From a bacterium HR17 (GTDB lineage: Bacteria; Armatimonadota; Fervidibacteria; Fervidibacterales; Fervidibacteraceae), in assembly GCA_002898575.1 (NCBI GenBank), contig BEHT01000023.1, forward strand, positions 1-56,452: a DNA stretch of 56,452 bases, read 5' to 3'. Positions 1-56,452 of this stretch are shown here, one piece after another. Positions within the stretch are counted from its first letter, which is position 1. Each line of letters opens with the position of its first letter. The notes below the pieces were generated by a model, which was not told the origin of the DNA, ran no database searches, and saw only the letters and a program-made list of their open reading frames with translations. The translations under genes and the position numbers were made by a program.

Positions 1-6
1 TAGGGT

Positions 7-1476
7 TTACCCCTTGACGACGCCGATGGGACGCATGCGGGCGACACGGACGGAAATGCCCGCTTGATGGACGCACTTGGTCACTTCATCCACATCTTTA
101 TAGGCTTCGGGCGTTTCTTCCACGACGGTCGCTTTAGTCGTGCCTCGCACGATGATACCTTGCTTGCGCAGCCGTTGCAGCAGTTCGTTGACATCCGTGG
201 AGCGTTTGGCGGCAGCGCGGCTCATGACGCGCCCGGCGCCGTGACAGGTGCTCCCGAAGGTTTCCTTCATAGCCCCGTCCGTGCCGACCAGCAAAAACGA
301 CCCCGTGCCCATGCTGCCGGGGATGAGCACGGGTTGCCCGATGGCGCGGTAGCGTTCAGGGATGGCGGGGTGACCGGGCGGGAAGGCGCGGGTCGCTCCT
401 TTGCGGTGGACGACCACCGTTTTCTTTTCGCCGTCAATCTCGTGCTCTTCAACTTTGGCGATGTTGTGGGCGACATCGTAGACGACTTGAATGCCCAACT
501 TCTCCCAACTGGTGCCGAAAACTTTCTCAAAGGCTTTGCGGACGTTGTGGGTGATGCACTGGCGGTTGGCAAAGGCGTAGTTGATGGCACACCGCATCGC
601 TCCGAGATAGTTTTGGGCTTCCGGTGACTTAAAGGGCGCGCACGCCAACTGGCGGTCGGGCAGCCAGATGCCGTATTTGCGGACGGCGAGTTCCATGACA
701 TCTAAGTAATCGTCACAGACTTGATGCCCAAACCCGCGCGAACCGCAGTGAATCATGACGACGATTTGCCCGACCTGTTCAATGCCCATCGCTTGGGCGA
801 TGCGGGGGTTGTAGATTTCCTGCACGACCTGCACTTCCAAAAAGTGGTTACCGCTGCCCAGAGTGCCCAGTTGGGGCATGCCTCGTTCAACCGCCCGTTT
901 GCTTACCTTGTCGGGGTCAGCGCCGTCAATGCAGCCGTACTCTTCCATGCACTCCAGGTCTTCAGGGACGCCGAAGTTGCGCCGATAAACCGCCCACCGC
1001 GCCCCTTCCACCAGCACCTTTTCAAACTCGTCGCGGGATTTGACGACGACGGCGCCTTCTGCACCGACGCCTGCCGGCACCATGTGATAGAGCGTGTCCA
1101 CCAGTTCCTCCAACTTAGGCTCCACATCGTCGTAGGTCAAATTGGTGCGGAGCAATCGCACGCCACAGTTGATGTCGTAGCCGACACCCCCCGGCGAAAT
1201 AACGCCCGTTTCCGTGTCCATCGCTGCGACGCCGCCGATGGGAAAGCCATAGCCCCAATGGATGTCGGGCATGGCGATGGCGTAACGGACGATGCCAGGG
1301 AGGGTGGCGACATTCGCCAGTTGCTCCAACGCCATGTCACGCTTGATGTGGTCTAACATCTTTTCGGTCGCATACAAAAGGGCATCCACGCGCATCTCGC
1401 GCTTGTAACTTTTCGGGATGCGCCAGCGGCAGTCGTCTATCTTTTCCAACGGACCCGTCCAGGCGCGGTCTGCCAT
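7..1476 (-). CDS. rtcB: RtcB RNA-splicing ligase
   Basis: GTP- and Mn-dependent ligase joining 2',3'-cyclic phosphate or 3'-phosphate RNA ends to 5'-OH ends. At 489 aa it has full family length. Visible motifs: DINCGVR (101-107, metal-binding Cys104), GSGNHFLE (207-214), HCGSRG (243-248), AHN (336-338), the glycine-rich GSMGTGSF (387-394), and CHGAGR (411-416), whose His is the guanylylated residue in the family. The ATG has a GGAGGTG Shine-Dalgarno (SD) seven bases upstream. No archease or RtcA gene is visible nearby. It is transcribed away from the pqqD-like gene. Identity is secure; whether it serves RNA repair or tRNA processing cannot be told. Confidence 0.97.
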   Translation of the reverse strand: MADRAWTGPLEKIDDCRWRIPKSYKREMRVDALLYATEKMLDHIKRDMALEQLANVATLPGIVRYAIAMPDIHWGYGFPIGGVAAMDTETGVISPGGVGYDINCGVRLLRTNLTYDDVEPKLEELVDTLYHMVPAGVGAEGAVVVKSRDEFEKVLVEGARWAVYRRNFGVPEDLECMEEYGCIDGADPDKVSKRAVERGMPQLGTLGSGNHFLEVQVVQEIYNPRIAQAMGIEQVGQIVVMIHCGSRGFGHQVCDDYLDVMELAVRKYGIWLPDRQLACAPFKSPEAQNYLGAMRCAINYAFANRQCITHNVRKAFEKVFGTSWEKLGIQVVYDVAHNIAKVEEHEIDGEKKTVVVHRKGATRAFPPGHPAIPERYRAIGQPVLIPGSMGTGSFLLVGTDGAMKETFGSTCHGAGRVMSRAAAKRSTDVNELLQRLRKQGIIVRGTTKATVVEETPEAYKDVDEVTKCVHQAGISVRVARMRPIGVVKG

Positions 1477-1643
1477 GACGGGACACCTCCGTGTGAGTTC
1501 ATGCAGGCAGCGCTATAAATTCTGCCACGACCGCTTGACGGGTGGGCTTGACTGACCGCTGCGGTTGTTGGCACAATGTTAAGGGAGCGGATAACTGTCA
1601 GTGACCTGAAAGCACGCTGTTCCCGACAGGGACGGGATGCCCT

Positions 1644-2012
1644 TTGGCTGAAAAAATGGTCGCGCGCCACACAGAACTACAGTGGCAGCAAGTGCGCCCG
1701 TTGCGTGCGGACGGTGTCGCGTGGGAAGAGCGAGACGGTGTGGTGCTCATTACTGTGCGACGAAACGACTGGGTCGCCCGCTTGGTCAGATGGTTTAGCG
1801 GTCGCCCGCTGATTCGGCGCATTGAACTGGATGAAATTGGGTCGCTGGTATGGTCACTGTGCGATGGGCAACATACCGTCAGCGACATTGCCGACCGCTT
1901 GACGGCGCGCTATCAATTGATGCGGCGGGAAGCCCTCGCATCGTTGGTAGAGTTTCTGACGCAACTGCGTCGGCGCCGCCTGGTGTGTTGGGAGGAGGCG
2001 AACTCTCCATGA
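1644..2012 (+). CDS. PqqD-like (RRE-fold) small protein
   Basis: 122 aa. The central part (about 55-115) has the PqqD pattern: a hydrophobic strand, a 'LVWSLCDGQHTVSDIADRL' helix-turn region, then a C-terminal helix ending in a leucine-rich segment. PqqD-like domains recognise leader peptides of ribosomal peptides or act as small wHTH adaptors. The stop overlaps the ATG of the next gene (ATGA, 2009-2012), so it is translationally coupled to an ABC permease and ATPase. No precursor peptide or radical-SAM enzyme is seen, so the ligand is unknown. The fold is fairly sure, the role is not. Confidence 0.75.
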   Translation: MAEKMVARHTELQWQQVRPLRADGVAWEERDGVVLITVRRNDWVARLVRWFSGRPLIRRIELDEIGSLVWSLCDGQHTVSDIADRLTARYQLMRREALASLVEFLTQLRRRRLVCWEEANSP

Positions 2013-2674
2013 CACGCGCCCGTAGCAACATGACGGCGTTCGGGTTAACCCGCGAGGAAATTCGGCGGCGCATCCGGCTGCCATGGAGTGAAGCCTTTCG
2101 CATTAGTTGGCGCTATGTCACCATCCGGTTGGGACGGTCGCTGGTGACCGCAAGCACTGTTTTTCTTTCGGTCGCTTTCCTCATGGCGATTTTCACGATG
2201 GTATTGGCATCCAAAGCCGCTGGGCAAGAGTTAGATGCCCCGACGCGCGCCCGCTACATGTGGTCGGTGTTGATGGGCTTTGTGATTTGCTCCGTCGGCA
2301 TCATCAACGCCTTGCTAATGTCGGTCACAGAGCGCTTTCGGGAAATCGGGACGATGAAATGCTTGGGGGCGCTGGACGACTTTATCGTCCGTATGTTCCT
2401 CATTGAAGCGGCGTTGATGGGGTTGTTCGGATCGCTGGCAGGGGCGTTGGCTGGTGCGTTGCTGATGTTGATGTGGAGCGGTTTGCGTGTCGGGTTTGGC
2501 GTGTTGGGTAAAATGGCGTGGGGCTTTCAGAGCCCTGACGGTAGTTTGGGGTTCTTGGGGTGCTTGGTCGTGTCCGTCGTAGCGGGGGTGGTCTTATCCA
2601 TTGTCTCGGCGATCGTCCCTGCTCTCCGCGCCGCTCGGCTCCAAGCCGCCGACGCGTTGCGGACGGAAATTTAA
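2009..2674 (+). CDS. FtsX/MacB-type ABC transporter permease
   Basis: 221-aa membrane protein with about four transmembrane segments (about 47-67, 86-106, 130-156, 182-206). The stretch TERFREIGTMKCLGA (107-121) is the hallmark of the FtsX/LolC/MacB permease domain. It is shorter than MacB and lacks a large extracytoplasmic domain, so it resembles a minimal permease. The ATG overlaps the stop of the PqqD-like gene; an in-frame upstream start would run inside that gene and is rejected. It likely pairs with the ATPase that follows. The substrate is unknown. Confidence 0.85.
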   Translation: MTRARSNMTAFGLTREEIRRRIRLPWSEAFRISWRYVTIRLGRSLVTASTVFLSVAFLMAIFTMVLASKAAGQELDAPTRARYMWSVLMGFVICSVGIINALLMSVTERFREIGTMKCLGALDDFIVRMFLIEAALMGLFGSLAGALAGALLMLMWSGLRVGFGVLGKMAWGFQSPDGSLGFLGCLVVSVVAGVVLSIVSAIVPALRAARLQAADALRTEI

Positions 2675-2699
2675 ACCCCACAAAATGGAGGTGACGACG

Positions 2700-3542
2700 G
2701 TGGCGTTGGATCCAATGATGACCCCACCGACCGGAGAGATGCGGGAGCGGTTACAAGATGCCGCTCAGCGCTTGGAGCCGGTGATGGAGCAGGTGTCCGA
2801 GTTCATCGTTCGCACCCGCGATGTCCGCAAGGTCTACTACATGGGCAAGGTGGAAGTGCAAGCCTTGCGGGGTGTGACACTGGACATCAAGCGAGGCGAA
2901 TACATCTCCATCATGGGTCCGTCTGGGTCAGGGAAATCCACGCTGTTCAACATGATCGGCGGGCTGGACAAGCCGACTTCCGGCAGCGTTTACATCAACG
3001 AAGTGGACCTTGCGCAACTGGACGCCTACGAGTTAGCGTGGCTGCGCTGCCGCACGATCGGCTACATCTTCCAGACTTTCAACCTCATTCCTGTCATGAC
3101 GGCGCTGGAAAATGTGACCTTGCCGATGATCTTCGCAGGTGTTCCCGAAGATGAACGGCGGGAACGGGGCATGGAGTTGCTGCGGCGGGTCGGATTGGCG
3201 GAGCGCTGGAACCACAAACCCTTTGAGTTATCTGGTGGTCAACAGCAGCGCGTCGCCATTGCCCGCGCCCTCGCCAATGACCCTGCCATTATCCTCGCTG
3301 ACGAACCGACGGGGAACTTGGACCTCAAGACAGGGCGGGAAATCATTCAGTTGCTCAAGGAACTCAACGAGGAAAAAGGGGTAACCATCATCTCGGCGAC
3401 CCATGACCTGAAAATGTTGGATGTTTCCGACCGCGTGATTTGGATTCGCGACGGGCGCGTCGCCAAGATTGAGGAGCGCGCTAAGATTCAACTGGAAGCC
3501 GCACTGGCGGTGGAGGAGGAACTGGTGGAAGGTGTCGAGTGA
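2700..3542 (+). CDS. ABC transporter ATP-binding protein (LolD/MacB family)
   Basis: 280-aa ATPase of the MacB/LolD/FtsE class. Walker [10 protein letters not shown] (73-81), Q-loop near Q125, signature LSGGQ (177-181), Walker B ILADEP (198-203), and the switch His in SATHD are all present. The GTG at 2700 is chosen because GGAGGTG sits six bases upstream; an ATG at 2685 would place that SD inside the gene. An N-terminal extension of about 35 residues precedes the nucleotide-binding domain. It ends an operon with the PqqD-like protein and permease, followed by a strong terminator. Confidence 0.93.
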
Positions 3543-3650
3543 CCTGCTGCCCCCAAAACCGATGGCGATTTGGTGCGTCTAATAATAGTGGACGGGAGAC
3601 AAAAAGGGTTTTGAAAAGGCGACGCCGCATCATACTCCCTCCCGACCTTT

Positions 3651-3696
3651 CGCCGGCGCGGTCCCCCTCCCGCCGCGTCGGCGCTTTTTCTTTTTT
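3651..3696 (+). terminator. Rho-independent terminator of the ABC operon
   Basis: CGCCGGCGCGG (3651-3661) pairs with CCGCGTCGGCG (3673-3683) as an 11-bp stem with one G-U pair, followed by TTTTTCTTTTTT (3685-3696). It lies 110 bases after the ATPase stop and just beyond the 3' end of convergent thiC. Confidence 0.85.
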
Positions 3697-3707
3697 GCCC
3701 TAAACGG

Positions 3708-5105
3708 CTAAACCAGCGACCCCAGCTTCTCCCGCAAGTGGCGCAAGACTTTTTCCTTGGGGTCTACGCGTTTGCGGTCGTTCCCGTCCCCTTGCGCCAT
3801 CTCTTCTGCCAACGCCTTCAGCGTCTTGCGTTCAGTGTTCATGGAACTGACATAGGCACAGAAGTCACCGCACATCGTGCAGACGCCTTTCTCGTAGTCT
3901 TCGCTCATCAGACGGTATTCGCGGGCTTTGTCGGGGTCAATAGCGAGGGCGAACATCGTCTCCCAATCCAGTCGGTAACGGGCTTTGGACATCTCCAAGT
4001 TGCGCTCCCACGCACCCTTTACACCTTTAGCGATGTCACCCGAATGGGCAGCGATGCGCGTCGCGATGATGCCCTGCCGCACATCTTCCGGATCGGGCAA
4101 TCGCAAATGTTCCGCGGGCGTGATGTAGCAGAGAAAGTCGGCGCCGGCTGCTGCGGCGATCGCGCCGCCGATCGCCCCCGTGATGTGGTCATAGCCTGCG
4201 CCGATGTCGCAAGTCAGTGGACCCAGCACATAAATGGGCGCACCGTAGCAAAGGCGTTTCATCATCTTGATGTGGGCGTCAATGTGATGGATGGGCACAT
4301 GCCCTGGACCTTCAATCATCACTTGCACACCGGCGTCCCATGCCCGCAAAGTCAGTTCGCCCAGCACGAAGTTCTCAAACCACTGGGCGGCATCGCCGGC
4401 ATCGGCGATGGCGCCAGGGCGCAGCCCATCACCGAGGCTGATGGTCACATCGTATTTGGCGCAGATGTCCAGCAAGCGGTCAAACTGCTCATAGAGCGGG
4501 TTCTCCGCCCGATGGTGTGCCATCCAGTGCGCCAACAACGACCCGCCCCGGGAGACCATCCCACAAGTGCGATTTTGCTGGACAAAAATGCGCACCGCTT
4601 CCCGTGTGACGCCACAGTGGAGCGTCATATAGTCCACACCCTGCCGGGCTTGGCGCTCAATGACCTCAAACAGGTGTTCAGGGTCCATCTCGGTGATGGA
4701 CTTGCCTTCCCGCAGCAACTCCCATGCGACTTGGTAAATCGGCACAGTGCCCAGTGGCTTGCGCCATCGGTTCAAAATCGTCACGCGGATAAAGTCCAAA
4801 TCGCCGCCGGTGCTCAAGTCCATGATGGTGTCAGCGCCGTAGCGCTCGCACACCTCCACCTTAAGCAGTTCCTCGTCCAAGTCCACATGGTCGGGGGAAG
4901 TGCCAATGTTGGCGTTGACCTTCGTCCGCAACCCTTCGCCGATGCCAATCGGGTAGTAGTTGGGATGGTTGATGTTGCGTGGGATGACGACCCGCCCCTT
5001 GGCAATTTGCTCCCGCAGCCACTCCGCATCCACGCCTTCGTCTTGGGCGACGATGCGCATCTCTTCGGTAACGATGCCTTGTCGTGCCGCTTGCATCTGC
5101 GTCAT
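3708..5105 (-). CDS. thiC: Phosphomethylpyrimidine synthase ThiC
   Basis: Radical-SAM enzyme converting aminoimidazole ribotide to HMP-phosphate in thiamin synthesis. 465 aa, the length of the short ThiC form without the long N-terminal domain. The C-terminal CTMCGDFC (about 409-416) gives the CX2CX4C cluster site typical of ThiC. The ATG at 5105 is chosen because GAGGAGG lies just upstream; an in-frame start at 5147 has none. It stands alone: no thi genes are adjacent. I looked for a TPP riboswitch upstream and found none of the conserved thi-box elements, unusual for thiC. Confidence 0.97.
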
Positions 5106-5321
5106 CGTGCGTCGCCTCCTCAATCTCAATTGGTTTTTCAGTGGCACACCCTTCCGTGAAAGGCAGCCGTGCGTCTGTCACGACCGCCGACAGCGATGGC
5201 GGTCGGCGTTTCTCAATTGTGCAACGGGCAGCGTTCAACTGACGCTCGTCGCTTTCGGCATGCGGTTGGGTGCCAATCTCTTTCCTGCATGCTTTGTTGA
5301 GTTTTCCTTTCAGCGGTGCCT
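5106..5321 (-). other. thiC upstream region with hairpin
   Basis: A 216-base non-coding stretch. It has an inverted repeat GACCGCC/GGCGGTC around 5182-5207 that could form a 7-bp hairpin in the leader. No TPP aptamer and no convincing promoter hexamers were recognised. The rest shows nothing I can name. Confidence 0.4.
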
Positions 5322-5924
5322 CGGAGGGCGCGTCTCCTGACGCGCCGAGATGTGGCGGCTCAGGAGAGCCGCTCTCCGAGCGAACCTTCAACATTTGGAG
5401 GGCGCATCTCCCGATGCGCCATTTTTCGGCGGCTCAGGAGAGCCGCCCTCCGAGAAAACCTTCAACATTCGGAGGGCGCATCTCCCGATGCGCCGCTTCT
5501 CGGCGGCTCAAAAGAGCCGCCCTCCGAGCGAACCTTCAACATTTGGAGGGCGCATCTCCCGATGCGCCATTTTTCGGCGGCTCAGGAGAGCCGCCCTCCG
5601 AGCGAACCTTCAACATTTGGAGGGCGCATCTCCCGATGCGCCGCTTCTCGGCGGCTCAAAAGAGCCGCCCTCCGAGCGAACCTTCAACATTCGGAGGGCG
5701 CATCTCCCGATGCGCCATTTTTCGGCGGCTCAGAGAGCCGCCCTCCGAGAAAACCTTCAACATTCGGAGGGCGCATCTCCCGATGCGCCGCTTCTCGGCG
5801 GCTCAAAAGAGCCGCCCTCCGAGCGAACCTTCAACATTTGGAGGGCGCGTCTTCTGACGCGCCGAGATGTGGTGGCTCAAAGAGCCGCCCTCCGAAGAGG
5901 CGCTCTCCGAGAGGCACCCTCCGA
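5322..5924. repeat. Tandem array of eight two-hairpin repeats, ~74-bp period
   Basis: Eight units start at about 5323, 5397, 5471, 5545, 5619, 5693, 5766 and 5840. Each unit has an outer GGAGG/CCTCC stem, an arm GGCGCATC-N4-GATGCGCC (or GGCGCGTC-N4-GACGCGCC), a linker of about 7-8 bases, and an arm GGCGGCTC-N3/4-GAGCCGCC. Units are joined by a conserved CGAACCTTCAACATT-like spacer. Linkers alternate: 2, 4 and 6 have ATTTTTC, 3, 5 and 7 have GCTTCTC, while 1 and 8 share GAGATGT. All three plus frames stay open through the array, but the translations are only the repeat, so I call no gene here. It lies between the 3' end of metG and the leader of thiC. Confidence 0.95.
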
Positions 5925-6131
5925 CCGAACCTCATTATTCAACACTAAACCGATGGCTGCTCAATTGACAGTGACGAAAAACAGCGAGTTGCTCGGTGAG
6001 CGACAAAGGCTTCCGCCGAGTTGGCGGGCAAGAAAAGCGCTTTCAGCAGCGGTGGGGCACCTCAGAGGGTTAGCGAAAAGCCCAGCAGCCCATCGTAACG
6101 CCGCTGGTAACACGCAGGAACCGTCTTGGGT
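5925..6131. other. Intergenic sequence with no recognisable feature
   Basis: About 207 bases between the repeat array and the 3' end of metG. I see no ORF with a ribosome site, no tRNA cloverleaf and no terminator with a T-tract. Confidence 0.5.
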
Positions 6132-7925
6132 TCACCCGCTCGGCTTGCCCAACTTTGCCCGTTCTTCCTCAGCAACTTTCTCGTCCAGTTTGGCGAACAG
6201 CGGGGCGATGTCCCGCAACGGTTGCCCTGGAGGTAGCGCGCTCGGTTGCCATTGCGGTGCCCCCCTTGCGGGACGATAACGCAAAACCCAATGCGTGCGG
6301 GTCGTCTCTGCGATCTCTTGCACTGCGAACTCGCCGACGAGGTTGCCGTCGTAACCGAGCATGTGATGCAACCGTTCGCAGGTGAAGGGCATGAAGGGTG
6401 TCAGCATCACTTTCAGCGTGTCAATTGCCCGCAGCGTCACATAGCAAACGGTGGCGGTGCGCTCCTTATCGGTCTTGATCGTTTGCCACGGTTGTTGTTC
6501 GTCCCAGTAGCGGTTGAGCGTTCGCACGAACTCCATCGCTTCCGCCAGCGCCCGCTTGAATTTGCAGGTGCTCAGTAGTTGATCTACGGTCATCAGCGTT
6601 TCTTCGGCATGGCGTTCAACGGCGCGGTCGCGGTCGGTCAGTGCCGACGGGAACGGCACGCGCCCGTCAAAGTTACGGGCGGTGAAGGTCAAAGCGCGAT
6701 GGACTAAGTTGCCCCACCAACCGACGAGTTCATCGTTGTTGCGTCGGACAAAATCCGCCCAAGTGAATTCGGTGTCGGCGGTCTCAGGCGCGATGGCGGT
6801 CAGGTAGTAACGGAACGCGTCAGGGTTGAAACGCGTTGCGACATCGTGCGCCCATACCGCCCAGTGGCGGGAGGTGGAAAACTTATCGCCCTCAAGGTTC
6901 AAAAACTCGTTGGCGGGCACATCGTAAGGCAAGACAAAAGTGACGGCACCGTCGTCTTCACTCAACCGTTCCGCGCCCATCAGTTCGGCAGGCCAAATGA
7001 GCGTGTGGAACGGGATGTTGTCTTTGCCGATGAAGTAATAACTGCGGGTCGCTGGGTCATACCAAAACACCTTCCACTCATCGCCCGTCCCGCGTCCATC
7101 GGCGCGCTGAAGGCGCGCCCACTCAATCGTGCCCGACAGGTAGCCGATGACGGCTTCAAACCAGACATAGAGCACTTTGCCCTCAAAGCCCGCGACAGGG
7201 ACGGGGATGCCCCAGTCCAAGTCGCGGGTGATGGGGCGGGGCTGTAACCCCTGCGCCAAATAGTTGTGGGTGAAACGGTAGACATTCGGGCGCCAAAGGG
7301 GCTCGTGCTCGGCGACATAGCGTCGGAGCCGTTCCTCAAAGGCGGGCAGGTTCAGGAAAAAGTGTTCCGTCTCCCGCAGGACAGGGGTCGTTCCGTCCAG
7401 TAAACTTTTGGGGTTGAGCAGTTGTGTCGGCTCCAGCAGTGCCCCGCACTTTTCGCATTGGTCGCCCCGTGCCCGTTCGTAACCGCAGTGGGGGCAAATG
7501 CCGATGACATACCGATCGGGTAAAAACCGTCGCGACGCCTCGGAATACATCTGCAGCTGCTTCTGCGTGATGAGGTAGCCCCGCTCTTTCAGCCGCAGGA
7601 ACATCGTTTGCGCAATGCGGTGATGGTTTTCGGTGTCGGTGTGGGTGTAAAGGTCAAAGGAGATGGCGAACTGCTGCCAGACTTGCAAAAAGAGCCGATG
7701 GTAGCGCTCAAACAGGTCGCGCGGCGACACGCCCTCTTTGTCTGCTTGGAGCGTGATGGGCGCGCCGTGTGCGTCCGAGCCCGAAATCATGACGACCTCG
7801 TTGCCCTTGAGCCGATGGTAGCGGGCGAAAATGTCGGCAGGCAAGTAAGCGCCCGCGATGTGTCCCAGGTGCAGCGGTCCGTTGGCGTAAGGCCAAGCGA
7901 CCCCGATGAAGATGCGTTCCGGCAT
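6132..7925 (-). CDS. metG: Methionyl-tRNA synthetase
   Basis: Class I aminoacyl-tRNA synthetase charging tRNA-Met. 597 aa. HLGH at 19-22 is the HIGH motif; KFSTS at 348-352 replaces KMSKS, a form seen in the four-cysteine MetRS group. A zinc knuckle CPHC (144-147) with CEKC (157-160) lies in the connective domain. The anticodon-binding helical domain follows (about 390-530). The C-terminal tRNA-binding (Arc1/Trbp111-like) domain of many bacterial MetRS is absent. ATG has AAGGAGG upstream. Divergent from the UPF0182 gene. Confidence 0.97.
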   Translation of the reverse strand: MPERIFIGVAWPYANGPLHLGHIAGAYLPADIFARYHRLKGNEVVMISGSDAHGAPITLQADKEGVSPRDLFERYHRLFLQVWQQFAISFDLYTHTDTENHHRIAQTMFLRLKERGYLITQKQLQMYSEASRRFLPDRYVIGICPHCGYERARGDQCEKCGALLEPTQLLNPKSLLDGTTPVLRETEHFFLNLPAFEERLRRYVAEHEPLWRPNVYRFTHNYLAQGLQPRPITRDLDWGIPVPVAGFEGKVLYVWFEAVIGYLSGTIEWARLQRADGRGTGDEWKVFWYDPATRSYYFIGKDNIPFHTLIWPAELMGAERLSEDDGAVTFVLPYDVPANEFLNLEGDKFSTSRHWAVWAHDVATRFNPDAFRYYLTAIAPETADTEFTWADFVRRNNDELVGWWGNLVHRALTFTARNFDGRVPFPSALTDRDRAVERHAEETLMTVDQLLSTCKFKRALAEAMEFVRTLNRYWDEQQPWQTIKTDKERTATVCYVTLRAIDTLKVMLTPFMPFTCERLHHMLGYDGNLVGEFAVQEIAETTRTHWVLRYRPARGAPQWQPSALPPGQPLRDIAPLFAKLDEKVAEEERAKLGKPSG

Positions 7926-8055
7926 AGATGTGCCTCCTTCGTGCGCCGTGGGCGTTTTAGGTCAGGCGCGTTTTTCCCAGCGTGCTGGGACTCAAAGCCG
8001 GATGCCCCCGACATGTGCCCTGAGCCCCCTGCAAAAAGTTTTGCACCGTGCCGTG

Positions 8056-11000
8056 ATGGTGGGCTACAGCGTGGCAAAATTTGGACGATGGGCAAGCACC
8101 GATGACAAACTCCGTCAGGGGGCACGCCATGCAAGGGGGCATCGCATCTTGGAGCGGAGCCAAAAAGTCCTTGTAGCACTTATCGGCGTCGGCGTTGCGT
8201 TCCTGCTGACGCTCAAACTGCTCAGCCTTTGGGCGGAAGGGCTTTGGTTTGCCTCAGAAGGTTACAGGGCTGTCTTCGTGCGCATCATGGTCTTGCGCAC
8301 CGCGCTGTTTGTCTTGTGCGGGGCATGGTTTTTCGCCCTCGTTTACTTGCCCTATTACCTTGCGCGTGGCGCTGCGACTCGCGTGCCGATGCCGCTGCGG
8401 GCGAAACTGTTTGATGACATGGACAAGGTGCTCGTGGATGCAGCGATTGACCGCTGGGCGCTATGGGGCAGCCTCGGTTTGTCAATCGTCGCAGGTTTGA
8501 TTGCCAGCGGGCGGTGGGTGCACCTCGTCCACTTCCTTTACGCTCAACCCTTTGGCATCGCCGACCCCATTTTCGGACACGATGTCAGCCTCTACGCGTT
8601 CCGCTTACCTTTCGGGCGCTTTCTGGTGACCTTCACCTTTTTCGGGTTGCTATTCGGGTTGATCGGCATGTTGCTGCGGTTGCGCTACGAGGAGTTGCTG
8701 CGGTTTGAGGAGACAGGGATGGAAGCGCCTGCGTTTGCGGCGCGCCCCTTGTTAGCCGTCACGGCAGCGTTCCTATTCGTGTTAGCCATTGGACAATGGC
8801 TGGGGCGCTACGGCATTTTGCTGTCTAAGCGCGGTGTCGTGTTCGGCGCCGGGTTCAGCGATGTTTACGGGACTTTGCCTGGTTATTGGACGCTGACTTT
8901 AGCGACGCTTGCGGGCGCAGGCGTTTGTCTGTGGCTGATGCGCACGGGTGACTTGCGCCCGTTGCGGTGGGTCGCGTTGGCGATCGTGCTGGTATGGGTG
9001 GGCGGGCGCGTGGTGTTACCTGCCACACTGCAAGCCTTCGTCGTCGTGCCCAACGAGCGGACGATTGAGCGGCGCTTTCTGCGCTACAACATCCAGATGA
9101 CCCGCTTCGCCTACGGCTTGGACGGTGTCAAAGAAGCGTCGCACCCTGGCGACCCCGTGCCGACTCCAGACGAATTGCGCCAGCACTTGAGTGCGCTGGA
9201 CAATGTGCGGTTGTGGGACATTGAACCGCTGCTGGACTACCTCAACCAAACGCAAGCGCTGCGGGGCTACTACGGCTTTTCCAGCGTGGACTACGACCGT
9301 TACATCATCAATGGGCGGCTGCGCCAAGTCGCCATCGGAACGCGGGAGTTGTTTTTGCCACCCGATTTGCGTCGGTGGGTCAACGAACGCTTGCGTTACA
9401 CGCACGGGTACGGCGTCGTCGTGTTGCCCGTGAACGAGTTCACGGGGGAAGGTGCCCCCAACTATTTCATCAAGGACATTCCGCCTCAAATAGCGCCTGC
9501 TGCCCCGTTCCGCCTGCGCTACCCGCAAGTTTACTTCGGTGAGTTCGTGTTTCCCGAGGAGCGGTTGCAACGGCAGCCGTTTGTGCGCCGTCCATCCGCC
9601 CAGCAAGCCCGCGCCCCGGCGGCGAATCCCGCCATCCCTGCAGGTCAACCCCCTCCGTCACCCACACCGACACCCCCGGAAGGCACGCCTGAAGCCACGA
9701 GCAACGCGCCTCCGCCGTCCTCGGAGCCGACGCAATTGGTACCTGTGCCTGACTATGTGCTGGTGCGCACCAGCGAACCCGAATTTGACTACCCGCTGGA
9801 AGGGCAACAGCGTTGGCAGACGACGACCTACACCGCCGACGCGGGTGTGCCCATTGGGTCATGGTGGCGGCGGTTGTTGTTTGCGGCACGGTTCACCGAC
9901 CTCAACTTGCTGCTGACGACGGCGATCCGCCCTGACACACGGTTGCTGATGTATCGGCGCGTGTTAGACCGCGTTCAAGCCATTGCGCCCTTTCTGCTCA
10001 TTGACCCTGACCCGTATCCCGTCATCACGCCTGAGGGGCGCATCGTTTGGATGGTGGACGCATACACGGCAACTAACCAATTCCCCTACTCGCAGCCCCT
10101 GTCCCCCTTTGTGCCCGTCAACTACTTACGCAACGCCGTCAAAGTGACGGTGGACGCTTACACGGGGCGGATGCACTTTTACGCCTTTGACGAGCGCGAC
10201 CCTATTCTGCGGGTTTACCGCCGCGCGTTCCCTGAACTATTTCGTCCCCGTGCGGCGATGCCGGACGCGCTCAAAGCCCACATTCGCTACCCGCGGGCGC
10301 TGTTTTATGCCCAAGCGCAACTGCTGCGCCGCTACCACATGACCGACCCCGACCAGTTTTACCAAAACGAAGACGCATGGGAGATCGCCCGCGAGCAACG
10401 GACGGTAGCGGAAGCCGGTGAGCAAGCACCGCCGATGCGCCCCTATTACATCGTCATGCGTTCGCCCGACGACGGCAAAGACCGCTTTCTGCTGCTATTG
10501 CCCTTCACCCCGATTGAGCGGCGCAACTTGGTCGCGTGGATGGTTGCCCATTGCGATTACGACCGCTACGGTGAACTGTTTGTCTACCGCTTCCCGCGTG
10601 GTCGGTTAGTGGATGGACCGCAACTGGTCAGTGCCCGCATCAACGCCCATCCTGTCATCTCGCAGCAGCTGAACCTGTGGAACCAAGTCGGGTCGCGCGT
10701 CGTGTGGGGCAGCATGTTCGTCTTACCCCTCGGCAACTCGTTGCTGTTTGTGCAGCCGTTGTATCTGCAAGCGGAGCAGACGAAGTTGCCCGAACTCAAA
10801 CGGGTCATCGTCGCGACGGGCAAACGCGTCGCGATGGGCACCGACCTTTGGGATGCGCTGCGGCAACTGTTTGGGCAACCCATCGGCGATCATCGGTTCG
10901 CAGGCGCTCCTGCCCCATCGTTCGCACCTTCATCACCTCCTCCCTCACCTCGCCCTGAGCAAGCCTCGGAAAGCCAACTCGTCAAGGCATTGCTGCAAGC

Positions 11001-11097
11001 AGAAAACGCTCGCCGACGAGGCGATTGGGCGGCTTATGAGCACTACTACCGCCAAGCATTGGAGTTGGCGCAAAAAACGGCGGGGAAAAGGCAGTGA
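8056..11097 (+). CDS. UPF0182 family large membrane protein
   Basis: About 1,013 aa. The N-terminal third has several transmembrane helices; then comes the conserved UPF0182 (COG1615) block with NERTIERRFLRYNIQMTR, 'YYGFSSVDYDRY' and 'PNYFIKDIPP'. A Pro/Thr/Ser-rich low-complexity insert sits around residues 565-620 counted from an ATG at 7906. The family has no settled function; an extracytoplasmic domain on a membrane anchor is likely. The start is uncertain: 8056 is an ATG without SD, whereas TTG at 8149 has AGGGGG ten bases upstream and would start at the first membrane helix, as in family members. An upstream ATG at 7906 overlaps metG and is rejected. Confidence 0.9.
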   Translation: MVGYSVAKFGRWASTDDKLRQGARHARGHRILERSQKVLVALIGVGVAFLLTLKLLSLWAEGLWFASEGYRAVFVRIMVLRTALFVLCGAWFFALVYLPYYLARGAATRVPMPLRAKLFDDMDKVLVDAAIDRWALWGSLGLSIVAGLIASGRWVHLVHFLYAQPFGIADPIFGHDVSLYAFRLPFGRFLVTFTFFGLLFGLIGMLLRLRYEELLRFEETGMEAPAFAARPLLAVTAAFLFVLAIGQWLGRYGILLSKRGVVFGAGFSDVYGTLPGYWTLTLATLAGAGVCLWLMRTGDLRPLRWVALAIVLVWVGGRVVLPATLQAFVVVPNERTIERRFLRYNIQMTRFAYGLDGVKEASHPGDPVPTPDELRQHLSALDNVRLWDIEPLLDYLNQTQALRGYYGFSSVDYDRYIINGRLRQVAIGTRELFLPPDLRRWVNERLRYTHGYGVVVLPVNEFTGEGAPNYFIKDIPPQIAPAAPFRLRYPQVYFGEFVFPEERLQRQPFVRRPSAQQARAPAANPAIPAGQPPPSPTPTPPEGTPEATSNAPPPSSEPTQLVPVPDYVLVRTSEPEFDYPLEGQQRWQTTTYTADAGVPIGSWWRRLLFAARFTDLNLLLTTAIRPDTRLLMYRRVLDRVQAIAPFLLIDPDPYPVITPEGRIVWMVDAYTATNQFPYSQPLSPFVPVNYLRNAVKVTVDAYTGRMHFYAFDERDPILRVYRRAFPELFRPRAAMPDALKAHIRYPRALFYAQAQLLRRYHMTDPDQFYQNEDAWEIAREQRTVAEAGEQAPPMRPYYIVMRSPDDGKDRFLLLLPFTPIERRNLVAWMVAHCDYDRYGELFVYRFPRGRLVDGPQLVSARINAHPVISQQLNLWNQVGSRVVWGSMFVLPLGNSLLFVQPLYLQAEQTKLPELKRVIVATGKRVAMGTDLWDALRQLFGQPIGDHRFAGAPAPSFAPSSPPPSPRPEQASESQLVKALLQAENARRRGDWAAYEHYYRQALELAQKTAGKRQ

Positions 11098-11179
11098 CCG
11101 ATAAGTATCGTCTCAGCGGCGTTGTCGCTCTTTGAACGACGCAAAGAGACAGAACGCAAAAGGTAACGCAAAACGGTGA

Positions 11180-12469
<1,290 letters not shown>

Positions 12470-12497
12470 GCGTCTTAGCCCTTCAGCGCCTTCGCGA

Positions 12498-12692
12498 TCA
12501 ACGGCGCTCACTCTGTGGCGCCGCCTTGGGAGCGGTCTTCAAAGCCTCTTCCCGTTCCGAACCCAAGTAACCCAAGCTCCCGACGGCTTGCCCCTGAGGG
12601 CGCAGAGAGCGCCAAGCCGAGAAAACTGCCAGAGCGATCGCAAGCGCCGCTAAAAGGACAGCGCCGACGAGTTTTAGTGTGGAACGATCCAT
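12498..12692 (-). CDS. Small single-pass membrane protein of the prepilin operon
   Basis: 64 aa. One hydrophobic helix (about 7-26), then a basic, Ser/Gly-containing tail. The ATG at 12692 is chosen because GAGGTGGGG lies just upstream, overlapping the stop of the prepilin; an in-frame upstream start would run inside the prepilin. No family is recognised. Its place as last gene behind two prepilins suggests a pilus or secretion accessory, but that is inference from context only. Confidence 0.6.
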   Translation of the reverse strand: MDRSTLKLVGAVLLAALAIALAVFSAWRSLRPQGQAVGSLGYLGSEREEALKTAPKAAPQSERR

Positions 12693-12703
12693 CGCCCCCC
12701 ACC

Positions 12704-13648
12704 TCACTTGTAAGACGGCGCATAGTTGCCGCTGACCTTCCAATGCAGCAGGTTGCGGTTGGACTGTCCGGCAGCCGCTCGCTGCTGAATGGCGGAAGGC
12801 GTCCACGGCCAAGGCATCGTTTGCCGACGCGGCATGGCTTTGACATGCCCGTCTACAAAGGTAAAGTTCGTTTGTAAAGCGTGGGCGCCGATGGTCATCT
12901 GCGCTTGGTTAGGCTTACCGGAGCACCAAGTGAAAACGAAGTAGTTAGGGGCGTCAGGCCAATTAGGGTCGGCGATGTTGCGGACATCCCAGCGCCAGTA
13001 GGCAAAACCCTCGCTGTAACTGGCGGTCGTCCAAAGTTCAAAGATGGCGATGGTGTCGCCTGGGGCACCGATTTCGGGAAGACCTTTGGAGCGTACTTCC
13101 CAATCAGCGGTGTTGGTGGAGTAGGCATGTAGCCCGAAAGTCGCAGTGCCCGAAGGACCGTCGTCCCAATTGCTCTGGAAGTTGGTGAACGAGTAACTGA
13201 TGGGGTAACCGAAGGAAGCGTCGCAATCGTCGCGAGGGATGGAATCGCTGGGACATTTCCAGATGGCATCGTTGCGAATGTAGGCAGCAAGCATATCTTG
13301 GGCACCAAAAGCCCACTTGACACCTTGAGGGACCCACCGACCGCGGATGCGATTGAGGAGTTCATCGTAGTCCTGCACATATTGGGCTTGCGCCATCGCG
13401 ACATTCCGCAGGTTACTGAGACAGCTCGCCTGTCGCGCCTTTTCCCGCGCTTGGGCGAACACGGGGAACAAGATCGCCGCCAGGATGGCGATAATCGCAA
13501 TCACCACGAGCAACTCAATGAGGGTGAAGCCCGTATCAAGGTGCGAGCGAGCGCTTCGGAGGGCGGCTCTCTTGAGCCGCCGCAAAAAAGTGAAGCCCGC
13601 ATCAAGGTGCAAGCGAGAGCAGCGACGACACTTTTGAGACCGACGCAT
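12704..13648 (-). CDS. Type IV/II prepilin, H-X9-DG family, with expanded leader
   Basis: 314 aa. The prepilin cleavage and helix motif [20 protein letters not shown] starts at residue 40, and the C-terminal H-X9-DG signature is present ('[16 protein letters not shown]'). Such DUF1559-like pseudopilins abound in Planctomycetes and Armatimonadota. The ATG at 13648 has GGGAGGTG upstream. Odd: the leader is 40 residues instead of about 10-18 because half a palindromic repeat and a 28-bp duplication are inserted in frame. A second, imperfect 'HLDAGFTF' motif results at 14-21. Third in a minus-strand operon after a regulator and another prepilin. Confidence 0.93.
13524..13617. repeat. 28-bp direct repeats flanking a half repeat unit
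   Basis: 13524-13551 and 13590-13617 match at 26 of 28 positions. Between them (13552-13589) lies one arm of the dispersed repeat: CGGAGGGCGGCTC, loop, GAGCCGCC, then an A-rich end. Insert plus one flank is 66 bp, exactly 22 codons, so the prepilin frame survives. Confidence 0.85.
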
Positions 13649-13699
13649 GGCAAGACACCTCCCGACTTGATTTTTGCGTCTGGCAGCAAGGATGACACC

Positions 13700-14491
13700 C
13701 TACCGCCACATTTGCCACAGTTCGGGATATTGCGACGGGCTAAGGCTGAGGGTGTTACAAGCCGGCGTCGTTACGCGCGGGTCAGCAGGGGCGCAACGAA
13801 CGCCGTAAACCTTCTCCATCGGCAGCGCCTTCACATGCCCGTCGCAGAAGGTCGTATTGACCATCTCTACATGGCGCGGTTCAGGCGCTGAGTGGAAAGC
13901 GGTAATGTTGCCACTCACTTGGTTGTTGCCAAAGGGTGTCGTCACATGGTTGAGATAGATGCCTGATTGGTCATAGAGGGGACGAGAAGATGTGCCTGTC
14001 GGAACAGCGTCCATAAAAGCGACATGGTTAGCGGGTTCTTGGATGACGGCTAAATTGGAACCGACGCCGGGCACAGGATACGCCATCCCGTAACCGATGC
14101 GCCCTTCAATTTCCAAAAACCGCTTTATGTGGCAGGGGTTGGTGGAAACGAGACGCTTGGCATCCGGGCATTGGCTGTATTGGGTGTTGCGGGAGTAAGG
14201 CTGCAACAGCCCCAAGTAGCCCATGGAGACGAAAACGGTGCCGCCGCATTCGGGAATGTTCACCCAAACATTTTGCTGGTAAGGCGGGAAGTTTTCGTCG
14301 TAGTCCTGCACATACTGCATCGCGGCTAAGCCGATCTGACGCAGGTTGGACAGGCACATCGTTTGACGGGCCTTGGCTCGGGCGCGGCTGAACACGGGGA
14401 ACAAGATCGCCGCCAAGATGGCGATGATCGCAATCACCACGAGCAACTCAATGAGGGTAAACGCCCTAGACGGCTTGTTGAGACGAGACAT
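13700..14491 (-). CDS. Type IV/II prepilin, H-X9-DG family
   Basis: 263 aa. A short leader ([10 protein letters not shown]) precedes [20 protein letters not shown]. The residue before the cleavage site is Ala instead of the usual Gly, which may slow or alter processing. The C-terminal H-X9-DG motif is present ([16 protein letters not shown]). ATG at 14491 is chosen because GGAGGTG lies six bases upstream. Its start overlaps the 3' end of the regulator gene by 26 bases, so the two are likely coupled. It shares layout with the next prepilin but the middle regions differ. Confidence 0.92.
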
Positions 14492-15605
14492 AGCGAACAC
14501 CTCCATCAGAGGTTAGGGGCGAGGTGACGCTCGCCCGGATGACTAACTCCACCGACAGTTTCTCTACTGCCGGCTGGATTTGCCCTTCCAGCAACGAGAG
14601 CAACTTGAAGACTGCCCGCCGCCCCAATTCCACCAGCGGTTGCCGCACCGTCGTCAAAGGTGGCTCCAAATAACTCGCCGACGGCGGGTCATCAAAGGCG
14701 ACAAGGGAGAGGTCTTCCGGCACACGCCATCCCTCGTGTTTGATCAAGCGCAGTGCTTCCGCCGCCAAGTAGTAGCCTGCCGCAAACAGCGCTGTCGGGC
14801 GAACCTTGCTCCTTAAAAGAGCGCGTAACCGTTCCTGAACCGTTGGAGGGAGAGCGGAAGGCGATTCGGACTCTATCAGCCACTCTGGTGGCACGGACAA
14901 GCCGTGTTCTTCCATCGCTGCGAGGAATCCGTTCCACCGGTCGCGGCTGTTGGGGGCGATTCGGCGCCCTGCCAGCAAGGCGATACGGCGGTGCCCCATA
15001 CCGACGAGGAAGTCCACAACCTGCCGGGCAGCGGCGAGGTTGTCGGTGTCCACGCAGGGAAACGCGGCGTCTTGCCACGATGCGCCGATGACGACGAAGG
15101 GCACGCCTGCCGTCCACCATTGCTCCAAGACAGGGCGAGCGTCCTCAAAAGGGGCGAACACTAACAACGCCCGTGAGGTCAGCACTTCTGGCGGGATGAC
15201 GCGCAATTGATCAAAGCCCATCGTCCAAAACTGCACCAAGCAACCCGTTTCAGCCAACACGCTCAAAATGCCCTGCAAAATCGGACCATAGTAAATGTTC
15301 TGGGTCGTCAAAGTTGCGACCTCGGCAAGCGGGAAGACCAAGATAAGGGAGTGACGGGGTGCCGGAGCGGAAGGGGTCTTGAGGACGAAAGTCCCTTTGC
15401 CGATCAGACGGGTGATGACGCCCTCGCGTTCTAACTCCTTCAGCGCCCGATTGACCGTCATTTGGCTGACCCGCAGCCGCTGTGCCCACTCCCGTTCAGA
15501 CGGCAAAGGCGCACCAATACCCAGCCCGTTCTCGGCGATGAACTGACGGATAATAGTCTTGACCTGCTCAAAGCGCGGCACGCCGCTGTTCCAATTCACA
15601 CGCAC
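14466..15605 (-). CDS. GntR-type wHTH / LacI-type sensor transcriptional regulator
   Basis: About 379 aa. The N-terminus (about 5-70) is a GntR winged helix ('[19 protein letters not shown]', '[16 protein letters not shown]'). The rest is a LacI/GalR periplasmic-binding-like sensor ('[20 protein letters not shown]', '[20 protein letters not shown]'). This is the AraR-like architecture, which usually binds a sugar. The GTG at 15605 is preferred because the ORF start at 15641 lies inside a perfect palindrome; GTG at 15599 is also possible. First gene of the prepilin operon. Confidence 0.88.
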
Positions 15606-15627
15606 AGCCGTCCCGCCCTCTGTATCG

Positions 15628-15641
15628 GTGTTATATAACAC
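15628..15641. promoter_or_regulatory. 14-bp perfect palindrome, probable operator
   Basis: GTGTTATATAACAC is its own reverse complement. On the minus strand it overlaps a plausible -10 (TATATA, 17 bases after TTACCC), just before the regulator start. This suits autorepression by the GntR/LacI-type protein. Binding is inferred, not shown. Confidence 0.6.
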
Positions 15642-15842
15642 TGCATCAAAGCAAGGGTAATTGTGTCAGGGAGGCGGGGCGATGTCAAGGTCAACGGACG
15701 AGAGATTTTGATGAGGAAGCGGCGGACCGTCAGGCAGCGTTGATGCTTGCTTTTCCTTAAATTCCTTCTTATCTGCTGTGTGGGGCGCGGCTGCATGGCA
15801 TAAAAAGGCAGTGTTGAAACATCGGAAGTGCTGTGTTTTAGT
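15642..15842. other. Non-coding stretch between operator and repeat array
   Basis: About 200 bases of lower GC than the neighbours. I see only the possible -35 (TTACCC) of the regulator promoter; no ORF or RNA gene. Confidence 0.4.
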
Positions 15843-16053
15843 CGGAGGGCGGCTCTCTGAGCCGCCGAGAAGCGGCGCATCGGGAGACGCGCCCTCCGAA
15901 TGTTGAAGGCTTGCTCGGAGGGCGGCTCTCTGAGCCGCCGAGAAGCGGCGCATCAGGAGATGCGCCCTCCGAGTGTTGAAGGCGTGGTCGGAGGGCGGCT
16001 CTCTGAGCCGCCGCAGAGAGAGCAATCGGCGCGTCAAGAGACGCGCCCTCCGA
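15843..16053. repeat. Array of three two-hairpin repeats, 73-bp period
   Basis: Units start at 15843, 15916 and 15989. They are the same repeat as at 5.3 kb but inverted: CGGAGGGCGGCTC-TCT-GAGCCGCC arm first, then the GGCGCRTC arm, closing with CGCCCTCCGA. The first two linkers are GAGAAGC; the third is expanded (GCAGAGAGAGCAATC). The array lies between the divergent regulator and GlsB-type genes. Confidence 0.93.
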
Positions 16054-16090
16054 GTCGCTGCCGCAGGGCAAATTCAGGGGGTGTTGTGAG

Positions 16091-16354
16091 ATGCAGTTGC
16101 AACCGGGCGGGATTATCGCTTGGATTTTGGTCGGTTTGATCGCAGGCTGGCTTGCCGAACAACTGACGGGGCGTTCGCAGGGGTTGCTGGGTAACATTAT
16201 TTTGGGGCTTGTCGGTGCTTTTGTGGGCGGGCTCTTGTTCGGACTGCTGGGTGTTCGGGGAACGGCAGGGTTTGTCGGGAGCATCGCGGTAGCCACCATC
16301 GGTGCCGTTGTCCTTATCGCGTTAGCGCGGCTGTTCACGAGCGGGCGAGCGTAA
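16091..16354 (+). CDS. GlsB/YeaQ/YmgE family membrane protein
   Basis: 87 aa. Three hydrophobic helices with Gly-rich turns; 'LIAGWLAEQLTGR' followed by 'LGNIILGLVGAFVGGLLFGL' is typical of the transglycosylase-associated (Tag/GlsB) family, small stress-linked inner-membrane proteins of unclear mechanism. It starts 38 bases after the repeat array and is convergent with the diheme protein gene. Confidence 0.88.
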   Translation: MQLQPGGIIAWILVGLIAGWLAEQLTGRSQGLLGNIILGLVGAFVGGLLFGLLGVRGTAGFVGSIAVATIGAVVLIALARLFTSGRA

Positions 16355-16368
16355 CCGAGCGCCGTCCC

Positions 16369-16650
16369 TTAAGGGCGGGGGTGATGACAAAAGGTGCAGT
16401 GGGGGAAAGGGCGATGCGGCATTAAGGGTCCGCCTGTCCCGAACTCATGGCATCGGCGGCAAGCGATGTCGGGAGCGTTAGGGCGGTGGTGGGCGTCCTG
16501 ACGGGGTTTAGGCGCGGCGGTAAAGAAGCCAGCCACCAAACCCAAACAGACCAGCAGGCTCAAAACGCCTGCTCCCATAATGACGATACGCCGTAGCCGT
16601 TTGAGCCGTCGCACTTCGTCGGGCGTGAACAGTGGTTCCTGCCCTGTCAA
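16369..16650 (-). CDS. Small membrane-anchored diheme c-type cytochrome
   Basis: 93 aa. A cytoplasmic N-terminus, a transmembrane helix (about 22-44), then a short extracytoplasmic part with two heme c sites, CRRCH (64-68) and CTFCH (85-89), plus several His that could be distal ligands. The ATG overlaps the stop of the upstream HD-GYP gene by four bases (16647-16650), so the two are coupled. No cytochrome maturation or oxidase genes are nearby. An electron-carrying or redox-sensing role is inference. Confidence 0.8.
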   Translation of the reverse strand: MTGQEPLFTPDEVRRLKRLRRIVIMGAGVLSLLVCLGLVAGFFTAAPKPRQDAHHRPNAPDIACRRCHEFGTGGPLMPHRPFPHCTFCHHPRP

Positions 16651-17837
16651 AGTAGCGCCTCCTCTGGCAGATTCTGCAGAACAGGACGGTTGCCCATAAG
16701 TTCCACGAACGCTAACGCTAAATCACGGTCCCATTGCGTGCCGGCGCCTTCAGCCAAAATCGCCAACGCTTTCTCCTTGGGCATGCCTGCCCGATAAGGG
16801 CGGTCGCTGGTCATAGCGTCAAAACCGTCCGCAACGGCTAAAAGCCTGCCCATGAAGGGAATTTCGTCCCCGACCAATCCGAACGGGTAACCTTTGCCGT
16901 CGACGCGTTCATGATGATAGAGCACGCCGTCCAAAATGTCACCCCGCAGTTGACGGATAGGGCTGAGGATACGGTAACCTTCCTCGGGGTGGCGTTTGAT
17001 GATCGCGAACTCTTCGTCGGTCAACCGTCCTGGCTTATCCAGCACCGCGTCGGGCACACCGATTTTGCCGACATCGTGCAGCAACCCTGCTAACCGCACC
17101 TTTTCCAAGTAAGCCCTCTCCAAACCGATGTGTTCGCCCAACCAAAGGGCGTAATGGGTTACACGATGGGAGTGACCGGCTGTCCATCGCGATTTAGCGT
17201 CCACCGCCGTCGCAAACGAGGAGATAAACCCCTGAAAGGATTCGCGCAATTGCTGGAACAGGTAAGCGCTTTCAATGACCCCGCTGGTCTGCGCGGCAAC
17301 TGTTGAGAGCAGTTTCAACTCGCCAGCGGTGAAGGCGTCGCGGGTGAGGCTGTTCCAGGCTAACAAGGCGCCGGGGGCATGTCCGTCAGGATTGAGCGGC
17401 ACCGCCACAAGATTGCGAACGCCGAAGGTTTTCGCGACTTCTCCCCATTGCGGGTGGTCGGCGAGATCGTTGACAATGAACCCGCGCCGCCGGCGGAGCG
17501 CTTCAACGGCGACGGCGCGCCCCAAAGGGCTGTGCAGCCACCTGTCCCGGTCGGTCGGGCAGAGCGCCAAACGCACCTGCCATTCGCCGCTTTCGTCGCG
17601 TAAAAGCACGCCGGCACCTTCTACGGTGATGACCGCCATTACCTGTTCCAGCGCTAAGCGGACGGCTTTGTCTACTTCCAAAATGCCGCGCAGTCCCTCC
17701 GCCAAGTTGTAAAGCAAAGTCAGTTCGTCCCAACTTTCCGCCAGCGCCGACGCCAACTGTTGGGCTTCTTGGCGCGCTTGCTCCAACAGGCGTTGCAGCG
17801 CCGCAATGTCGTCGTCGTTTGGTGCCCTCGTCTTCAT
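16647..17837 (-). CDS. GAF and HD-GYP domain cyclic-di-GMP phosphodiesterase
   Basis: 396 aa. An N-terminal coiled coil (about 10-45), a GAF-type sensor (about 50-190), then HD-GYP (about 215-385) with HSHRVTHYAL (222-231), HDVGKIG (254-260), HHER (308-311), GYP (316-318) and DGFDAMTSDRPYR (337-349). All motifs of active c-di-GMP hydrolases are intact. It has no membrane segment, so it should be cytosolic, unlike its coupled membrane diheme partner. It is divergent from parB. Confidence 0.95.
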   Translation of the reverse strand: MKTRAPNDDDIAALQRLLEQARQEAQQLASALAESWDELTLLYNLAEGLRGILEVDKAVRLALEQVMAVITVEGAGVLLRDESGEWQVRLALCPTDRDRWLHSPLGRAVAVEALRRRRGFIVNDLADHPQWGEVAKTFGVRNLVAVPLNPDGHAPGALLAWNSLTRDAFTAGELKLLSTVAAQTSGVIESAYLFQQLRESFQGFISSFATAVDAKSRWTAGHSHRVTHYALWLGEHIGLERAYLEKVRLAGLLHDVGKIGVPDAVLDKPGRLTDEEFAIIKRHPEEGYRILSPIRQLRGDILDGVLYHHERVDGKGYPFGLVGDEIPFMGRLLAVADGFDAMTSDRPYRAGMPKEKALAILAEGAGTQWDRDLALAFVELMGNRPVLQNLPEEALL

Positions 17838-17890
17838 CGCACTTCACCTCCAGCGGTGTAAACTGGCGGTGTGGTGTCAGGAGTCGGGAA

Positions 17891-17914
17891 GTAGCGCCCA
17901 AACAGCGCTACAAT
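17891..17914 (+). promoter_or_regulatory. Inverted repeat over a possible parB -10 box
   Basis: GTAGCGC (17891-17897) and GCGCTAC (17905-17911) form a perfect 7-bp inverted repeat with a 7-base gap. Its right edge overlaps TACAAT (17909-17914), a fair -10 box 40 bases before the parB ATG. No good -35 box is seen. Confidence 0.4.
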
Positions 17915-17953
17915 AAAGGGCGGGGCAGTGACACCTGGCTGAGGTGAAGAACC

Positions 17954-18808
17954 ATGCGGCGGCGCGGGTTGGGACGGGGTTTGGATGCCCTGATCCCTAC
18001 CGAGCGAACGGAACCGATGACACCGACAGAAACGGTGACCATGGTGCCGGTTCATCTCATTCAACCCAACCCTTTTCAGCCCCGTCAAGAATTTCGGGAC
18101 GATGAACTGGAAGTTTTAGCGGCATCTATCAAGGCGCACGGTGTGTTGCAGCCGGTCGTCGTCCGCCTCAAAGACGGTCGCTACGAACTCATCGCCGGCG
18201 AGCGCCGCTGGCGTGCCGCGCAACGGGCAGGTTTAACGGAGATCCCGACCGTCGTCCGCCAATGCAGCGATGAAGAGATGCTCGCTTTAGCCCTGATTGA
18301 GAACCTGCAGCGGGAGGATTTGAACCCGTTGGAAGAAGCCCACGCCTACCGCGCCCTGATAGAGCAATTTGGGTTTACCCAAGAAGAAGTCGCCCGGCGC
18401 GTCGGAAAAAGCCGCGCCGCCGTCGCCAACACCTTGCGGCTGCTGCACTTGCCCGAACCTATCAAAAACGCCTTGCGTGAAGGGGTCATCACTGAGGGGC
18501 ATGCCCGCGCCCTGCTGGGGGCGCCGGATGAAGGCGTCATGGTGGAGGCGTTCCAAACGGTCGTTCGGCACCATTTGTCTGTTCGGCAAACTGAGGCGCT
18601 CGTTCGGCGTTTGACTCGCCCGCACCGCCGCCGCGCCGAACTTGACCCCCACATCCTTGCTCTCCAATCGCTGTTAGAAGAGCGGTTGCAGACACCGGTG
18701 CGCTTACGCCGAGGGCGCAAAGGGGGCGTCTTGGAAATTCGCTACTTTAGCGACGACGAACTGACCGCCCTCGTTCAGCGCCTTGTCGGCGAACTGCCCC
18801 CGCTTTGA
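17954..18808 (+). CDS. parB: ParB/Spo0J chromosome-partitioning protein
   Basis: 284 aa. Starts with the usual RRRGLGRGLDALIP. The CTP-binding ParB fold has GERRWRA (82-88) and ENLQRED (116-122), followed by the parS-binding HTH (about 130-165, 'FTQEEVARRVGKSRAAVANT'). It would load at parS sites and slide on DNA as a clamp. ParA, its usual partner, is not adjacent, and I saw no parS sequence in the window. It converges with dtd. Confidence 0.96.
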   Translation: MRRRGLGRGLDALIPTERTEPMTPTETVTMVPVHLIQPNPFQPRQEFRDDELEVLAASIKAHGVLQPVVVRLKDGRYELIAGERRWRAAQRAGLTEIPTVVRQCSDEEMLALALIENLQREDLNPLEEAHAYRALIEQFGFTQEEVARRVGKSRAAVANTLRLLHLPEPIKNALREGVITEGHARALLGAPDEGVMVEAFQTVVRHHLSVRQTEALVRRLTRPHRRRAELDPHILALQSLLEERLQTPVRLRRGRKGGVLEIRYFSDDELTALVQRLVGELPPL

Positions 18809-18843
18809 CTCCCCTGTAAAAGGTGCTCTGGGACGGTGCGGTG

Positions 18844-19293
18844 TTAAAATTGCCGCTGGCTGTCCAGCAGCAGGGTGACGGGTCCGTCGTTGACCGCGCC
18901 GACCGACATGTGGGCTTGAAAAACCCCTGTTTGCACCGGCACACCTTCCTCTGCCAGCAACGCGCAAAACCGTTCGTAAAGCGCTTGGGCGTGCGCAGGC
19001 GGTGCGGCATCGGTAAAGGAGGGGCGCCGCCCTTTGCGGCAATCGCCATACAAAGTAAAGTTGGAGACGATCAACGCTGCACCGCCCACCTCCAACAGTG
19101 AGCGGTTGAGTTTGCCCTCCGCGTCTTCAAAGATACGCAGGTGTGCGATTTTGGACGCTAAGTAACGGGCGTCGTCCTCAGTGTCTCGCTGTCCGACGCC
19201 GACGAAGACCAAGACGCCCGTGCCAATGCGGGCAACTTCCCGCCCGTCCACCTGCACCCACGCTTGTGTCACGCGTTGCACGACAGCCCGCAT
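18844..19293 (-). CDS. dtd: D-aminoacyl-tRNA deacylase
   Basis: 149 aa, normal length. Removes D-amino acids (and Gly) from tRNA. The cross-subunit Gly-cisPro motif lies in [11 protein letters not shown]. The SQ motif appears as [17 protein letters not shown], so Gln is replaced by Asn. ATG 19293 matches family starts; a longer frame upstream overlaps the divergent oxidoreductase and is rejected. The SD (GAGG) is far from the start, so translation may be weak. Confidence 0.94.
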
Positions 19294-19395
19294 CTTGACA
19301 TCGCCTCGCGGCAAAAAGCGGCTTCGCGTCACCCTGACGACAGCGTTACCATTTTGGGGCGGTTGACACCCTGCCGCATCACGGGGGGACGGAGC

Positions 19396-20463
19396 ATGGA
19401 ACGATGGGGTATCGGCATCATCGGTGCCGGCGGCATCGCAGGCGCCCACGCCAGCGCGTGGCTGGCGTTCAGCGACGACTGCCACCTTGTCGCCTTTGCG
19501 GATATGGACGAGCGGAGAGCCCAAGAGCGCGCTGAACAGTTCGGCGCCGAAGCGTGGTATCGCGACCCCGAAGGTTTGCTGCGCCGTGACGACATCCACA
19601 TCGTCAGTATCTGCACGCCCCCGTTCAACCATGCCGAGTTAGCCATCGCTGCGTTGCAAGCGGGTAAACATGTCCTTGTGGAAAAGCCGATGTGCTGTAG
19701 TTTGGATGAAGCGGACCGTATGATCGCCGCTGCCGCTGAAGCGGAGCGTGTTTTGGGCGTCGTCTTTCAGTGGCGGTTCACCCCTGAATTTTTGCGGATG
19801 AAAGCCCTCTTGGACTCCGGCAAGTTGGGCAAGCCCATCCTTGTGCACATGGTTTCTTTCTGGTGGCGGACGGCGGATTATTTCCGCATCTGGTGGCGGG
19901 GCACTTGGGAACGCGAGTGTGGCGGCTCTGTGCTCAATCACGCCATCCATCACTTGGACTTCGTGCTGGGCTTAATGGGTGCGCCAGCGCGGGTCACGGC
20001 GGAAATGGGCGTTTTCGCCCACGAGATTGAAACCGAGGATGCGGCGGTCGCCGTCGTGCGCTTCGTCAACGGTGCGCTGGGCTCACTCGCTGCCAGCACT
20101 GCGACGCACCCCGAAGAGTATCGCATCGCCCTTTACGGCGAGTTGGGTTCGGTCGCCTTACCGTGGCGGCTGAACGCCGTTGACCCGCACTACCAAGATG
20201 AGTTGGACCGATGGCTGCGACAAATTCCCCGTCCTGAACATGGCGGACACGCCGCCGTCGTCGGCGACTTTTTGCACGCCGTCAAGACAGGCGGTCGTCC
20301 CGTCGTGGACGGACAAGAGGGGCGTCGGTCGGTGGAGTTGGCGACCGCCATCTACAAGTCCGCCATCACCCAACAGCCTGTCACCTTACCCCTTGAGCCC
20401 GACGACCCATTCTATACGAAGCAGGGGCTTATGGAAGCGGCAAAAGCCCGAACGCATCGCTGA
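19396..20463 (+). CDS. Gfo/Idh/MocA family NAD(P)-dependent oxidoreductase (1)
   Basis: 355 aa. N-terminal Rossmann fold with [12 protein letters not shown], then the family motif EKPMCCS. The C-terminal alpha/beta domain has the '[20 protein letters not shown]' region carrying the catalytic His. Such enzymes oxidise or epimerise sugars, inositols and related polyols. The ATG at 19396 gives the glycine motif right at the N-terminus. It is followed 62 bases later by a second member, suggesting a short carbohydrate operon. The substrate is unknown. Confidence 0.93.
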
Positions 20464-20525
20464 CGACAACCCCGCGTAAAGGGGACTTGCAACGCGGGCG
20501 AAGACCGGTGTAGGAGGTGCTCGCG

Positions 20526-21542
20526 ATGGCAGAACGCATTCGCGTGGCGCTCATCGGTTGCGGCGGTATCTCGCAGGCGCACGCCCGGGGTTACTTGCAG
20601 TCACCTGACTTGTTTGAAGTCGTCGCCTGCTGCGATGAGCGCAAAGAGTTGGCAGAAGAGCGGGCGCAGCAATTGGGGGCGACAGTTGTAGCGACCGACT
20701 ACCGTCAAGTCCTTGCCCGCGACGATGTGGACGCTGTTGACATTTGTTTGCCTCATCACTTGCACGCCGAAGTTGCCATCGCTGCCGCCGAAGCGGGCAA
20801 ACATGTGCTCGTGGAAAAACCCATCGCCAACACGCTGGACGACGCCGACGCAATGATCGCTGCCGCCCGAAAAGCGGGCGTCATCTTGATGGTGGCGCAC
20901 AACGAGCGTTACATGCCCGTTTACCGTAAGGCGAAGGAGTTGGTGGAGCAAGGCATTTTGGGGCGCCTCTTTTTGGCGCGCGCCGACCACAACCAGTTCG
21001 TCCGCGTCAACGACCGCCATTGGCTTTGGCGCAAAGCGACAGCAGGCGGCGGCGTCCTTATCGGTTCGGGCATCCACCGTGTGGACATTTTGCGCTGGAT
21101 CGTCGGTGACATCGTGCGGGTGTGGCATCGGCAAACCCTCGTGCCCGAACGCTTCAGCGACGAAGTGGAGGCGGCGTCGGTGACGATTTTTGAGTTCGCC
21201 GACGGCGCCATCGGTGAACTGACCTGCACCTGGACGGCTTACGCCGCGCCGACAGCGCCGTGGTATGAGTTGCTATGGCTTTACGGGACGGATGGCAGTT
21301 TGCACAATGTCGGCGGGTTGTTCGTCGCCAGCGAAAAATTGCCCGAAGGACAGGGCAAGTTCGTGCAAATCCCGCTGCCCAACGAGGACAGTTTCGTCAA
21401 CGAAATTCGCCACTTCGGCGAATGCGTCCGTGACGGCAAAACACCGTTGACCAGTGGCGAAGAGGGGCGCAAAAGTTTGGCGGTCGTCATCGCCGCTTAC
21501 CAAGCCGCGCAGACGGGTGAAGGCGTTAGTGTGCCGGCGTGA
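20526..21542 (+). CDS. Gfo/Idh/MocA family NAD(P)-dependent oxidoreductase (2)
   Basis: 338 aa. Same architecture as its neighbour: ALIGCGGISQAHARGY at the N-terminus, EKPIAN for the EKP motif, and a 'GGGVLIGSGIHRVDILRW' catalytic region. ATG 20526 is preferred to the one at 20517 because TAGGAGGTG lies just upstream. The two enzymes differ clearly in sequence, so a recent duplication is unlikely. They may act in succession on one sugar, but no kinase, isomerase or transporter sits beside them. Confidence 0.93.
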   Translation: MAERIRVALIGCGGISQAHARGYLQSPDLFEVVACCDERKELAEERAQQLGATVVATDYRQVLARDDVDAVDICLPHHLHAEVAIAAAEAGKHVLVEKPIANTLDDADAMIAAARKAGVILMVAHNERYMPVYRKAKELVEQGILGRLFLARADHNQFVRVNDRHWLWRKATAGGGVLIGSGIHRVDILRWIVGDIVRVWHRQTLVPERFSDEVEAASVTIFEFADGAIGELTCTWTAYAAPTAPWYELLWLYGTDGSLHNVGGLFVASEKLPEGQGKFVQIPLPNEDSFVNEIRHFGECVRDGKTPLTSGEEGRKSLAVVIAAYQAAQTGEGVSVPA

Positions 21543-21668
21543 AGGCAAGGGGGGCAACGGCGCCCGGAACCATCAAGCGCGTTTGACGCTCAGGATCGTG
21601 GAGCGCAAGCCGCAAAAACCCATGCAGCCCCAAGCAGCCACGACGCACGCACAAGAGGGGGGAAAGGG

Positions 21669-22631
21669 ATGCGTCGTTCAGTGGTCAGTCTCGTTTGCGG
21701 CGTTGTCATCGCCAGTGGGTTGCTGGCAGCGATGGGGATGTGGCGGGGCGCAGCGTTGCGAGCGGGCGTGCCTGTGTTTTGCTACCACGACATCGCCCCG
21801 ATACCGACTAACGCGATGACGACAACGCCCGCTGTTTTTGAAGCCCACCTGCGTTGGCTGCAGCAAAACGGCTTCAAAACGCTGACGCTGGCGGAACTGC
21901 AAAAGTTTTTGCAGGGCGAAGAGCGATTGGGGTGCCCCGCTGTCATGTTGACTTTTGACGACGGTTACGAAGGCGTTTACACTTACGCCTACCGGCTGTT
22001 GAAACGCTATGGCTATCACGGCGTCATCTTTCAGGTCGTCGGCAAAGTGAATGCGCCCCATCACTTGACTTGGACACAGTTGCGGGAAATGGTGGACAGC
22101 GGCGTGATGGAAGTCGGTGTCCACGCCTACGCGCTGCATTGCTCGTTGACGGCGTTGTTGAGCAAGTCGCCCAACCCTGTCGTGACGCTAAAGCGGATCG
22201 CCGATGACTGGACGAAGGCTAAATGGTTGCTGCACCAAAACTTGGGTGTGCCCATCAAAGCGCTGGCGTATCCGCAGGGCGATTATGACGAGGTGCTAAC
22301 GGCGCTGGCGAAATCGCTGGGATTTGATCTGCTGTTCACGACGGACTTTGGCGTCAACTGGTTCGGGCAGGGCACGGACGCCATCAAACGCATCGGCACC
22401 TCATCGGAGCGCGTGGATGTAGCCCGCCTGCGCCTCAAGTTGTGGCGGGCACATTTCTTCGCTTGGGACGGGAGACCACCTTTGTCCGTGCCGCTCATCG
22501 CGCGCCAACCGCGTCACTTGCGCCCCGCGGCGAAACAGCACTCCACGCACAAGGCAGCGACGGCAAATTTTAGAAAGGGGAGCGCGTGTGCCGATAGAAC
22601 AAACAGCGGTGTGGGTGCGGCAAAATGCTGA
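21669..22631 (+). CDS. Polysaccharide deacetylase (NodB/CE4 family)
   Basis: 320 aa. An N-terminal signal or anchor helix (about 4-25) precedes PVFCYHDIAP. TFDDGY (95-100) is the CE4 motif 1. The metal His pair is H152 and H157 in GVHAYALH, a variant of HTxxH. It would remove N-acetyl groups from a cell-surface glycan outside the membrane. ATG has GGGGGGAAAGG upstream. The last ~65 residues are basic and low in conservation, and overlap the next gene's upstream region. Confidence 0.9.
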   Translation: MRRSVVSLVCGVVIASGLLAAMGMWRGAALRAGVPVFCYHDIAPIPTNAMTTTPAVFEAHLRWLQQNGFKTLTLAELQKFLQGEERLGCPAVMLTFDDGYEGVYTYAYRLLKRYGYHGVIFQVVGKVNAPHHLTWTQLREMVDSGVMEVGVHAYALHCSLTALLSKSPNPVVTLKRIADDWTKAKWLLHQNLGVPIKALAYPQGDYDEVLTALAKSLGFDLLFTTDFGVNWFGQGTDAIKRIGTSSERVDVARLRLKLWRAHFFAWDGRPPLSVPLIARQPRHLRPAAKQHSTHKAATANFRKGSACADRTNSGVGAAKC

Positions 22632-22656
22632 AGGTGAAACGGAAAGGATGCCCGCC

Positions 22657-23433
22657 ATGCGATATGCGCTGACCCTTTGCGCGGCGGTCGCTTTAGTTCC
22701 TGCACCATCAGCGGTCGGGCAAGTCAGTTACACTTACGGCGCGCGGGTGCTGGGGGCGCGGGTGCATTACATCGTTGTGAATATGGCTGCCGAAGGCGTT
22801 CAAGTCACGCCTGTCTATGTCCCTGGCGGGGCGCCGTTCAGCCGCATGGTCGCTGCCTATCGCCCCTTGGTCGCCATCAACGGGACTTTCTTTCACCTGA
22901 GGACAAGACGCCCCATCGGGGACATCGTCATCGGCGGCACCCATGTCCATCAGGGTAAACTCCGCACGGCGCTTGTCGTGCAAGGTCCGTTTGCGACCAT
23001 CACGACGGTGCCGTTAGGTGCGGATTTGACGGGGCGCATTGATGCGCTGCTGGCGTGCGGACCGCGCTTGCTGACGAACGGGCGCGTCACGGTTTACCCG
23101 CGTGCGGAGGGATTTCGCGACCCACGCCTGTTTCGCCCCGCCCGCCGCAGCGTGTTAGGCATCACGCGAGGGGGCAAATTAGTGTTGGCGGTCATCATCA
23201 CGCCTGTCACACTGAGCAAAGCCGCCCGCATCATGAAGGCGTTGGGTTGTGTGGACGCGATGAACTTGGACGGGGGCGGTTCGTCGGCGCTTTACTGTGC
23301 GGGGCGTTACTTTGTCCGACCGACACGCCCGTTGGTGACGGCGTTGATGGTGGTGCGGACACCGACGATGCAAACGGTTGGGTTATCCAGCGGTGGTGGA
23401 GATGGACGAAGCGCTGTGGGAACGACTAATTGA
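22657..23433 (+). CDS. Exported phosphodiester glycosidase (NAGPA domain) protein
   Basis: 258 aa. A signal peptide of about 22 residues (MRYALTLCAAVALVPAPSAVG) would end near VGQ. The mature part has 'LVAINGTFFHL', 'GPRLLTNG', 'RRSVLGITRGGKLVLAVI' and MNLDGGGSSALY, all typical of the NAGPA/DUF2233 family that cleaves phosphodiester-linked sugars. ATG 22657 has GGAAAGG at a normal distance; ATG 22648 is the alternative. With the deacetylase just upstream it suggests cell-envelope glycan work. It overlaps cdd by 32 bases. Confidence 0.87.
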   Translation: MRYALTLCAAVALVPAPSAVGQVSYTYGARVLGARVHYIVVNMAAEGVQVTPVYVPGGAPFSRMVAAYRPLVAINGTFFHLRTRRPIGDIVIGGTHVHQGKLRTALVVQGPFATITTVPLGADLTGRIDALLACGPRLLTNGRVTVYPRAEGFRDPRLFRPARRSVLGITRGGKLVLAVIITPVTLSKAARIMKALGCVDAMNLDGGGSSALYCAGRYFVRPTRPLVTALMVVRTPTMQTVGLSSGGGDGRSAVGTTN

Positions 23434-23797
23434 AGCGGCTCAGACAGCGCGCCGACACGCTCACGCTCCTTATTCGGGTTGGCAGTTTGGCGCAGCGCTG
23501 TTGGGGAAATCAGGGCGCATCCATGTCGGCTGCAATGTGGAAAACGCGTCTTACGGACTGACGGTTTGCGCGGAACGGGTAGCAGTGTTCGCCGCAGTCG
23601 TGGCGGGCGAAAGGGCATTCGCGGCGATGGTCGTGGCGGGCAAAAGTGCGGAGACCTCCTTCCCCTGCGGGGCGTGCCGGCAAGTGCTGGCGGAGTTTTG
23701 CGATGACTTACCCCTGTTGCTGATCGGTGAAGACGGGTCGCGGTTGACGACCTCCCTTGCCGTCTTGTTGCCTCACGCTTTTCGTCTGCGGCAATAA
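23402..23797 (+). CDS. cdd: Cytidine deaminase
   Basis: 131 aa, the homotetrameric size. Zinc ligands and catalytic Glu lie in CAE (56-58) and PCGACRQ (88-94); HAPYSGWQFGAAL (21-33) is the substrate region. Converts cytidine and deoxycytidine to uridine forms. The start lies inside the 3' end of the NAGPA-type gene, so translation may be coupled. An in-frame start at 23378 adds eight weakly matching residues and is not preferred. Confidence 0.95.
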   Translation: MDEALWERLIEAAQTARRHAHAPYSGWQFGAALLGKSGRIHVGCNVENASYGLTVCAERVAVFAAVVAGERAFAAMVVAGKSAETSFPCGACRQVLAEFCDDLPLLLIGEDGSRLTTSLAVLLPHAFRLRQ

Positions 23798-23819
23798 CGC
23801 TTTTCCGAACGGTGCGCCG

Positions 23820-24482
23820 CTACTTGGCGATGATGCCCGTGCGAGACGCCCACAAGGTCAAATCCAATTCGTCGGGGTCAATACCGACTTGTCGGGCAAA
23901 AGCGAGGTAGCGTTGCTCGGTGTCCCGATAGCGTTGACGGGTCGTTGGAGGCTTGGCGCTGTCCAGAACGCCGAAGGCGTGTAGGCTGCGCAAAATGTGT
24001 TTGTCCAAGATGGCGTAACCGCGAAACCCGATGTTGCGCAAAAAATGCGACGCTTCTTTGTAGCCGATGCCGCGAAAGTGGGTCACGCAGGCATCGCGAC
24101 GCGCCTGCGGGTCGGTAAATTGGCTCAGCCAGTCGCGCAAACGCCCGTTGAGTTCGCGGGCGACGAAGTCGCGCACCGCAACGATGTAACGCGCCCGCGC
24201 TATCGGGTAGAGGTGAAAGCGGATGCGTTCCGCCATTTCTTCAGCGGTCGCCGTCCAAAGGACGGGGCGCAGCGCTTCCACGCCCTGCACGCCCATTAGC
24301 GCCGAGGCACCTGCTGTCAAGATGCAGAAGACCAACTCTTCAAAAACGGCGTTATCGCCCCGCTCCCAAGTGGCGCGGAACTCGTCGAGGCGGCGCAGCA
24401 CCAACGAGCGGATGCGAGCGTGATAAACGCGCAAATCGTCCACTGTCTGCAGTGTTGCCTTGCCAACCCTGAAGATTTCCAT
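23820..24482 (-). CDS. 8-oxoguanine DNA glycosylase/AP lyase, Ogg2 type
   Basis: 220 aa. Helix-hairpin-helix glycosylase of the Ogg2 (archaeal-type) group: GIGYKEASHFLRN (138-150) has the catalytic Lys142, and AILDKHILR (157-165) the Asp160. It lacks the N-terminal domain of Ogg1 and has no Fe-S cysteine loop of endonuclease III. It would excise 8-oxoG and nick the abasic site. ATG 24482 has GAAGG upstream. This form is typical of archaea and some thermophilic bacteria, hinting at old lateral transfer. Confidence 0.88.
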   Translation of the reverse strand: MEIFRVGKATLQTVDDLRVYHARIRSLVLRRLDEFRATWERGDNAVFEELVFCILTAGASALMGVQGVEALRPVLWTATAEEMAERIRFHLYPIARARYIVAVRDFVARELNGRLRDWLSQFTDPQARRDACVTHFRGIGYKEASHFLRNIGFRGYAILDKHILRSLHAFGVLDSAKPPTTRQRYRDTEQRYLAFARQVGIDPDELDLTLWASRTGIIAK

Positions 24483-24548
24483 TTTTCCCTTCACCGGCTC
24501 TCAAAAGTTAGCAGCGATACCTGCCAGATGGCACTGCGTTATCTTTGT

Positions 24549-24570
24549 GGCGGTGCGGAGATGCACCGCC
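24549..24570. repeat. Isolated hairpin resembling a degenerate repeat arm
   Basis: GGCGGTGC-GGAGAT-GCACCGCC is a perfect 8-bp stem, with GAGCCCTCCGA about 20 bases later, like the tail of the dispersed repeat. It may be a decayed copy. It lies in the 194-base gap between the divergent glycosylase and MEMO1-like genes. Confidence 0.45.
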
Positions 24571-24676
24571 CGAAAACACGACGAGCCCTCCGATCAGAGT
24601 GGGCATGACAGCGTGCTGCGGCGTGCCGGCAAGGCGCGCCAAAACGGTGTGGAACAACGCAGTGGGAGGTGCTGCG

Positions 24677-25894
24677 ATGGACGAGCGACCGAAGTTGCGG
24701 GCAGTTGACCTTACGCCCGTGCCGATGGACGGGCAGGTGCGGTTCGCCCTCCGCGACCCGTTAGGCATCAGCGAGCGCGTCTTGTTGCTGACAACGCCGG
24801 CGGTGTTGGTGGCGAGTTTATTAGACGGCACACGGACGCTGCGGGAAGTCCAAGTAGATTTCTTCCGCCAGACCGGCACACTGCTCATGAGCGAGCAGAT
24901 TGAGGAGCTGGTGCGCCAGTTAGACGAGAGTTTGTTGCTGGACAACGAGCGGTTTCGGCAAGCACTGGACGCCGCAGTGAGGGCGTTCCGCCAGATGCCC
25001 GTGCGCCCGGCGGTGCTGGCGGGCAGCGTTTACCCTGACGACCCACAGCAACTGCGGGCATTTTTGGACAATTTCTTTGTCGCGCCGGACGGTCCCGGTC
25101 GTCCCGGAGGGCAGCGTTACGAGCGCCCGTTGCGGCTGGTCATCGCCCCGCACATTGATTTGCGCCGGGGCGGCGTCACTTACGCGTGGGCTTACAAAGA
25201 GGTCGCCGAAGCGCCCGCCCCCAGCCTGTTTGTCATCTTGGGCATCGCCCACCAACCGACCCAGCGTCTGTTCGTCGCCACATGCAAGGACTTCGCCACC
25301 CCGCTGGGCGTCGCCCGCACTGACACGGCGTTTTTGCGGGACCTGCAAGACCGCTATCCCTTTGACCTGTTCGCGGACGAGTTTGCCCATCGTCAAGAGC
25401 ACTCAGTGGAGTTACAGGTCGTCTGGCTGCAGCATCTGTTTGGTGAGGTGCGGATCGTGCCCATCCTTTGTGCGGGCTTTGAGCACCTGCTGGCACCAGA
25501 CCAGTCACCGATGGCGCTGGACGAGGTGCGAGCGTTTGTGGCAGCGTTACGAGCGACTTTGACGGCGTGGGGTGCACCGGTCACACTGATTGCCAGCGTG
25601 GATTTAAGCCATTGGGGGCAACGGTTCGGCGACCAACCGCTAACGCCAGCCACTTTGCACTGGTTGGCGGCGGAGGACCGACGGTTCCTGCAGCGCGTCG
25701 CCGACGGCGATGCCGACGGGGCGTTCGCCCTGCTCCATGCCGAGCGCAACCTCCGGCGGGTGGACGCTTACCCCGCCGTTTATGTCGCTTTGCGCGCTTT
25801 AGAGGCACCGCGCGGGACGGTGCGACACTACGGACAATCGCTGGAGGGACACGGGGAATCAGTCGTGACTTTCGGTGCCGTCACGGTCCCTTAG
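24677..25894 (+). CDS. MEMO1-family protein (AmmeMemoRadiSam B) with N-terminal wHTH-like domain
   Basis: 405 aa. The C-terminal part (about 120-405) is the MEMO1 fold, related to extradiol dioxygenases: 'VLAGSVYPDD', 'IAPHIDLRRGG', 'RQEHSVELQVVWLQHLFG' and 'IASVDLSHWGQ' carry its conserved His residues. The first ~100 residues read as a PqqD-like winged helix ('LLLTTPAVLVASLLDGTRTL', then 'LVRQLDESLLLDNERF'). ATG 24677 has GGGAGGTG. The usual AmmeMemoRadiSam partners (AMMECR1-like protein and radical-SAM enzyme) are not nearby. Function is unknown; the systems have been proposed to be metal-dependent oxidising modules. Confidence 0.88.
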   Translation: MDERPKLRAVDLTPVPMDGQVRFALRDPLGISERVLLLTTPAVLVASLLDGTRTLREVQVDFFRQTGTLLMSEQIEELVRQLDESLLLDNERFRQALDAAVRAFRQMPVRPAVLAGSVYPDDPQQLRAFLDNFFVAPDGPGRPGGQRYERPLRLVIAPHIDLRRGGVTYAWAYKEVAEAPAPSLFVILGIAHQPTQRLFVATCKDFATPLGVARTDTAFLRDLQDRYPFDLFADEFAHRQEHSVELQVVWLQHLFGEVRIVPILCAGFEHLLAPDQSPMALDEVRAFVAALRATLTAWGAPVTLIASVDLSHWGQRFGDQPLTPATLHWLAAEDRRFLQRVADGDADGAFALLHAERNLRRVDAYPAVYVALRALEAPRGTVRHYGQSLEGHGESVVTFGAVTVP

Positions 25895-25921
25895 CCCAAA
25901 AGCGCTTGTTGGGAACGACTT

Positions 25922-26368
25922 TCAGCCTTTAGCGACCCGCTCAAAGACTTCCTTGAGGGCGTCCAAGTAAGCCTGAATGGTGTTGAGCCCCCACAAATCG
26001 CGCCGCAGTTCATCCAAGGTCACATCGCCGATTTGGGTAATGGGGTCACCTAACGGCTTGATGAACTTGGCTTTGATGACCGTCAGGTGCTCGCGCCGAC
26101 CGGTGCGGGTGACAAAACTTTCTTTGTTAAGCGTGCCGATGACCAGCAACCGTGACCCCTGTCGGACGAATTGGGCGCACTGCTCCGCCAACGGTCCGTA
26201 GACATCCACCAAAAACAAGTCGGAGATCGGCTCTCCGTTGGCTTTGAAGAACGGGCGAGCCACCTCCATGCTGAACTCGGCTTTGACGACCCCCGACGGA
26301 CGCCGTCGCAAGACTGCGTCCTTTGTGGCGATACCGGTAACCATGATGAAATTGATGTCCGCCACCAT
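25922..26368 (-). CDS. Single-stranded DNA-binding (SSB-like) OB-fold protein
   Basis: 148 aa. OB-fold pattern of SSB/PriB: 'NFIMVTGIATKDAVLRRRPS', 'FSMEVARPF', 'DLFLVDVYGPLAEQCAQFVR', 'GSRLLVIGTLN'. The usual acidic C-terminal tip (DDDIPF-like), which recruits repair proteins, is absent; instead an amphipathic helix ends in VFERVAKG. It may be a second, specialised SSB. ATG has AAGGAGGGG upstream. It lies just downstream of mtaB on the same strand. Confidence 0.72.
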   Translation of the reverse strand: MVADINFIMVTGIATKDAVLRRRPSGVVKAEFSMEVARPFFKANGEPISDLFLVDVYGPLAEQCAQFVRQGSRLLVIGTLNKESFVTRTGRREHLTVIKAKFIKPLGDPITQIGDVTLDELRRDLWGLNTIQAYLDALKEVFERVAKG

Positions 26369-26437
26369 GACGAAACACCCCTCCTTGTGTCCACCGCCAG
26401 CGCCTGCCGTCGGTTGCGCACCGCTGTAAGGACTTGG

Positions 26438-27814
26438 TCAATTTTGCCACGCGCTCGGCGGTGTGCTTGTGACTTCCGGCGCCGCGCCGATGAGGAACCC
26501 TTGCGGGTTCACTGCGGTTAGCCGCACCGGTAGGGCAGCCCCGATGGGCACCGGACGGTCGGTAACCCAGCGGACTCGTAGATAGTTATCCGTCAAGCCC
26601 GATAGTTCAAACCCATCGGGCAAACGCGGGTCGCCGAGGGGGCGACAGGTTTCCACCAACACAATCCGTGTCGTCCCGACAAAGCGTTGGGCGAACTGGT
26701 GCCAGAGTTGCTTGCCCACTGCAATGAGGGTAGCAGCGCGGGACTCTGCCACTTCGGGCGGGACTGTCGGGCGCATCTTTGCCGCTGCTGTGCCAGGTCG
26801 GACCGAATAGCGGAAAACATGCAGGTGCATAAACCCGATGTCCTGCACAAATGCCACCGTGTTGGCAAACTGTTCGTCGGTTTCGCCCGGAAAACCGACC
26901 ATCACATCGGTCGTGAAGGCGGCGTCAGGCATGAAGTGCCGAAAGGTGTCAACGAGTTGCCGAAAGTAGGCACGGTCATGACCCCGCCCCATCGCTTGGA
27001 GCAGAGCGTCGTCACCAGCCTGCAGTGAAATGTGGAAGTGGCGGCACACTTTGGGCAACGCGGCGCAGGTGCGGGCGAACGGTTCGTCCAAGTCGCGCGG
27101 ATCTAACGAACTGAGCCGCAGGCGGTATAGCCCGTCAAGGTCATGCAACCGTTGCAGGAGGTCGGTCAACCGCAGCCCCCATTCGCGCCCCCACAGCGTC
27201 AGACAAACGCCCGTCAACACGATTTCGCGAAAGCCTAACTCGTTGACGAGTTCAGCCGCTTCGTCCAGCACTTGGCTCAGGGGTTTGCTGCGCGGCTGAC
27301 CGCGCGTGAACGGGATGACGCAGAAGGTGCAAAACTTGTCGCAACCTTCCTGCACCTTCAGAAAAGCGCGGGCGCGTTCGTGAACGCTGTCACCTGGTTC
27401 GTCCAGCAACGGTTGGGCGTAAGGCAACGGGTCGGAGATAAGCGGGCTGAAGCGACGGCGGCGTTCTTCCACTAAATCGGCGATGCGCTCTGCCAACTCG
27501 GGTTTGTCGCCATTGCCCACCATTAAGTCGGCACACTCTATGCGGGTGCCCCGTTGCAACAACAGTTCAGCGGCGCACCCGGTAAGGACAATGACCCCGT
27601 GCGGGGCGATGCGCCGAGCGCGAGCGACCAACTTGCGTGACTTGGCTTCAGCGACATGCGTGACCGCGCACGAGTTGATGATGACGACATCCGCCGGTGC
27701 ACCGAAGGGCACCTGCCGGAAACCCCGCGCCTGGAGCGCCCGCGCCAATTGCCAACTGTCATACTGGTTGACCTTGCAGCCTAAAGTGGCGATCGCGAAT
27801 GTCGGCGGCGACAT
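26438..27814 (-). CDS. mtaB: tRNA t6A37 methylthiotransferase MtaB
   Basis: 458 aa. Two Fe-S clusters: Cys13, Cys49 and Cys80 in the N-terminal UPF0004 domain, and the radical-SAM triad CDKFCTFC (158-165). A TRAM domain lies at the C-terminus (about 370-440). The MtaB-like opening TLGCKVNQYDS separates it from MiaB. It makes ms2t6A37 in tRNAs reading ANN codons. ATG 27814 has CGGAGGTG upstream; the frame extends much further upstream but overlaps the divergent gene. Confidence 0.93.
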   Translation of the reverse strand: MSPPTFAIATLGCKVNQYDSWQLARALQARGFRQVPFGAPADVVIINSCAVTHVAEAKSRKLVARARRIAPHGVIVLTGCAAELLLQRGTRIECADLMVGNGDKPELAERIADLVEERRRRFSPLISDPLPYAQPLLDEPGDSVHERARAFLKVQEGCDKFCTFCVIPFTRGQPRSKPLSQVLDEAAELVNELGFREIVLTGVCLTLWGREWGLRLTDLLQRLHDLDGLYRLRLSSLDPRDLDEPFARTCAALPKVCRHFHISLQAGDDALLQAMGRGHDRAYFRQLVDTFRHFMPDAAFTTDVMVGFPGETDEQFANTVAFVQDIGFMHLHVFRYSVRPGTAAAKMRPTVPPEVAESRAATLIAVGKQLWHQFAQRFVGTTRIVLVETCRPLGDPRLPDGFELSGLTDNYLRVRWVTDRPVPIGAALPVRLTAVNPQGFLIGAAPEVTSTPPSAWQN

Positions 27815-27871
27815 GACAGCACCTCCGCATCGCCAAAGTATGCCGCATTCTGCCAAACGGGCGGGTGAAAA

Positions 27872-27894
27872 TTGACGGCTTATCTGCCGATAAG
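27872..27894 (+). promoter_or_regulatory. Possible -35 box and CTTATC/GATAAG palindrome
   Basis: TTGACG (27872-27877) is followed by CTTATC-TGCC-GATAAG (27879-27894). The spacing would put a -10 at 27895, but TAGTGG there is poor. It could be an operator for either divergent gene. Confidence 0.3.
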
Positions 27895-28033
27895 TAGTGG
27901 CTGGGAGATGACCACCGACCTGAAAGGGGCATGGACATCGTGCCGACGGTGAGCGAAGACAATGGCTTCCGATAAGGGGCGCCGGGGTGTCGCTCAAGCA
28001 GCCCCGGCGTTTCTGAGGAACGGTGACCTGCAA

Positions 28034-28909
28034 ATGGACTTGCGTTTGGGTGACCTTTACGATTTGGTCGTGCGCGTCGTGGATGAACGGCTGCGCCAAT
28101 GGCGGCTAAACGGAAGTGGTCTCCCCGCCGGCGACGCCGAGCCAAACTCGCTCACCGTCCCCTCGCGCAGCGAGACCGGTCAAACGCCGCCGTCTGAATG
28201 GCAAGCCCTCGCGCAACAGTTGGGTGAGGTGGTGGCTTTACAAAGACAAGTTTTAGCGGCTCTCCTCCAATATCAGCAGCGCACGGAAGCGCTTTTAGAC
28301 GAGTTAGCGGGTGCGCTGGCACAACTGCTGGGGCATCAACGCGGCGACAGCAGGCATCTTCCGACCGCTTCCGGCGGGGAGACGGAAACAGTGCCCCCAC
28401 CGCGCAGCGTTAAGGACGGAGCGAGTCAGACTGAAAAGCCTTCGGCTTATCCGTCGGCGTTAGCGCCGTCAGTGGAGCCAGCAGTCTATGTGCCTGCGGG
28501 AGAGGCAACGGTGCCTCCTGCCGAGGCAGTGGACGGGGCATCGGTGAACTGGGCGGAACTCCTCGTCACTTACCTGCAGCAAGCCGTGGGCGTCCAAGTC
28601 CAATACTTGCGGGAGCGGCAAATGCCCGCGACGCTGGAAGCGGGCGGGGGGAAAGTCTTGGTTGGGGAAGCCCTCCGCAACGGGCAGGCGGTGACCATCG
28701 CCGCCCTCCACAAAGACCACATCACCGCCCCTGATGTCAGCATCTTCTATAACGCCATCATCAAACCCCTGCGCGCGTCTGTGACTGAGCCGGTGATCGG
28801 GGTCGTGATCGGGCAGCAATTTGACCCCAAAGCCGACCGCGTCGCTTACGCCCACGAGCTCATCGCCCTGACCATAGCAGACCTGCTGTCCAAAGGCGCA
28901 GCGAGTTGA
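28034..28909 (+). CDS. Unknown coiled-coil protein with conserved-looking C-terminal domain
   Basis: 291 aa; I do not recognise a family. The first ~25 residues (MDLRLGDLYDLVVRVVDERL) and the region about 55-105 ('QQLGEVVALQRQVLAALLQY') are predicted helices, likely a coiled coil. About 110-185 is Pro/Ala/Ser-rich and disordered. The last ~100 residues form a compact alpha/beta domain ('VGEALRNGQAVTIAALHKDH', 'PVIGVVIGQQFDPKADRVAY'). No signal peptide. ATG 28034 has GGTGA upstream; ATG 27962 is an alternative. It sits alone before gatB with its own promoter gap. Confidence 0.6.
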   Translation: MDLRLGDLYDLVVRVVDERLRQWRLNGSGLPAGDAEPNSLTVPSRSETGQTPPSEWQALAQQLGEVVALQRQVLAALLQYQQRTEALLDELAGALAQLLGHQRGDSRHLPTASGGETETVPPPRSVKDGASQTEKPSAYPSALAPSVEPAVYVPAGEATVPPAEAVDGASVNWAELLVTYLQQAVGVQVQYLRERQMPATLEAGGGKVLVGEALRNGQAVTIAALHKDHITAPDVSIFYNAIIKPLRASVTEPVIGVVIGQQFDPKADRVAYAHELIALTIADLLSKGAAS

Positions 28910-28929
28910 CCGTTCGCTCTGCCGACGCG

Positions 28930-28958
28930 GTGACGGGAAGCCCCAAAGCGGCTATAAT
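28930..28958 (+). promoter_or_regulatory. gatB-cvpA promoter
   Basis: GTGACG (28930-28935), a 17-base spacer, then a consensus TATAAT (28953-28958). Transcription would start near 28965, leaving a leader of about 65 bases before the TTG start of gatB. Confidence 0.7.
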
Positions 28959-29030
28959 TGCCCCTGCGCGTTGAATTTCCTGCGACTCGGTGTGTTTCTG
29001 CGGGATTCCGCCTGAAGGTGGTGACATAAG

Positions 29031-30491
29031 TTGGCAGAGTGGGAACCGGTCATTGGGTTGGAAATCCATGCCGAGTTGGCGACGAAGAGCAAAGTGTTTT
29101 GCCGTTGTCCGGTGACTTGGAACGCGCCGCCCAACACGGCGACCTGCCCTGTTTGCTTAGGCTTTCCCGGCGTTTTGCCCGTCGTTAACGAGAAGGCGGC
29201 GGAAAATGTCCTCAAAGTCGCGCTGGCGCTCAACTGCCGTATCAACTCACCCAGCATCTTTGAGCGGAAAAACTACTACTATCCCGACCTGCCCAAAGGC
29301 TACCAGATTTCGCAAAAGCGTTTGCCCATCGGTTACGACGGTTGGTTGGACATTACTGTCAACGGCGCGACGAAGCGCGTCCGCATCGCCGATGTTCACC
29401 TTGAGGAAGACACCGCTCGTTCCGTGCACGGCGAGGAAGCAGGCGACCCGACGGCGTCGCTCATTGACTTCAACCGCAGTGGCATCCCGTTGTGTGAAAT
29501 CATCACCTGCCCAGACATGAACTCATTGGACGAACTGGACACTTTCATGGCAGAGTTGCGCCAGTTGCTGCTTTACTTGGGCGTTTCCGAATGCCGCATG
29601 GAGCGGGGGCAACTGCGGTTTGAAGCGTCTGTCTCGTTGCGCCCCAAAGGTAGCGACCAACTGGGCACCCGCGTGGAGATCAAAAACCTGAACAGTTTCC
29701 GCGCCGTCTTGGGTGCCGTGGAGGCGGAAATCCGCCGGCAGACGGACCTCCTGAGCAAGGGCGGTGTCGTCCGACAACAGACGATGCTGTGGAACGAAAC
29801 GATGAAAATCACCGAGCCGATGCGCACGAAGGAGACAGCCCACGATTACCGCTACTTTCCGGAGCCCGACCTTGTGCCCATCGTTGTCACGCCGGCGTGG
29901 CTGGAGCGGTTGAAAGCGGAATTGCCCGAACTGCCCAAGCAACGACTGGAACGGTTTGTGCGCCAGTATGCGGTGGGGGAAGCAGAAGCGCGGTGGCTGA
30001 CCGCTGCGCCGGCGATCGCGGATTACTTTGAGACGGCGACCAAAGTCTGCGGCGACGCCAAATCTGTCGCCAACTGGATGATGGGCGACCTTCAAGGGCT
30101 GCTCAACGACGCCGGCAAGGGCTGGGACGAGTGCCCGGTTCCGCCGGAACATCTGGGCGAAATGGTGACGCTAATGCGCGACGGCGTGATCAGCGTCCGC
30201 ATCGCAAAGGATGTGCTCAAAGAGATGTTTGCGACAGGCAAATCGGCGCGCCGCATCGTAGAGGAGCGGGGTTGGGTGCAAATCACCGACGAAGCCGCAC
30301 TGCGCCGCCTCGCCGAAGCGATCGTCGCCGCCAACCCCAAAGCGGTGCAAGAGTTTCAGTCCGGCAACGAGAAGGTGCTGGGCTTTTTCGTCGGACAACT
30401 GATGAGGGCGACGCAGGGGAAAGCCAATCCGCAACTGGCGAACCGGCTGGTGAGAGAGGTGTTGAGCCAACTCGCCCCTCAAAAGGGGTGA
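29031..30491 (+). CDS. gatB: Asp/Glu-tRNA amidotransferase subunit B
   Basis: 486 aa. Subunit B of GatCAB, which amidates misacylated Glu-tRNA-Gln and Asp-tRNA-Asn. It opens with WEPVIGLEIHAEL, followed by the family motif KNYYYPDLPKGYQISQ and a C-terminal YqeY-like helical tail for tRNA binding. Zinc-site cysteines lie in 'KVFCRCPV' and 'TCPVCLG'. The start is TTG with AAGGTGGTG seven bases upstream. gatA and gatC are elsewhere. Its stop overlaps the next ATG by one base. Confidence 0.97.
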   Translation: MAEWEPVIGLEIHAELATKSKVFCRCPVTWNAPPNTATCPVCLGFPGVLPVVNEKAAENVLKVALALNCRINSPSIFERKNYYYPDLPKGYQISQKRLPIGYDGWLDITVNGATKRVRIADVHLEEDTARSVHGEEAGDPTASLIDFNRSGIPLCEIITCPDMNSLDELDTFMAELRQLLLYLGVSECRMERGQLRFEASVSLRPKGSDQLGTRVEIKNLNSFRAVLGAVEAEIRRQTDLLSKGGVVRQQTMLWNETMKITEPMRTKETAHDYRYFPEPDLVPIVVTPAWLERLKAELPELPKQRLERFVRQYAVGEAEARWLTAAPAIADYFETATKVCGDAKSVANWMMGDLQGLLNDAGKGWDECPVPPEHLGEMVTLMRDGVISVRIAKDVLKEMFATGKSARRIVEERGWVQITDEAALRRLAEAIVAANPKAVQEFQSGNEKVLGFFVGQLMRATQGKANPQLANRLVREVLSQLAPQKG

Positions 30492-30985
30492 TGGGTGTGA
30501 CTTGGTTGGACATCCTTTGCTTGCTGCTGGTCTTAGCCGTCGCCAGCGTCGCCAGCTGGCAAGGAACGCTGCGGACAACCGTCGCGCTGGTCGGGTTCTA
30601 CTTCGGCGGCAAACTGACGCTGTTTCTCGCCCGACGCTTGGCGCACATCGTCCATTGGCACGCAGACCCGCACATCAACGCGGCGCTCCTGTTCACCGTC
30701 GTCTTCGTTTTTGTGGCGGTGCTCGTCATCGTCGCCGCTTACCTCATTGAGCAACTGACGCAGTTCAGTCTGGAAGAAGCCGACCACTTGGTGGCGTTCC
30801 CGCTGGGGTTGGTGTTGGGCATGACCTTGGTCCACTGGGTCGTACAGGTGTTGGCGTGGGGTTATGCCGACAACCCATCGTTCATCCTGTTGATGAACAA
30901 TTCGCCCATCGCCCGCGAACTACTGACTTTTCAGGCGACAAAGGGGGCTATCGCGCGCCTGTTCCAATGGTCCCAGTCACCGTGA
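30491..30985 (+). CDS. CvpA family membrane protein
   Basis: 164 aa. Four hydrophobic segments (about 4-22, 30-50, 64-88, 103-121), beginning with 'WLDILCLLLVLAVASVASWQ', which fits the CvpA (colicin V production) family. The gene overlaps gatB by one base (TGATG), so it is translated from the same message. Family function is poorly defined. A frame starting at 30131 that includes it is only read-through of gatB. Confidence 0.75.
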   Translation: MGVTWLDILCLLLVLAVASVASWQGTLRTTVALVGFYFGGKLTLFLARRLAHIVHWHADPHINAALLFTVVFVFVAVLVIVAAYLIEQLTQFSLEEADHLVAFPLGLVLGMTLVHWVVQVLAWGYADNPSFILLMNNSPIARELLTFQATKGAIARLFQWSQSP

Positions 30986-30995
30986 GCGCATGCCC

Positions 30996-31024
30996 TTGAC
31001 ATGGGAGCGGCGTCTCGTTAAACT
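30996..31024 (+). promoter_or_regulatory. Promoter of the ribosomal superoperon (rpsL)
   Basis: A perfect TTGACA (30996-31001), 17-base spacer and TAAACT (31019-31024). Start of transcription near 31031 gives a leader of about 110 bases before rpsL. It is the best promoter seen before the str/S10/spc/alpha run. Confidence 0.8.
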
Positions 31025-31141
31025 TTGAAGCCGCTGTCGCTGCTGTCCAGCGAACGACGGAAGCCTCGGCGCAGGGGAGACCCGAACTGATCTTGGGCAA
31101 CAGCATTTTTGTGTGTCGTCGGTTAGGAGGCTGAAAGGTGC

Positions 31142-31570
31142 ATGCCGACCATCAACCAGTTAGTGCGTCACGGGCGCGAGCGAAAAAAGAAACGGACACG
31201 GACATTGGCGCTCAAATGGCGCTACAACTCGCTCAAGGGCGCATACAAATACGACCCTGCGGGCGCGCCGATGATGCGGGGCGTCTGTTTGGTCGTGCGC
31301 ACAATGACGCCCAAAAAACCCAACTCGGCGTTGCGCAAAATCGCCAAAGTGCGGCTGTCCAACCGGCGCGTGGTCATCGCCTACATCCCCGGTGAAGGGC
31401 ACAACTTGCAGGAGCACAGCACTGTCTTGGTGCGGGGTGGGCGTGTGAAAGACCTGCCTGGTGTCCGCTACAAAGTCATTCGCGGGGCATTGGATGCCGC
31501 TGGCGTGCAAAACCGTAAAAAATCCCGCTCCCGTTACGGGACGAAGCGGGAACGCAAAGCCAGCAAGTAA
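31142..31570 (+). CDS. rpsL: Ribosomal protein S12
   Basis: 142 aa. Small-subunit protein at the decoding centre. The streptomycin-region motif [11 protein letters not shown] and the aspartate-bearing '[18 protein letters not shown]' are intact, so no resistance-type change is seen. Starts with [12 protein letters not shown], preceded by TTAGGAGGCTG. First gene of the superoperon, followed by rpsG and fusA as usual. Confidence 0.98.
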
Positions 31571-31592
31571 GGCGCGTTTGAGGTGAATCGGT

Positions 31593-32099
31593 ATGCCGCG
31601 ACGCGGGTTTGTGCCCAGACGCGAAGTCGTTCCCGACCCGATCTATCGCAGCAAGCTACTGCAACGGCTCATCAACAAGGTCATGGAAAAGGGCAAAAAG
31701 AGCCAAGCGGAACGCATCGTCTACGGCGCGCTCCAGTTGATTCACGAGGCAACGAAGCGCAACCCGTTGGAAGTTTTGACAGAAGCCGTCAAAAACTGCA
31801 TCCCGTTGGTGGAGACGCGTCCGCGCCGTGTCGGTGGAGCGACCTATCAAGTGCCCATTGAGGTGCGCCCTGCCCGCCGCGTTAGTTTGGCGCTGCGATG
31901 GATCGTGAACGCGGCGCGCGACCGCGATCGCCGTGAAGTTGCCAACTTTTTCCGCAGCCCGCACGCCAAAACGATGGCGCATCAGTTAGCGCTGGAACTG
32001 ATTGAAGCCGCTCAGGGTCGGGGCGGTGCAGTGCGCATGAAAGAAGAGACCCATCGCATCGCCGAAGCCAACCGAGCTTTCGCCCATTATCGCTGGTAA
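31593..32099 (+). CDS. rpsG: Ribosomal protein S7
   Basis: 168 aa, a little over the usual 156. Nucleates assembly of the 30S head by binding the 3' domain of 16S rRNA. Recognised by MPRRGFVPRREV, 'VYGALQLI', 'NCIPLVETRPRRVGGATYQV' and 'RWIVNAARDR'. GAGGTGA precedes the ATG. Lies 22 bases after rpsL. Confidence 0.98.
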   Translation: MPRRGFVPRREVVPDPIYRSKLLQRLINKVMEKGKKSQAERIVYGALQLIHEATKRNPLEVLTEAVKNCIPLVETRPRRVGGATYQVPIEVRPARRVSLALRWIVNAARDRDRREVANFFRSPHAKTMAHQLALELIEAAQGRGGAVRMKEETHRIAEANRAFAHYRW

Positions 32100-32284
32100 G
32101 GGCGATACCCTTTCCCTCGGCGGCAGCCCTTCTCGTGAACTTGGCAGGGGTGCCTTTATGCGCTTCACAGAGGCGACGAGGTTAACACAAAGTTGAAAGC
32201 GCAATGATGCGGGGGCACGGCAGTGACGGTATTTTCAGCCAGACGCTCGTCGGAACAAATCGCAGTCGCATGGAGGGACTTACG

Positions 32285-34423
32285 ATGACGGACGCTAAAT
32301 TTCCGCTGGACAAAACGCGCAACATCGGCATCGCCGCCCATATTGACGCCGGGAAAACGACGACGACGGAACGCATCCTGTTCTACACAGGGCGCGTCCA
32401 TCGCATCGGCAGCGTGGACGAGGGGACAGCGACGATGGACTGGATGCCGCAGGAAAAAGAGCGGGGCATCACCATCGTCGCGGCGGCGACTTCGTGTTAT
32501 TGGCGCCGCTTGCGCGACCAAGTTTTGTTCCGCATCAACATCATTGACACGCCAGGGCATGTGGACTTCACCGCCGAAGTGGAGCGTGCCTTGCGGGTGC
32601 TGGATGGGATGGTGGCGGTCTTTTGCGGTGTGGGCGGGGTGGAACCGCAAAGCGAAACGGTGTGGCGCCAAGCCAACAAATATCGCGTCCCGCGCATCGC
32701 GTTCGTCAACAAGTTGGACCGTGTCGGTGCCGACTTTTTCGTCGTCGTTCAACAAATGCGGGAACGATTGGGCACCAACCCCGTCCCCATTCAGTTGCCC
32801 ATCGGGCGCGAGAGCGAGTTTCGCGGCGTCGTGGATTTGATAGAGATGCGGTCAATCTACTGGGTTGACGAGTTTGGGACGCAGATGGAGTTTGGGCCGA
32901 TCCCTGACGAGATGCGAGAAGTGGTCGCTGAATACCGTCAGCGGTTGGTGGAAGTGGCTGCCGAGCAAGACGACGCGCTGATGGAAGCCTACTTTGAACA
33001 AGGCGATTTGACGCCTGAGCAAATCCGACAAGGGTTGCGCAAAGGGACGCTCTCGTTCCGAATCGTGCCTGTTTTGTGCGGGTCCGCGCTGCGCAACAAG
33101 GGCATCCAACCTTTGTTGGACGCCATCTGCGATTTCCTACCGTCCCCGTTGGACATCGGTGTCGTGCAAGGCACAGACCCTCGCACCGCCGAAATCGTTG
33201 AGCGGCGGTTGACAGACGAGGAACCTTTCTGCGCTTTAGCCTTTAAGATTCAGACCGACCCTTATGTCGGTCGGCTCGTCTATGTGCGGATTTATTCGGG
33301 CGTCTTGCGCAAGGGCGAAGCCGTTTACAATCCCGCCAAGGACACGAACGAACGCGTCATGCGCATCCTACGGATGCACGCCAACTACCGCGAGGATGTG
33401 GACGAAGCGCGCGCAGGGGACATCGTGGCGGTCGTCGGTCCAAAAGTAACGATGACCGGTGACACTTTGTGCGACCGCCGTTCCCCCATCCTGTTAGAGC
33501 GCATTGAATTCCCTGAACCCGTTATCTTCCGCGTCATTGAAGCGAAAGACCGCGCCCACGAGGAAAAAATGGTGGAAGCACTGCAAAAGCTGACTGCAGA
33601 AGACCCAACCCTGCGGTTGCGTTACGACCAAGAGACAGGGCAATTGGTGCTGGCGGGGATGGGAGAGTTGCAACTGGAAATTGTGGAAGACCGCCTCCGC
33701 CGCGAGTTCAATGTCCAAGCCCGTTTGGGTAGACCGCAGGTCGCTTACCGTGAGACAATCGTCCGCGAAGCCATTGCCGAAGGGCGTTACATCCGCCAGA
33801 CAGGCGGGCGCGGGCAATACGGTCATGTTTGGTTGCGACTGGAACCGCTGCCGCAAGGGAGCGGCTTTGAGTTCATCAACCAGATCACGGGCGGTGTTAT
33901 CCCGTCCGAATTCATCCCCGCTGTGGAAGCCGGAGTTCGCGAGGCGATGGAGACCGGCGTCTTGGCGGGTTACCCCGTCGTGGATGTGCGCGTGACCCTT
34001 TTTGACGGTTCTTACCACGAGGTGGACAGTAGCGAACTGGCGTTCAAGTTAGCCGCCCAGATCGCCTTTAAAGAAGCCTGCAAGCAGGCGGGCATGATTT
34101 TGCTGGAACCGATCATGGCGCTGGAGGTGCTGATTCCCCGCGAATACCTCGGCGATGTGTTGGGTGACCTCACCGCCCGACGCGCTAAAATTAAAGGCGT
34201 TCAAGAGTTGACGGGAAACGCGGTCATGATTGAAGCGGAGGTGCCGTTGGCAGAAGTCTTCGGCTACGCGACGGCGTTGCGCTCCTTGACGCAGGGACGG
34301 GGTAGTTACACGATGCGTCCCAGCCACTACGAACCGGTCCCTGCCAACTTGGCGGAACGCATTATCCTTGACCGAGGTTACTCTGTCAGCCACCACGCCA
34401 CCAATTTGATCGGTGCGCGGTAA
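32285..34423 (+). CDS. fusA: Elongation factor G
   Basis: 712 aa. Translocase GTPase of the ribosome. P-loop in [15 protein letters not shown] (18-32), switch region KERGITI, G3 DTPGHVDF with the catalytic His, and NKLD for guanine recognition are all canonical. Domains II-V follow, including '[14 protein letters not shown]' in domain IV. ATG 32285 has GGAGGGA seven bases upstream. It lies 186 bases after rpsG. tuf, which usually follows, is missing: the next gene is rpsJ. A second, divergent EF-G lies 5.5 kb downstream. Confidence 0.98.
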
Positions 34424-34488
34424 AATGGCGATGCCTCACCAAGTGCCGTCCATGCGGTGTTGAAGGTCTGAAGCGAGGGCGAAAGAGC

Positions 34489-34800
34489 ATGCCAGCCGAG
34501 CAACGTATCCGTATCAAACTCAAAGCCTTTGACCATCGCGTCTTGGACGAATCGGCGAAAGAAATCGTCACGACGGCGCGGGCGACGGGCGCTCGGGTTA
34601 AAGGTCCTATCCCGCTGCCGACAGACCGTCATGTTTACTGCGTCATTCGCTCGCCTTTCATTGACAAGGAAAGCATGGAGCATTTTGAGTTGCGGGTGCA
34701 CAAACGCCTCATTGACATCTTGGATGTCAAGCCCGAAACCGTGGATGCGCTGCGCCGGTTGAACTTACCCAGCGGCGTGGACATTGAAATCAAACTGTGA
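34489..34800 (+). CDS. rpsJ: Ribosomal protein S10
   Basis: 103 aa. 30S head protein that also serves antitermination as NusE. '[20 protein letters not shown]', GPIPLPT and '[20 protein letters not shown]' are diagnostic. It opens the S10 block directly after fusA, with no separate promoter that I could recognise. Confidence 0.98.
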
Positions 34801-34822
34801 CGTTGGCAAGGAGTGGGCAGAG

Positions 34823-35467
34823 ATGAGCACAGCGACATCGACCGCCGTCACTGGGCTCTTAGGGCGCAAGGTCGGCATGACGACTGTGTTTGACGACGAA
34901 GGTCGGGCAATCCCCGCCACCGTCGTGCGAGCGGGACCGTGTTACATCGTCCAACGGCGGACGCCCGATAAAGACGGTTACGCGGCGGTGCAACTGGGTT
35001 TTGAGGAAATCCCTGAACGCAAGGTCAACAAGCCGATGATGGGGCACTTCAAAAAGGCGGGCGTTAAACCTTGTCGCTTCCTTGAAGAGTTCCGCATCAC
35101 CGCAGAAGCGGAAGTGAAGGTCGGAGATGTCGTGACCGTCGCCATCTTCCAAAAAGGCGATAAAGTGAAAGTGACGGGCGTTTCCAAAGGGCGGGGCTTT
35201 GCCGGTGTCATGAAGCGCTGGGGTTTCGGCGGCTACCCCGATAGCCACGGAGCCCACTTCCATCGCAAACCCGCCTCCCACGGTCCGCAAGGTCCGCAGC
35301 GGGTTATCCCCGGCGCCCGCTTGCCGGGGCACTACGGCAACGAAACAGTTACCGTTCGGGGTGTGACTGTCGTGGATGTCATCCCCGAGCACAACCTGTT
35401 GGTCCTCAAAGGAAGCATCCCTGGTCCAAACGGTGGGTTGGTGCGGATTGAAAGGTTGGAGCGGTGA
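34823..35467 (+). CDS. rplC: Ribosomal protein L3
   Basis: 214 aa. Early assembly protein near the peptidyl-transferase centre. [14 protein letters not shown], '[18 protein letters not shown]' and '[19 protein letters not shown]' carry the conserved loop. ATG 34823 has AAGGAG upstream; a frame beginning at 34784 is read-through of rpsJ. A short Ser/Thr-rich N-terminal extension ([10 protein letters not shown]) precedes the domain. Confidence 0.97.
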
Positions 35468-35508
35468 TTCGGTAGGCACGACGCCGCTGCGGAACGGAGG
35501 GACACAAG

Positions 35509-36153
35509 ATGGAGTTGCCTGTTTACAACTTGGACGGTGAACAAGTCGGCACTTACACCGTGCCCGATGAGTGGTTGGAGGGTGAATTGAACACGGCGCT
35601 GCTGCATCAAGTCGTTGTCGCCCATCTGGCGAACAAGCGACAGGGGACACACGCTACCAAGACACGGGGCGAAGTGCGCGGGGGCGGGCGCAAACCCTGG
35701 TCGCAAAAAGGCACTGGGCGCGCCCGACAAGGTTCTATCCGTGCGCCCCAATGGGTCGGCGGGGGTATCGTGCACGGACCCAAACCCCGCGATTACGACC
35801 AAAAAATCAACAAGCGCATGCGCAAAGCCGCTCTCCGCATGGCGTGGCTGGACAAGGTGCGCAGCGGGCAGGTTTACCTCGTGAACGGCTTGGAGAGCGT
35901 CACCCGACCAAAGACGAAAGTCTTCAAGGTGCTGCTGGAACGCTTGGGGTTGGCTGACCGCAAGGTGCTGCTGTTGCTGCCTGAAAAAAACGAAGCGGTG
36001 CTCAAGTCGGTGGACAACTTACCCAACATAGACCGACTGCCCGCTCTGCAACCGTCCACTTACGATTTGCTCGTGCACACCGCCATCGTCACGACCCCCG
36101 ACGCTTTCGCATCGGTCCTTGAAAGGAGGTTGGCGAAAGTCAATGTCCGGTAA
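35509..36153 (+). CDS. rplD: Ribosomal protein L4
   Basis: 214 aa. Large-subunit protein lining the exit tunnel, with the tunnel loop [20 protein letters not shown] followed by [20 protein letters not shown]. In some bacteria it represses its own operon. GGAGGGA precedes the ATG. Its 3' end overlaps rplW by 11 bases. Confidence 0.97.
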
Positions 36154-36463
36154 TTTGGACCGCAACCCGTTCACAATTTTAATTGAACCCGTCGTGACAG
36201 AGAAAGCCTTGCGGATTGCGCGGCTCTACAACCAATACACCTTCAAAGTGCGGTTGGACGCGACCAAACCCGAAATCCGCGAGGCGGTGGAGAAAATTTT
36301 TGGCGTCAAGGTCACCAAAGTCAACACGCTGACGGTCAAACCCAAAAAGCGGGGCGAGCGGTGGCGCCATATCCGACCCATCGGGCACACAAGCCGCTGG
36401 AAAAAAGCCATCGTCACGGTCGCCAAAGGACAAACCCTGCCCGTTTACGAGGGTCTGATGTAA
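36143..36463 (+). CDS. rplW: Ribosomal protein L23
   Basis: 106 aa. Sits at the tunnel exit and docks SRP and trigger factor. 'IEPVVTEKALRIARLYNQYT' and 'IREAVEKIFGVKVTKVNTL' are typical. The ATG at 36143 lies inside rplD; AGGAGG is 13 bases upstream, rather far. A TTG at 36119 is in frame but would include that SD. Confidence 0.95.
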   Translation: MSGNLDRNPFTILIEPVVTEKALRIARLYNQYTFKVRLDATKPEIREAVEKIFGVKVTKVNTLTVKPKKRGERWRHIRPIGHTSRWKKAIVTVAKGQTLPVYEGLM

Positions 36464-36487
36464 ATGAGCGAAGGGGTGTGACCACAC

Positions 36488-37339
36488 ATGGGCGTTAAAA
36501 AGGCAAACCCAGTGACGCCGGGCTTGCGCCACGCGACCTTCTACGACTTTGAGGAAATCACAAAGGACGAACCCGAAAAAAGTTTGGTCAAACCGCTGCG
36601 CAAGCGCGCCGGGCGCAACAATCAAGGGAAAGTCACTGTCCGCTTTCGGGGCGGTGGGGTCAAACGCCTTTACCGCGTCATTGACTTCAAGCGGGACAAG
36701 GACGGTATCCCCGCCAAAGTCATCGCCATTGAATACGACCCCAACCGCTCAGCGCGCATCGCGCTGCTGGAGTATGCGGACGGGGAACGCCGCTACATTC
36801 TCTGGCCGGAGGGCTTACAAGTCGGCGACACCGTGATGTCGGGTCCGGATGCGGATATCAAGGTCGGCAATTGCCTGCCGTTAGCGAACATTCCCGACGG
36901 CACGGTCATCCACAACATTGAACTGACGCCGGGCAAAGGCGGGCAACTGGTGCGCTCAGCGGGGACCTTTGCGGTGTTGATGGCGAAAGAGGGCAAATAT
37001 GCGACCGTGAAGATGCCGTCAGGGGAAATTCGGCTCATTAACCTAAAATGCCGGGCGACAATCGGGCGGGTCGGTTTGGCGGAGCATGAACTCATCAAGT
37101 TGGGGAAAGCGGGGCGGATGCGCTATTTAGGGCGGCGCCCCCATGTGCGGGGGTCGGCGATGAATGTGGATGACCACCCGCATGGGGGTGGGGAAGGCAA
37201 AGCGCCTATCGGCATGCCAGCCCCTAAGTCGCCTTGGGGCTGGGTCACGCTGGGGCGCAAGACCCGCAAGCCCCGTAAACCGTCGGATAAACTGATCGTC
37301 AAACGCCGGCGAATAGGTTACGGTGACAAAATGGTGTGA
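36488..37339 (+). CDS. rplB: Ribosomal protein L2
   Basis: 283 aa. Needed for subunit joining and peptidyl transfer. '[20 protein letters not shown]', '[20 protein letters not shown]', and the C-terminal '[18 protein letters not shown]' with the catalytically linked His are intact. AAGGGGTGTGA precedes the ATG. Confidence 0.98.
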
Positions 37340-37350
37340 GGTGATCAGCC

Positions 37351-37635
37351 ATGGGGCGGTCACTCAAAAAGGGACCGTATTGCGACCCGAAACTGTTGCG
37401 GAAGGTTCAGGAGATGAACCGTAGGGGCGAAAAGCAGGTCATCAAGACTTGGTCACGGCGCTCTACGATCTTCCCGGAGATGGTGGGACACACGATCGCT
37501 GTTTACAACGGGCGACGCCATGTCCCTGTTTACATCACGGAGGCAATGGTCGGGCACAAACTGGGCGAATTTGCGCCGACGCGCACCTTCCGCGGGCACG
37601 GTGAAGCCAAAGAGCGCGTCGTGCGGGTCAAGTGA
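37351..37635 (+). CDS. rpsS: Ribosomal protein S19
   Basis: 94 aa. 30S head protein in contact with the A-site finger. [19 protein letters not shown], '[20 protein letters not shown]' and [16 protein letters not shown] are diagnostic. GAGGTGA lies upstream; it starts 11 bases after rplB. Confidence 0.98.
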
Positions 37636-37660
37636 CGCCTAAAAGCGAGGGGAAATGCTG

Positions 37661-38026
37661 ATGGCGGAGCAAACCGTTAGCACGGTGCGGATCATTGCGC
37701 GACAACGCTATGTGCGGGTCTCCCCCAGCAAAGCCCGCCGCGTCGCTCAAGCCATCAAAGGCAAACCGGCGTTGGAAGCGCTCAACATGTTGCTGTTGAT
37801 GCCCCATAAGCCTGCGCGCCACTACGCCAAGTTGCTTAAACAGGCTATCGGTAACGCCGTCAACGATTACGAGTTGGACGAGGAGGGGTTGGTCGTCGTC
37901 AATGCACTGGCAGATAACGGTCCGATGTTCAAGCGATATCGCCCGCGCGCGCGGGGGCGTGTTTACACGGTGCGCAAACGCACCAGCCATTTAACGGTGG
38001 TCGTCGCGCCAAAGGAGGCAAGTTAA
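37661..38026 (+). CDS. rplV: Ribosomal protein L22
   Basis: 121 aa. Spans the 50S and lines the exit tunnel with its beta hairpin. 'RYVRVSPSKARRVAQAIKGK' and 'MFKRYRPRARGRVYTVRKRT' are typical. ATG 37661 gives better SD spacing (GAGGGG) than ATG 37655. It abuts rpsC directly. Confidence 0.96.
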   Translation: MAEQTVSTVRIIARQRYVRVSPSKARRVAQAIKGKPALEALNMLLLMPHKPARHYAKLLKQAIGNAVNDYELDEEGLVVVNALADNGPMFKRYRPRARGRVYTVRKRTSHLTVVVAPKEAS

Positions 38027-38755
38027 ATGGGGCAAAAGGTTAATCCCATCGGGATTCGTCTCGGCATCGTCAAAGACTGGCAGAGCCGATGGTTCGCGTC
38101 CCGCCATTACACTGACTGGGTCTTGGAAGACATCAGAATCCGCGACCACATCAAAAGCCGTTTCAAGGGGGCAGGCATCCCCCGCATAGAAATTGAACGC
38201 AAAGCCAACACGGTTATCGTCACCATCCACGCAGCCCGTCCGGGTATGATCATCGGGCATCGCGGGCGCACCATTGAACAGGTGCGTCAAGACTTGCACC
38301 GCTTGACCGGCGGTCGTGAAGTGCACATCCATGTCCGCGAGGTGGAACGCCCCGAGTTAGAAGCGCAGTTGCTGGCGGAGCAAATTGTCCAACAGATTGA
38401 ACGGCGCGTCTCGCACAAACGGGCAATGCGGCAAGCGGCGCAACGCGCCCTCAACGCCGGCGCGTTGGGCATCAAGATTATCGTGGCAGGGCGTTTGGGT
38501 GGAGCGGAATTGGCGCGCGACGAAAAACTGCACATCGGTCGTGTCCCGCTGAGCACCCTGCGCGCCGATATTGACTACGGCTTTGACGAAGCGTGGACAA
38601 AATGGGGGCGCATCGGCGTCCATGTATGGTTGTATCGCGGCGAGGTCTTGGAGAAGGGCGCCCAACGCGTCGTGTTGACCCAACAGCGTCAACCCGCACA
38701 GGTCGTCGCTGTCTCGTCGGAAGCCGAAGAGGAACTGGAAGAAGGGGGCGAGTGA
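38027..38755 (+). CDS. rpsC: Ribosomal protein S3
   Basis: 242 aa. mRNA-entry protein with a KH domain ([18 protein letters not shown]). Starts [18 protein letters not shown]. The C-terminal ~15 residues are acidic ([13 protein letters not shown]), a modest tail. AAAGGAGG precedes the ATG, inside the 3' end of rplV. Confidence 0.98.
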
Positions 38756-38760
38756 CCACC

Positions 38761-39186
38761 ATGTTGATGCCGCGCCGACGAAAGTTCCGCAAAGAACATC
38801 GCGGGACCATGAAAGGTAAAGCCACCCGCTGCAACACGATCACGCACGGCGAGTTTGGGTTACAAGCCTTAGAGCCAGGCTGGATCACCAACCGCCAGAT
38901 TGAGGCGGCGCGCATCGCCATCACCAACTTCGTTCGGCGCGCCGCTGTCATCCACATCCGCGTGTTCCCTCACAAACCCGTCACCAAAAAGCCGCTGGAA
39001 TCGCGGATGGGAGGCGGCAAAGGTGACCCTGAGTTTTATGTGGCGGTCGTCAAACCGGGCACGGTGCTCTTTGAGGTCAGTGGCGTCGCCCCTGAATTGG
39101 CGGTCCAAGCGTTGCATCGCGCGTCCTACAAACTCCCCGTCAAAACGCGCATCATCACGAAGGAGGGCAAAGTCGTCCATGTCTAA
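38761..39186 (+). CDS. rplP: Ribosomal protein L16
   Basis: 141 aa. 50S protein near the A-site tRNA elbow. [19 protein letters not shown], '[20 protein letters not shown]' and '[20 protein letters not shown]' are diagnostic. It starts five bases after rpsC; a longer frame from 38593 is read-through of rpsC. Its end overlaps rpmC by eight bases. Confidence 0.97.
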
Positions 39187-39403
39187 ACGGCAGGCATTTT
39201 TGGAGCGGCTGCGCCAAATGGGCGACGCGGAACTGGTGCAGGAACTGGAAAACATTTACCGCGAACTGTTCAACCTTCGGCAGCAGAAAGCGATCGGCAA
39301 AGGGGTTGTGGAGCGTTCGCACCGCATCCGTGAGTTGAGGAAAAATGTCGCCCGCATTAAAACGCTGCTGCGCGAACGCGAATTGTTGCGGATCGGCGCG
39401 TGA
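39179..39403 (+). CDS. rpmC: Ribosomal protein L29
   Basis: 74 aa, two long helices as in L29: '[20 protein letters not shown]', '[10 protein letters not shown]' and '[20 protein letters not shown]'. Sits at the tunnel exit beside L23. Its ATG overlaps the end of rplP. Confidence 0.95.
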
Positions 39404-39443
39404 CTTGACCCTTTAGGACAACGGAGCGAAGGGTGACGGATGA

Positions 39444-39869
39444 ATGGAACGACTGCGCGGAAGACGCAAAACTTTTGTCGGCACGGTCGTCAGCGATAAA
39501 ATGGACAAAACGGTCGTCGTGGCGGTTGACCGTTTGGTGCGGCATCCGCTTTACAAAAAGGTCATTCGGCGCACGAGCAAATTTTACGCCCACGATGAAC
39601 GCAATGAATGCCGTATCGGCGATATCGTGGAAATTGTGGAGACCCGTCCGCTGTCCAAACTGAAGCGGTGGCGGGTCGTTCGCATCGTCCAACGGGCAAA
39701 GGTGCCGTTGCCGGTCGTTCGCGAAGAGGTGGCGGAGGAAACCGAAGAGCAACTGCTGGAGGAGGTTTTGCAAGCGGACACGGCAGCACCGCCGTCCACA
39801 CCTACGGCTCAACCGGCGCCGTCGTCCGCGACGGAAAGTGCCGAACCATCGGCAGGGTCAGAAGTGTGA
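39444..39869 (+). CDS. rpsQ: Ribosomal protein S17 with acidic C-terminal tail
   Basis: 141 aa, against about 85 for most S17. Residues 1-88 are the OB-fold protein ([20 protein letters not shown], '[20 protein letters not shown]', '[11 protein letters not shown]'). The remaining ~53 residues begin with an acidic helix ([18 protein letters not shown]) and end in a Pro/Ala/Ser-rich stretch, likely disordered on the ribosome surface. The conventional spc order breaks right after this gene: a fusA-like gene follows instead of rplN. Confidence 0.95.
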
Positions 39870-39965
39870 CCAGAAGATACCACAGAGCCCACAGCGCGGC
39901 GCCCGCTTGATTGAGCGCTTGAGCACTGAGCGCGCGCAAATTCGTGTCGTCAAAGGATGGTGGTC

Positions 39966-42020
39966 ATGATGGTGATGGTGCCGCAGCGCATCCGCAATGT
40001 GGCGTTGCTGGGTGCCCCTGGCGCAGGCAAAACCAGCCTGGGAGACACCATCCTGTGGGTCGCGGGCGCCGTGTCCCGCAGGGGCTCTGTAGACCAAGGC
40101 AGCAGTGTGTTTGACCACGAAGAGGAAGCCAAGAGCCGCCACCACAGTGTCAGCCTCTCATTGGGGCACTGTGTCTGGAACGAACATTGGATCAACATCG
40201 TTGACACGCCGGGGTTGCTGGACTTTTTCGGTGACGCTTACGCTGCCGTGCGCGTCGTGGAAGGCGCCATATTGGTTATTGACGGCACGGTCGGTGTGGA
40301 AGCGCAGGTTGAACGGAGTTTCCGCCTCCTTCGCCGACATCGGTTGCCCTGTGTCGCTTTCATCAACAAGGTAGACGACGAACGCGCCGACTTTGACAAG
40401 GTGTTGTCGGACATAGAAAGTCACCTGCAGGTGCACCCGCTGCCCTTGTGGGTGCCGCTGCGCGCCAGCAGCGTAGCCGTCACCCATGTTTTGAGCGGCG
40501 CCGTGGACGACGGCGAGCGCATCACCGCTGGGCAAGGAGGAACGGTCGCCGTCGCTGACCAGTGGCGGGAGCGTTTGGCGGAAGCCGTCGCCGAAACGGA
40601 TGACGAGTTGTTGGAAAAGTATCTGGCGGAAGGGACTTTGTCCGACGCAGAAGTTTTGTCGGGGCTGCGTCAAGTGGTCGCTGCGCAGGCACAAAACTTG
40701 CTGGTGTTTGCCGGCTCCGCCGTGAAAGGGTTAGGGGTGCGTCCGCTGTTAGACGCGATCGTCAGCCTCTTCCCGTCACCGTTGGACATCGCCGTGCCCG
40801 TTCAATCGGAGGGGCAGACAACGCCTTTAAAGCCGCAGCCTAACGGACCAGGGGTCGCTTTCGTGTTCAAACTGTTTGCCGACCCGTATGTGGGACGCGT
40901 GACCGTGCTGCGGGTCTTCTCTGGTGTCATCCGCAGCGATTCTACGGTCACCAATGTCAACGCTGGGCGTAAGGAGCGCATCGGTCAACTGCTCGTCGCG
41001 CAAGGCAAGACCTATGAGCCGGTCGGTGAAGCGCCGGCAGGCGCCATCGTTTTGGTCGGGAAATTGGAGAGCACGCGAACCGGACACACATTGTGCAGCG
41101 ACAACGCCAATATCCAGTTGCCGCCGATTGAGTTTCCGCGCGGCTACATGGAGCTGGCGGTCTACCCCAAATCGCAGGGTGACGAAGAGAAAATTCTGAG
41201 CGGGATCCAACGGCTTGCGGAGGAAGACGGCGTCTTCCGCTGGTACCGTCACCCCGAAACAGGCGAGACGATCATCGTCGGGATGGGCGATCAACATCTG
41301 GAGGTCATCGTGGAGAAATTGCGACGAAAATTCGGCGCACAGGTGGAGACGCGTCTGCCCAAAATCCCTTACAAGGAAACCGTCCGTAAGCCCGGCGAAG
41401 GCGAAGGGCGTTACATCAAGCAGACAGGCGGGCGCGGGCAATATGGCGTCGCCCGCATCCGCGTAGAGCCGTTGGAACGCGGGGCAGGGTTTGAATTTGT
41501 CAACCAAATCACAGGGGGTGTCATCCCGTCCAAATTCATCCCGTCAGTGGAAAAAGGCGTGCGCGAGGCGTTACAAAAGGGCGTTTTAGCGGGCTACCCA
41601 ATGGTAGATTTGCGTGTTATCCTTTACGACGGTAAACACCATGAAGTGGACTCGTCCGATTTCGCCTTTCAAATGGCGGGTGCTTTGGCGCTGCGCAGCG
41701 CCGCCGAAAAATGCGACCCGTATTTGTTGGAGCCGATCATGAAACTGGAAGTGTGGGCGCCTGAGGAGTTCGTCGGCGAAATTATCGGTGACTTGAACGG
41801 CAAACGCGGGCATGTGTTAGGGATTGAAGCGGAAGACGGGCTGCGCAAAATCACGGCGATGGTGCCGTTAGCGGAAATTCAACGCTACGCGGCAGACTTG
41901 CGTTCGCTCACGCGTGGGCGTGGCACTTATCGTGTGGAGTTCTCGCATTATGAAGAGGTGCCGCCACACATCAGCGCGCAGATCATCGCGCGCGCGAAAG
42001 CCGAACAGGGCAAGGAATAG
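39966..42020 (+). CDS. EF-G-like GTPase (FusA2 type) inside the spc operon
   Basis: 684 aa, all five EF-G domains in order. P-loop GAPGAGKTS (16-24) and NKVD (134-137) can bind GTP. But G3 reads DTPGLLDF (80-87): Leu replaces the catalytic His of DTPGHVDF. The switch I RGITI motif is replaced by RHHSVSLSL (58-66). Domain IV has '[20 protein letters not shown]'. This fits the EF-G2/FusA2 group of uncertain, probably non-translocating, function. AAAGG lies nine bases before ATG 39966. Its place between rpsQ and rplN, followed by repeats, is unusual. Confidence 0.9.
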   Translation: MMVMVPQRIRNVALLGAPGAGKTSLGDTILWVAGAVSRRGSVDQGSSVFDHEEEAKSRHHSVSLSLGHCVWNEHWINIVDTPGLLDFFGDAYAAVRVVEGAILVIDGTVGVEAQVERSFRLLRRHRLPCVAFINKVDDERADFDKVLSDIESHLQVHPLPLWVPLRASSVAVTHVLSGAVDDGERITAGQGGTVAVADQWRERLAEAVAETDDELLEKYLAEGTLSDAEVLSGLRQVVAAQAQNLLVFAGSAVKGLGVRPLLDAIVSLFPSPLDIAVPVQSEGQTTPLKPQPNGPGVAFVFKLFADPYVGRVTVLRVFSGVIRSDSTVTNVNAGRKERIGQLLVAQGKTYEPVGEAPAGAIVLVGKLESTRTGHTLCSDNANIQLPPIEFPRGYMELAVYPKSQGDEEKILSGIQRLAEEDGVFRWYRHPETGETIIVGMGDQHLEVIVEKLRRKFGAQVETRLPKIPYKETVRKPGEGEGRYIKQTGGRGQYGVARIRVEPLERGAGFEFVNQITGGVIPSKFIPSVEKGVREALQKGVLAGYPMVDLRVILYDGKHHEVDSSDFAFQMAGALALRSAAEKCDPYLLEPIMKLEVWAPEEFVGEIIGDLNGKRGHVLGIEAEDGLRKITAMVPLAEIQRYAADLRSLTRGRGTYRVEFSHYEEVPPHISAQIIARAKAEQGKE

Positions 42021-42060
42021 AGGCGTCGGATGACCCCTATCGTCCACGCCTTTTTGTCGC

Positions 42061-42402
42061 GACTGCTGTGTTGGGTAACAGGTTTTGGTCGGAGGGCGGC
42101 TCTCTGAGCCGCCAAACATTGGCGCGTCAGGAGACGCGCCCTCCGAACGGCAAACAAGGTAACTCTCGGAGGGCGGCTCTCTGAGCCGCCAAACATTGGC
42201 GCGTCAGGAGACGCGCCCTCCGAGATACTGCTGGAAGGAAAAATAGCAGTCGCGACAGCGCTTGCTTCCCGTTATCCGCAGAGACTTTTAGAGCGGATTC
42301 TTGTGGATTGCTGTGTTGGGTAACAGGTTTTGGTCGGAGGGCGGCTCTCTGAGCCGCCGAACATTGGCGCGTCAGGAGACACGCCCTCCGAACGGCAAAC
42401 AA
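42061..42402. repeat. Direct duplication of about 96 bp carrying a repeat unit
   Basis: 42061-42156 and 42306-42402 are nearly identical, with a shift of 245 bases. Both begin with TGCTGTGTTGGGTAACAGG and continue through one complete two-hairpin unit into AACGGCAAACAAG. About 80 bases of unique non-coding sequence (42225-42305) lie between. Confidence 0.85.
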
Positions 42403-42629
42403 GATGGCTCTCGGAGGGCGGCTCTCTGAGCCGCCAAACATTGGCGCGTCAGGAGACACGCCCTCCGAACGACAAACAAGATGGCTCTCGGAGGGCGGCT
42501 CTCTGAGCCGCCGAACATTGGCGCGTCAGGAGACACGCCCTCCGAACGACAAACAAGATGGCTCTCGGAGGGCGGCTCTCCTGAGCCGCCGAAGAAAGAG
42601 CGGCGCGTCAGGAGACGCGCCCTTCGGAG
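42090..42629. repeat. Six two-hairpin repeats between the fusA-like gene and rplN
   Basis: Units start at 42090, 42167, 42335, 42412, 42489 and 42566; the last four have an exact 77-base period. Same orientation as the 15.8-kb array. The first arm is GGCGGCTC-TCT-GAGCCGCC, the second GGCGCGTC-AGGA-GACGCGCC (one mismatch in units 3-5), joined by an AAACATT- or GAACATT-type linker, and separated by AACGGCAAACAAG-like spacers. Confidence 0.95.
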
Positions 42630-42635
42630 TTTTTT
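42566..42635 (+). terminator. Last repeat unit followed by T6, terminator-like
   Basis: The sixth unit folds as two arms on an outer stem (CTCGGAGGGCG with CGCCCTTCGGAG, one bulge) and runs straight into TTTTTT (42630-42635). It could end transcripts from the fusA-like gene or act as a partial terminator within the spc operon. The following rplN starts at 42684. Confidence 0.5.
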
Positions 42636-42683
42636 AATGAACGACAGCGACGGGGAGACCGAGTGGAAACGGAGGGACCGTTG

Positions 42684-43046
42684 ATGGTGCAACCTATGAG
42701 CAAACTGAAAGTCGCCGATAACTCAGGTGCGCGGGTGATCCAATGCATTCGCGTCTTACGGGGCAACGCCCGTTACGGCAACATCGGTGACATCATTGTC
42801 GCTTCGGTGAAAGACGCCATCCCTGGTGCGGCGGTGGAGAAGGGCGAGGTCGTCCGCGCGGTCATCGTGCGGACGGCGCGGGGCATTCGGCGTCCCGACG
42901 GCAGTTTCGTGCGGTTTGACGAAAACGCCGCCGTGCTCATCGACAAAAACAACAACCCTGTTGGGACACGCGTGTTCGGACCCGTTGCACGGGAATTGCG
43001 CAGCAGTTTCGTGAAAATCCTTTCGTTGGCGCCTGAAGTCGTCTAA
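42684..43046 (+). CDS. rplN: Ribosomal protein L14
   Basis: 120 aa. 50S protein at the subunit interface. '[20 protein letters not shown]', '[20 protein letters not shown]' and '[20 protein letters not shown]' are diagnostic. ATG 42684 has GGAGGGA upstream; an in-frame start at 42663 lacks it. It resumes the spc order after the inserted gene and repeats. No clear promoter was found in front. Confidence 0.97.
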
Positions 43047-43090
43047 AATCAACCGAACGGCTCGTCAGGCACTGAGGAGGTCGCTTCGCG

Positions 43091-43453
43091 ATGGCGCGCA
43101 GAGGCACCGTCAAAGCATCCATCAGATGGAAGATGAACATCAAGCGCGGCGACATCGTGCAGGTCATCTCCGGCAGCGCCTTGTGGCGGGGCAAACGGGG
43201 GCGTGTCCTGCGCGTTTTGCCGAAGGAAAACCGGCTCGTCGTTGAAGGCGTTTACTTGGTCTGGAAGCACCAGCGCCCGATGGGGCAGATGATGCAAGGA
43301 GGGCGTATCCAGAAGCCCGCCCCGATCCATCGGTCCAAAGTGATGCTGGTTTGTCCGCATTGTGACAAGCCGACGCGCATCAAGATGGTCATGCAAGCCG
43401 ATGGGCGCAAAGTGCGGGCATGCAAACGGTGTGGCGAAATTATTGACACCTAA
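43091..43453 (+). CDS. rplX: Ribosomal protein L24, zinc-ribbon form
   Basis: 120 aa. The KOW motif lies in [20 protein letters not shown]. The C-terminus has [10 protein letters not shown] and CKRCGEII, a four-cysteine zinc ribbon found in a subset of bacterial L24. Assembly initiator of the 50S. GAGGAGG lies upstream of the ATG. Confidence 0.96.
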
Positions 43454-43483
43454 CGCCACCCTGTCCACCTGAGGTGAAGGATT

Positions 43484-44101
43484 ATGGCGCGCAAAGAGAA
43501 AGGGCAAGAACTGCGACAACCCGCCCTAGAAACGAGCGGGGAGCGATATGTGCCCCGCTTGCGCCAGTATTACCAGCGGGAAGTCGTGCCCAAATTGATA
43601 CAGCAGTTCGGTTACAAAAACATCATGCAAGTGCCGCGCATCGTCAAAGTGGTCATCAATGTCGGCGTCGGTGACGGCAAGGATGACGCCCGCGCTATCG
43701 ACTCCGCCGTCAAAGAGATTTCGTTGATCACGGGACAGCGCCCGGTGGTTCGTCGGGCAAAGCGGGCAATCGCCGGTTTTCGGTTGCGAAAGGGACAGCC
43801 CATCGGCGTGACGGTCACGCTCCGCCGTGACCGTATGTGGGACTTTTTGGATCGCTTAATCAACTTGGCACTGCCGCGCATCCGCGACTTCAAAGGGCTA
43901 CCTGCCGATGCCTTTGACGGACGGGGCAACTACAACCTCGGCATCGCTGAACAACTGATTTTCCCTGAACTCACTTACGACGATGTGTATCGGGTGCGGG
44001 GCATGAACATCTCCATCGTCACGACGGCGAAGACGGACGAAGAGGCGTCAGCCCTACTGAAAGCCTTAGGGTTCCCGTTGCAAAACGGTAAGGCTGCGTA
44101 A
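43484..44101 (+). CDS. rplE: Ribosomal protein L5
   Basis: 205 aa, about 20 over the norm owing to an N-terminal extension ([20 protein letters not shown]). Binds 5S rRNA and contacts the P-site tRNA. '[20 protein letters not shown]', '[20 protein letters not shown]' and '[20 protein letters not shown]' are typical. GAGGTGAAGG precedes the ATG. Confidence 0.97.
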
Positions 44102-44126
44102 AGGCGCATGCGAAGGAGGCGCAAAG

Positions 44127-44315
44127 ATGGCGAGGAAGTGCCACATCGTCAAGGCGTTCATGAAAGAGCCGAAATTTCAGGTGCGCAAAAAAAATCGTTG
44201 CCATCGGTGTGGGCGCGGGCGCGCCTACATCCGTCGGTTCGGACTCTGCCGTATCTGTCTCCGAGAATTAGCCAGCCGAGGGTTGCTTGCCGGGGTTCGG
44301 AAAGCCAGTTGGTGA
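44127..44315 (+). CDS. rpsN: Ribosomal protein S14, zinc type
   Basis: 62 aa, the short zinc-binding form with [27 protein letters not shown] precedes the ATG. This form is usual in thermophiles and Gram-positives; a zinc-free copy is not in the window. Confidence 0.97.
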
Positions 44316-44340
44316 CAGCCTGTGACAGGAGGGACTGTAG

Positions 44341-44958
44341 ATGCCGGTCGTCAACGACCCAATCGGGGACATGCTGACCCGCCTGCGCAACGCCTACCGG
44401 GCGCGGCACGAGGAGGTCATCATGCCTGCGTCTAAGTTTCGCATCGCGGTGGCGGATGTCTTGAAGCGTGAGGGTTACATCGCCGACTACCGCGTCATCA
44501 CCGAACAAGAGTTGTCCAAAGGTTTACAACTTTTGGATCAAGCCTTGGAACGCAAGGCGATCTCCGGCGCGTTTGTGAAAAGTCCCGACTACGACCTGTT
44601 GGAAGCCGTGCGCAAAAAAGGCATCGCCGTCAGCCGCGATGCCGAACGAGCGTTGCGCACCCTTAAACAACTCTTTGAGACAGGGTTCATCCCCCATCCG
44701 CGCAAACGGGGCGTGCTCAAACAAGGTATCTTGGTCGTCAAACTGCGTTACTTGCCGGGGCGTCCGTCCCGACCGGCGATCACGGGCGTCAAACGCGTCA
44801 GCAAACCTGGTCGGCATCTATATGTGCGCAAGACGCAAATTCCGCGCGTCATGGCTGGTTTGGGTATCGCTATCCTGTCCACCAGCCAAGGCGTGATGAG
44901 CGACAGTGAAGCCCGTCGCAAGGGTGTCGGCGGCGAACTCTTGGCTTATGTCTGGTAA
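44341..44958 (+). CDS. rpsH: Ribosomal protein S8 with large internal insertion
   Basis: 205 aa against about 130. Residues 1-52 ('[20 protein letters not shown]', '[12 protein letters not shown]') and 128-205 ('[15 protein letters not shown]', '[16 protein letters not shown]', '[20 protein letters not shown]') match S8. Residues about 53-127 are extra: a mostly helical, charged segment ('[20 protein letters not shown]', '[19 protein letters not shown]') ending in basic PHPRKRG. The frame is unbroken and the base use matches the gene, so it is a real insertion at the hinge between the two S8 domains. AGGAGGGA precedes the ATG. Confidence 0.94.
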
Positions 44959-45032
44959 CCCGCCGCAGCGCAAGCGGTGAACCGAGGCATTGAAAACATG
45001 CAGGTGCGAGCGTCACACGGAGGGCGATGACG

Positions 45033-45617
45033 ATGTCGCGTATCGGTCGCAAACCCATCCCAATCCCGCAAGGTGTCAGTGTGGCGTTAGAAGACCACAC
45101 CGTTATCGTTCGCGGTCCCAAAGGGGAACTGCGTCAGTCCGTTCACCCGGACATTCGTGTGCGCGTGGAAGGCGGTCAGGTGATTGTGGAGCGGACGAAA
45201 GACCGGTGGCAATATCGCGCCTTTCACGGCTTGTATCGGTCTCTGATCGCCAACATGGTGCATGGCGTGGCGAACGGTTTTGAAAAAGTCTTGGAAGTGC
45301 GGGGGATGGGTTACCGCGTGGAGCAAAAATCGCCGACGCAAATCGTCTTGAATGTCGGTTACTCACACCCGGTGATTTTTGACGCCCCCGCAGGGATCAC
45401 TTTTGAGGTGCAGCCTGTGACGCCCAACCCGCAGAACGACTTTCTGTGCGCCCGCATCGTCGTGCGCGGCATTGACAAAGCGCTGGTCGGTAACACGGCT
45501 GCCCGGCTGCGAGCGGTGCGCCCACCGGACGCTTATAAGGGTAAAGGTATCCGTTACGCCGACGAACCGGTGCGCCTCAAGCCGGGCAAAGCCGCTAAAG
45601 GTAAGGGCAAGAAGTGA
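45033..45617 (+). CDS. rplF: Ribosomal protein L6
   Basis: 194 aa. Two repeated L6 domains. [20 protein letters not shown], '[18 protein letters not shown]' and '[20 protein letters not shown]' then '[20 protein letters not shown]' are diagnostic. A lysine-rich end follows. ATG 45033 has GGAGGGCGA upstream. Confidence 0.98.
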
Positions 45618-45633
45618 TGGAGGGAATGACGGG

Positions 45634-46005
45634 ATGGCGGTAAAATATCGGACGCGCGCTGAACGGCGCACACGCCGTCACTGGCGTATACGCGCCCGTG
45701 TGGTCGGAACGGCAGACCGGCCGCGTCTCGCGGTCTTTCGCAGCCTCCGACACATTTACGCACAAGTCATTGACGACACGACAGGACGCACGTTGTGCGC
45801 CGCTTCCACGCTGGATAAAGCCTTGCGGGGCAAGTTACAAGGGTTGACAAAAACCCAGCAAGCCGCTGAAGTCGGCAAACTCATCGCCCAACGAGCGTTA
45901 GCGTTGGGCATCACGAAGGTCGCTTTTGACCGAGGGGGGCACAAGTATCACGGCAGGGTCAAAGCCCTCGCCGATGCCGCTCGGTCTGTCGGCTTGGAGT
46001 TTTAG
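45634..46005 (+). CDS. rplR: Ribosomal protein L18
   Basis: 123 aa. 5S rRNA-binding protein. '[20 protein letters not shown]', '[20 protein letters not shown]' and '[20 protein letters not shown]' are typical. ATG 45634 has GGAGGGAA ten bases upstream; the longer frame from 45472 overlaps rplF. Confidence 0.97.
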
Positions 46006-46064
46006 CCTTTACCTTTTATCCGTTCGGGTCCGGCTAAGCGCAGAACGCTAAGGAGGGCGAACGC

Positions 46065-46631
46065 ATGGAACTGCGCGAACGGGAGAAATTTGAAGAACGC
46101 ACCATAGAAGTGCGGCGGGTGTCCCGCGTGATGGAAGGGGGCAAGCGGATGTCGTTCCGCGCCCTCGTCGTTGTCGGGGACGGGCACGGACGCGTCGGTG
46201 CCGCTATTGGCAAAGCGTTAGGTGTGCCAGAAGCCGTCCGCAAAGCCGCTGAACGCGCCAAGCGCAACCTCGTCACCGTCCCGATGTTGGGGGACACCGT
46301 CCCTCACGAGGTCTGGGGACGCATGAAGGCGACGCGGGTGTTGCTGAAACCCGCTGCGCCGGGCACCGGCGTCATCGCCAGCGGGACGGTGCGCGCGGTG
46401 CTGGAATTGGCGGGCATCCGCAACATCCTGACAAAGGTCTACGGTTCGCGCAACCCCATTAATGTCGTGCAGGCGACGCTGGACGCATTGCGCCAACTGC
46501 GTTCCCCCCAGGAAATCGCCCAAATGCGCGGCAAACCGCTGCAAAATTTACCTATCCCACGCAAACTGCGGAGGTGGCTGGAACGCGATGCCAGCGCATC
46601 GGCAGCTTCTCCGAGTGACCTTGGTGCGTAG
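46065..46631 (+). CDS. rpsE: Ribosomal protein S5
   Basis: 188 aa. mRNA helicase-region protein of the 30S. '[20 protein letters not shown]', '[20 protein letters not shown]', and '[19 protein letters not shown]' are diagnostic. The C-terminal ~35 residues are a basic/Ser-Ala tail. AAGGAGGGCGA precedes the ATG. Its end overlaps rpmD by 44 bases. Confidence 0.97.
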
Positions 46632-46809
46632 CCCCATCGGGTGTCCAAAGGACCAAAAGGCAACGGTCAAAGCGCTGGGCTTGAACCGTCTGGGCAAAAG
46701 TGTCGTCGTGCCGGACAATCCATCGGTGCGGGGCATGGTGCGCAAAGTCGCCCATCTCGTGCGGTGGGAAGCTGTGGAACGACCGGCACCGAGCGAGGTG
46801 ACCCGTTGA
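46588..46809 (+). CDS. rpmD: Ribosomal protein L30
   Basis: 73 aa. '[20 protein letters not shown]' and '[20 protein letters not shown]' match L30. The ATG at 46588 lies inside rpsE, with GGAGGTGG upstream. Its stop overlaps the rplO start (TGATG). Confidence 0.93.
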
Positions 46810-47276
46810 TGTTGATGTTGCACGAATTGCGCCCGGCATTAGGTGCTAAGCACCGCAAAAAGCGGGTCGGACGAGGCATTGCCGCCGGGCAAGGCAAGAC
46901 CGCCGGACGCGGGACGAAAGGGCAAAAAGCCCGCGAAAATGTCGCACCGTGGTTTGAAGGGGGACAAACGCCTTTATACAAGCGCGTGCCCAAGTTGCGC
47001 GGCGAGGGCAAAAAAGCGATGCCGGTTGAACCCTTCCGCAAACACTACGCTGTGGTCAACATCGCTCAATTGCAAGCCAAATTTGACACAGGGGAAACGG
47101 TCACGCCTGAGGAATTGGTGAAGCGACGGCTCATCGACGCCGTCAAAGACGGGGTGCGTGTTCTGGGCAACGGGGCGTTGACCAAGCCGTTGACCGTTTA
47201 CGCTCACCATTTCAGTGCGTCGGCTAAAGCCAAGATTGAGGCAGCTGGCGGCAAAGCCGTGGTGATCGCGCCATGA
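46809..47276 (+). CDS. rplO: Ribosomal protein L15
   Basis: 155 aa. 'LHELRPALGAKHRKKRVGRG', 'AGQGKTAGRGTKGQKARENV' and 'FEGGQTPLYKRVPKLRG' are diagnostic. GAGGTG lies eight bases before ATG 46809; ATG 46815 is an alternative. It overlaps secY by four bases, the usual coupling. Confidence 0.97.
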   Translation: MLMLHELRPALGAKHRKKRVGRGIAAGQGKTAGRGTKGQKARENVAPWFEGGQTPLYKRVPKLRGEGKKAMPVEPFRKHYAVVNIAQLQAKFDTGETVTPEELVKRRLIDAVKDGVRVLGNGALTKPLTVYAHHFSASAKAKIEAAGGKAVVIAP

Positions 47277-48619
47277 TGGTCCGTCCCGACCGTAGCGGCA
47301 ACCTCATCCAAAACGCGCTGACGGCGTTGAAGGTTCCCGACCTTCAGCGTCGTTTCAAGTTCCTGCTATTCGCCCTCGCCGTCTACGCGTTCGGCTCACA
47401 CATCCCTGTTCCGGGTGTGGACACCAGCCGCGTGGAACAGTTTTTTACTTCGGGTGTCGGTAGTGGGGCGTTTTTCGGGTTGGTCAACATGTTCACAGGG
47501 GGGGCGTTGCGTAAGTTCTCCATCTTTGCGTTGGGCGTAATCCCTTACATCAACGGCAGCATCATCGTCCAGTTGCTCACGGCTGCTTTCCCGCAGTTAG
47601 AAGAGTTGCGCAAGGAGGGCGAATGGGGGCGGCGCAAGTTAGCGCAGTATACCCGTTACGCGACTTTCATCTCGGCGGTCTTGCAAGGATGGGGTTTCAT
47701 TCACCTGTTCATGCACTACGGGGCGCTGCCGCCCGATTTGACCTTGTGGGCGAAGTTGCGGATTCTATTGTCGTTGATGGCGGGAACAGCATTTTTGATG
47801 TGGTTGGGGGAACTGATCACCGAGCGAGGTATCGGGAACGGCATCTCTATCATTATTTTCGCCGGCATCGTGATGCGTTTGCCGGCGGAACTGGTGAGCG
47901 TGCTGGCGAGCGCCCTTTCGGGCGGGATACCGTTGGGCAGCGTTCTGTTGCTCTTTGCTCTGTTTGCTTTCACGCTGGTCTTCATCGTTTACATCCAACA
48001 ATCGCAGCGACGCATTCCCGTCACCTACACTCGGCGCATGATCGGTAACCGTCTGGGAAGCGTCACGAGTTACCTGCCGATTCCGGTCAACATCGGCGGC
48101 GTCATCCCCATCATTTTCGCTTTAGCGATCGTCAGTTTCCCGGTGACTGTCGTCAACTTTTTCCCGCCGGGTCTGACGGTCCCGCTCGTCGGTTGGACGA
48201 TGCGCGATATCCATGACTTCATGCAACGATGGTTCACGCCGGGCGGCAGCCTTTTGGGGTTGCTGCTCTACGCAGTGTTCGTCATCGTCTTCACCTTCTT
48301 CTACGCCGCCATCATCTACCGCCCTGACGAGATCGCGGATAACTTGCGCAAATGGGGCGGGGTTATCCCCGGCATTCGTCCGGGACAGCAAACGGTGGAA
48401 TACATTGACCGCGTCGCAACGCGCATCACATTTGCCGGCGCTGCCTTCTTGGCGGTCATCGCTGTGCTGGAGTTCCTCGTCCCGAAGTTGACCAACATCC
48501 AGCAGTTTGAATTGGTCGGCGGCACCTCGGTGCTCATCGCAGTCAGCGTCGCCTTGGAAACGATGAAGCAGTTGGAGGCGCAACTTTTGTTGCGCCAGTA
48601 TGAGACATTCATCAAGTAG
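47273..48619 (+). CDS. secY: Preprotein translocase subunit SecY
   Basis: 448 aa, ten transmembrane helices, the protein-conducting channel. 'LKVPDLQRRFKFLLFALAVY', 'FSIFALGVIPYINGSIIVQL', 'GELITERGIGNGISIIIFAG' and the cytoplasmic loop 'RRIPVTYTRRMIGNRLGSVT' are typical. It overlaps rplO. Following adk and map keep the conventional spc order. Confidence 0.98.
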   Translation: MMVRPDRSGNLIQNALTALKVPDLQRRFKFLLFALAVYAFGSHIPVPGVDTSRVEQFFTSGVGSGAFFGLVNMFTGGALRKFSIFALGVIPYINGSIIVQLLTAAFPQLEELRKEGEWGRRKLAQYTRYATFISAVLQGWGFIHLFMHYGALPPDLTLWAKLRILLSLMAGTAFLMWLGELITERGIGNGISIIIFAGIVMRLPAELVSVLASALSGGIPLGSVLLLFALFAFTLVFIVYIQQSQRRIPVTYTRRMIGNRLGSVTSYLPIPVNIGGVIPIIFALAIVSFPVTVVNFFPPGLTVPLVGWTMRDIHDFMQRWFTPGGSLLGLLLYAVFVIVFTFFYAAIIYRPDEIADNLRKWGGVIPGIRPGQQTVEYIDRVATRITFAGAAFLAVIAVLEFLVPKLTNIQQFELVGGTSVLIAVSVALETMKQLEAQLLLRQYETFIK

Positions 48620-48671
48620 CCTTTGCCAGAAATGCCGTGCCGTAAGCGTCACGCTACGGGGAGGTCTGGCA

Positions 48672-49319
48672 ATGGGGCGTTCTCTCATCGTGCTCTTGGG
48701 TCCCCCAGGGTCTGGCAAGGGCACGCACGGGCGGCGCTGGGCAGAAGAGCACGGGTGCCTCTATGTCGCCACCGGCGATTTGCTGCGCGAGGCGATTCGG
48801 CACGGCACCGCGTTGGGCGTTCAGGCACAAACTTATGTCGCCCGCGGCGAACTCGTGCCCGACGAAGTGATGGCGCAACTGATTGAAGAGATGCTGCAAA
48901 AAGCAGACCGCTGCGTGGTGCTGGACGGTTACCCCCGCACCCTCGTGCAAGCAGCGACCTTGGAAGGGCTCGCTCATCGCTTGGGATGGCAGGTGGCGAT
49001 GGTGCTCCTGTTGGATGTCGGTGAGCAGGAGTTGATAGAACGGCTGAGCGCCCGGCGCGTTTGCCCCAACTGCCAAGCCATCTACAATTTGTTGTCGGCA
49101 CCGCCGCGACAGGATGAGCGGTGTGATGTCTGCGGTGCCGCACTGGTCCAAAGGGACGACGACCGTCCCGAAGTCGTCCTCCACCGTTTGGCAGTTTACC
49201 GGGAGCAGACGCAGCCGGTCGCCGATTACTACGCCCGACGGGGAATGTTGGTGACCGTCAACGCTTCCGGCACACCCGAGGAAGTTTACGCCCGCTTGCG
49301 ACAGGTGACGGCACGATGA
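48672..49319 (+). CDS. adk: Adenylate kinase, zinc-lid form
   Basis: 215 aa. Interconverts AMP, ADP and ATP. P-loop GPPGSGKGT (10-18), AMP-site DGYPRT (85-90), and a lid with Cys131, Cys134, Cys151 and Cys154 for structural zinc, as in Gram-positives and thermophiles. ATG 48672 has GGGAGG seven bases upstream. It overlaps map by four bases. Confidence 0.97.
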   Translation: MGRSLIVLLGPPGSGKGTHGRRWAEEHGCLYVATGDLLREAIRHGTALGVQAQTYVARGELVPDEVMAQLIEEMLQKADRCVVLDGYPRTLVQAATLEGLAHRLGWQVAMVLLLDVGEQELIERLSARRVCPNCQAIYNLLSAPPRQDERCDVCGAALVQRDDDRPEVVLHRLAVYREQTQPVADYYARRGMLVTVNASGTPEEVYARLRQVTAR

Positions 49320-50140
49320 CACAGACCAAAACGCGACCACCGCGCGCCCGTGTGATTTTAAAAACAGCGGAAGAAATCGCCAGAATGCGCGAAGCCGGTG
49401 TCATCGCTTACCACGCCCTCAGAGCAGCCAAAGAGGCTGTCCGACCGGGTGTGACGCCCAAAGAGTTGGACGCTATCGCGGAGGCGGTCATCCGCCAACA
49501 CGGTGCCCAGCCATCGTTCAAAGGTTACCGAGGCTACCCTGCGGCGACATGCATCGCCGTTAACGAAGCGGTCGTTCACGCCATTCCGACCCAGCGCCCG
49601 CTGCAGGAGGGCGATATCGTCGGGATTGATTTGGGGGTTTTCTACAAAGGGGTGCATGTGGACACCGGCATCACTGTGCCCGTAGGGCGCGTCAGCCCCA
49701 CAGCGCGTAAACTGTTGCGGGTGACGGCGGAAGCCCTATACAAAGGTATCGCGCAAGCCCGTGCAGGCAACACCGTCTGGGACATCGCCGCTGCCATTCA
49801 AGATTTTGTAGAAGCACACGGTTTTTCTGTTGTGCGGGAGTTGGTGGGGCACGGTGTCGGACGCTATTTGCACGAGGCGCCAGAAATCCCCAACTTTACC
49901 GAACCGAGTCTGCGTCGGATCGTGCTGATGCCCGGTATGACCTTTGCCATTGAACCGATGGTGACAGCCGGTGACTTTCGTGTTAAAGTTTTGCCGGACA
50001 AATGGACGGTCGTCACCGTTGACGGGAGCCTGTCCGCTCAGTTTGAACATACAGTCGCCATTACCCAAGACGGAACGCCACTGATTTTGACCGTCGGTCC
50101 CGACGGGGAAGACGACCTGTGGCGAGGTGCTTTTGAGTAG
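49316..50140 (+). CDS. map: Methionine aminopeptidase type I
   Basis: 274 aa. Removes initiator Met from nascent chains. Metal ligands lie in '[20 protein letters not shown]', '[17 protein letters not shown]', '[10 protein letters not shown]' and '[11 protein letters not shown]'. No N-terminal zinc-finger extension. It overlaps adk (ATGA) and is followed two bases later by infA. Confidence 0.98.
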
Positions 50141-50142
50141 CG

Positions 50143-50361
50143 ATGCCGAAAGAGCAAACGATTGAAATAGAAGGCACAGTCAAAGAGGCGTTGCCCAACG
50201 CGACCTTCCGCGTGGTGTTGGATAACGGACAAGAAGTGTTGGCGCATGTGTCTGGGCGGATGCGCGTGCATTTCATCCGCATCGTGCCGGGCGACCGCGT
50301 CAAAGTGGAGCTTTCGCCTTACGACCCCAAACGAGGGCGCATTGTTTACCGCATGCGATAG
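50143..50361 (+). CDS. infA: Translation initiation factor IF-1
   Basis: 72 aa OB-fold protein of standard length. '[20 protein letters not shown]', [19 protein letters not shown] and '[20 protein letters not shown]' are diagnostic. It starts two bases after map; a GAGGTG lies 14 bases upstream inside map. Confidence 0.97.
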
Positions 50362-50388
50362 CGCAGCGACGACGGAGGGTGAACGACC

Positions 50389-50505
50389 GTGAAGGTGCGT
50401 CCATCGGTCAAAAAAATGTGTGACAAGTGTAAAATCATTCGCCGTCGGGGGCGCGTGTGGGTCATCTGCGAGCGCCCCAAACATAAACAACGCCAAGGGA
50501 AATAG
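50389..50505 (+). CDS. rpmJ: Ribosomal protein L36, zinc type
   Basis: 38 aa from a GTG start with GGAGGGTGA upstream. Reads [19 protein letters not shown] then [18 protein letters not shown]: Cys11, Cys14, Cys27 and His32 form the zinc site. It fills the gap between infA and rpsM exactly where rpmJ belongs. Confidence 0.96.
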
Positions 50506-50519
50506 GGTAGGTGAGAGCG

Positions 50520-50909
50520 ATGGCGCGCATTGCAGGCGTGGAAATTCCCGACAACAAGCGCCTCTTCGTCGGTTTGACCTACATCTACGGGGTCGGTCGG
50601 ACACTGGCGGTGAAAGCCTGTCAAGCCGTCGGTATAGACCCGACGCGCAAATTGAGTGAACTGTCAGATGAAGAGTTGGCGCGCCTGCGCGACTACATTG
50701 AGCGCAACTATAAAGTGGAAGGAGACTTAAGGCGTGAGGTCGCCGAGAACATTAAGCGGTTGATTGATATTCGTTGCTACCGGGGGTTGCGCCACTTAGC
50801 GGGGTTGCCAGTGCGGGGACAACGAACGCGCTCTAACGCCCGCACCCGCAAAGGTCCCCGCAAGACCGTCGGGACGAAGAAAGGTAAGCGTAGCAAGAAG
50901 AAAGGCTAA
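50520..50909 (+). CDS. rpsM: Ribosomal protein S13
   Basis: 129 aa. 30S head protein contacting the 50S and P-site t[23 protein letters not shown], 'IYGVGRTLA', '[20 protein letters not shown]' and a lysine-rich end are typical. ATG 50520 matches the family start; ATG 50511 is three codons upstream. Confidence 0.97.
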
Positions 50910-50939
50910 AAAAACCGTCGCTGGGGGTGTGACGACACA

Positions 50940-51341
50940 ATGGCGCAGAAACGGTCCGCTCGACGCGGACAGCGCCGACGGCGCGAGCGGAGGGTTATCA
51001 CCCACGCCATCGCGCATGTCCAGTCCACTTACAACAACACGATCGTGACAATTACGGACCCGCAAGGGAACACGCTGGCGTGGGCGAGTGGGGGCACCGT
51101 CGGTTTCAAGGGCACCAAGAAAGGCACACCGTATGCGGCGCAATTGGCGGCGCAAACGGCGGGGCGGCGTGTCTTGGACATGGGCGTCAAAAAGTTGGAT
51201 ATTTTGGTGAAAGGTCCGGGACCTGGGCGCGACACCGCTGTGCGCGCCTTGCAAGCCTTAGGCTTTGAAATCGGCGTCATCAAAGACATTACACCGACGC
51301 CCCACAACGGTTGCCGTCCCAGCCGACGGCGCCGCACTTAA
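50940..51341 (+). CDS. rpsK: Ribosomal protein S11
   Basis: 133 aa. Platform protein of the 30S. '[20 protein letters not shown]', '[20 protein letters not shown]' and '[17 protein letters not shown]' are diagnostic. Arg-rich N-terminus. It lies 30 bases after rpsM. Confidence 0.98.
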
Positions 51342-51376
51342 GAAGTGAGGAACCGCTAAGGAGGGCGAACACACGC

Positions 51377-52000
51377 ATGGGACGCTACATCGGACCCGTC
51401 TGCCGGCTCTGCCGCCGCGAAGGGGTCAAGTTGTTCCTGAAGGGCGAAAAATGCCTGACAAAGTGCATTTTAGACCGGCGCCGCCAACCGCCAGGTCAGC
51501 ACGGCGAACTGCGGCGTAAGCAAACAGAATACGGCAAACGGCTGCGGGAAAAGCAGAAACTCCGCCGCACCTACAACATCCGTGAGGAACAATTCATCCG
51601 CTACTTTGAGATGGCGGCTAAAATGCCCGGCAACACCGGCGAAAACTTCTTGCAATTGTTGGAGCGGCGGCTGGACAATGTGGTCTATCGGTTAGGGTTC
51701 GCGCTGTCGCGCAACCATGCCCGCCAATTGGTCGTGCACGGGCACATCTTGGTAAACGGTCAAGTCGTGGACATCCCGTCCTACTTGGTAGACCCCGGCG
51801 ATGTTATCGCCGTCGCCGAAGATATGCGCGATAACCCTGATGTGCAGCACGCCTTAGAGGTGCGCGGCGAATGGACAGTCCCTGCATGGCTGAGCCGTGA
51901 CACGGCGACGCTGACCGGGCGGGTCCTGAACTTGCCGACCCGCGACCAAATTGATGTCCAAGTCAACGAAAACTTGGTCGTTGAGTTCTACTCCCGCTAA
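51377..52000 (+). CDS. rpsD: Ribosomal protein S4, zinc type
   Basis: 207 aa. 16S 5'-domain assembly initiator. The N-terminus has a Cys cluster ([18 protein letters not shown], then a further Cys) that binds zinc in the C+ form. The S4 RNA-binding domain lies in '[20 protein letters not shown]' and '[20 protein letters not shown]'. ATG 51377 is preferred; AAGGAGGG is about 12 bases upstream. Confidence 0.97.
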
Positions 52001-52074
52001 ACCGCCTAACGAGGGGGCGCGGGCAGCCGAAGGACTGCTCCGCCGTCCACACTGTCTTGGGAGGCGATGGGACG

Positions 52075-53049
52075 ATGTTGACGATGGGCGAACTGTTGGT
52101 GCGCCCGCAAATTCGCGAGTTGGTCCGCGAAGCGCGTTACGCCAAATATGAAATCGCACCGTTGGAGCCGGGTATGGGCACGACCCTGGGCAACGCGTTG
52201 CGCCGTGTCCTGCTCAACGACATTATCGGGGCTGCCATCACGGAAGTGTGGATTGAAGGTGTGCCCCACGAGTACACGGTCATCGCTGGCGTCAAAGAGG
52301 ATGTCGTGGAAATTCTGCTCAACCTCAAAGAGGTCGCCATTCGGGTCGCCGACACAGTGAACCCGCGCATGTCCTACATCGCCCGCATTCAAGTGCAGGG
52401 GGAAGGCGAAGTCACTGGCGCCGACATTCAAATGCCCTTCGGTTTTGAAGTCGCCAACCCTGAAGTCCACATCGCCACTTTAACCGATAGCAACGCGGCG
52501 TTGGACATGCAATTAACGATCCGCTTGGGCAAGGGGTATTTGCCGTTGGAGCGCATTGACCGCGCCAAACTGCCGCTGGGAACCATCCCCGTGGACGCCA
52601 TCTTCGCACCGGTCAAAAAGGTGAACTTCATCGTAGAGCCGACCCGCGTGGGCGTCCGCAGCGATTACGACCGATTGGTGCTGGAAATTTGGACCAACGG
52701 GGCGATTGACCCGGATCAAGCGCTGGTGGAAGCGACCCAGTTGCTGATGGAACATCTGCGGCTGCTGCAGCCGTTGGGAATGGCGCGACGGTTCGTCCTG
52801 CAAGAGTTGGGCATTGATGAAGGGGCGTTGCCCTCCTCCAGCGGCATTCCCATCGCCTCGTTGGGCTTGCCGTCGCGCGTCGTCAACTCGCTCCAACGCA
52901 GCGGCATCCTCACCTTGCAAGAGTTGACCCGCTTTTCCCGTGAGGAACTGATGGAACGCATCTCTGGCTTGGGCGAACAATCCGTCAGTTTGCTGGAGGC
53001 GAAACTGCGCGAACACGGGCTTTGGTTCCGTGAGGATTCGGAGGAGTGA
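52075..53049 (+). CDS. rpoA: RNA polymerase alpha subunit
   Basis: 324 aa. The N-terminal domain (about 1-230) has 'YEIAPLEPGMGTTLGNALRR' for dimerisation. After a linker, the C-terminal domain (about 255-318, 'GLPSRVVNSLQRSGILTLQE') binds UP elements and activators. Start chosen at ATG 52075 with GGGAGG upstream; TTG 52057 and ATG 52084 are alternatives. Conventional alpha operon position between rpsD and rplQ. Confidence 0.98.
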   Translation: MLTMGELLVRPQIRELVREARYAKYEIAPLEPGMGTTLGNALRRVLLNDIIGAAITEVWIEGVPHEYTVIAGVKEDVVEILLNLKEVAIRVADTVNPRMSYIARIQVQGEGEVTGADIQMPFGFEVANPEVHIATLTDSNAALDMQLTIRLGKGYLPLERIDRAKLPLGTIPVDAIFAPVKKVNFIVEPTRVGVRSDYDRLVLEIWTNGAIDPDQALVEATQLLMEHLRLLQPLGMARRFVLQELGIDEGALPSSSGIPIASLGLPSRVVNSLQRSGILTLQELTRFSREELMERISGLGEQSVSLLEAKLREHGLWFREDSEE

Positions 53050-53055
53050 GCGAGA

Positions 53056-53418
53056 ATGCGGCACCGCAAAGGCTACAAGGAACTGGGGCGTTGGCCGGCA
53101 CACCGCAAAGCCTTGTTGCGCAACCTTGTCGCGTCGCTGTTTCTTCACGAGAAAATTGAGACGACTTACACCCGCGCCAAAGCCGCCCAGCGGTTGGCGG
53201 AGAAATTGATCACCACCGCCAAGGAGGATACAGTTGCCGCACGCCGTTTGGTGGCTGAATATATCCCAAACCCGTTGCGACGGGAGGTCGTGACGAAACT
53301 GTTCACGGAGATCGCACCCCGCTACAAGGAGCGCAACGGCGGTTACACCCGAGTCATCAAGGCAGGTGCTCGGCAAGGCGACGCCGCCGAAATGGCAGTG
53401 CTCATGCTCGTTGAGTGA
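53056..53418 (+). CDS. rplQ: Ribosomal protein L17
   Basis: 120 aa. MRHRKGYKELGRWPAHRKAL, 'LFLHEKIETTYTRAKAAQRL' and 'GGYTRVIKAGARQGDAAEMA' are diagnostic. Its stop overlaps an ATG (TGATG) that probably was the original truA start before a 22-bp duplication. Confidence 0.97.
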   Translation: MRHRKGYKELGRWPAHRKALLRNLVASLFLHEKIETTYTRAKAAQRLAEKLITTAKEDTVAARRLVAEYIPNPLRREVVTKLFTEIAPRYKERNGGYTRVIKAGARQGDAAEMAVLMLVE

Positions 53419-53453
53419 TGCGGCACATCAAGTTGAGTGATGCGGCACATCAA
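53410..53453 (+). repeat. Perfect 22-bp tandem duplication at the rplQ-truA junction
   Basis: GTTGAGTGATGCGGCACATC plus AA occurs at 53410-53431 and again at 53432-53453. Each copy carries an rplQ-like end and a truA-like start (ATG CGG CAC ATC AA). As 22 is not a multiple of three, the first ATG (53418) reads only a 17-codon frame ending near 53471. Confidence 0.95.
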
Positions 53454-54204
53454 GTTGGTCGTCGGCTATGACGGCACCGACTTTCACGGTTTCCAGCGCC
53501 AAGGCGGATTGCGGACAGTGCAAGGGGAATTGGAACGCACTTTGACAATGTTGTTGGGACACGAAGTCCGTTTGAAAGCGGCTGGACGCACCGATGCCGG
53601 CGTCCACGCGGAAGGACAGGTCGTCAGTTTTTGGACAGATAGACCGATCCCGACCGAACAGTTGCCGCGGGCACTAAACGGGTTGCTCCCACCAGACATC
53701 GTTGCCAAAAGCGCCCAAGAGGTGCCGCCCGACTTTCATCCGCGTTTTGACGCGACCAGTCGGGTCTACCGTTACTTGATTGACAACCGCGCTGTCCCGT
53801 CGGCGCTGTTGCGTCGTTACGCGTGGCACATCGCCGCGCCGCTGGATGTAGCCGCCATGCGCGAGGCAGCGCGCTGGCTCGTGGGTGTGCATGACTTTGC
53901 GTCCTTTCACGCCAGCGGCAGCGATGTGGGGTCCACCGTGCGCGAAATGAAACGGGTGGTCGTCACTCAACGAGGGGGCATTATCGCCGTCACGCTGGAA
54001 GCCAATGCCTTCCTGTATCACATGGCACGCATTATCGTCGGAACATTAGTAGACATCGGGCTAGGCAAGCGTCCACCGCAGGCGATGCACGCTACTTTAA
54101 TGGCGCGCGACCGCGCTGCCGCCGGCAAAACAGCGCCGGCGCACGGTTTGTGTCTCATGCAGGTCAAATATGGGCGAAAAACGACGACGCGCCGCGCAAA
54201 CTAA
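53440..54204 (+). CDS. truA: tRNA pseudouridine(38-40) synthase
   Basis: 254 aa. Modifies U38-U40 in tRNA anticodon arms. 'LVVGYDGTDFHGFQRQGGLR', GRTDAGVHAEGQVVSF with the catalytic Asp, 'DATSRVYRYLI' and 'NAFLYHMARIIVGTLVDIG' are diagnostic. ATG 53440 is the second of two ATGs created by a 22-bp duplication. truA, rplM and rpsI follow the alpha operon as in many Firmicutes. Confidence 0.96.
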   Translation: MRHIKLVVGYDGTDFHGFQRQGGLRTVQGELERTLTMLLGHEVRLKAAGRTDAGVHAEGQVVSFWTDRPIPTEQLPRALNGLLPPDIVAKSAQEVPPDFHPRFDATSRVYRYLIDNRAVPSALLRRYAWHIAAPLDVAAMREAARWLVGVHDFASFHASGSDVGSTVREMKRVVVTQRGGIIAVTLEANAFLYHMARIIVGTLVDIGLGKRPPQAMHATLMARDRAAAGKTAPAHGLCLMQVKYGRKTTTRRAN

Positions 54205-54232
54205 GCCGTTTTATGTGAAGGAGGCAGCCGCG

Positions 54233-54715
54233 ATGGCAAACAAAACGACATGGATCAACGCCAAAACGGTGGAACGGCGCTGGTGGGTCGTGGATGCCAG
54301 CGGGCAAATCTTGGGTCGGCTCGCCAGCGAAATCGCCCGCCTTTTAATGGGTAAACATAAGCCCCAGTGGCAGCCGAATTTGGATATTGGGGATGGCGTT
54401 ATCGTGGTCAACGCCGACAAAGTGCGCCTAACGGGCAAAAAGCTGGACCAAAAGTTTCATTACCGCCATTCAGGGCGACCGGGGAACTTGAAGGCTTACA
54501 GTTACCGCTGGATGCTGGAGCACCGTCCAGAGCGCGTCATTGAATTGGCGGTGTCCAAAATGCTGCCGAAAAATCGGTTGCGGGCACGGATGCTCAAGCG
54601 GCTGCGCGTCTACCGGGGGGCGACGCACCCTCACGAAGCCCAGTCCCCCCAACCGCTTGCACTGTCACCAGTGCGGGCGCCCGCAGCGTCAGGCAGCGAG
54701 CGGAGTCCGCAGTGA
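54233..54715 (+). CDS. rplM: Ribosomal protein L13 with C-terminal tail
   Basis: 160 aa against about 145. 'WWVVDASGQILGRLASEIAR', 'GDGVIVVNADKVRLTGKKLD' and 'SKMLPKNRLRARMLKRLRVY' are typical. The last ~25 residues (QSPQPLALSPVRAPAASGSE) are a Pro/Ser-rich tail. ATG 54233 has GAAGGAGG upstream; the longer frame from 54170 overlaps truA. Confidence 0.96.
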   Translation: MANKTTWINAKTVERRWWVVDASGQILGRLASEIARLLMGKHKPQWQPNLDIGDGVIVVNADKVRLTGKKLDQKFHYRHSGRPGNLKAYSYRWMLEHRPERVIELAVSKMLPKNRLRARMLKRLRVYRGATHPHEAQSPQPLALSPVRAPAASGSERSPQ

Positions 54716-54758
54716 AGACGATCAACGGAGTTAGATGAAAAGGAGGTGCCGCACCGGC

Positions 54759-55322
54759 ATGGAACACGCAGCGTTGCCCGTTGAGGAGATACCCACACCG
54801 CCAGCAACCGGTGGGGGTGAAAATGTGGCAGCAGAAGAGACCGTCGCCACCGAACCAACGGCGCCGTCCCTCACCCCACCGACGGAGCCGGTCAAAAAGC
54901 GCGAGGGAAAGGTGGACATCACCCCAAAGGGAGAAATCCGCTTTTATGCGACAGGACGACGCAAGGAGGCTATTGCCCGCGTGTGGCTTATCCCTGGCGG
55001 GACGGGACAAATCGTCGTCAACGGGCGCCCTTTGCTGGACTATGTTACACGCATTTCGCTTTATGAGGAAGCCATCGCGCCGTTGCGCGCCACCAACACA
55101 TTGGGTATGTTTGATGTCCGAGCGACTGTGCGAGGCGGCGGTTTGCATGGACAAGCCGGTGCGTTGTGTCATGGCATCGCCCGCGCGTTAGTCGTCTGGA
55201 ACGAAGAGTTGCGCCCTATCCTGCGTCGTCACGGGTTGTTGACCCGTGATCCTCGTGCCAAAGAGCGGAAAAAGTATGGGCGCAAACGCGCGCGCCGCGG
55301 CTTCCAGTTCCGCAAGCGTTAA
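54759..55322 (+). CDS. rpsI: Ribosomal protein S9 with N-terminal extension
   Basis: 187 aa against about 130. Residues ~62-187 are S9 ('RFYATGRRKEAIARVWLIPG', 'VRGGGLHGQAGALCHGIARA', ending KKYGRKRARRGFQFRKR, whose tail reaches the P site). The first ~60 residues are acidic and Pro/Thr-rich, probably disordered. ATG 54759 has AGGAGGTG ten bases upstream; ATG 54735 is in frame but has no SD. Confidence 0.95.
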   Translation: MEHAALPVEEIPTPPATGGGENVAAEETVATEPTAPSLTPPTEPVKKREGKVDITPKGEIRFYATGRRKEAIARVWLIPGGTGQIVVNGRPLLDYVTRISLYEEAIAPLRATNTLGMFDVRATVRGGGLHGQAGALCHGIARALVVWNEELRPILRRHGLLTRDPRAKERKKYGRKRARRGFQFRKR

Positions 55323-55339
55323 ACGCCTTGGGCAAGGCG

Positions 55340-56452
55340 GTGACGACGGTGCGATGGCTTTGGGCTTGTTGCGTGTTGTGGTTACCGCTGCACGGCTATG
55401 CCCAAACAGGGTATACTTACCGCCTTTATACCGCTCGTGACGGAGAGCGCCCCGCCGATATCGCCCACCGATTTACCGTGCCCCTCAAAGAGTTGTTGCG
55501 GGTTAACCCTTTGATGGAGGCTGATCGCCCGCTGCGGAGGGGCGAGGTCGTATTGGTGCCTGTTAAAGCCGCGTCTGCCAAACCGTCGCCGACACCATCG
55601 CACCGCTCGTCTTCGTTCCAATCCCCTCCGTCTGTCGCCCGCGCGTATTGGGTTTACACTGTTCAATCCGGCGACACACTGGAATCAGTTGCGCACCGGT
55701 TTGGCATTTCTGTCACCGCGTTAGCACAAGCCAACGGCTTGTCCAACCATGCGCCGTTGGTCGTCGGGCAAGTGTTGATGGTGCCTGTCGTGGAGCAATC
55801 AATGAGCGTTTCGTTCACAGCGCCGTCCAATGTCACAACTGTTCGCAATGTGGCTTCTCGCCGAGTTTCACCGTTGCCTGCGCCGCGCGTTTTCGGACAT
55901 GTCGGCGTCGTTGTGGTTTCCACAGCCGCCATTCGGAGCGCTCCCCATCGCACCGCGACGGTTTGGAGCCGCGTTTTTAAAGGCACTCTGCTGGTCATCA
56001 CACAAGAGCGCGACCAGTGGTGGGGCGTGTTGATGATCAACGGCGCGACCGGTTGGGTTCCTAAAACAGCGGTGCGCAAAACCGGACAACCCCTCTTATG
56101 GGACGATATGATGCAAGTGTTTGCACAAAATGGCGGCAGTGGGCAAGCTCTCGTCGTGCGCGAAGCGGTGCGCTATTTGGGAGCGCCATATCGTTATGGT
56201 GGCACTTCGCCGCTCAGCGGTTTGGATTGCTCCGCATTTGTCCAACAAGTGTTCGCGCGCCGAGGTGTTCGGCTCCCCCGCACTGCTGCCGAACAAGCAC
56301 AGGTCGGCATACCGGTCTCCGTCGCCGATTTGCGCCCAGGCGACCGCCTTTACTTTTCCGTGCGGGGGCGTCGGGTTGACCACTGCGGCATTTACATCGG
56401 CAACGGTTTGTTCATCCACGCTTCGGGACGGCACGACGCAGTCGTTATCAGC
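55340..56452 (+). CDS. Exported LysM/SH3/NlpC-P60 cell-wall hydrolase (partial, 3' end missing)
   Basis: 371 codons with no stop before the window edge. A signal peptide (RWLWACCVLWLPLHGYAQ, about 5-22) is followed by a LysM repeat (about 25-73), a Pro/Ser linker, a second LysM ('VYTVQSGDTLESVAHRFGIS', about 111-155), an SH3-like region (about 190-255), and an NlpC/P60 domain with catalytic Cys in GLDCSAFVQQVF and His in RVDHCGIYIG. It should cleave peptidoglycan stem peptides. The start is GTG 55340 or GTG 55349; an overlapping ORF in another frame is not real. Confidence 0.9.
   Translation, partial: MTTVRWLWACCVLWLPLHGYAQTGYTYRLYTARDGERPADIAHRFTVPLKELLRVNPLMEADRPLRRGEVVLVPVKAASAKPSPTPSHRSSSFQSPPSVARAYWVYTVQSGDTLESVAHRFGISVTALAQANGLSNHAPLVVGQVLMVPVVEQSMSVSFTAPSNVTTVRNVASRRVSPLPAPRVFGHVGVVVVSTAAIRSAPHRTATVWSRVFKGTLLVITQERDQWWGVLMINGATGWVPKTAVRKTGQPLLWDDMMQVFAQNGGSGQALVVREAVRYLGAPYRYGGTSPLSGLDCSAFVQQVFARRGVRLPRTAAEQAQVGIPVSVADLRPGDRLYFSVRGRRVDHCGIYIGNGLFIHASGRHDAVVIS

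Follow-up and report, generated by a model that had tools for sequence, protein, structure and literature searches.

Repeat arrays in the window

The window analysed here, of 56,452 nucleotides, is contig C23 of the 3.15-Mb assembly of bacterium HR17, which comprises 75 contigs and is 96% complete. The gap between metG and thiC holds an array of a structured repeat, the Y unit, and two further arrays lie upstream of a regulator gene and between fusA and rplN (Table 1). The earlier note had counted 17 full units in three arrays, and this count was borne out, with eight, three and six units, respectively. In array 1, the linkers alternate between GAAAAAT and GAGAAGC, yielding a two-unit higher-order repeat. 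No target duplication was recognisable at the flanks of element 1.

Table 1. Y-unit arrays, the elements that contain them and a solo hairpin in the window
Feature	Position	Strand	Description
Element 1	5290–5949	−	Between metG (6132–7925) and thiC (3708–5147); eight Y units; right end TGCTTTGTTGAGTTTTCC at 5290; left end decayed, TTTAGTGTTGAATAATGAGG (read on −) at 5930–5949
Array 1	5321–5895	−	Eight Y units, period 73–74; C arm first on − strand
Element 2	15829–16075	+	Divergent gap upstream of GntR/LacI-type regulator gene (14466–15641); end remnants around array, TGCTGTGTT at 15829 and GGGCAAATTCA at 16066
Array 2	15842–16053	+	Three Y units; linker longer in last
Element 3a	42056–42256	+	Two Y units (42089–42146, 42166–42223); ends at 42064–42248: left TGCTGTGTTGGGTAACAGG at 42064; right shortened, ...GGAAGGAAAAATAGCA at 42233–42248; direct repeat GTCGCGAC on both sides (42056–42063, 42249–42256)
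Element 3b	42309–42650	+	Left end TGCTGTGTTGGGTAACAGG at 42309; right end decayed; four Y units (42334–42391, 42411–42468, 42488–42545, 42565–42627)
Array 3	42089–42627		Six Y units of elements 3a and 3b, in fusA–rplN gap
Solo tagged hairpin without TIRs	13556–13581	+	Between two GTGAAGCCCGYATCAAGGTGCRAGCGAG copies, spacing 66 bp

Anatomy and folding of the Y unit

Each Y unit reads, in order, TCGGAG, hairpin C, a linker, hairpin D and CTCCGA, and spans 58 bp with a spacer of ~16 bp. Arm C is GGCGGCTC/GAGCCGCC and arm D is GGCGCRTC/GAYGCGCC, with the variants GGCGCATC/GATGCGCC or GGCGCGTC/GACGCGCC. The parts of the Y described in the earlier note, an outer stem carrying two arms, are all present; the stem, given there as GGAGG/CCTCC, is a 6-bp TCGGAG/CTCCGA. 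When folded as RNA, six of six single units tested were more stable than all 200 shuffles (z of −4.2 to −7.2). The minimum-energy fold was a Y only for the tested unit of array 1, and the tested units of arrays 2 and 3 yielded one long hairpin. The unit has this competing fold because arms C and D are near-inverted copies of each other. No Rfam family matched the window above its gathering score.

The compensatory change between CATC/GATG and CGTC/GACG, which the earlier note took to mean that pairing is selected or copied as a unit, is real. Within this genome, the evidence for such selection is weak and the covariation is muddied by many one-sided intermediates: at pair 6 of the D arm, a permissive unit set that includes some false units contained 102 GC, 78 AT, 27 AC and 23 GT pairs. 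Between genomes, covariation is present, with changes on both sides in 7 of 22 pairs and a score of 0.216 versus at most 0.072 in slid versions. Covariation of a DNA palindrome can reflect hairpin-DNA recognition, palindrome correction or RNA pairing alike.

Genome-wide abundance and array growth

Genome-wide, there are 759 copies of the decamer TCGGAGGGCG versus 4 of the reversed control, and 431 kb contained 232 tagged hairpins versus none in the reversed sequence. The Y repeat is therefore not a product of chance, and copies outside the window number in the hundreds. Cluster and TIR statistics were taken from 1.58 Mb of the 3.15 Mb, chosen in part because matches were present; gene calls in this sample were ORFs picked by codon usage and are approximate. 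All 99 Y units checked had their tags facing outward and combined one arm C with one arm D; CC and DD units never occurred. On the + strand, 68 of these read CD and 31 DC. The 1.58 Mb contained 83 clusters with 401 tags, and none of the clusters was of mixed orientation. Of the 83 clusters, 13 were located in predicted ORFs, though ~80% of the DNA is coding.

Units are more alike within arrays than between them (identity of 0.93 versus 0.81), as are linkers (0.83 versus 0.42) and spacers (0.79 versus 0.47). The commonest array periods are 73–79 bp. The abundance is particular to this genome: three other family members, whose genomes are 61–90% complete, contain 7–11 copies of the decamer. The fusA–rplN gap is short and without units in two relatives, G002 of the same genus and G001 of the same family. 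The same hairpin is carried by Candidatus Zipacnadia MAGs (Armatimonadota).

The Y units lie within an element with inverted ends

Alignment of the array flanks yielded a common left end, TGCTGTGTTGAATAATGGGGTTYGG, and a common right end, GGCANTGCYGAAAGGAAAATTCAACAAAGCA; most arrays are bordered by such conserved ends. The outer 13 bases of these are inverted repeats of each other, with the TIR TGCTKTGTTGAAT at both ends. The TIR pattern GCTNTGTTGAAT occurred 46 times versus 0 in the control. Ends were found by profile search; a loose regular expression allowing two mismatches gave hundreds of chance matches. The 1.58 Mb contained 70 TIR ends, 68 of which had an intact tag at most 160 bp inward; of the others, one had a degraded Y and one had none. 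Twenty-one elements with paired ends spanned 119–950 bp, 11 of them 119–136 bp. The basic element is thus ~133 bp with one Y, and longer copies contain from two to more than ten tandem Ys. Among 34 clusters with at least three hairpins, neither end was recognisable in 11 and one end in 9.

The sequences immediately outside the TIRs were compared as candidate target duplications. In the 21 elements, identity was maximal at exactly 9 bp, at 0.571 versus 0.286 in partner-shuffled pairs (z = 8.0); z fell to 3.5 at 8 bp and 1.0 at 10 bp, with values at background for 10–12 and 5–6 bp. The comparison on 22 elements yielded a z of 7.0. Examples of the duplications are CAGCCGCCC, AAAATGGGC, GATGGGCAC/GATGGGCGC and GTTGCGCCT/GTTGCGCCC; in the window, element 3a is flanked by GTCGCGAC on either side. 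A fixed-length target duplication is the signature of a DDE transposase; none is known to be made by HUH Y1 transposases such as RAYTs.

Judged by sequence, the Y units form the interior of an element that is bounded by TIRs and flanked by 9-bp target duplications, a context missed in the earlier note. With its TIRs, fixed 9-bp duplication and short length without a transposase gene, the element has the properties of a MITE. Rather than constituting a new, independent repeat family, the repeat is part of a mobile element specific to the species. The general type of this element is known; its REPIN-like core is unusual.

Solo hairpins were also observed. The one in the window is part of the leader of a pilin-like (N_methyl, DUF1559) ORF (12704–13648, − strand), where it keeps the reading frame. 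In total, four TIR-less solo hairpins were found between 19–31-bp direct repeats of host sequence (window 13524–13617, C2:40363, C1:75506 and C37:3546), so the hairpin can arise or move in another way too. The direct repeats are spaced 66, 66, 69 and 64 bp, respectively, and are not of the 9-bp insertion type. At 13407–13535 and 14340–14468, the leaders of adjacent pilin-like (N_methyl, DUF1559) genes contain a 129-nt repeat, with 81% identity between the copies.

Probable type of the transposase

IS903B has the ends GGCTTTGTTGAATAAATC and a 9-nt direct repeat (PMC10569121), and each consensus end of the element matches the IS903B end at 13 of 18 positions. Over the first 13 positions of the end of the IS903 group of the IS5 family, GGCTTTGTTGAAT, the right end of the element agrees at 12 and the left end at 11; the 9-bp duplication is also shared. 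The element differs from this group in its basic length of ~133 bp and in having no transposase gene inside. In two members of the phylum, genes for IS903-type transposases (PF13737) are bounded by GGCGTTGTTGCATAAAT and GGCTTTGTTGCATAAC, which have the same form as the ends of IS903B.

We sought a transposase with the ends of the element. In the 96%-complete, 75-contig assembly, none of the profiles PF01609, PF13737 and PF13586 yielded a match at E ≤ 0.001, so the partner transposase has been lost, is unassembled or is too diverged. An autonomous partner within the genome was rejected on the grounds that the 1.58 Mb contained no pair of TIRs enclosing a long interior with a transposase and the three Pfam profiles were negative. 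Viral contigs contained no exact match that would suggest a viral carrier. From the ends and the duplication length, the mover is most likely an IS903-type (IS5-family) DDE transposase.

Relation to REPINs and RAYTs

In its anatomy, the Y core corresponds to a REPIN, consisting of two tagged palindromes in inverted orientation, present in high copy number and mostly extragenic. The likeness to BIME/REP elements drawn in the earlier note holds for this anatomy, that of a REP dimer or REPIN, and for a related Y array beside a RAYT in the same order; it fails for the genome's own RAYTs. The tag of the Y unit is TCGGAG and not the GTAG or CGTC of REP type. The search for a RAYT that the earlier note had proposed yielded two genes, both with GTAG-type palindromes and neither with a TCGGAG copy nearby. 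The main RAYT (C41, L009:972–2132; NF047646, 122 bits) lies among GTAG-tagged palindromes. The latter have a similar two-hairpin layout, with 18 matches versus 3 in the reversed control. In the second, RAYT-like gene (C45, L195:1408–2034), a GTAG-tagged palindrome pair is inserted into the frame of the gene itself, where it separates conserved blocks. We rejected a RAYT-moved REP family in this genome, as its own RAYTs go with GTAG palindromes.

In other genomes, GGAG tags do occur beside RAYTs. In G013, a genome of the same order, the region immediately upstream of a RAYT contains three Y units in tandem; their D arm is GGCTCATCAGGAGATTCGCCCTCC, 22 of whose 24 bases are as here. A RAYT of G186 has an 85-nt GGAG-tagged Y on either side, and one of G006 is surrounded by hairpins with a TGGAG tag. 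G013 and G002 also contain single-Y elements with compensated arm changes (L105–L112, L120), and some of their Y cores lie in a second type of TIR element, whose ends, GCTCTWTACT...TTTGTTGGTG, are longer. In G131, a further member of the phylum (L114–L116), the second arm of the Y elements is an inverted copy of the first (TTGGAGCGCGGCTCTCCCGAGCCGC...), and TIRs are not evident.

Comparison with known composite repeats

The earlier note knew of no named family of this form. However, for REPINs, which are inverted doublets of REP sequences, a hairpin and a clover-shaped fold have both been described (PMC3116915), and head-to-head REP heterodimers have been described, some dimers lying inside palindromes (PMC3733652). 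The Y core resembles these in its pair of inverted, tagged palindromes with a short linker between them, its long-hairpin and clover folds, heterodimeric arms and tandem clusters; in some relatives, related Y arrays lie next to RAYTs. It differs in its TCGGAG tag, in not being linked to the RAYTs of its own genome and in being carried by a TIR element with 9-bp duplications.

The overall architecture has parallels among MITEs. The BOX elements of Streptococcus pneumoniae are MITE-like, with tandem core modules (boxB) between end modules, and their ends have been likened to ISSpn2 (PMC3049150). In architecture, as distinct from sequence, the element resembles BOX in having two end modules, a variable number of tandem structured cores, TIRs and target duplications. 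By contrast, its core is a double-hairpin, REPIN-like unit and its ends are of the IS903 type. BrickBuilt of Porphyromonas gingivalis is a MITE with an internal minisatellite, a 23-bp repeat without spacers, in 19 copies (PMC4596501). Both are intergenic and species-specific and contain a tandem array in a miniature inverted-repeat element, whereas here the repeat is a 58-bp Y with a ~16-bp spacer and the genome contains more than 700 tags. None of the open-licence papers searched described an element that combines a tandem REPIN-like core with a GGAG tag and ends of the IS903 type.

Alternative explanations

The Y unit might be a REPIN (BIME-like) family moved as single-stranded DNA by a RAYT that recognises tag and hairpin, the TIR-like flanks being no more than a favoured landing sequence. 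The outward-facing tags of the inverted pairs, the heterodimeric arms, the two folds and the tandem clusters fit REPINs (PMC3116915, PMC3733652), and some REP dimers do sit inside palindromes (PMC3733652). GGAG-tagged pairs flanking RAYTs in G013 and G186, and the GGAG-tagged hairpins around the RAYT of G006, point the same way. The 9-bp duplications outside the TIRs (z = 8.0) do not, as RAYTs are not known to duplicate their targets, and the palindromes associated with both RAYTs here are of the GTAG type. Moreover, GGAG hairpins were not enriched around 30 RAYT loci of the phylum, with 117 matches versus 128 in reversed sequence. We therefore regard this explanation as unlikely. A minisatellite, formed by slippage of a chance hairpin with shared flanks copied by recombination between arrays, would account for the homogeneity within arrays and for higher-order repeats. 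Nevertheless, TIR elements with a single unit and a constant length recur, with 9-bp duplications, at numerous unrelated sites, which requires transposition, and this origin is scarcely credible.

It is also quite improbable that the Y unit is a functional RNA, such as a terminator, mRNA stabiliser or riboregulator, selected at 3′ ends or in leaders. The strong folds and the two-sided changes in 7 of 22 pairs between genomes speak for one. Array 1 contains 8 terminator-like matches versus 1.8 expected; these arise because hairpins are present. Arrays of at least three tags run in the direction of flanking tandem genes in 18 cases and against it in 6, a bias that is suggestive only (binomial p ~0.02), as it rests on approximate gene calls and is one of several comparisons; copies with one or two tags are without such bias (9 to 11). 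Deviations in the stems comprise 71 GU and 57 AC and are equally common, so neither strand is favoured as RNA. The placement of clusters in tandem, divergent and convergent gaps (44/10/9) tracks the available intergenic DNA (173/52/43 kb), and the copies are recent and restricted to one species. On these grounds, a strand-specific RNA was rejected for want of GU/AC asymmetry, and a terminator or 3′-end element for its placement. Given that neither GU/AC asymmetry nor a preference for 3′ ends was found, a mobile, locally expanding element is favoured over a host RNA function, and there is no need for a host function to explain the Y-repeat pattern.

Proposed origin and significance

Overall, the Y units are probably the core of a non-autonomous MITE that was mobilised in trans by an IS903-type transposase, expanded in place and carries a REPIN-like cargo. 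As the sequence shows, the element was inserted by transposition that left the 9-bp target duplications; according to this model, it was most likely moved by an IS903-type (IS5-family) DDE transposase acting in trans and since lost or unsampled here. After insertion, the core would have multiplied in place to produce same-orientation arrays of ~74–79 bp periods. Replication slippage or unequal recombination is the putative mechanism, because the homogeneity within arrays and the higher-order repeat of array 1 fit it. From its relatives, the core appears to be a former REPIN, of the kind moved by RAYTs as two inverted tagged palindromes, that became MITE cargo. More tentatively, and at somewhat less than even probability in our judgement, the element may be a selfish hybrid in which a RAYT-dependent REPIN core was captured by a DDE-type MITE, thereby switching machinery, and which then acquired tandem expansion, biased to one orientation relative to neighbouring genes, as a second way of increasing.

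The element links two classes of small repeat that are usually kept apart, RAYT-dependent REP dimers and TIR-bounded MITEs. Covariation within a pair of palindromes does not suffice to make it a functional RNA. If the core is truly a captured REPIN, the element would be a natural case of a selfish palindrome changing transposases, the many arrays would lend themselves to testing how the expansion of hairpin-rich repeats relates to transcription, and the Y cores inside a different element in G013 and G002 would mean that REPIN capture occurred more than once.
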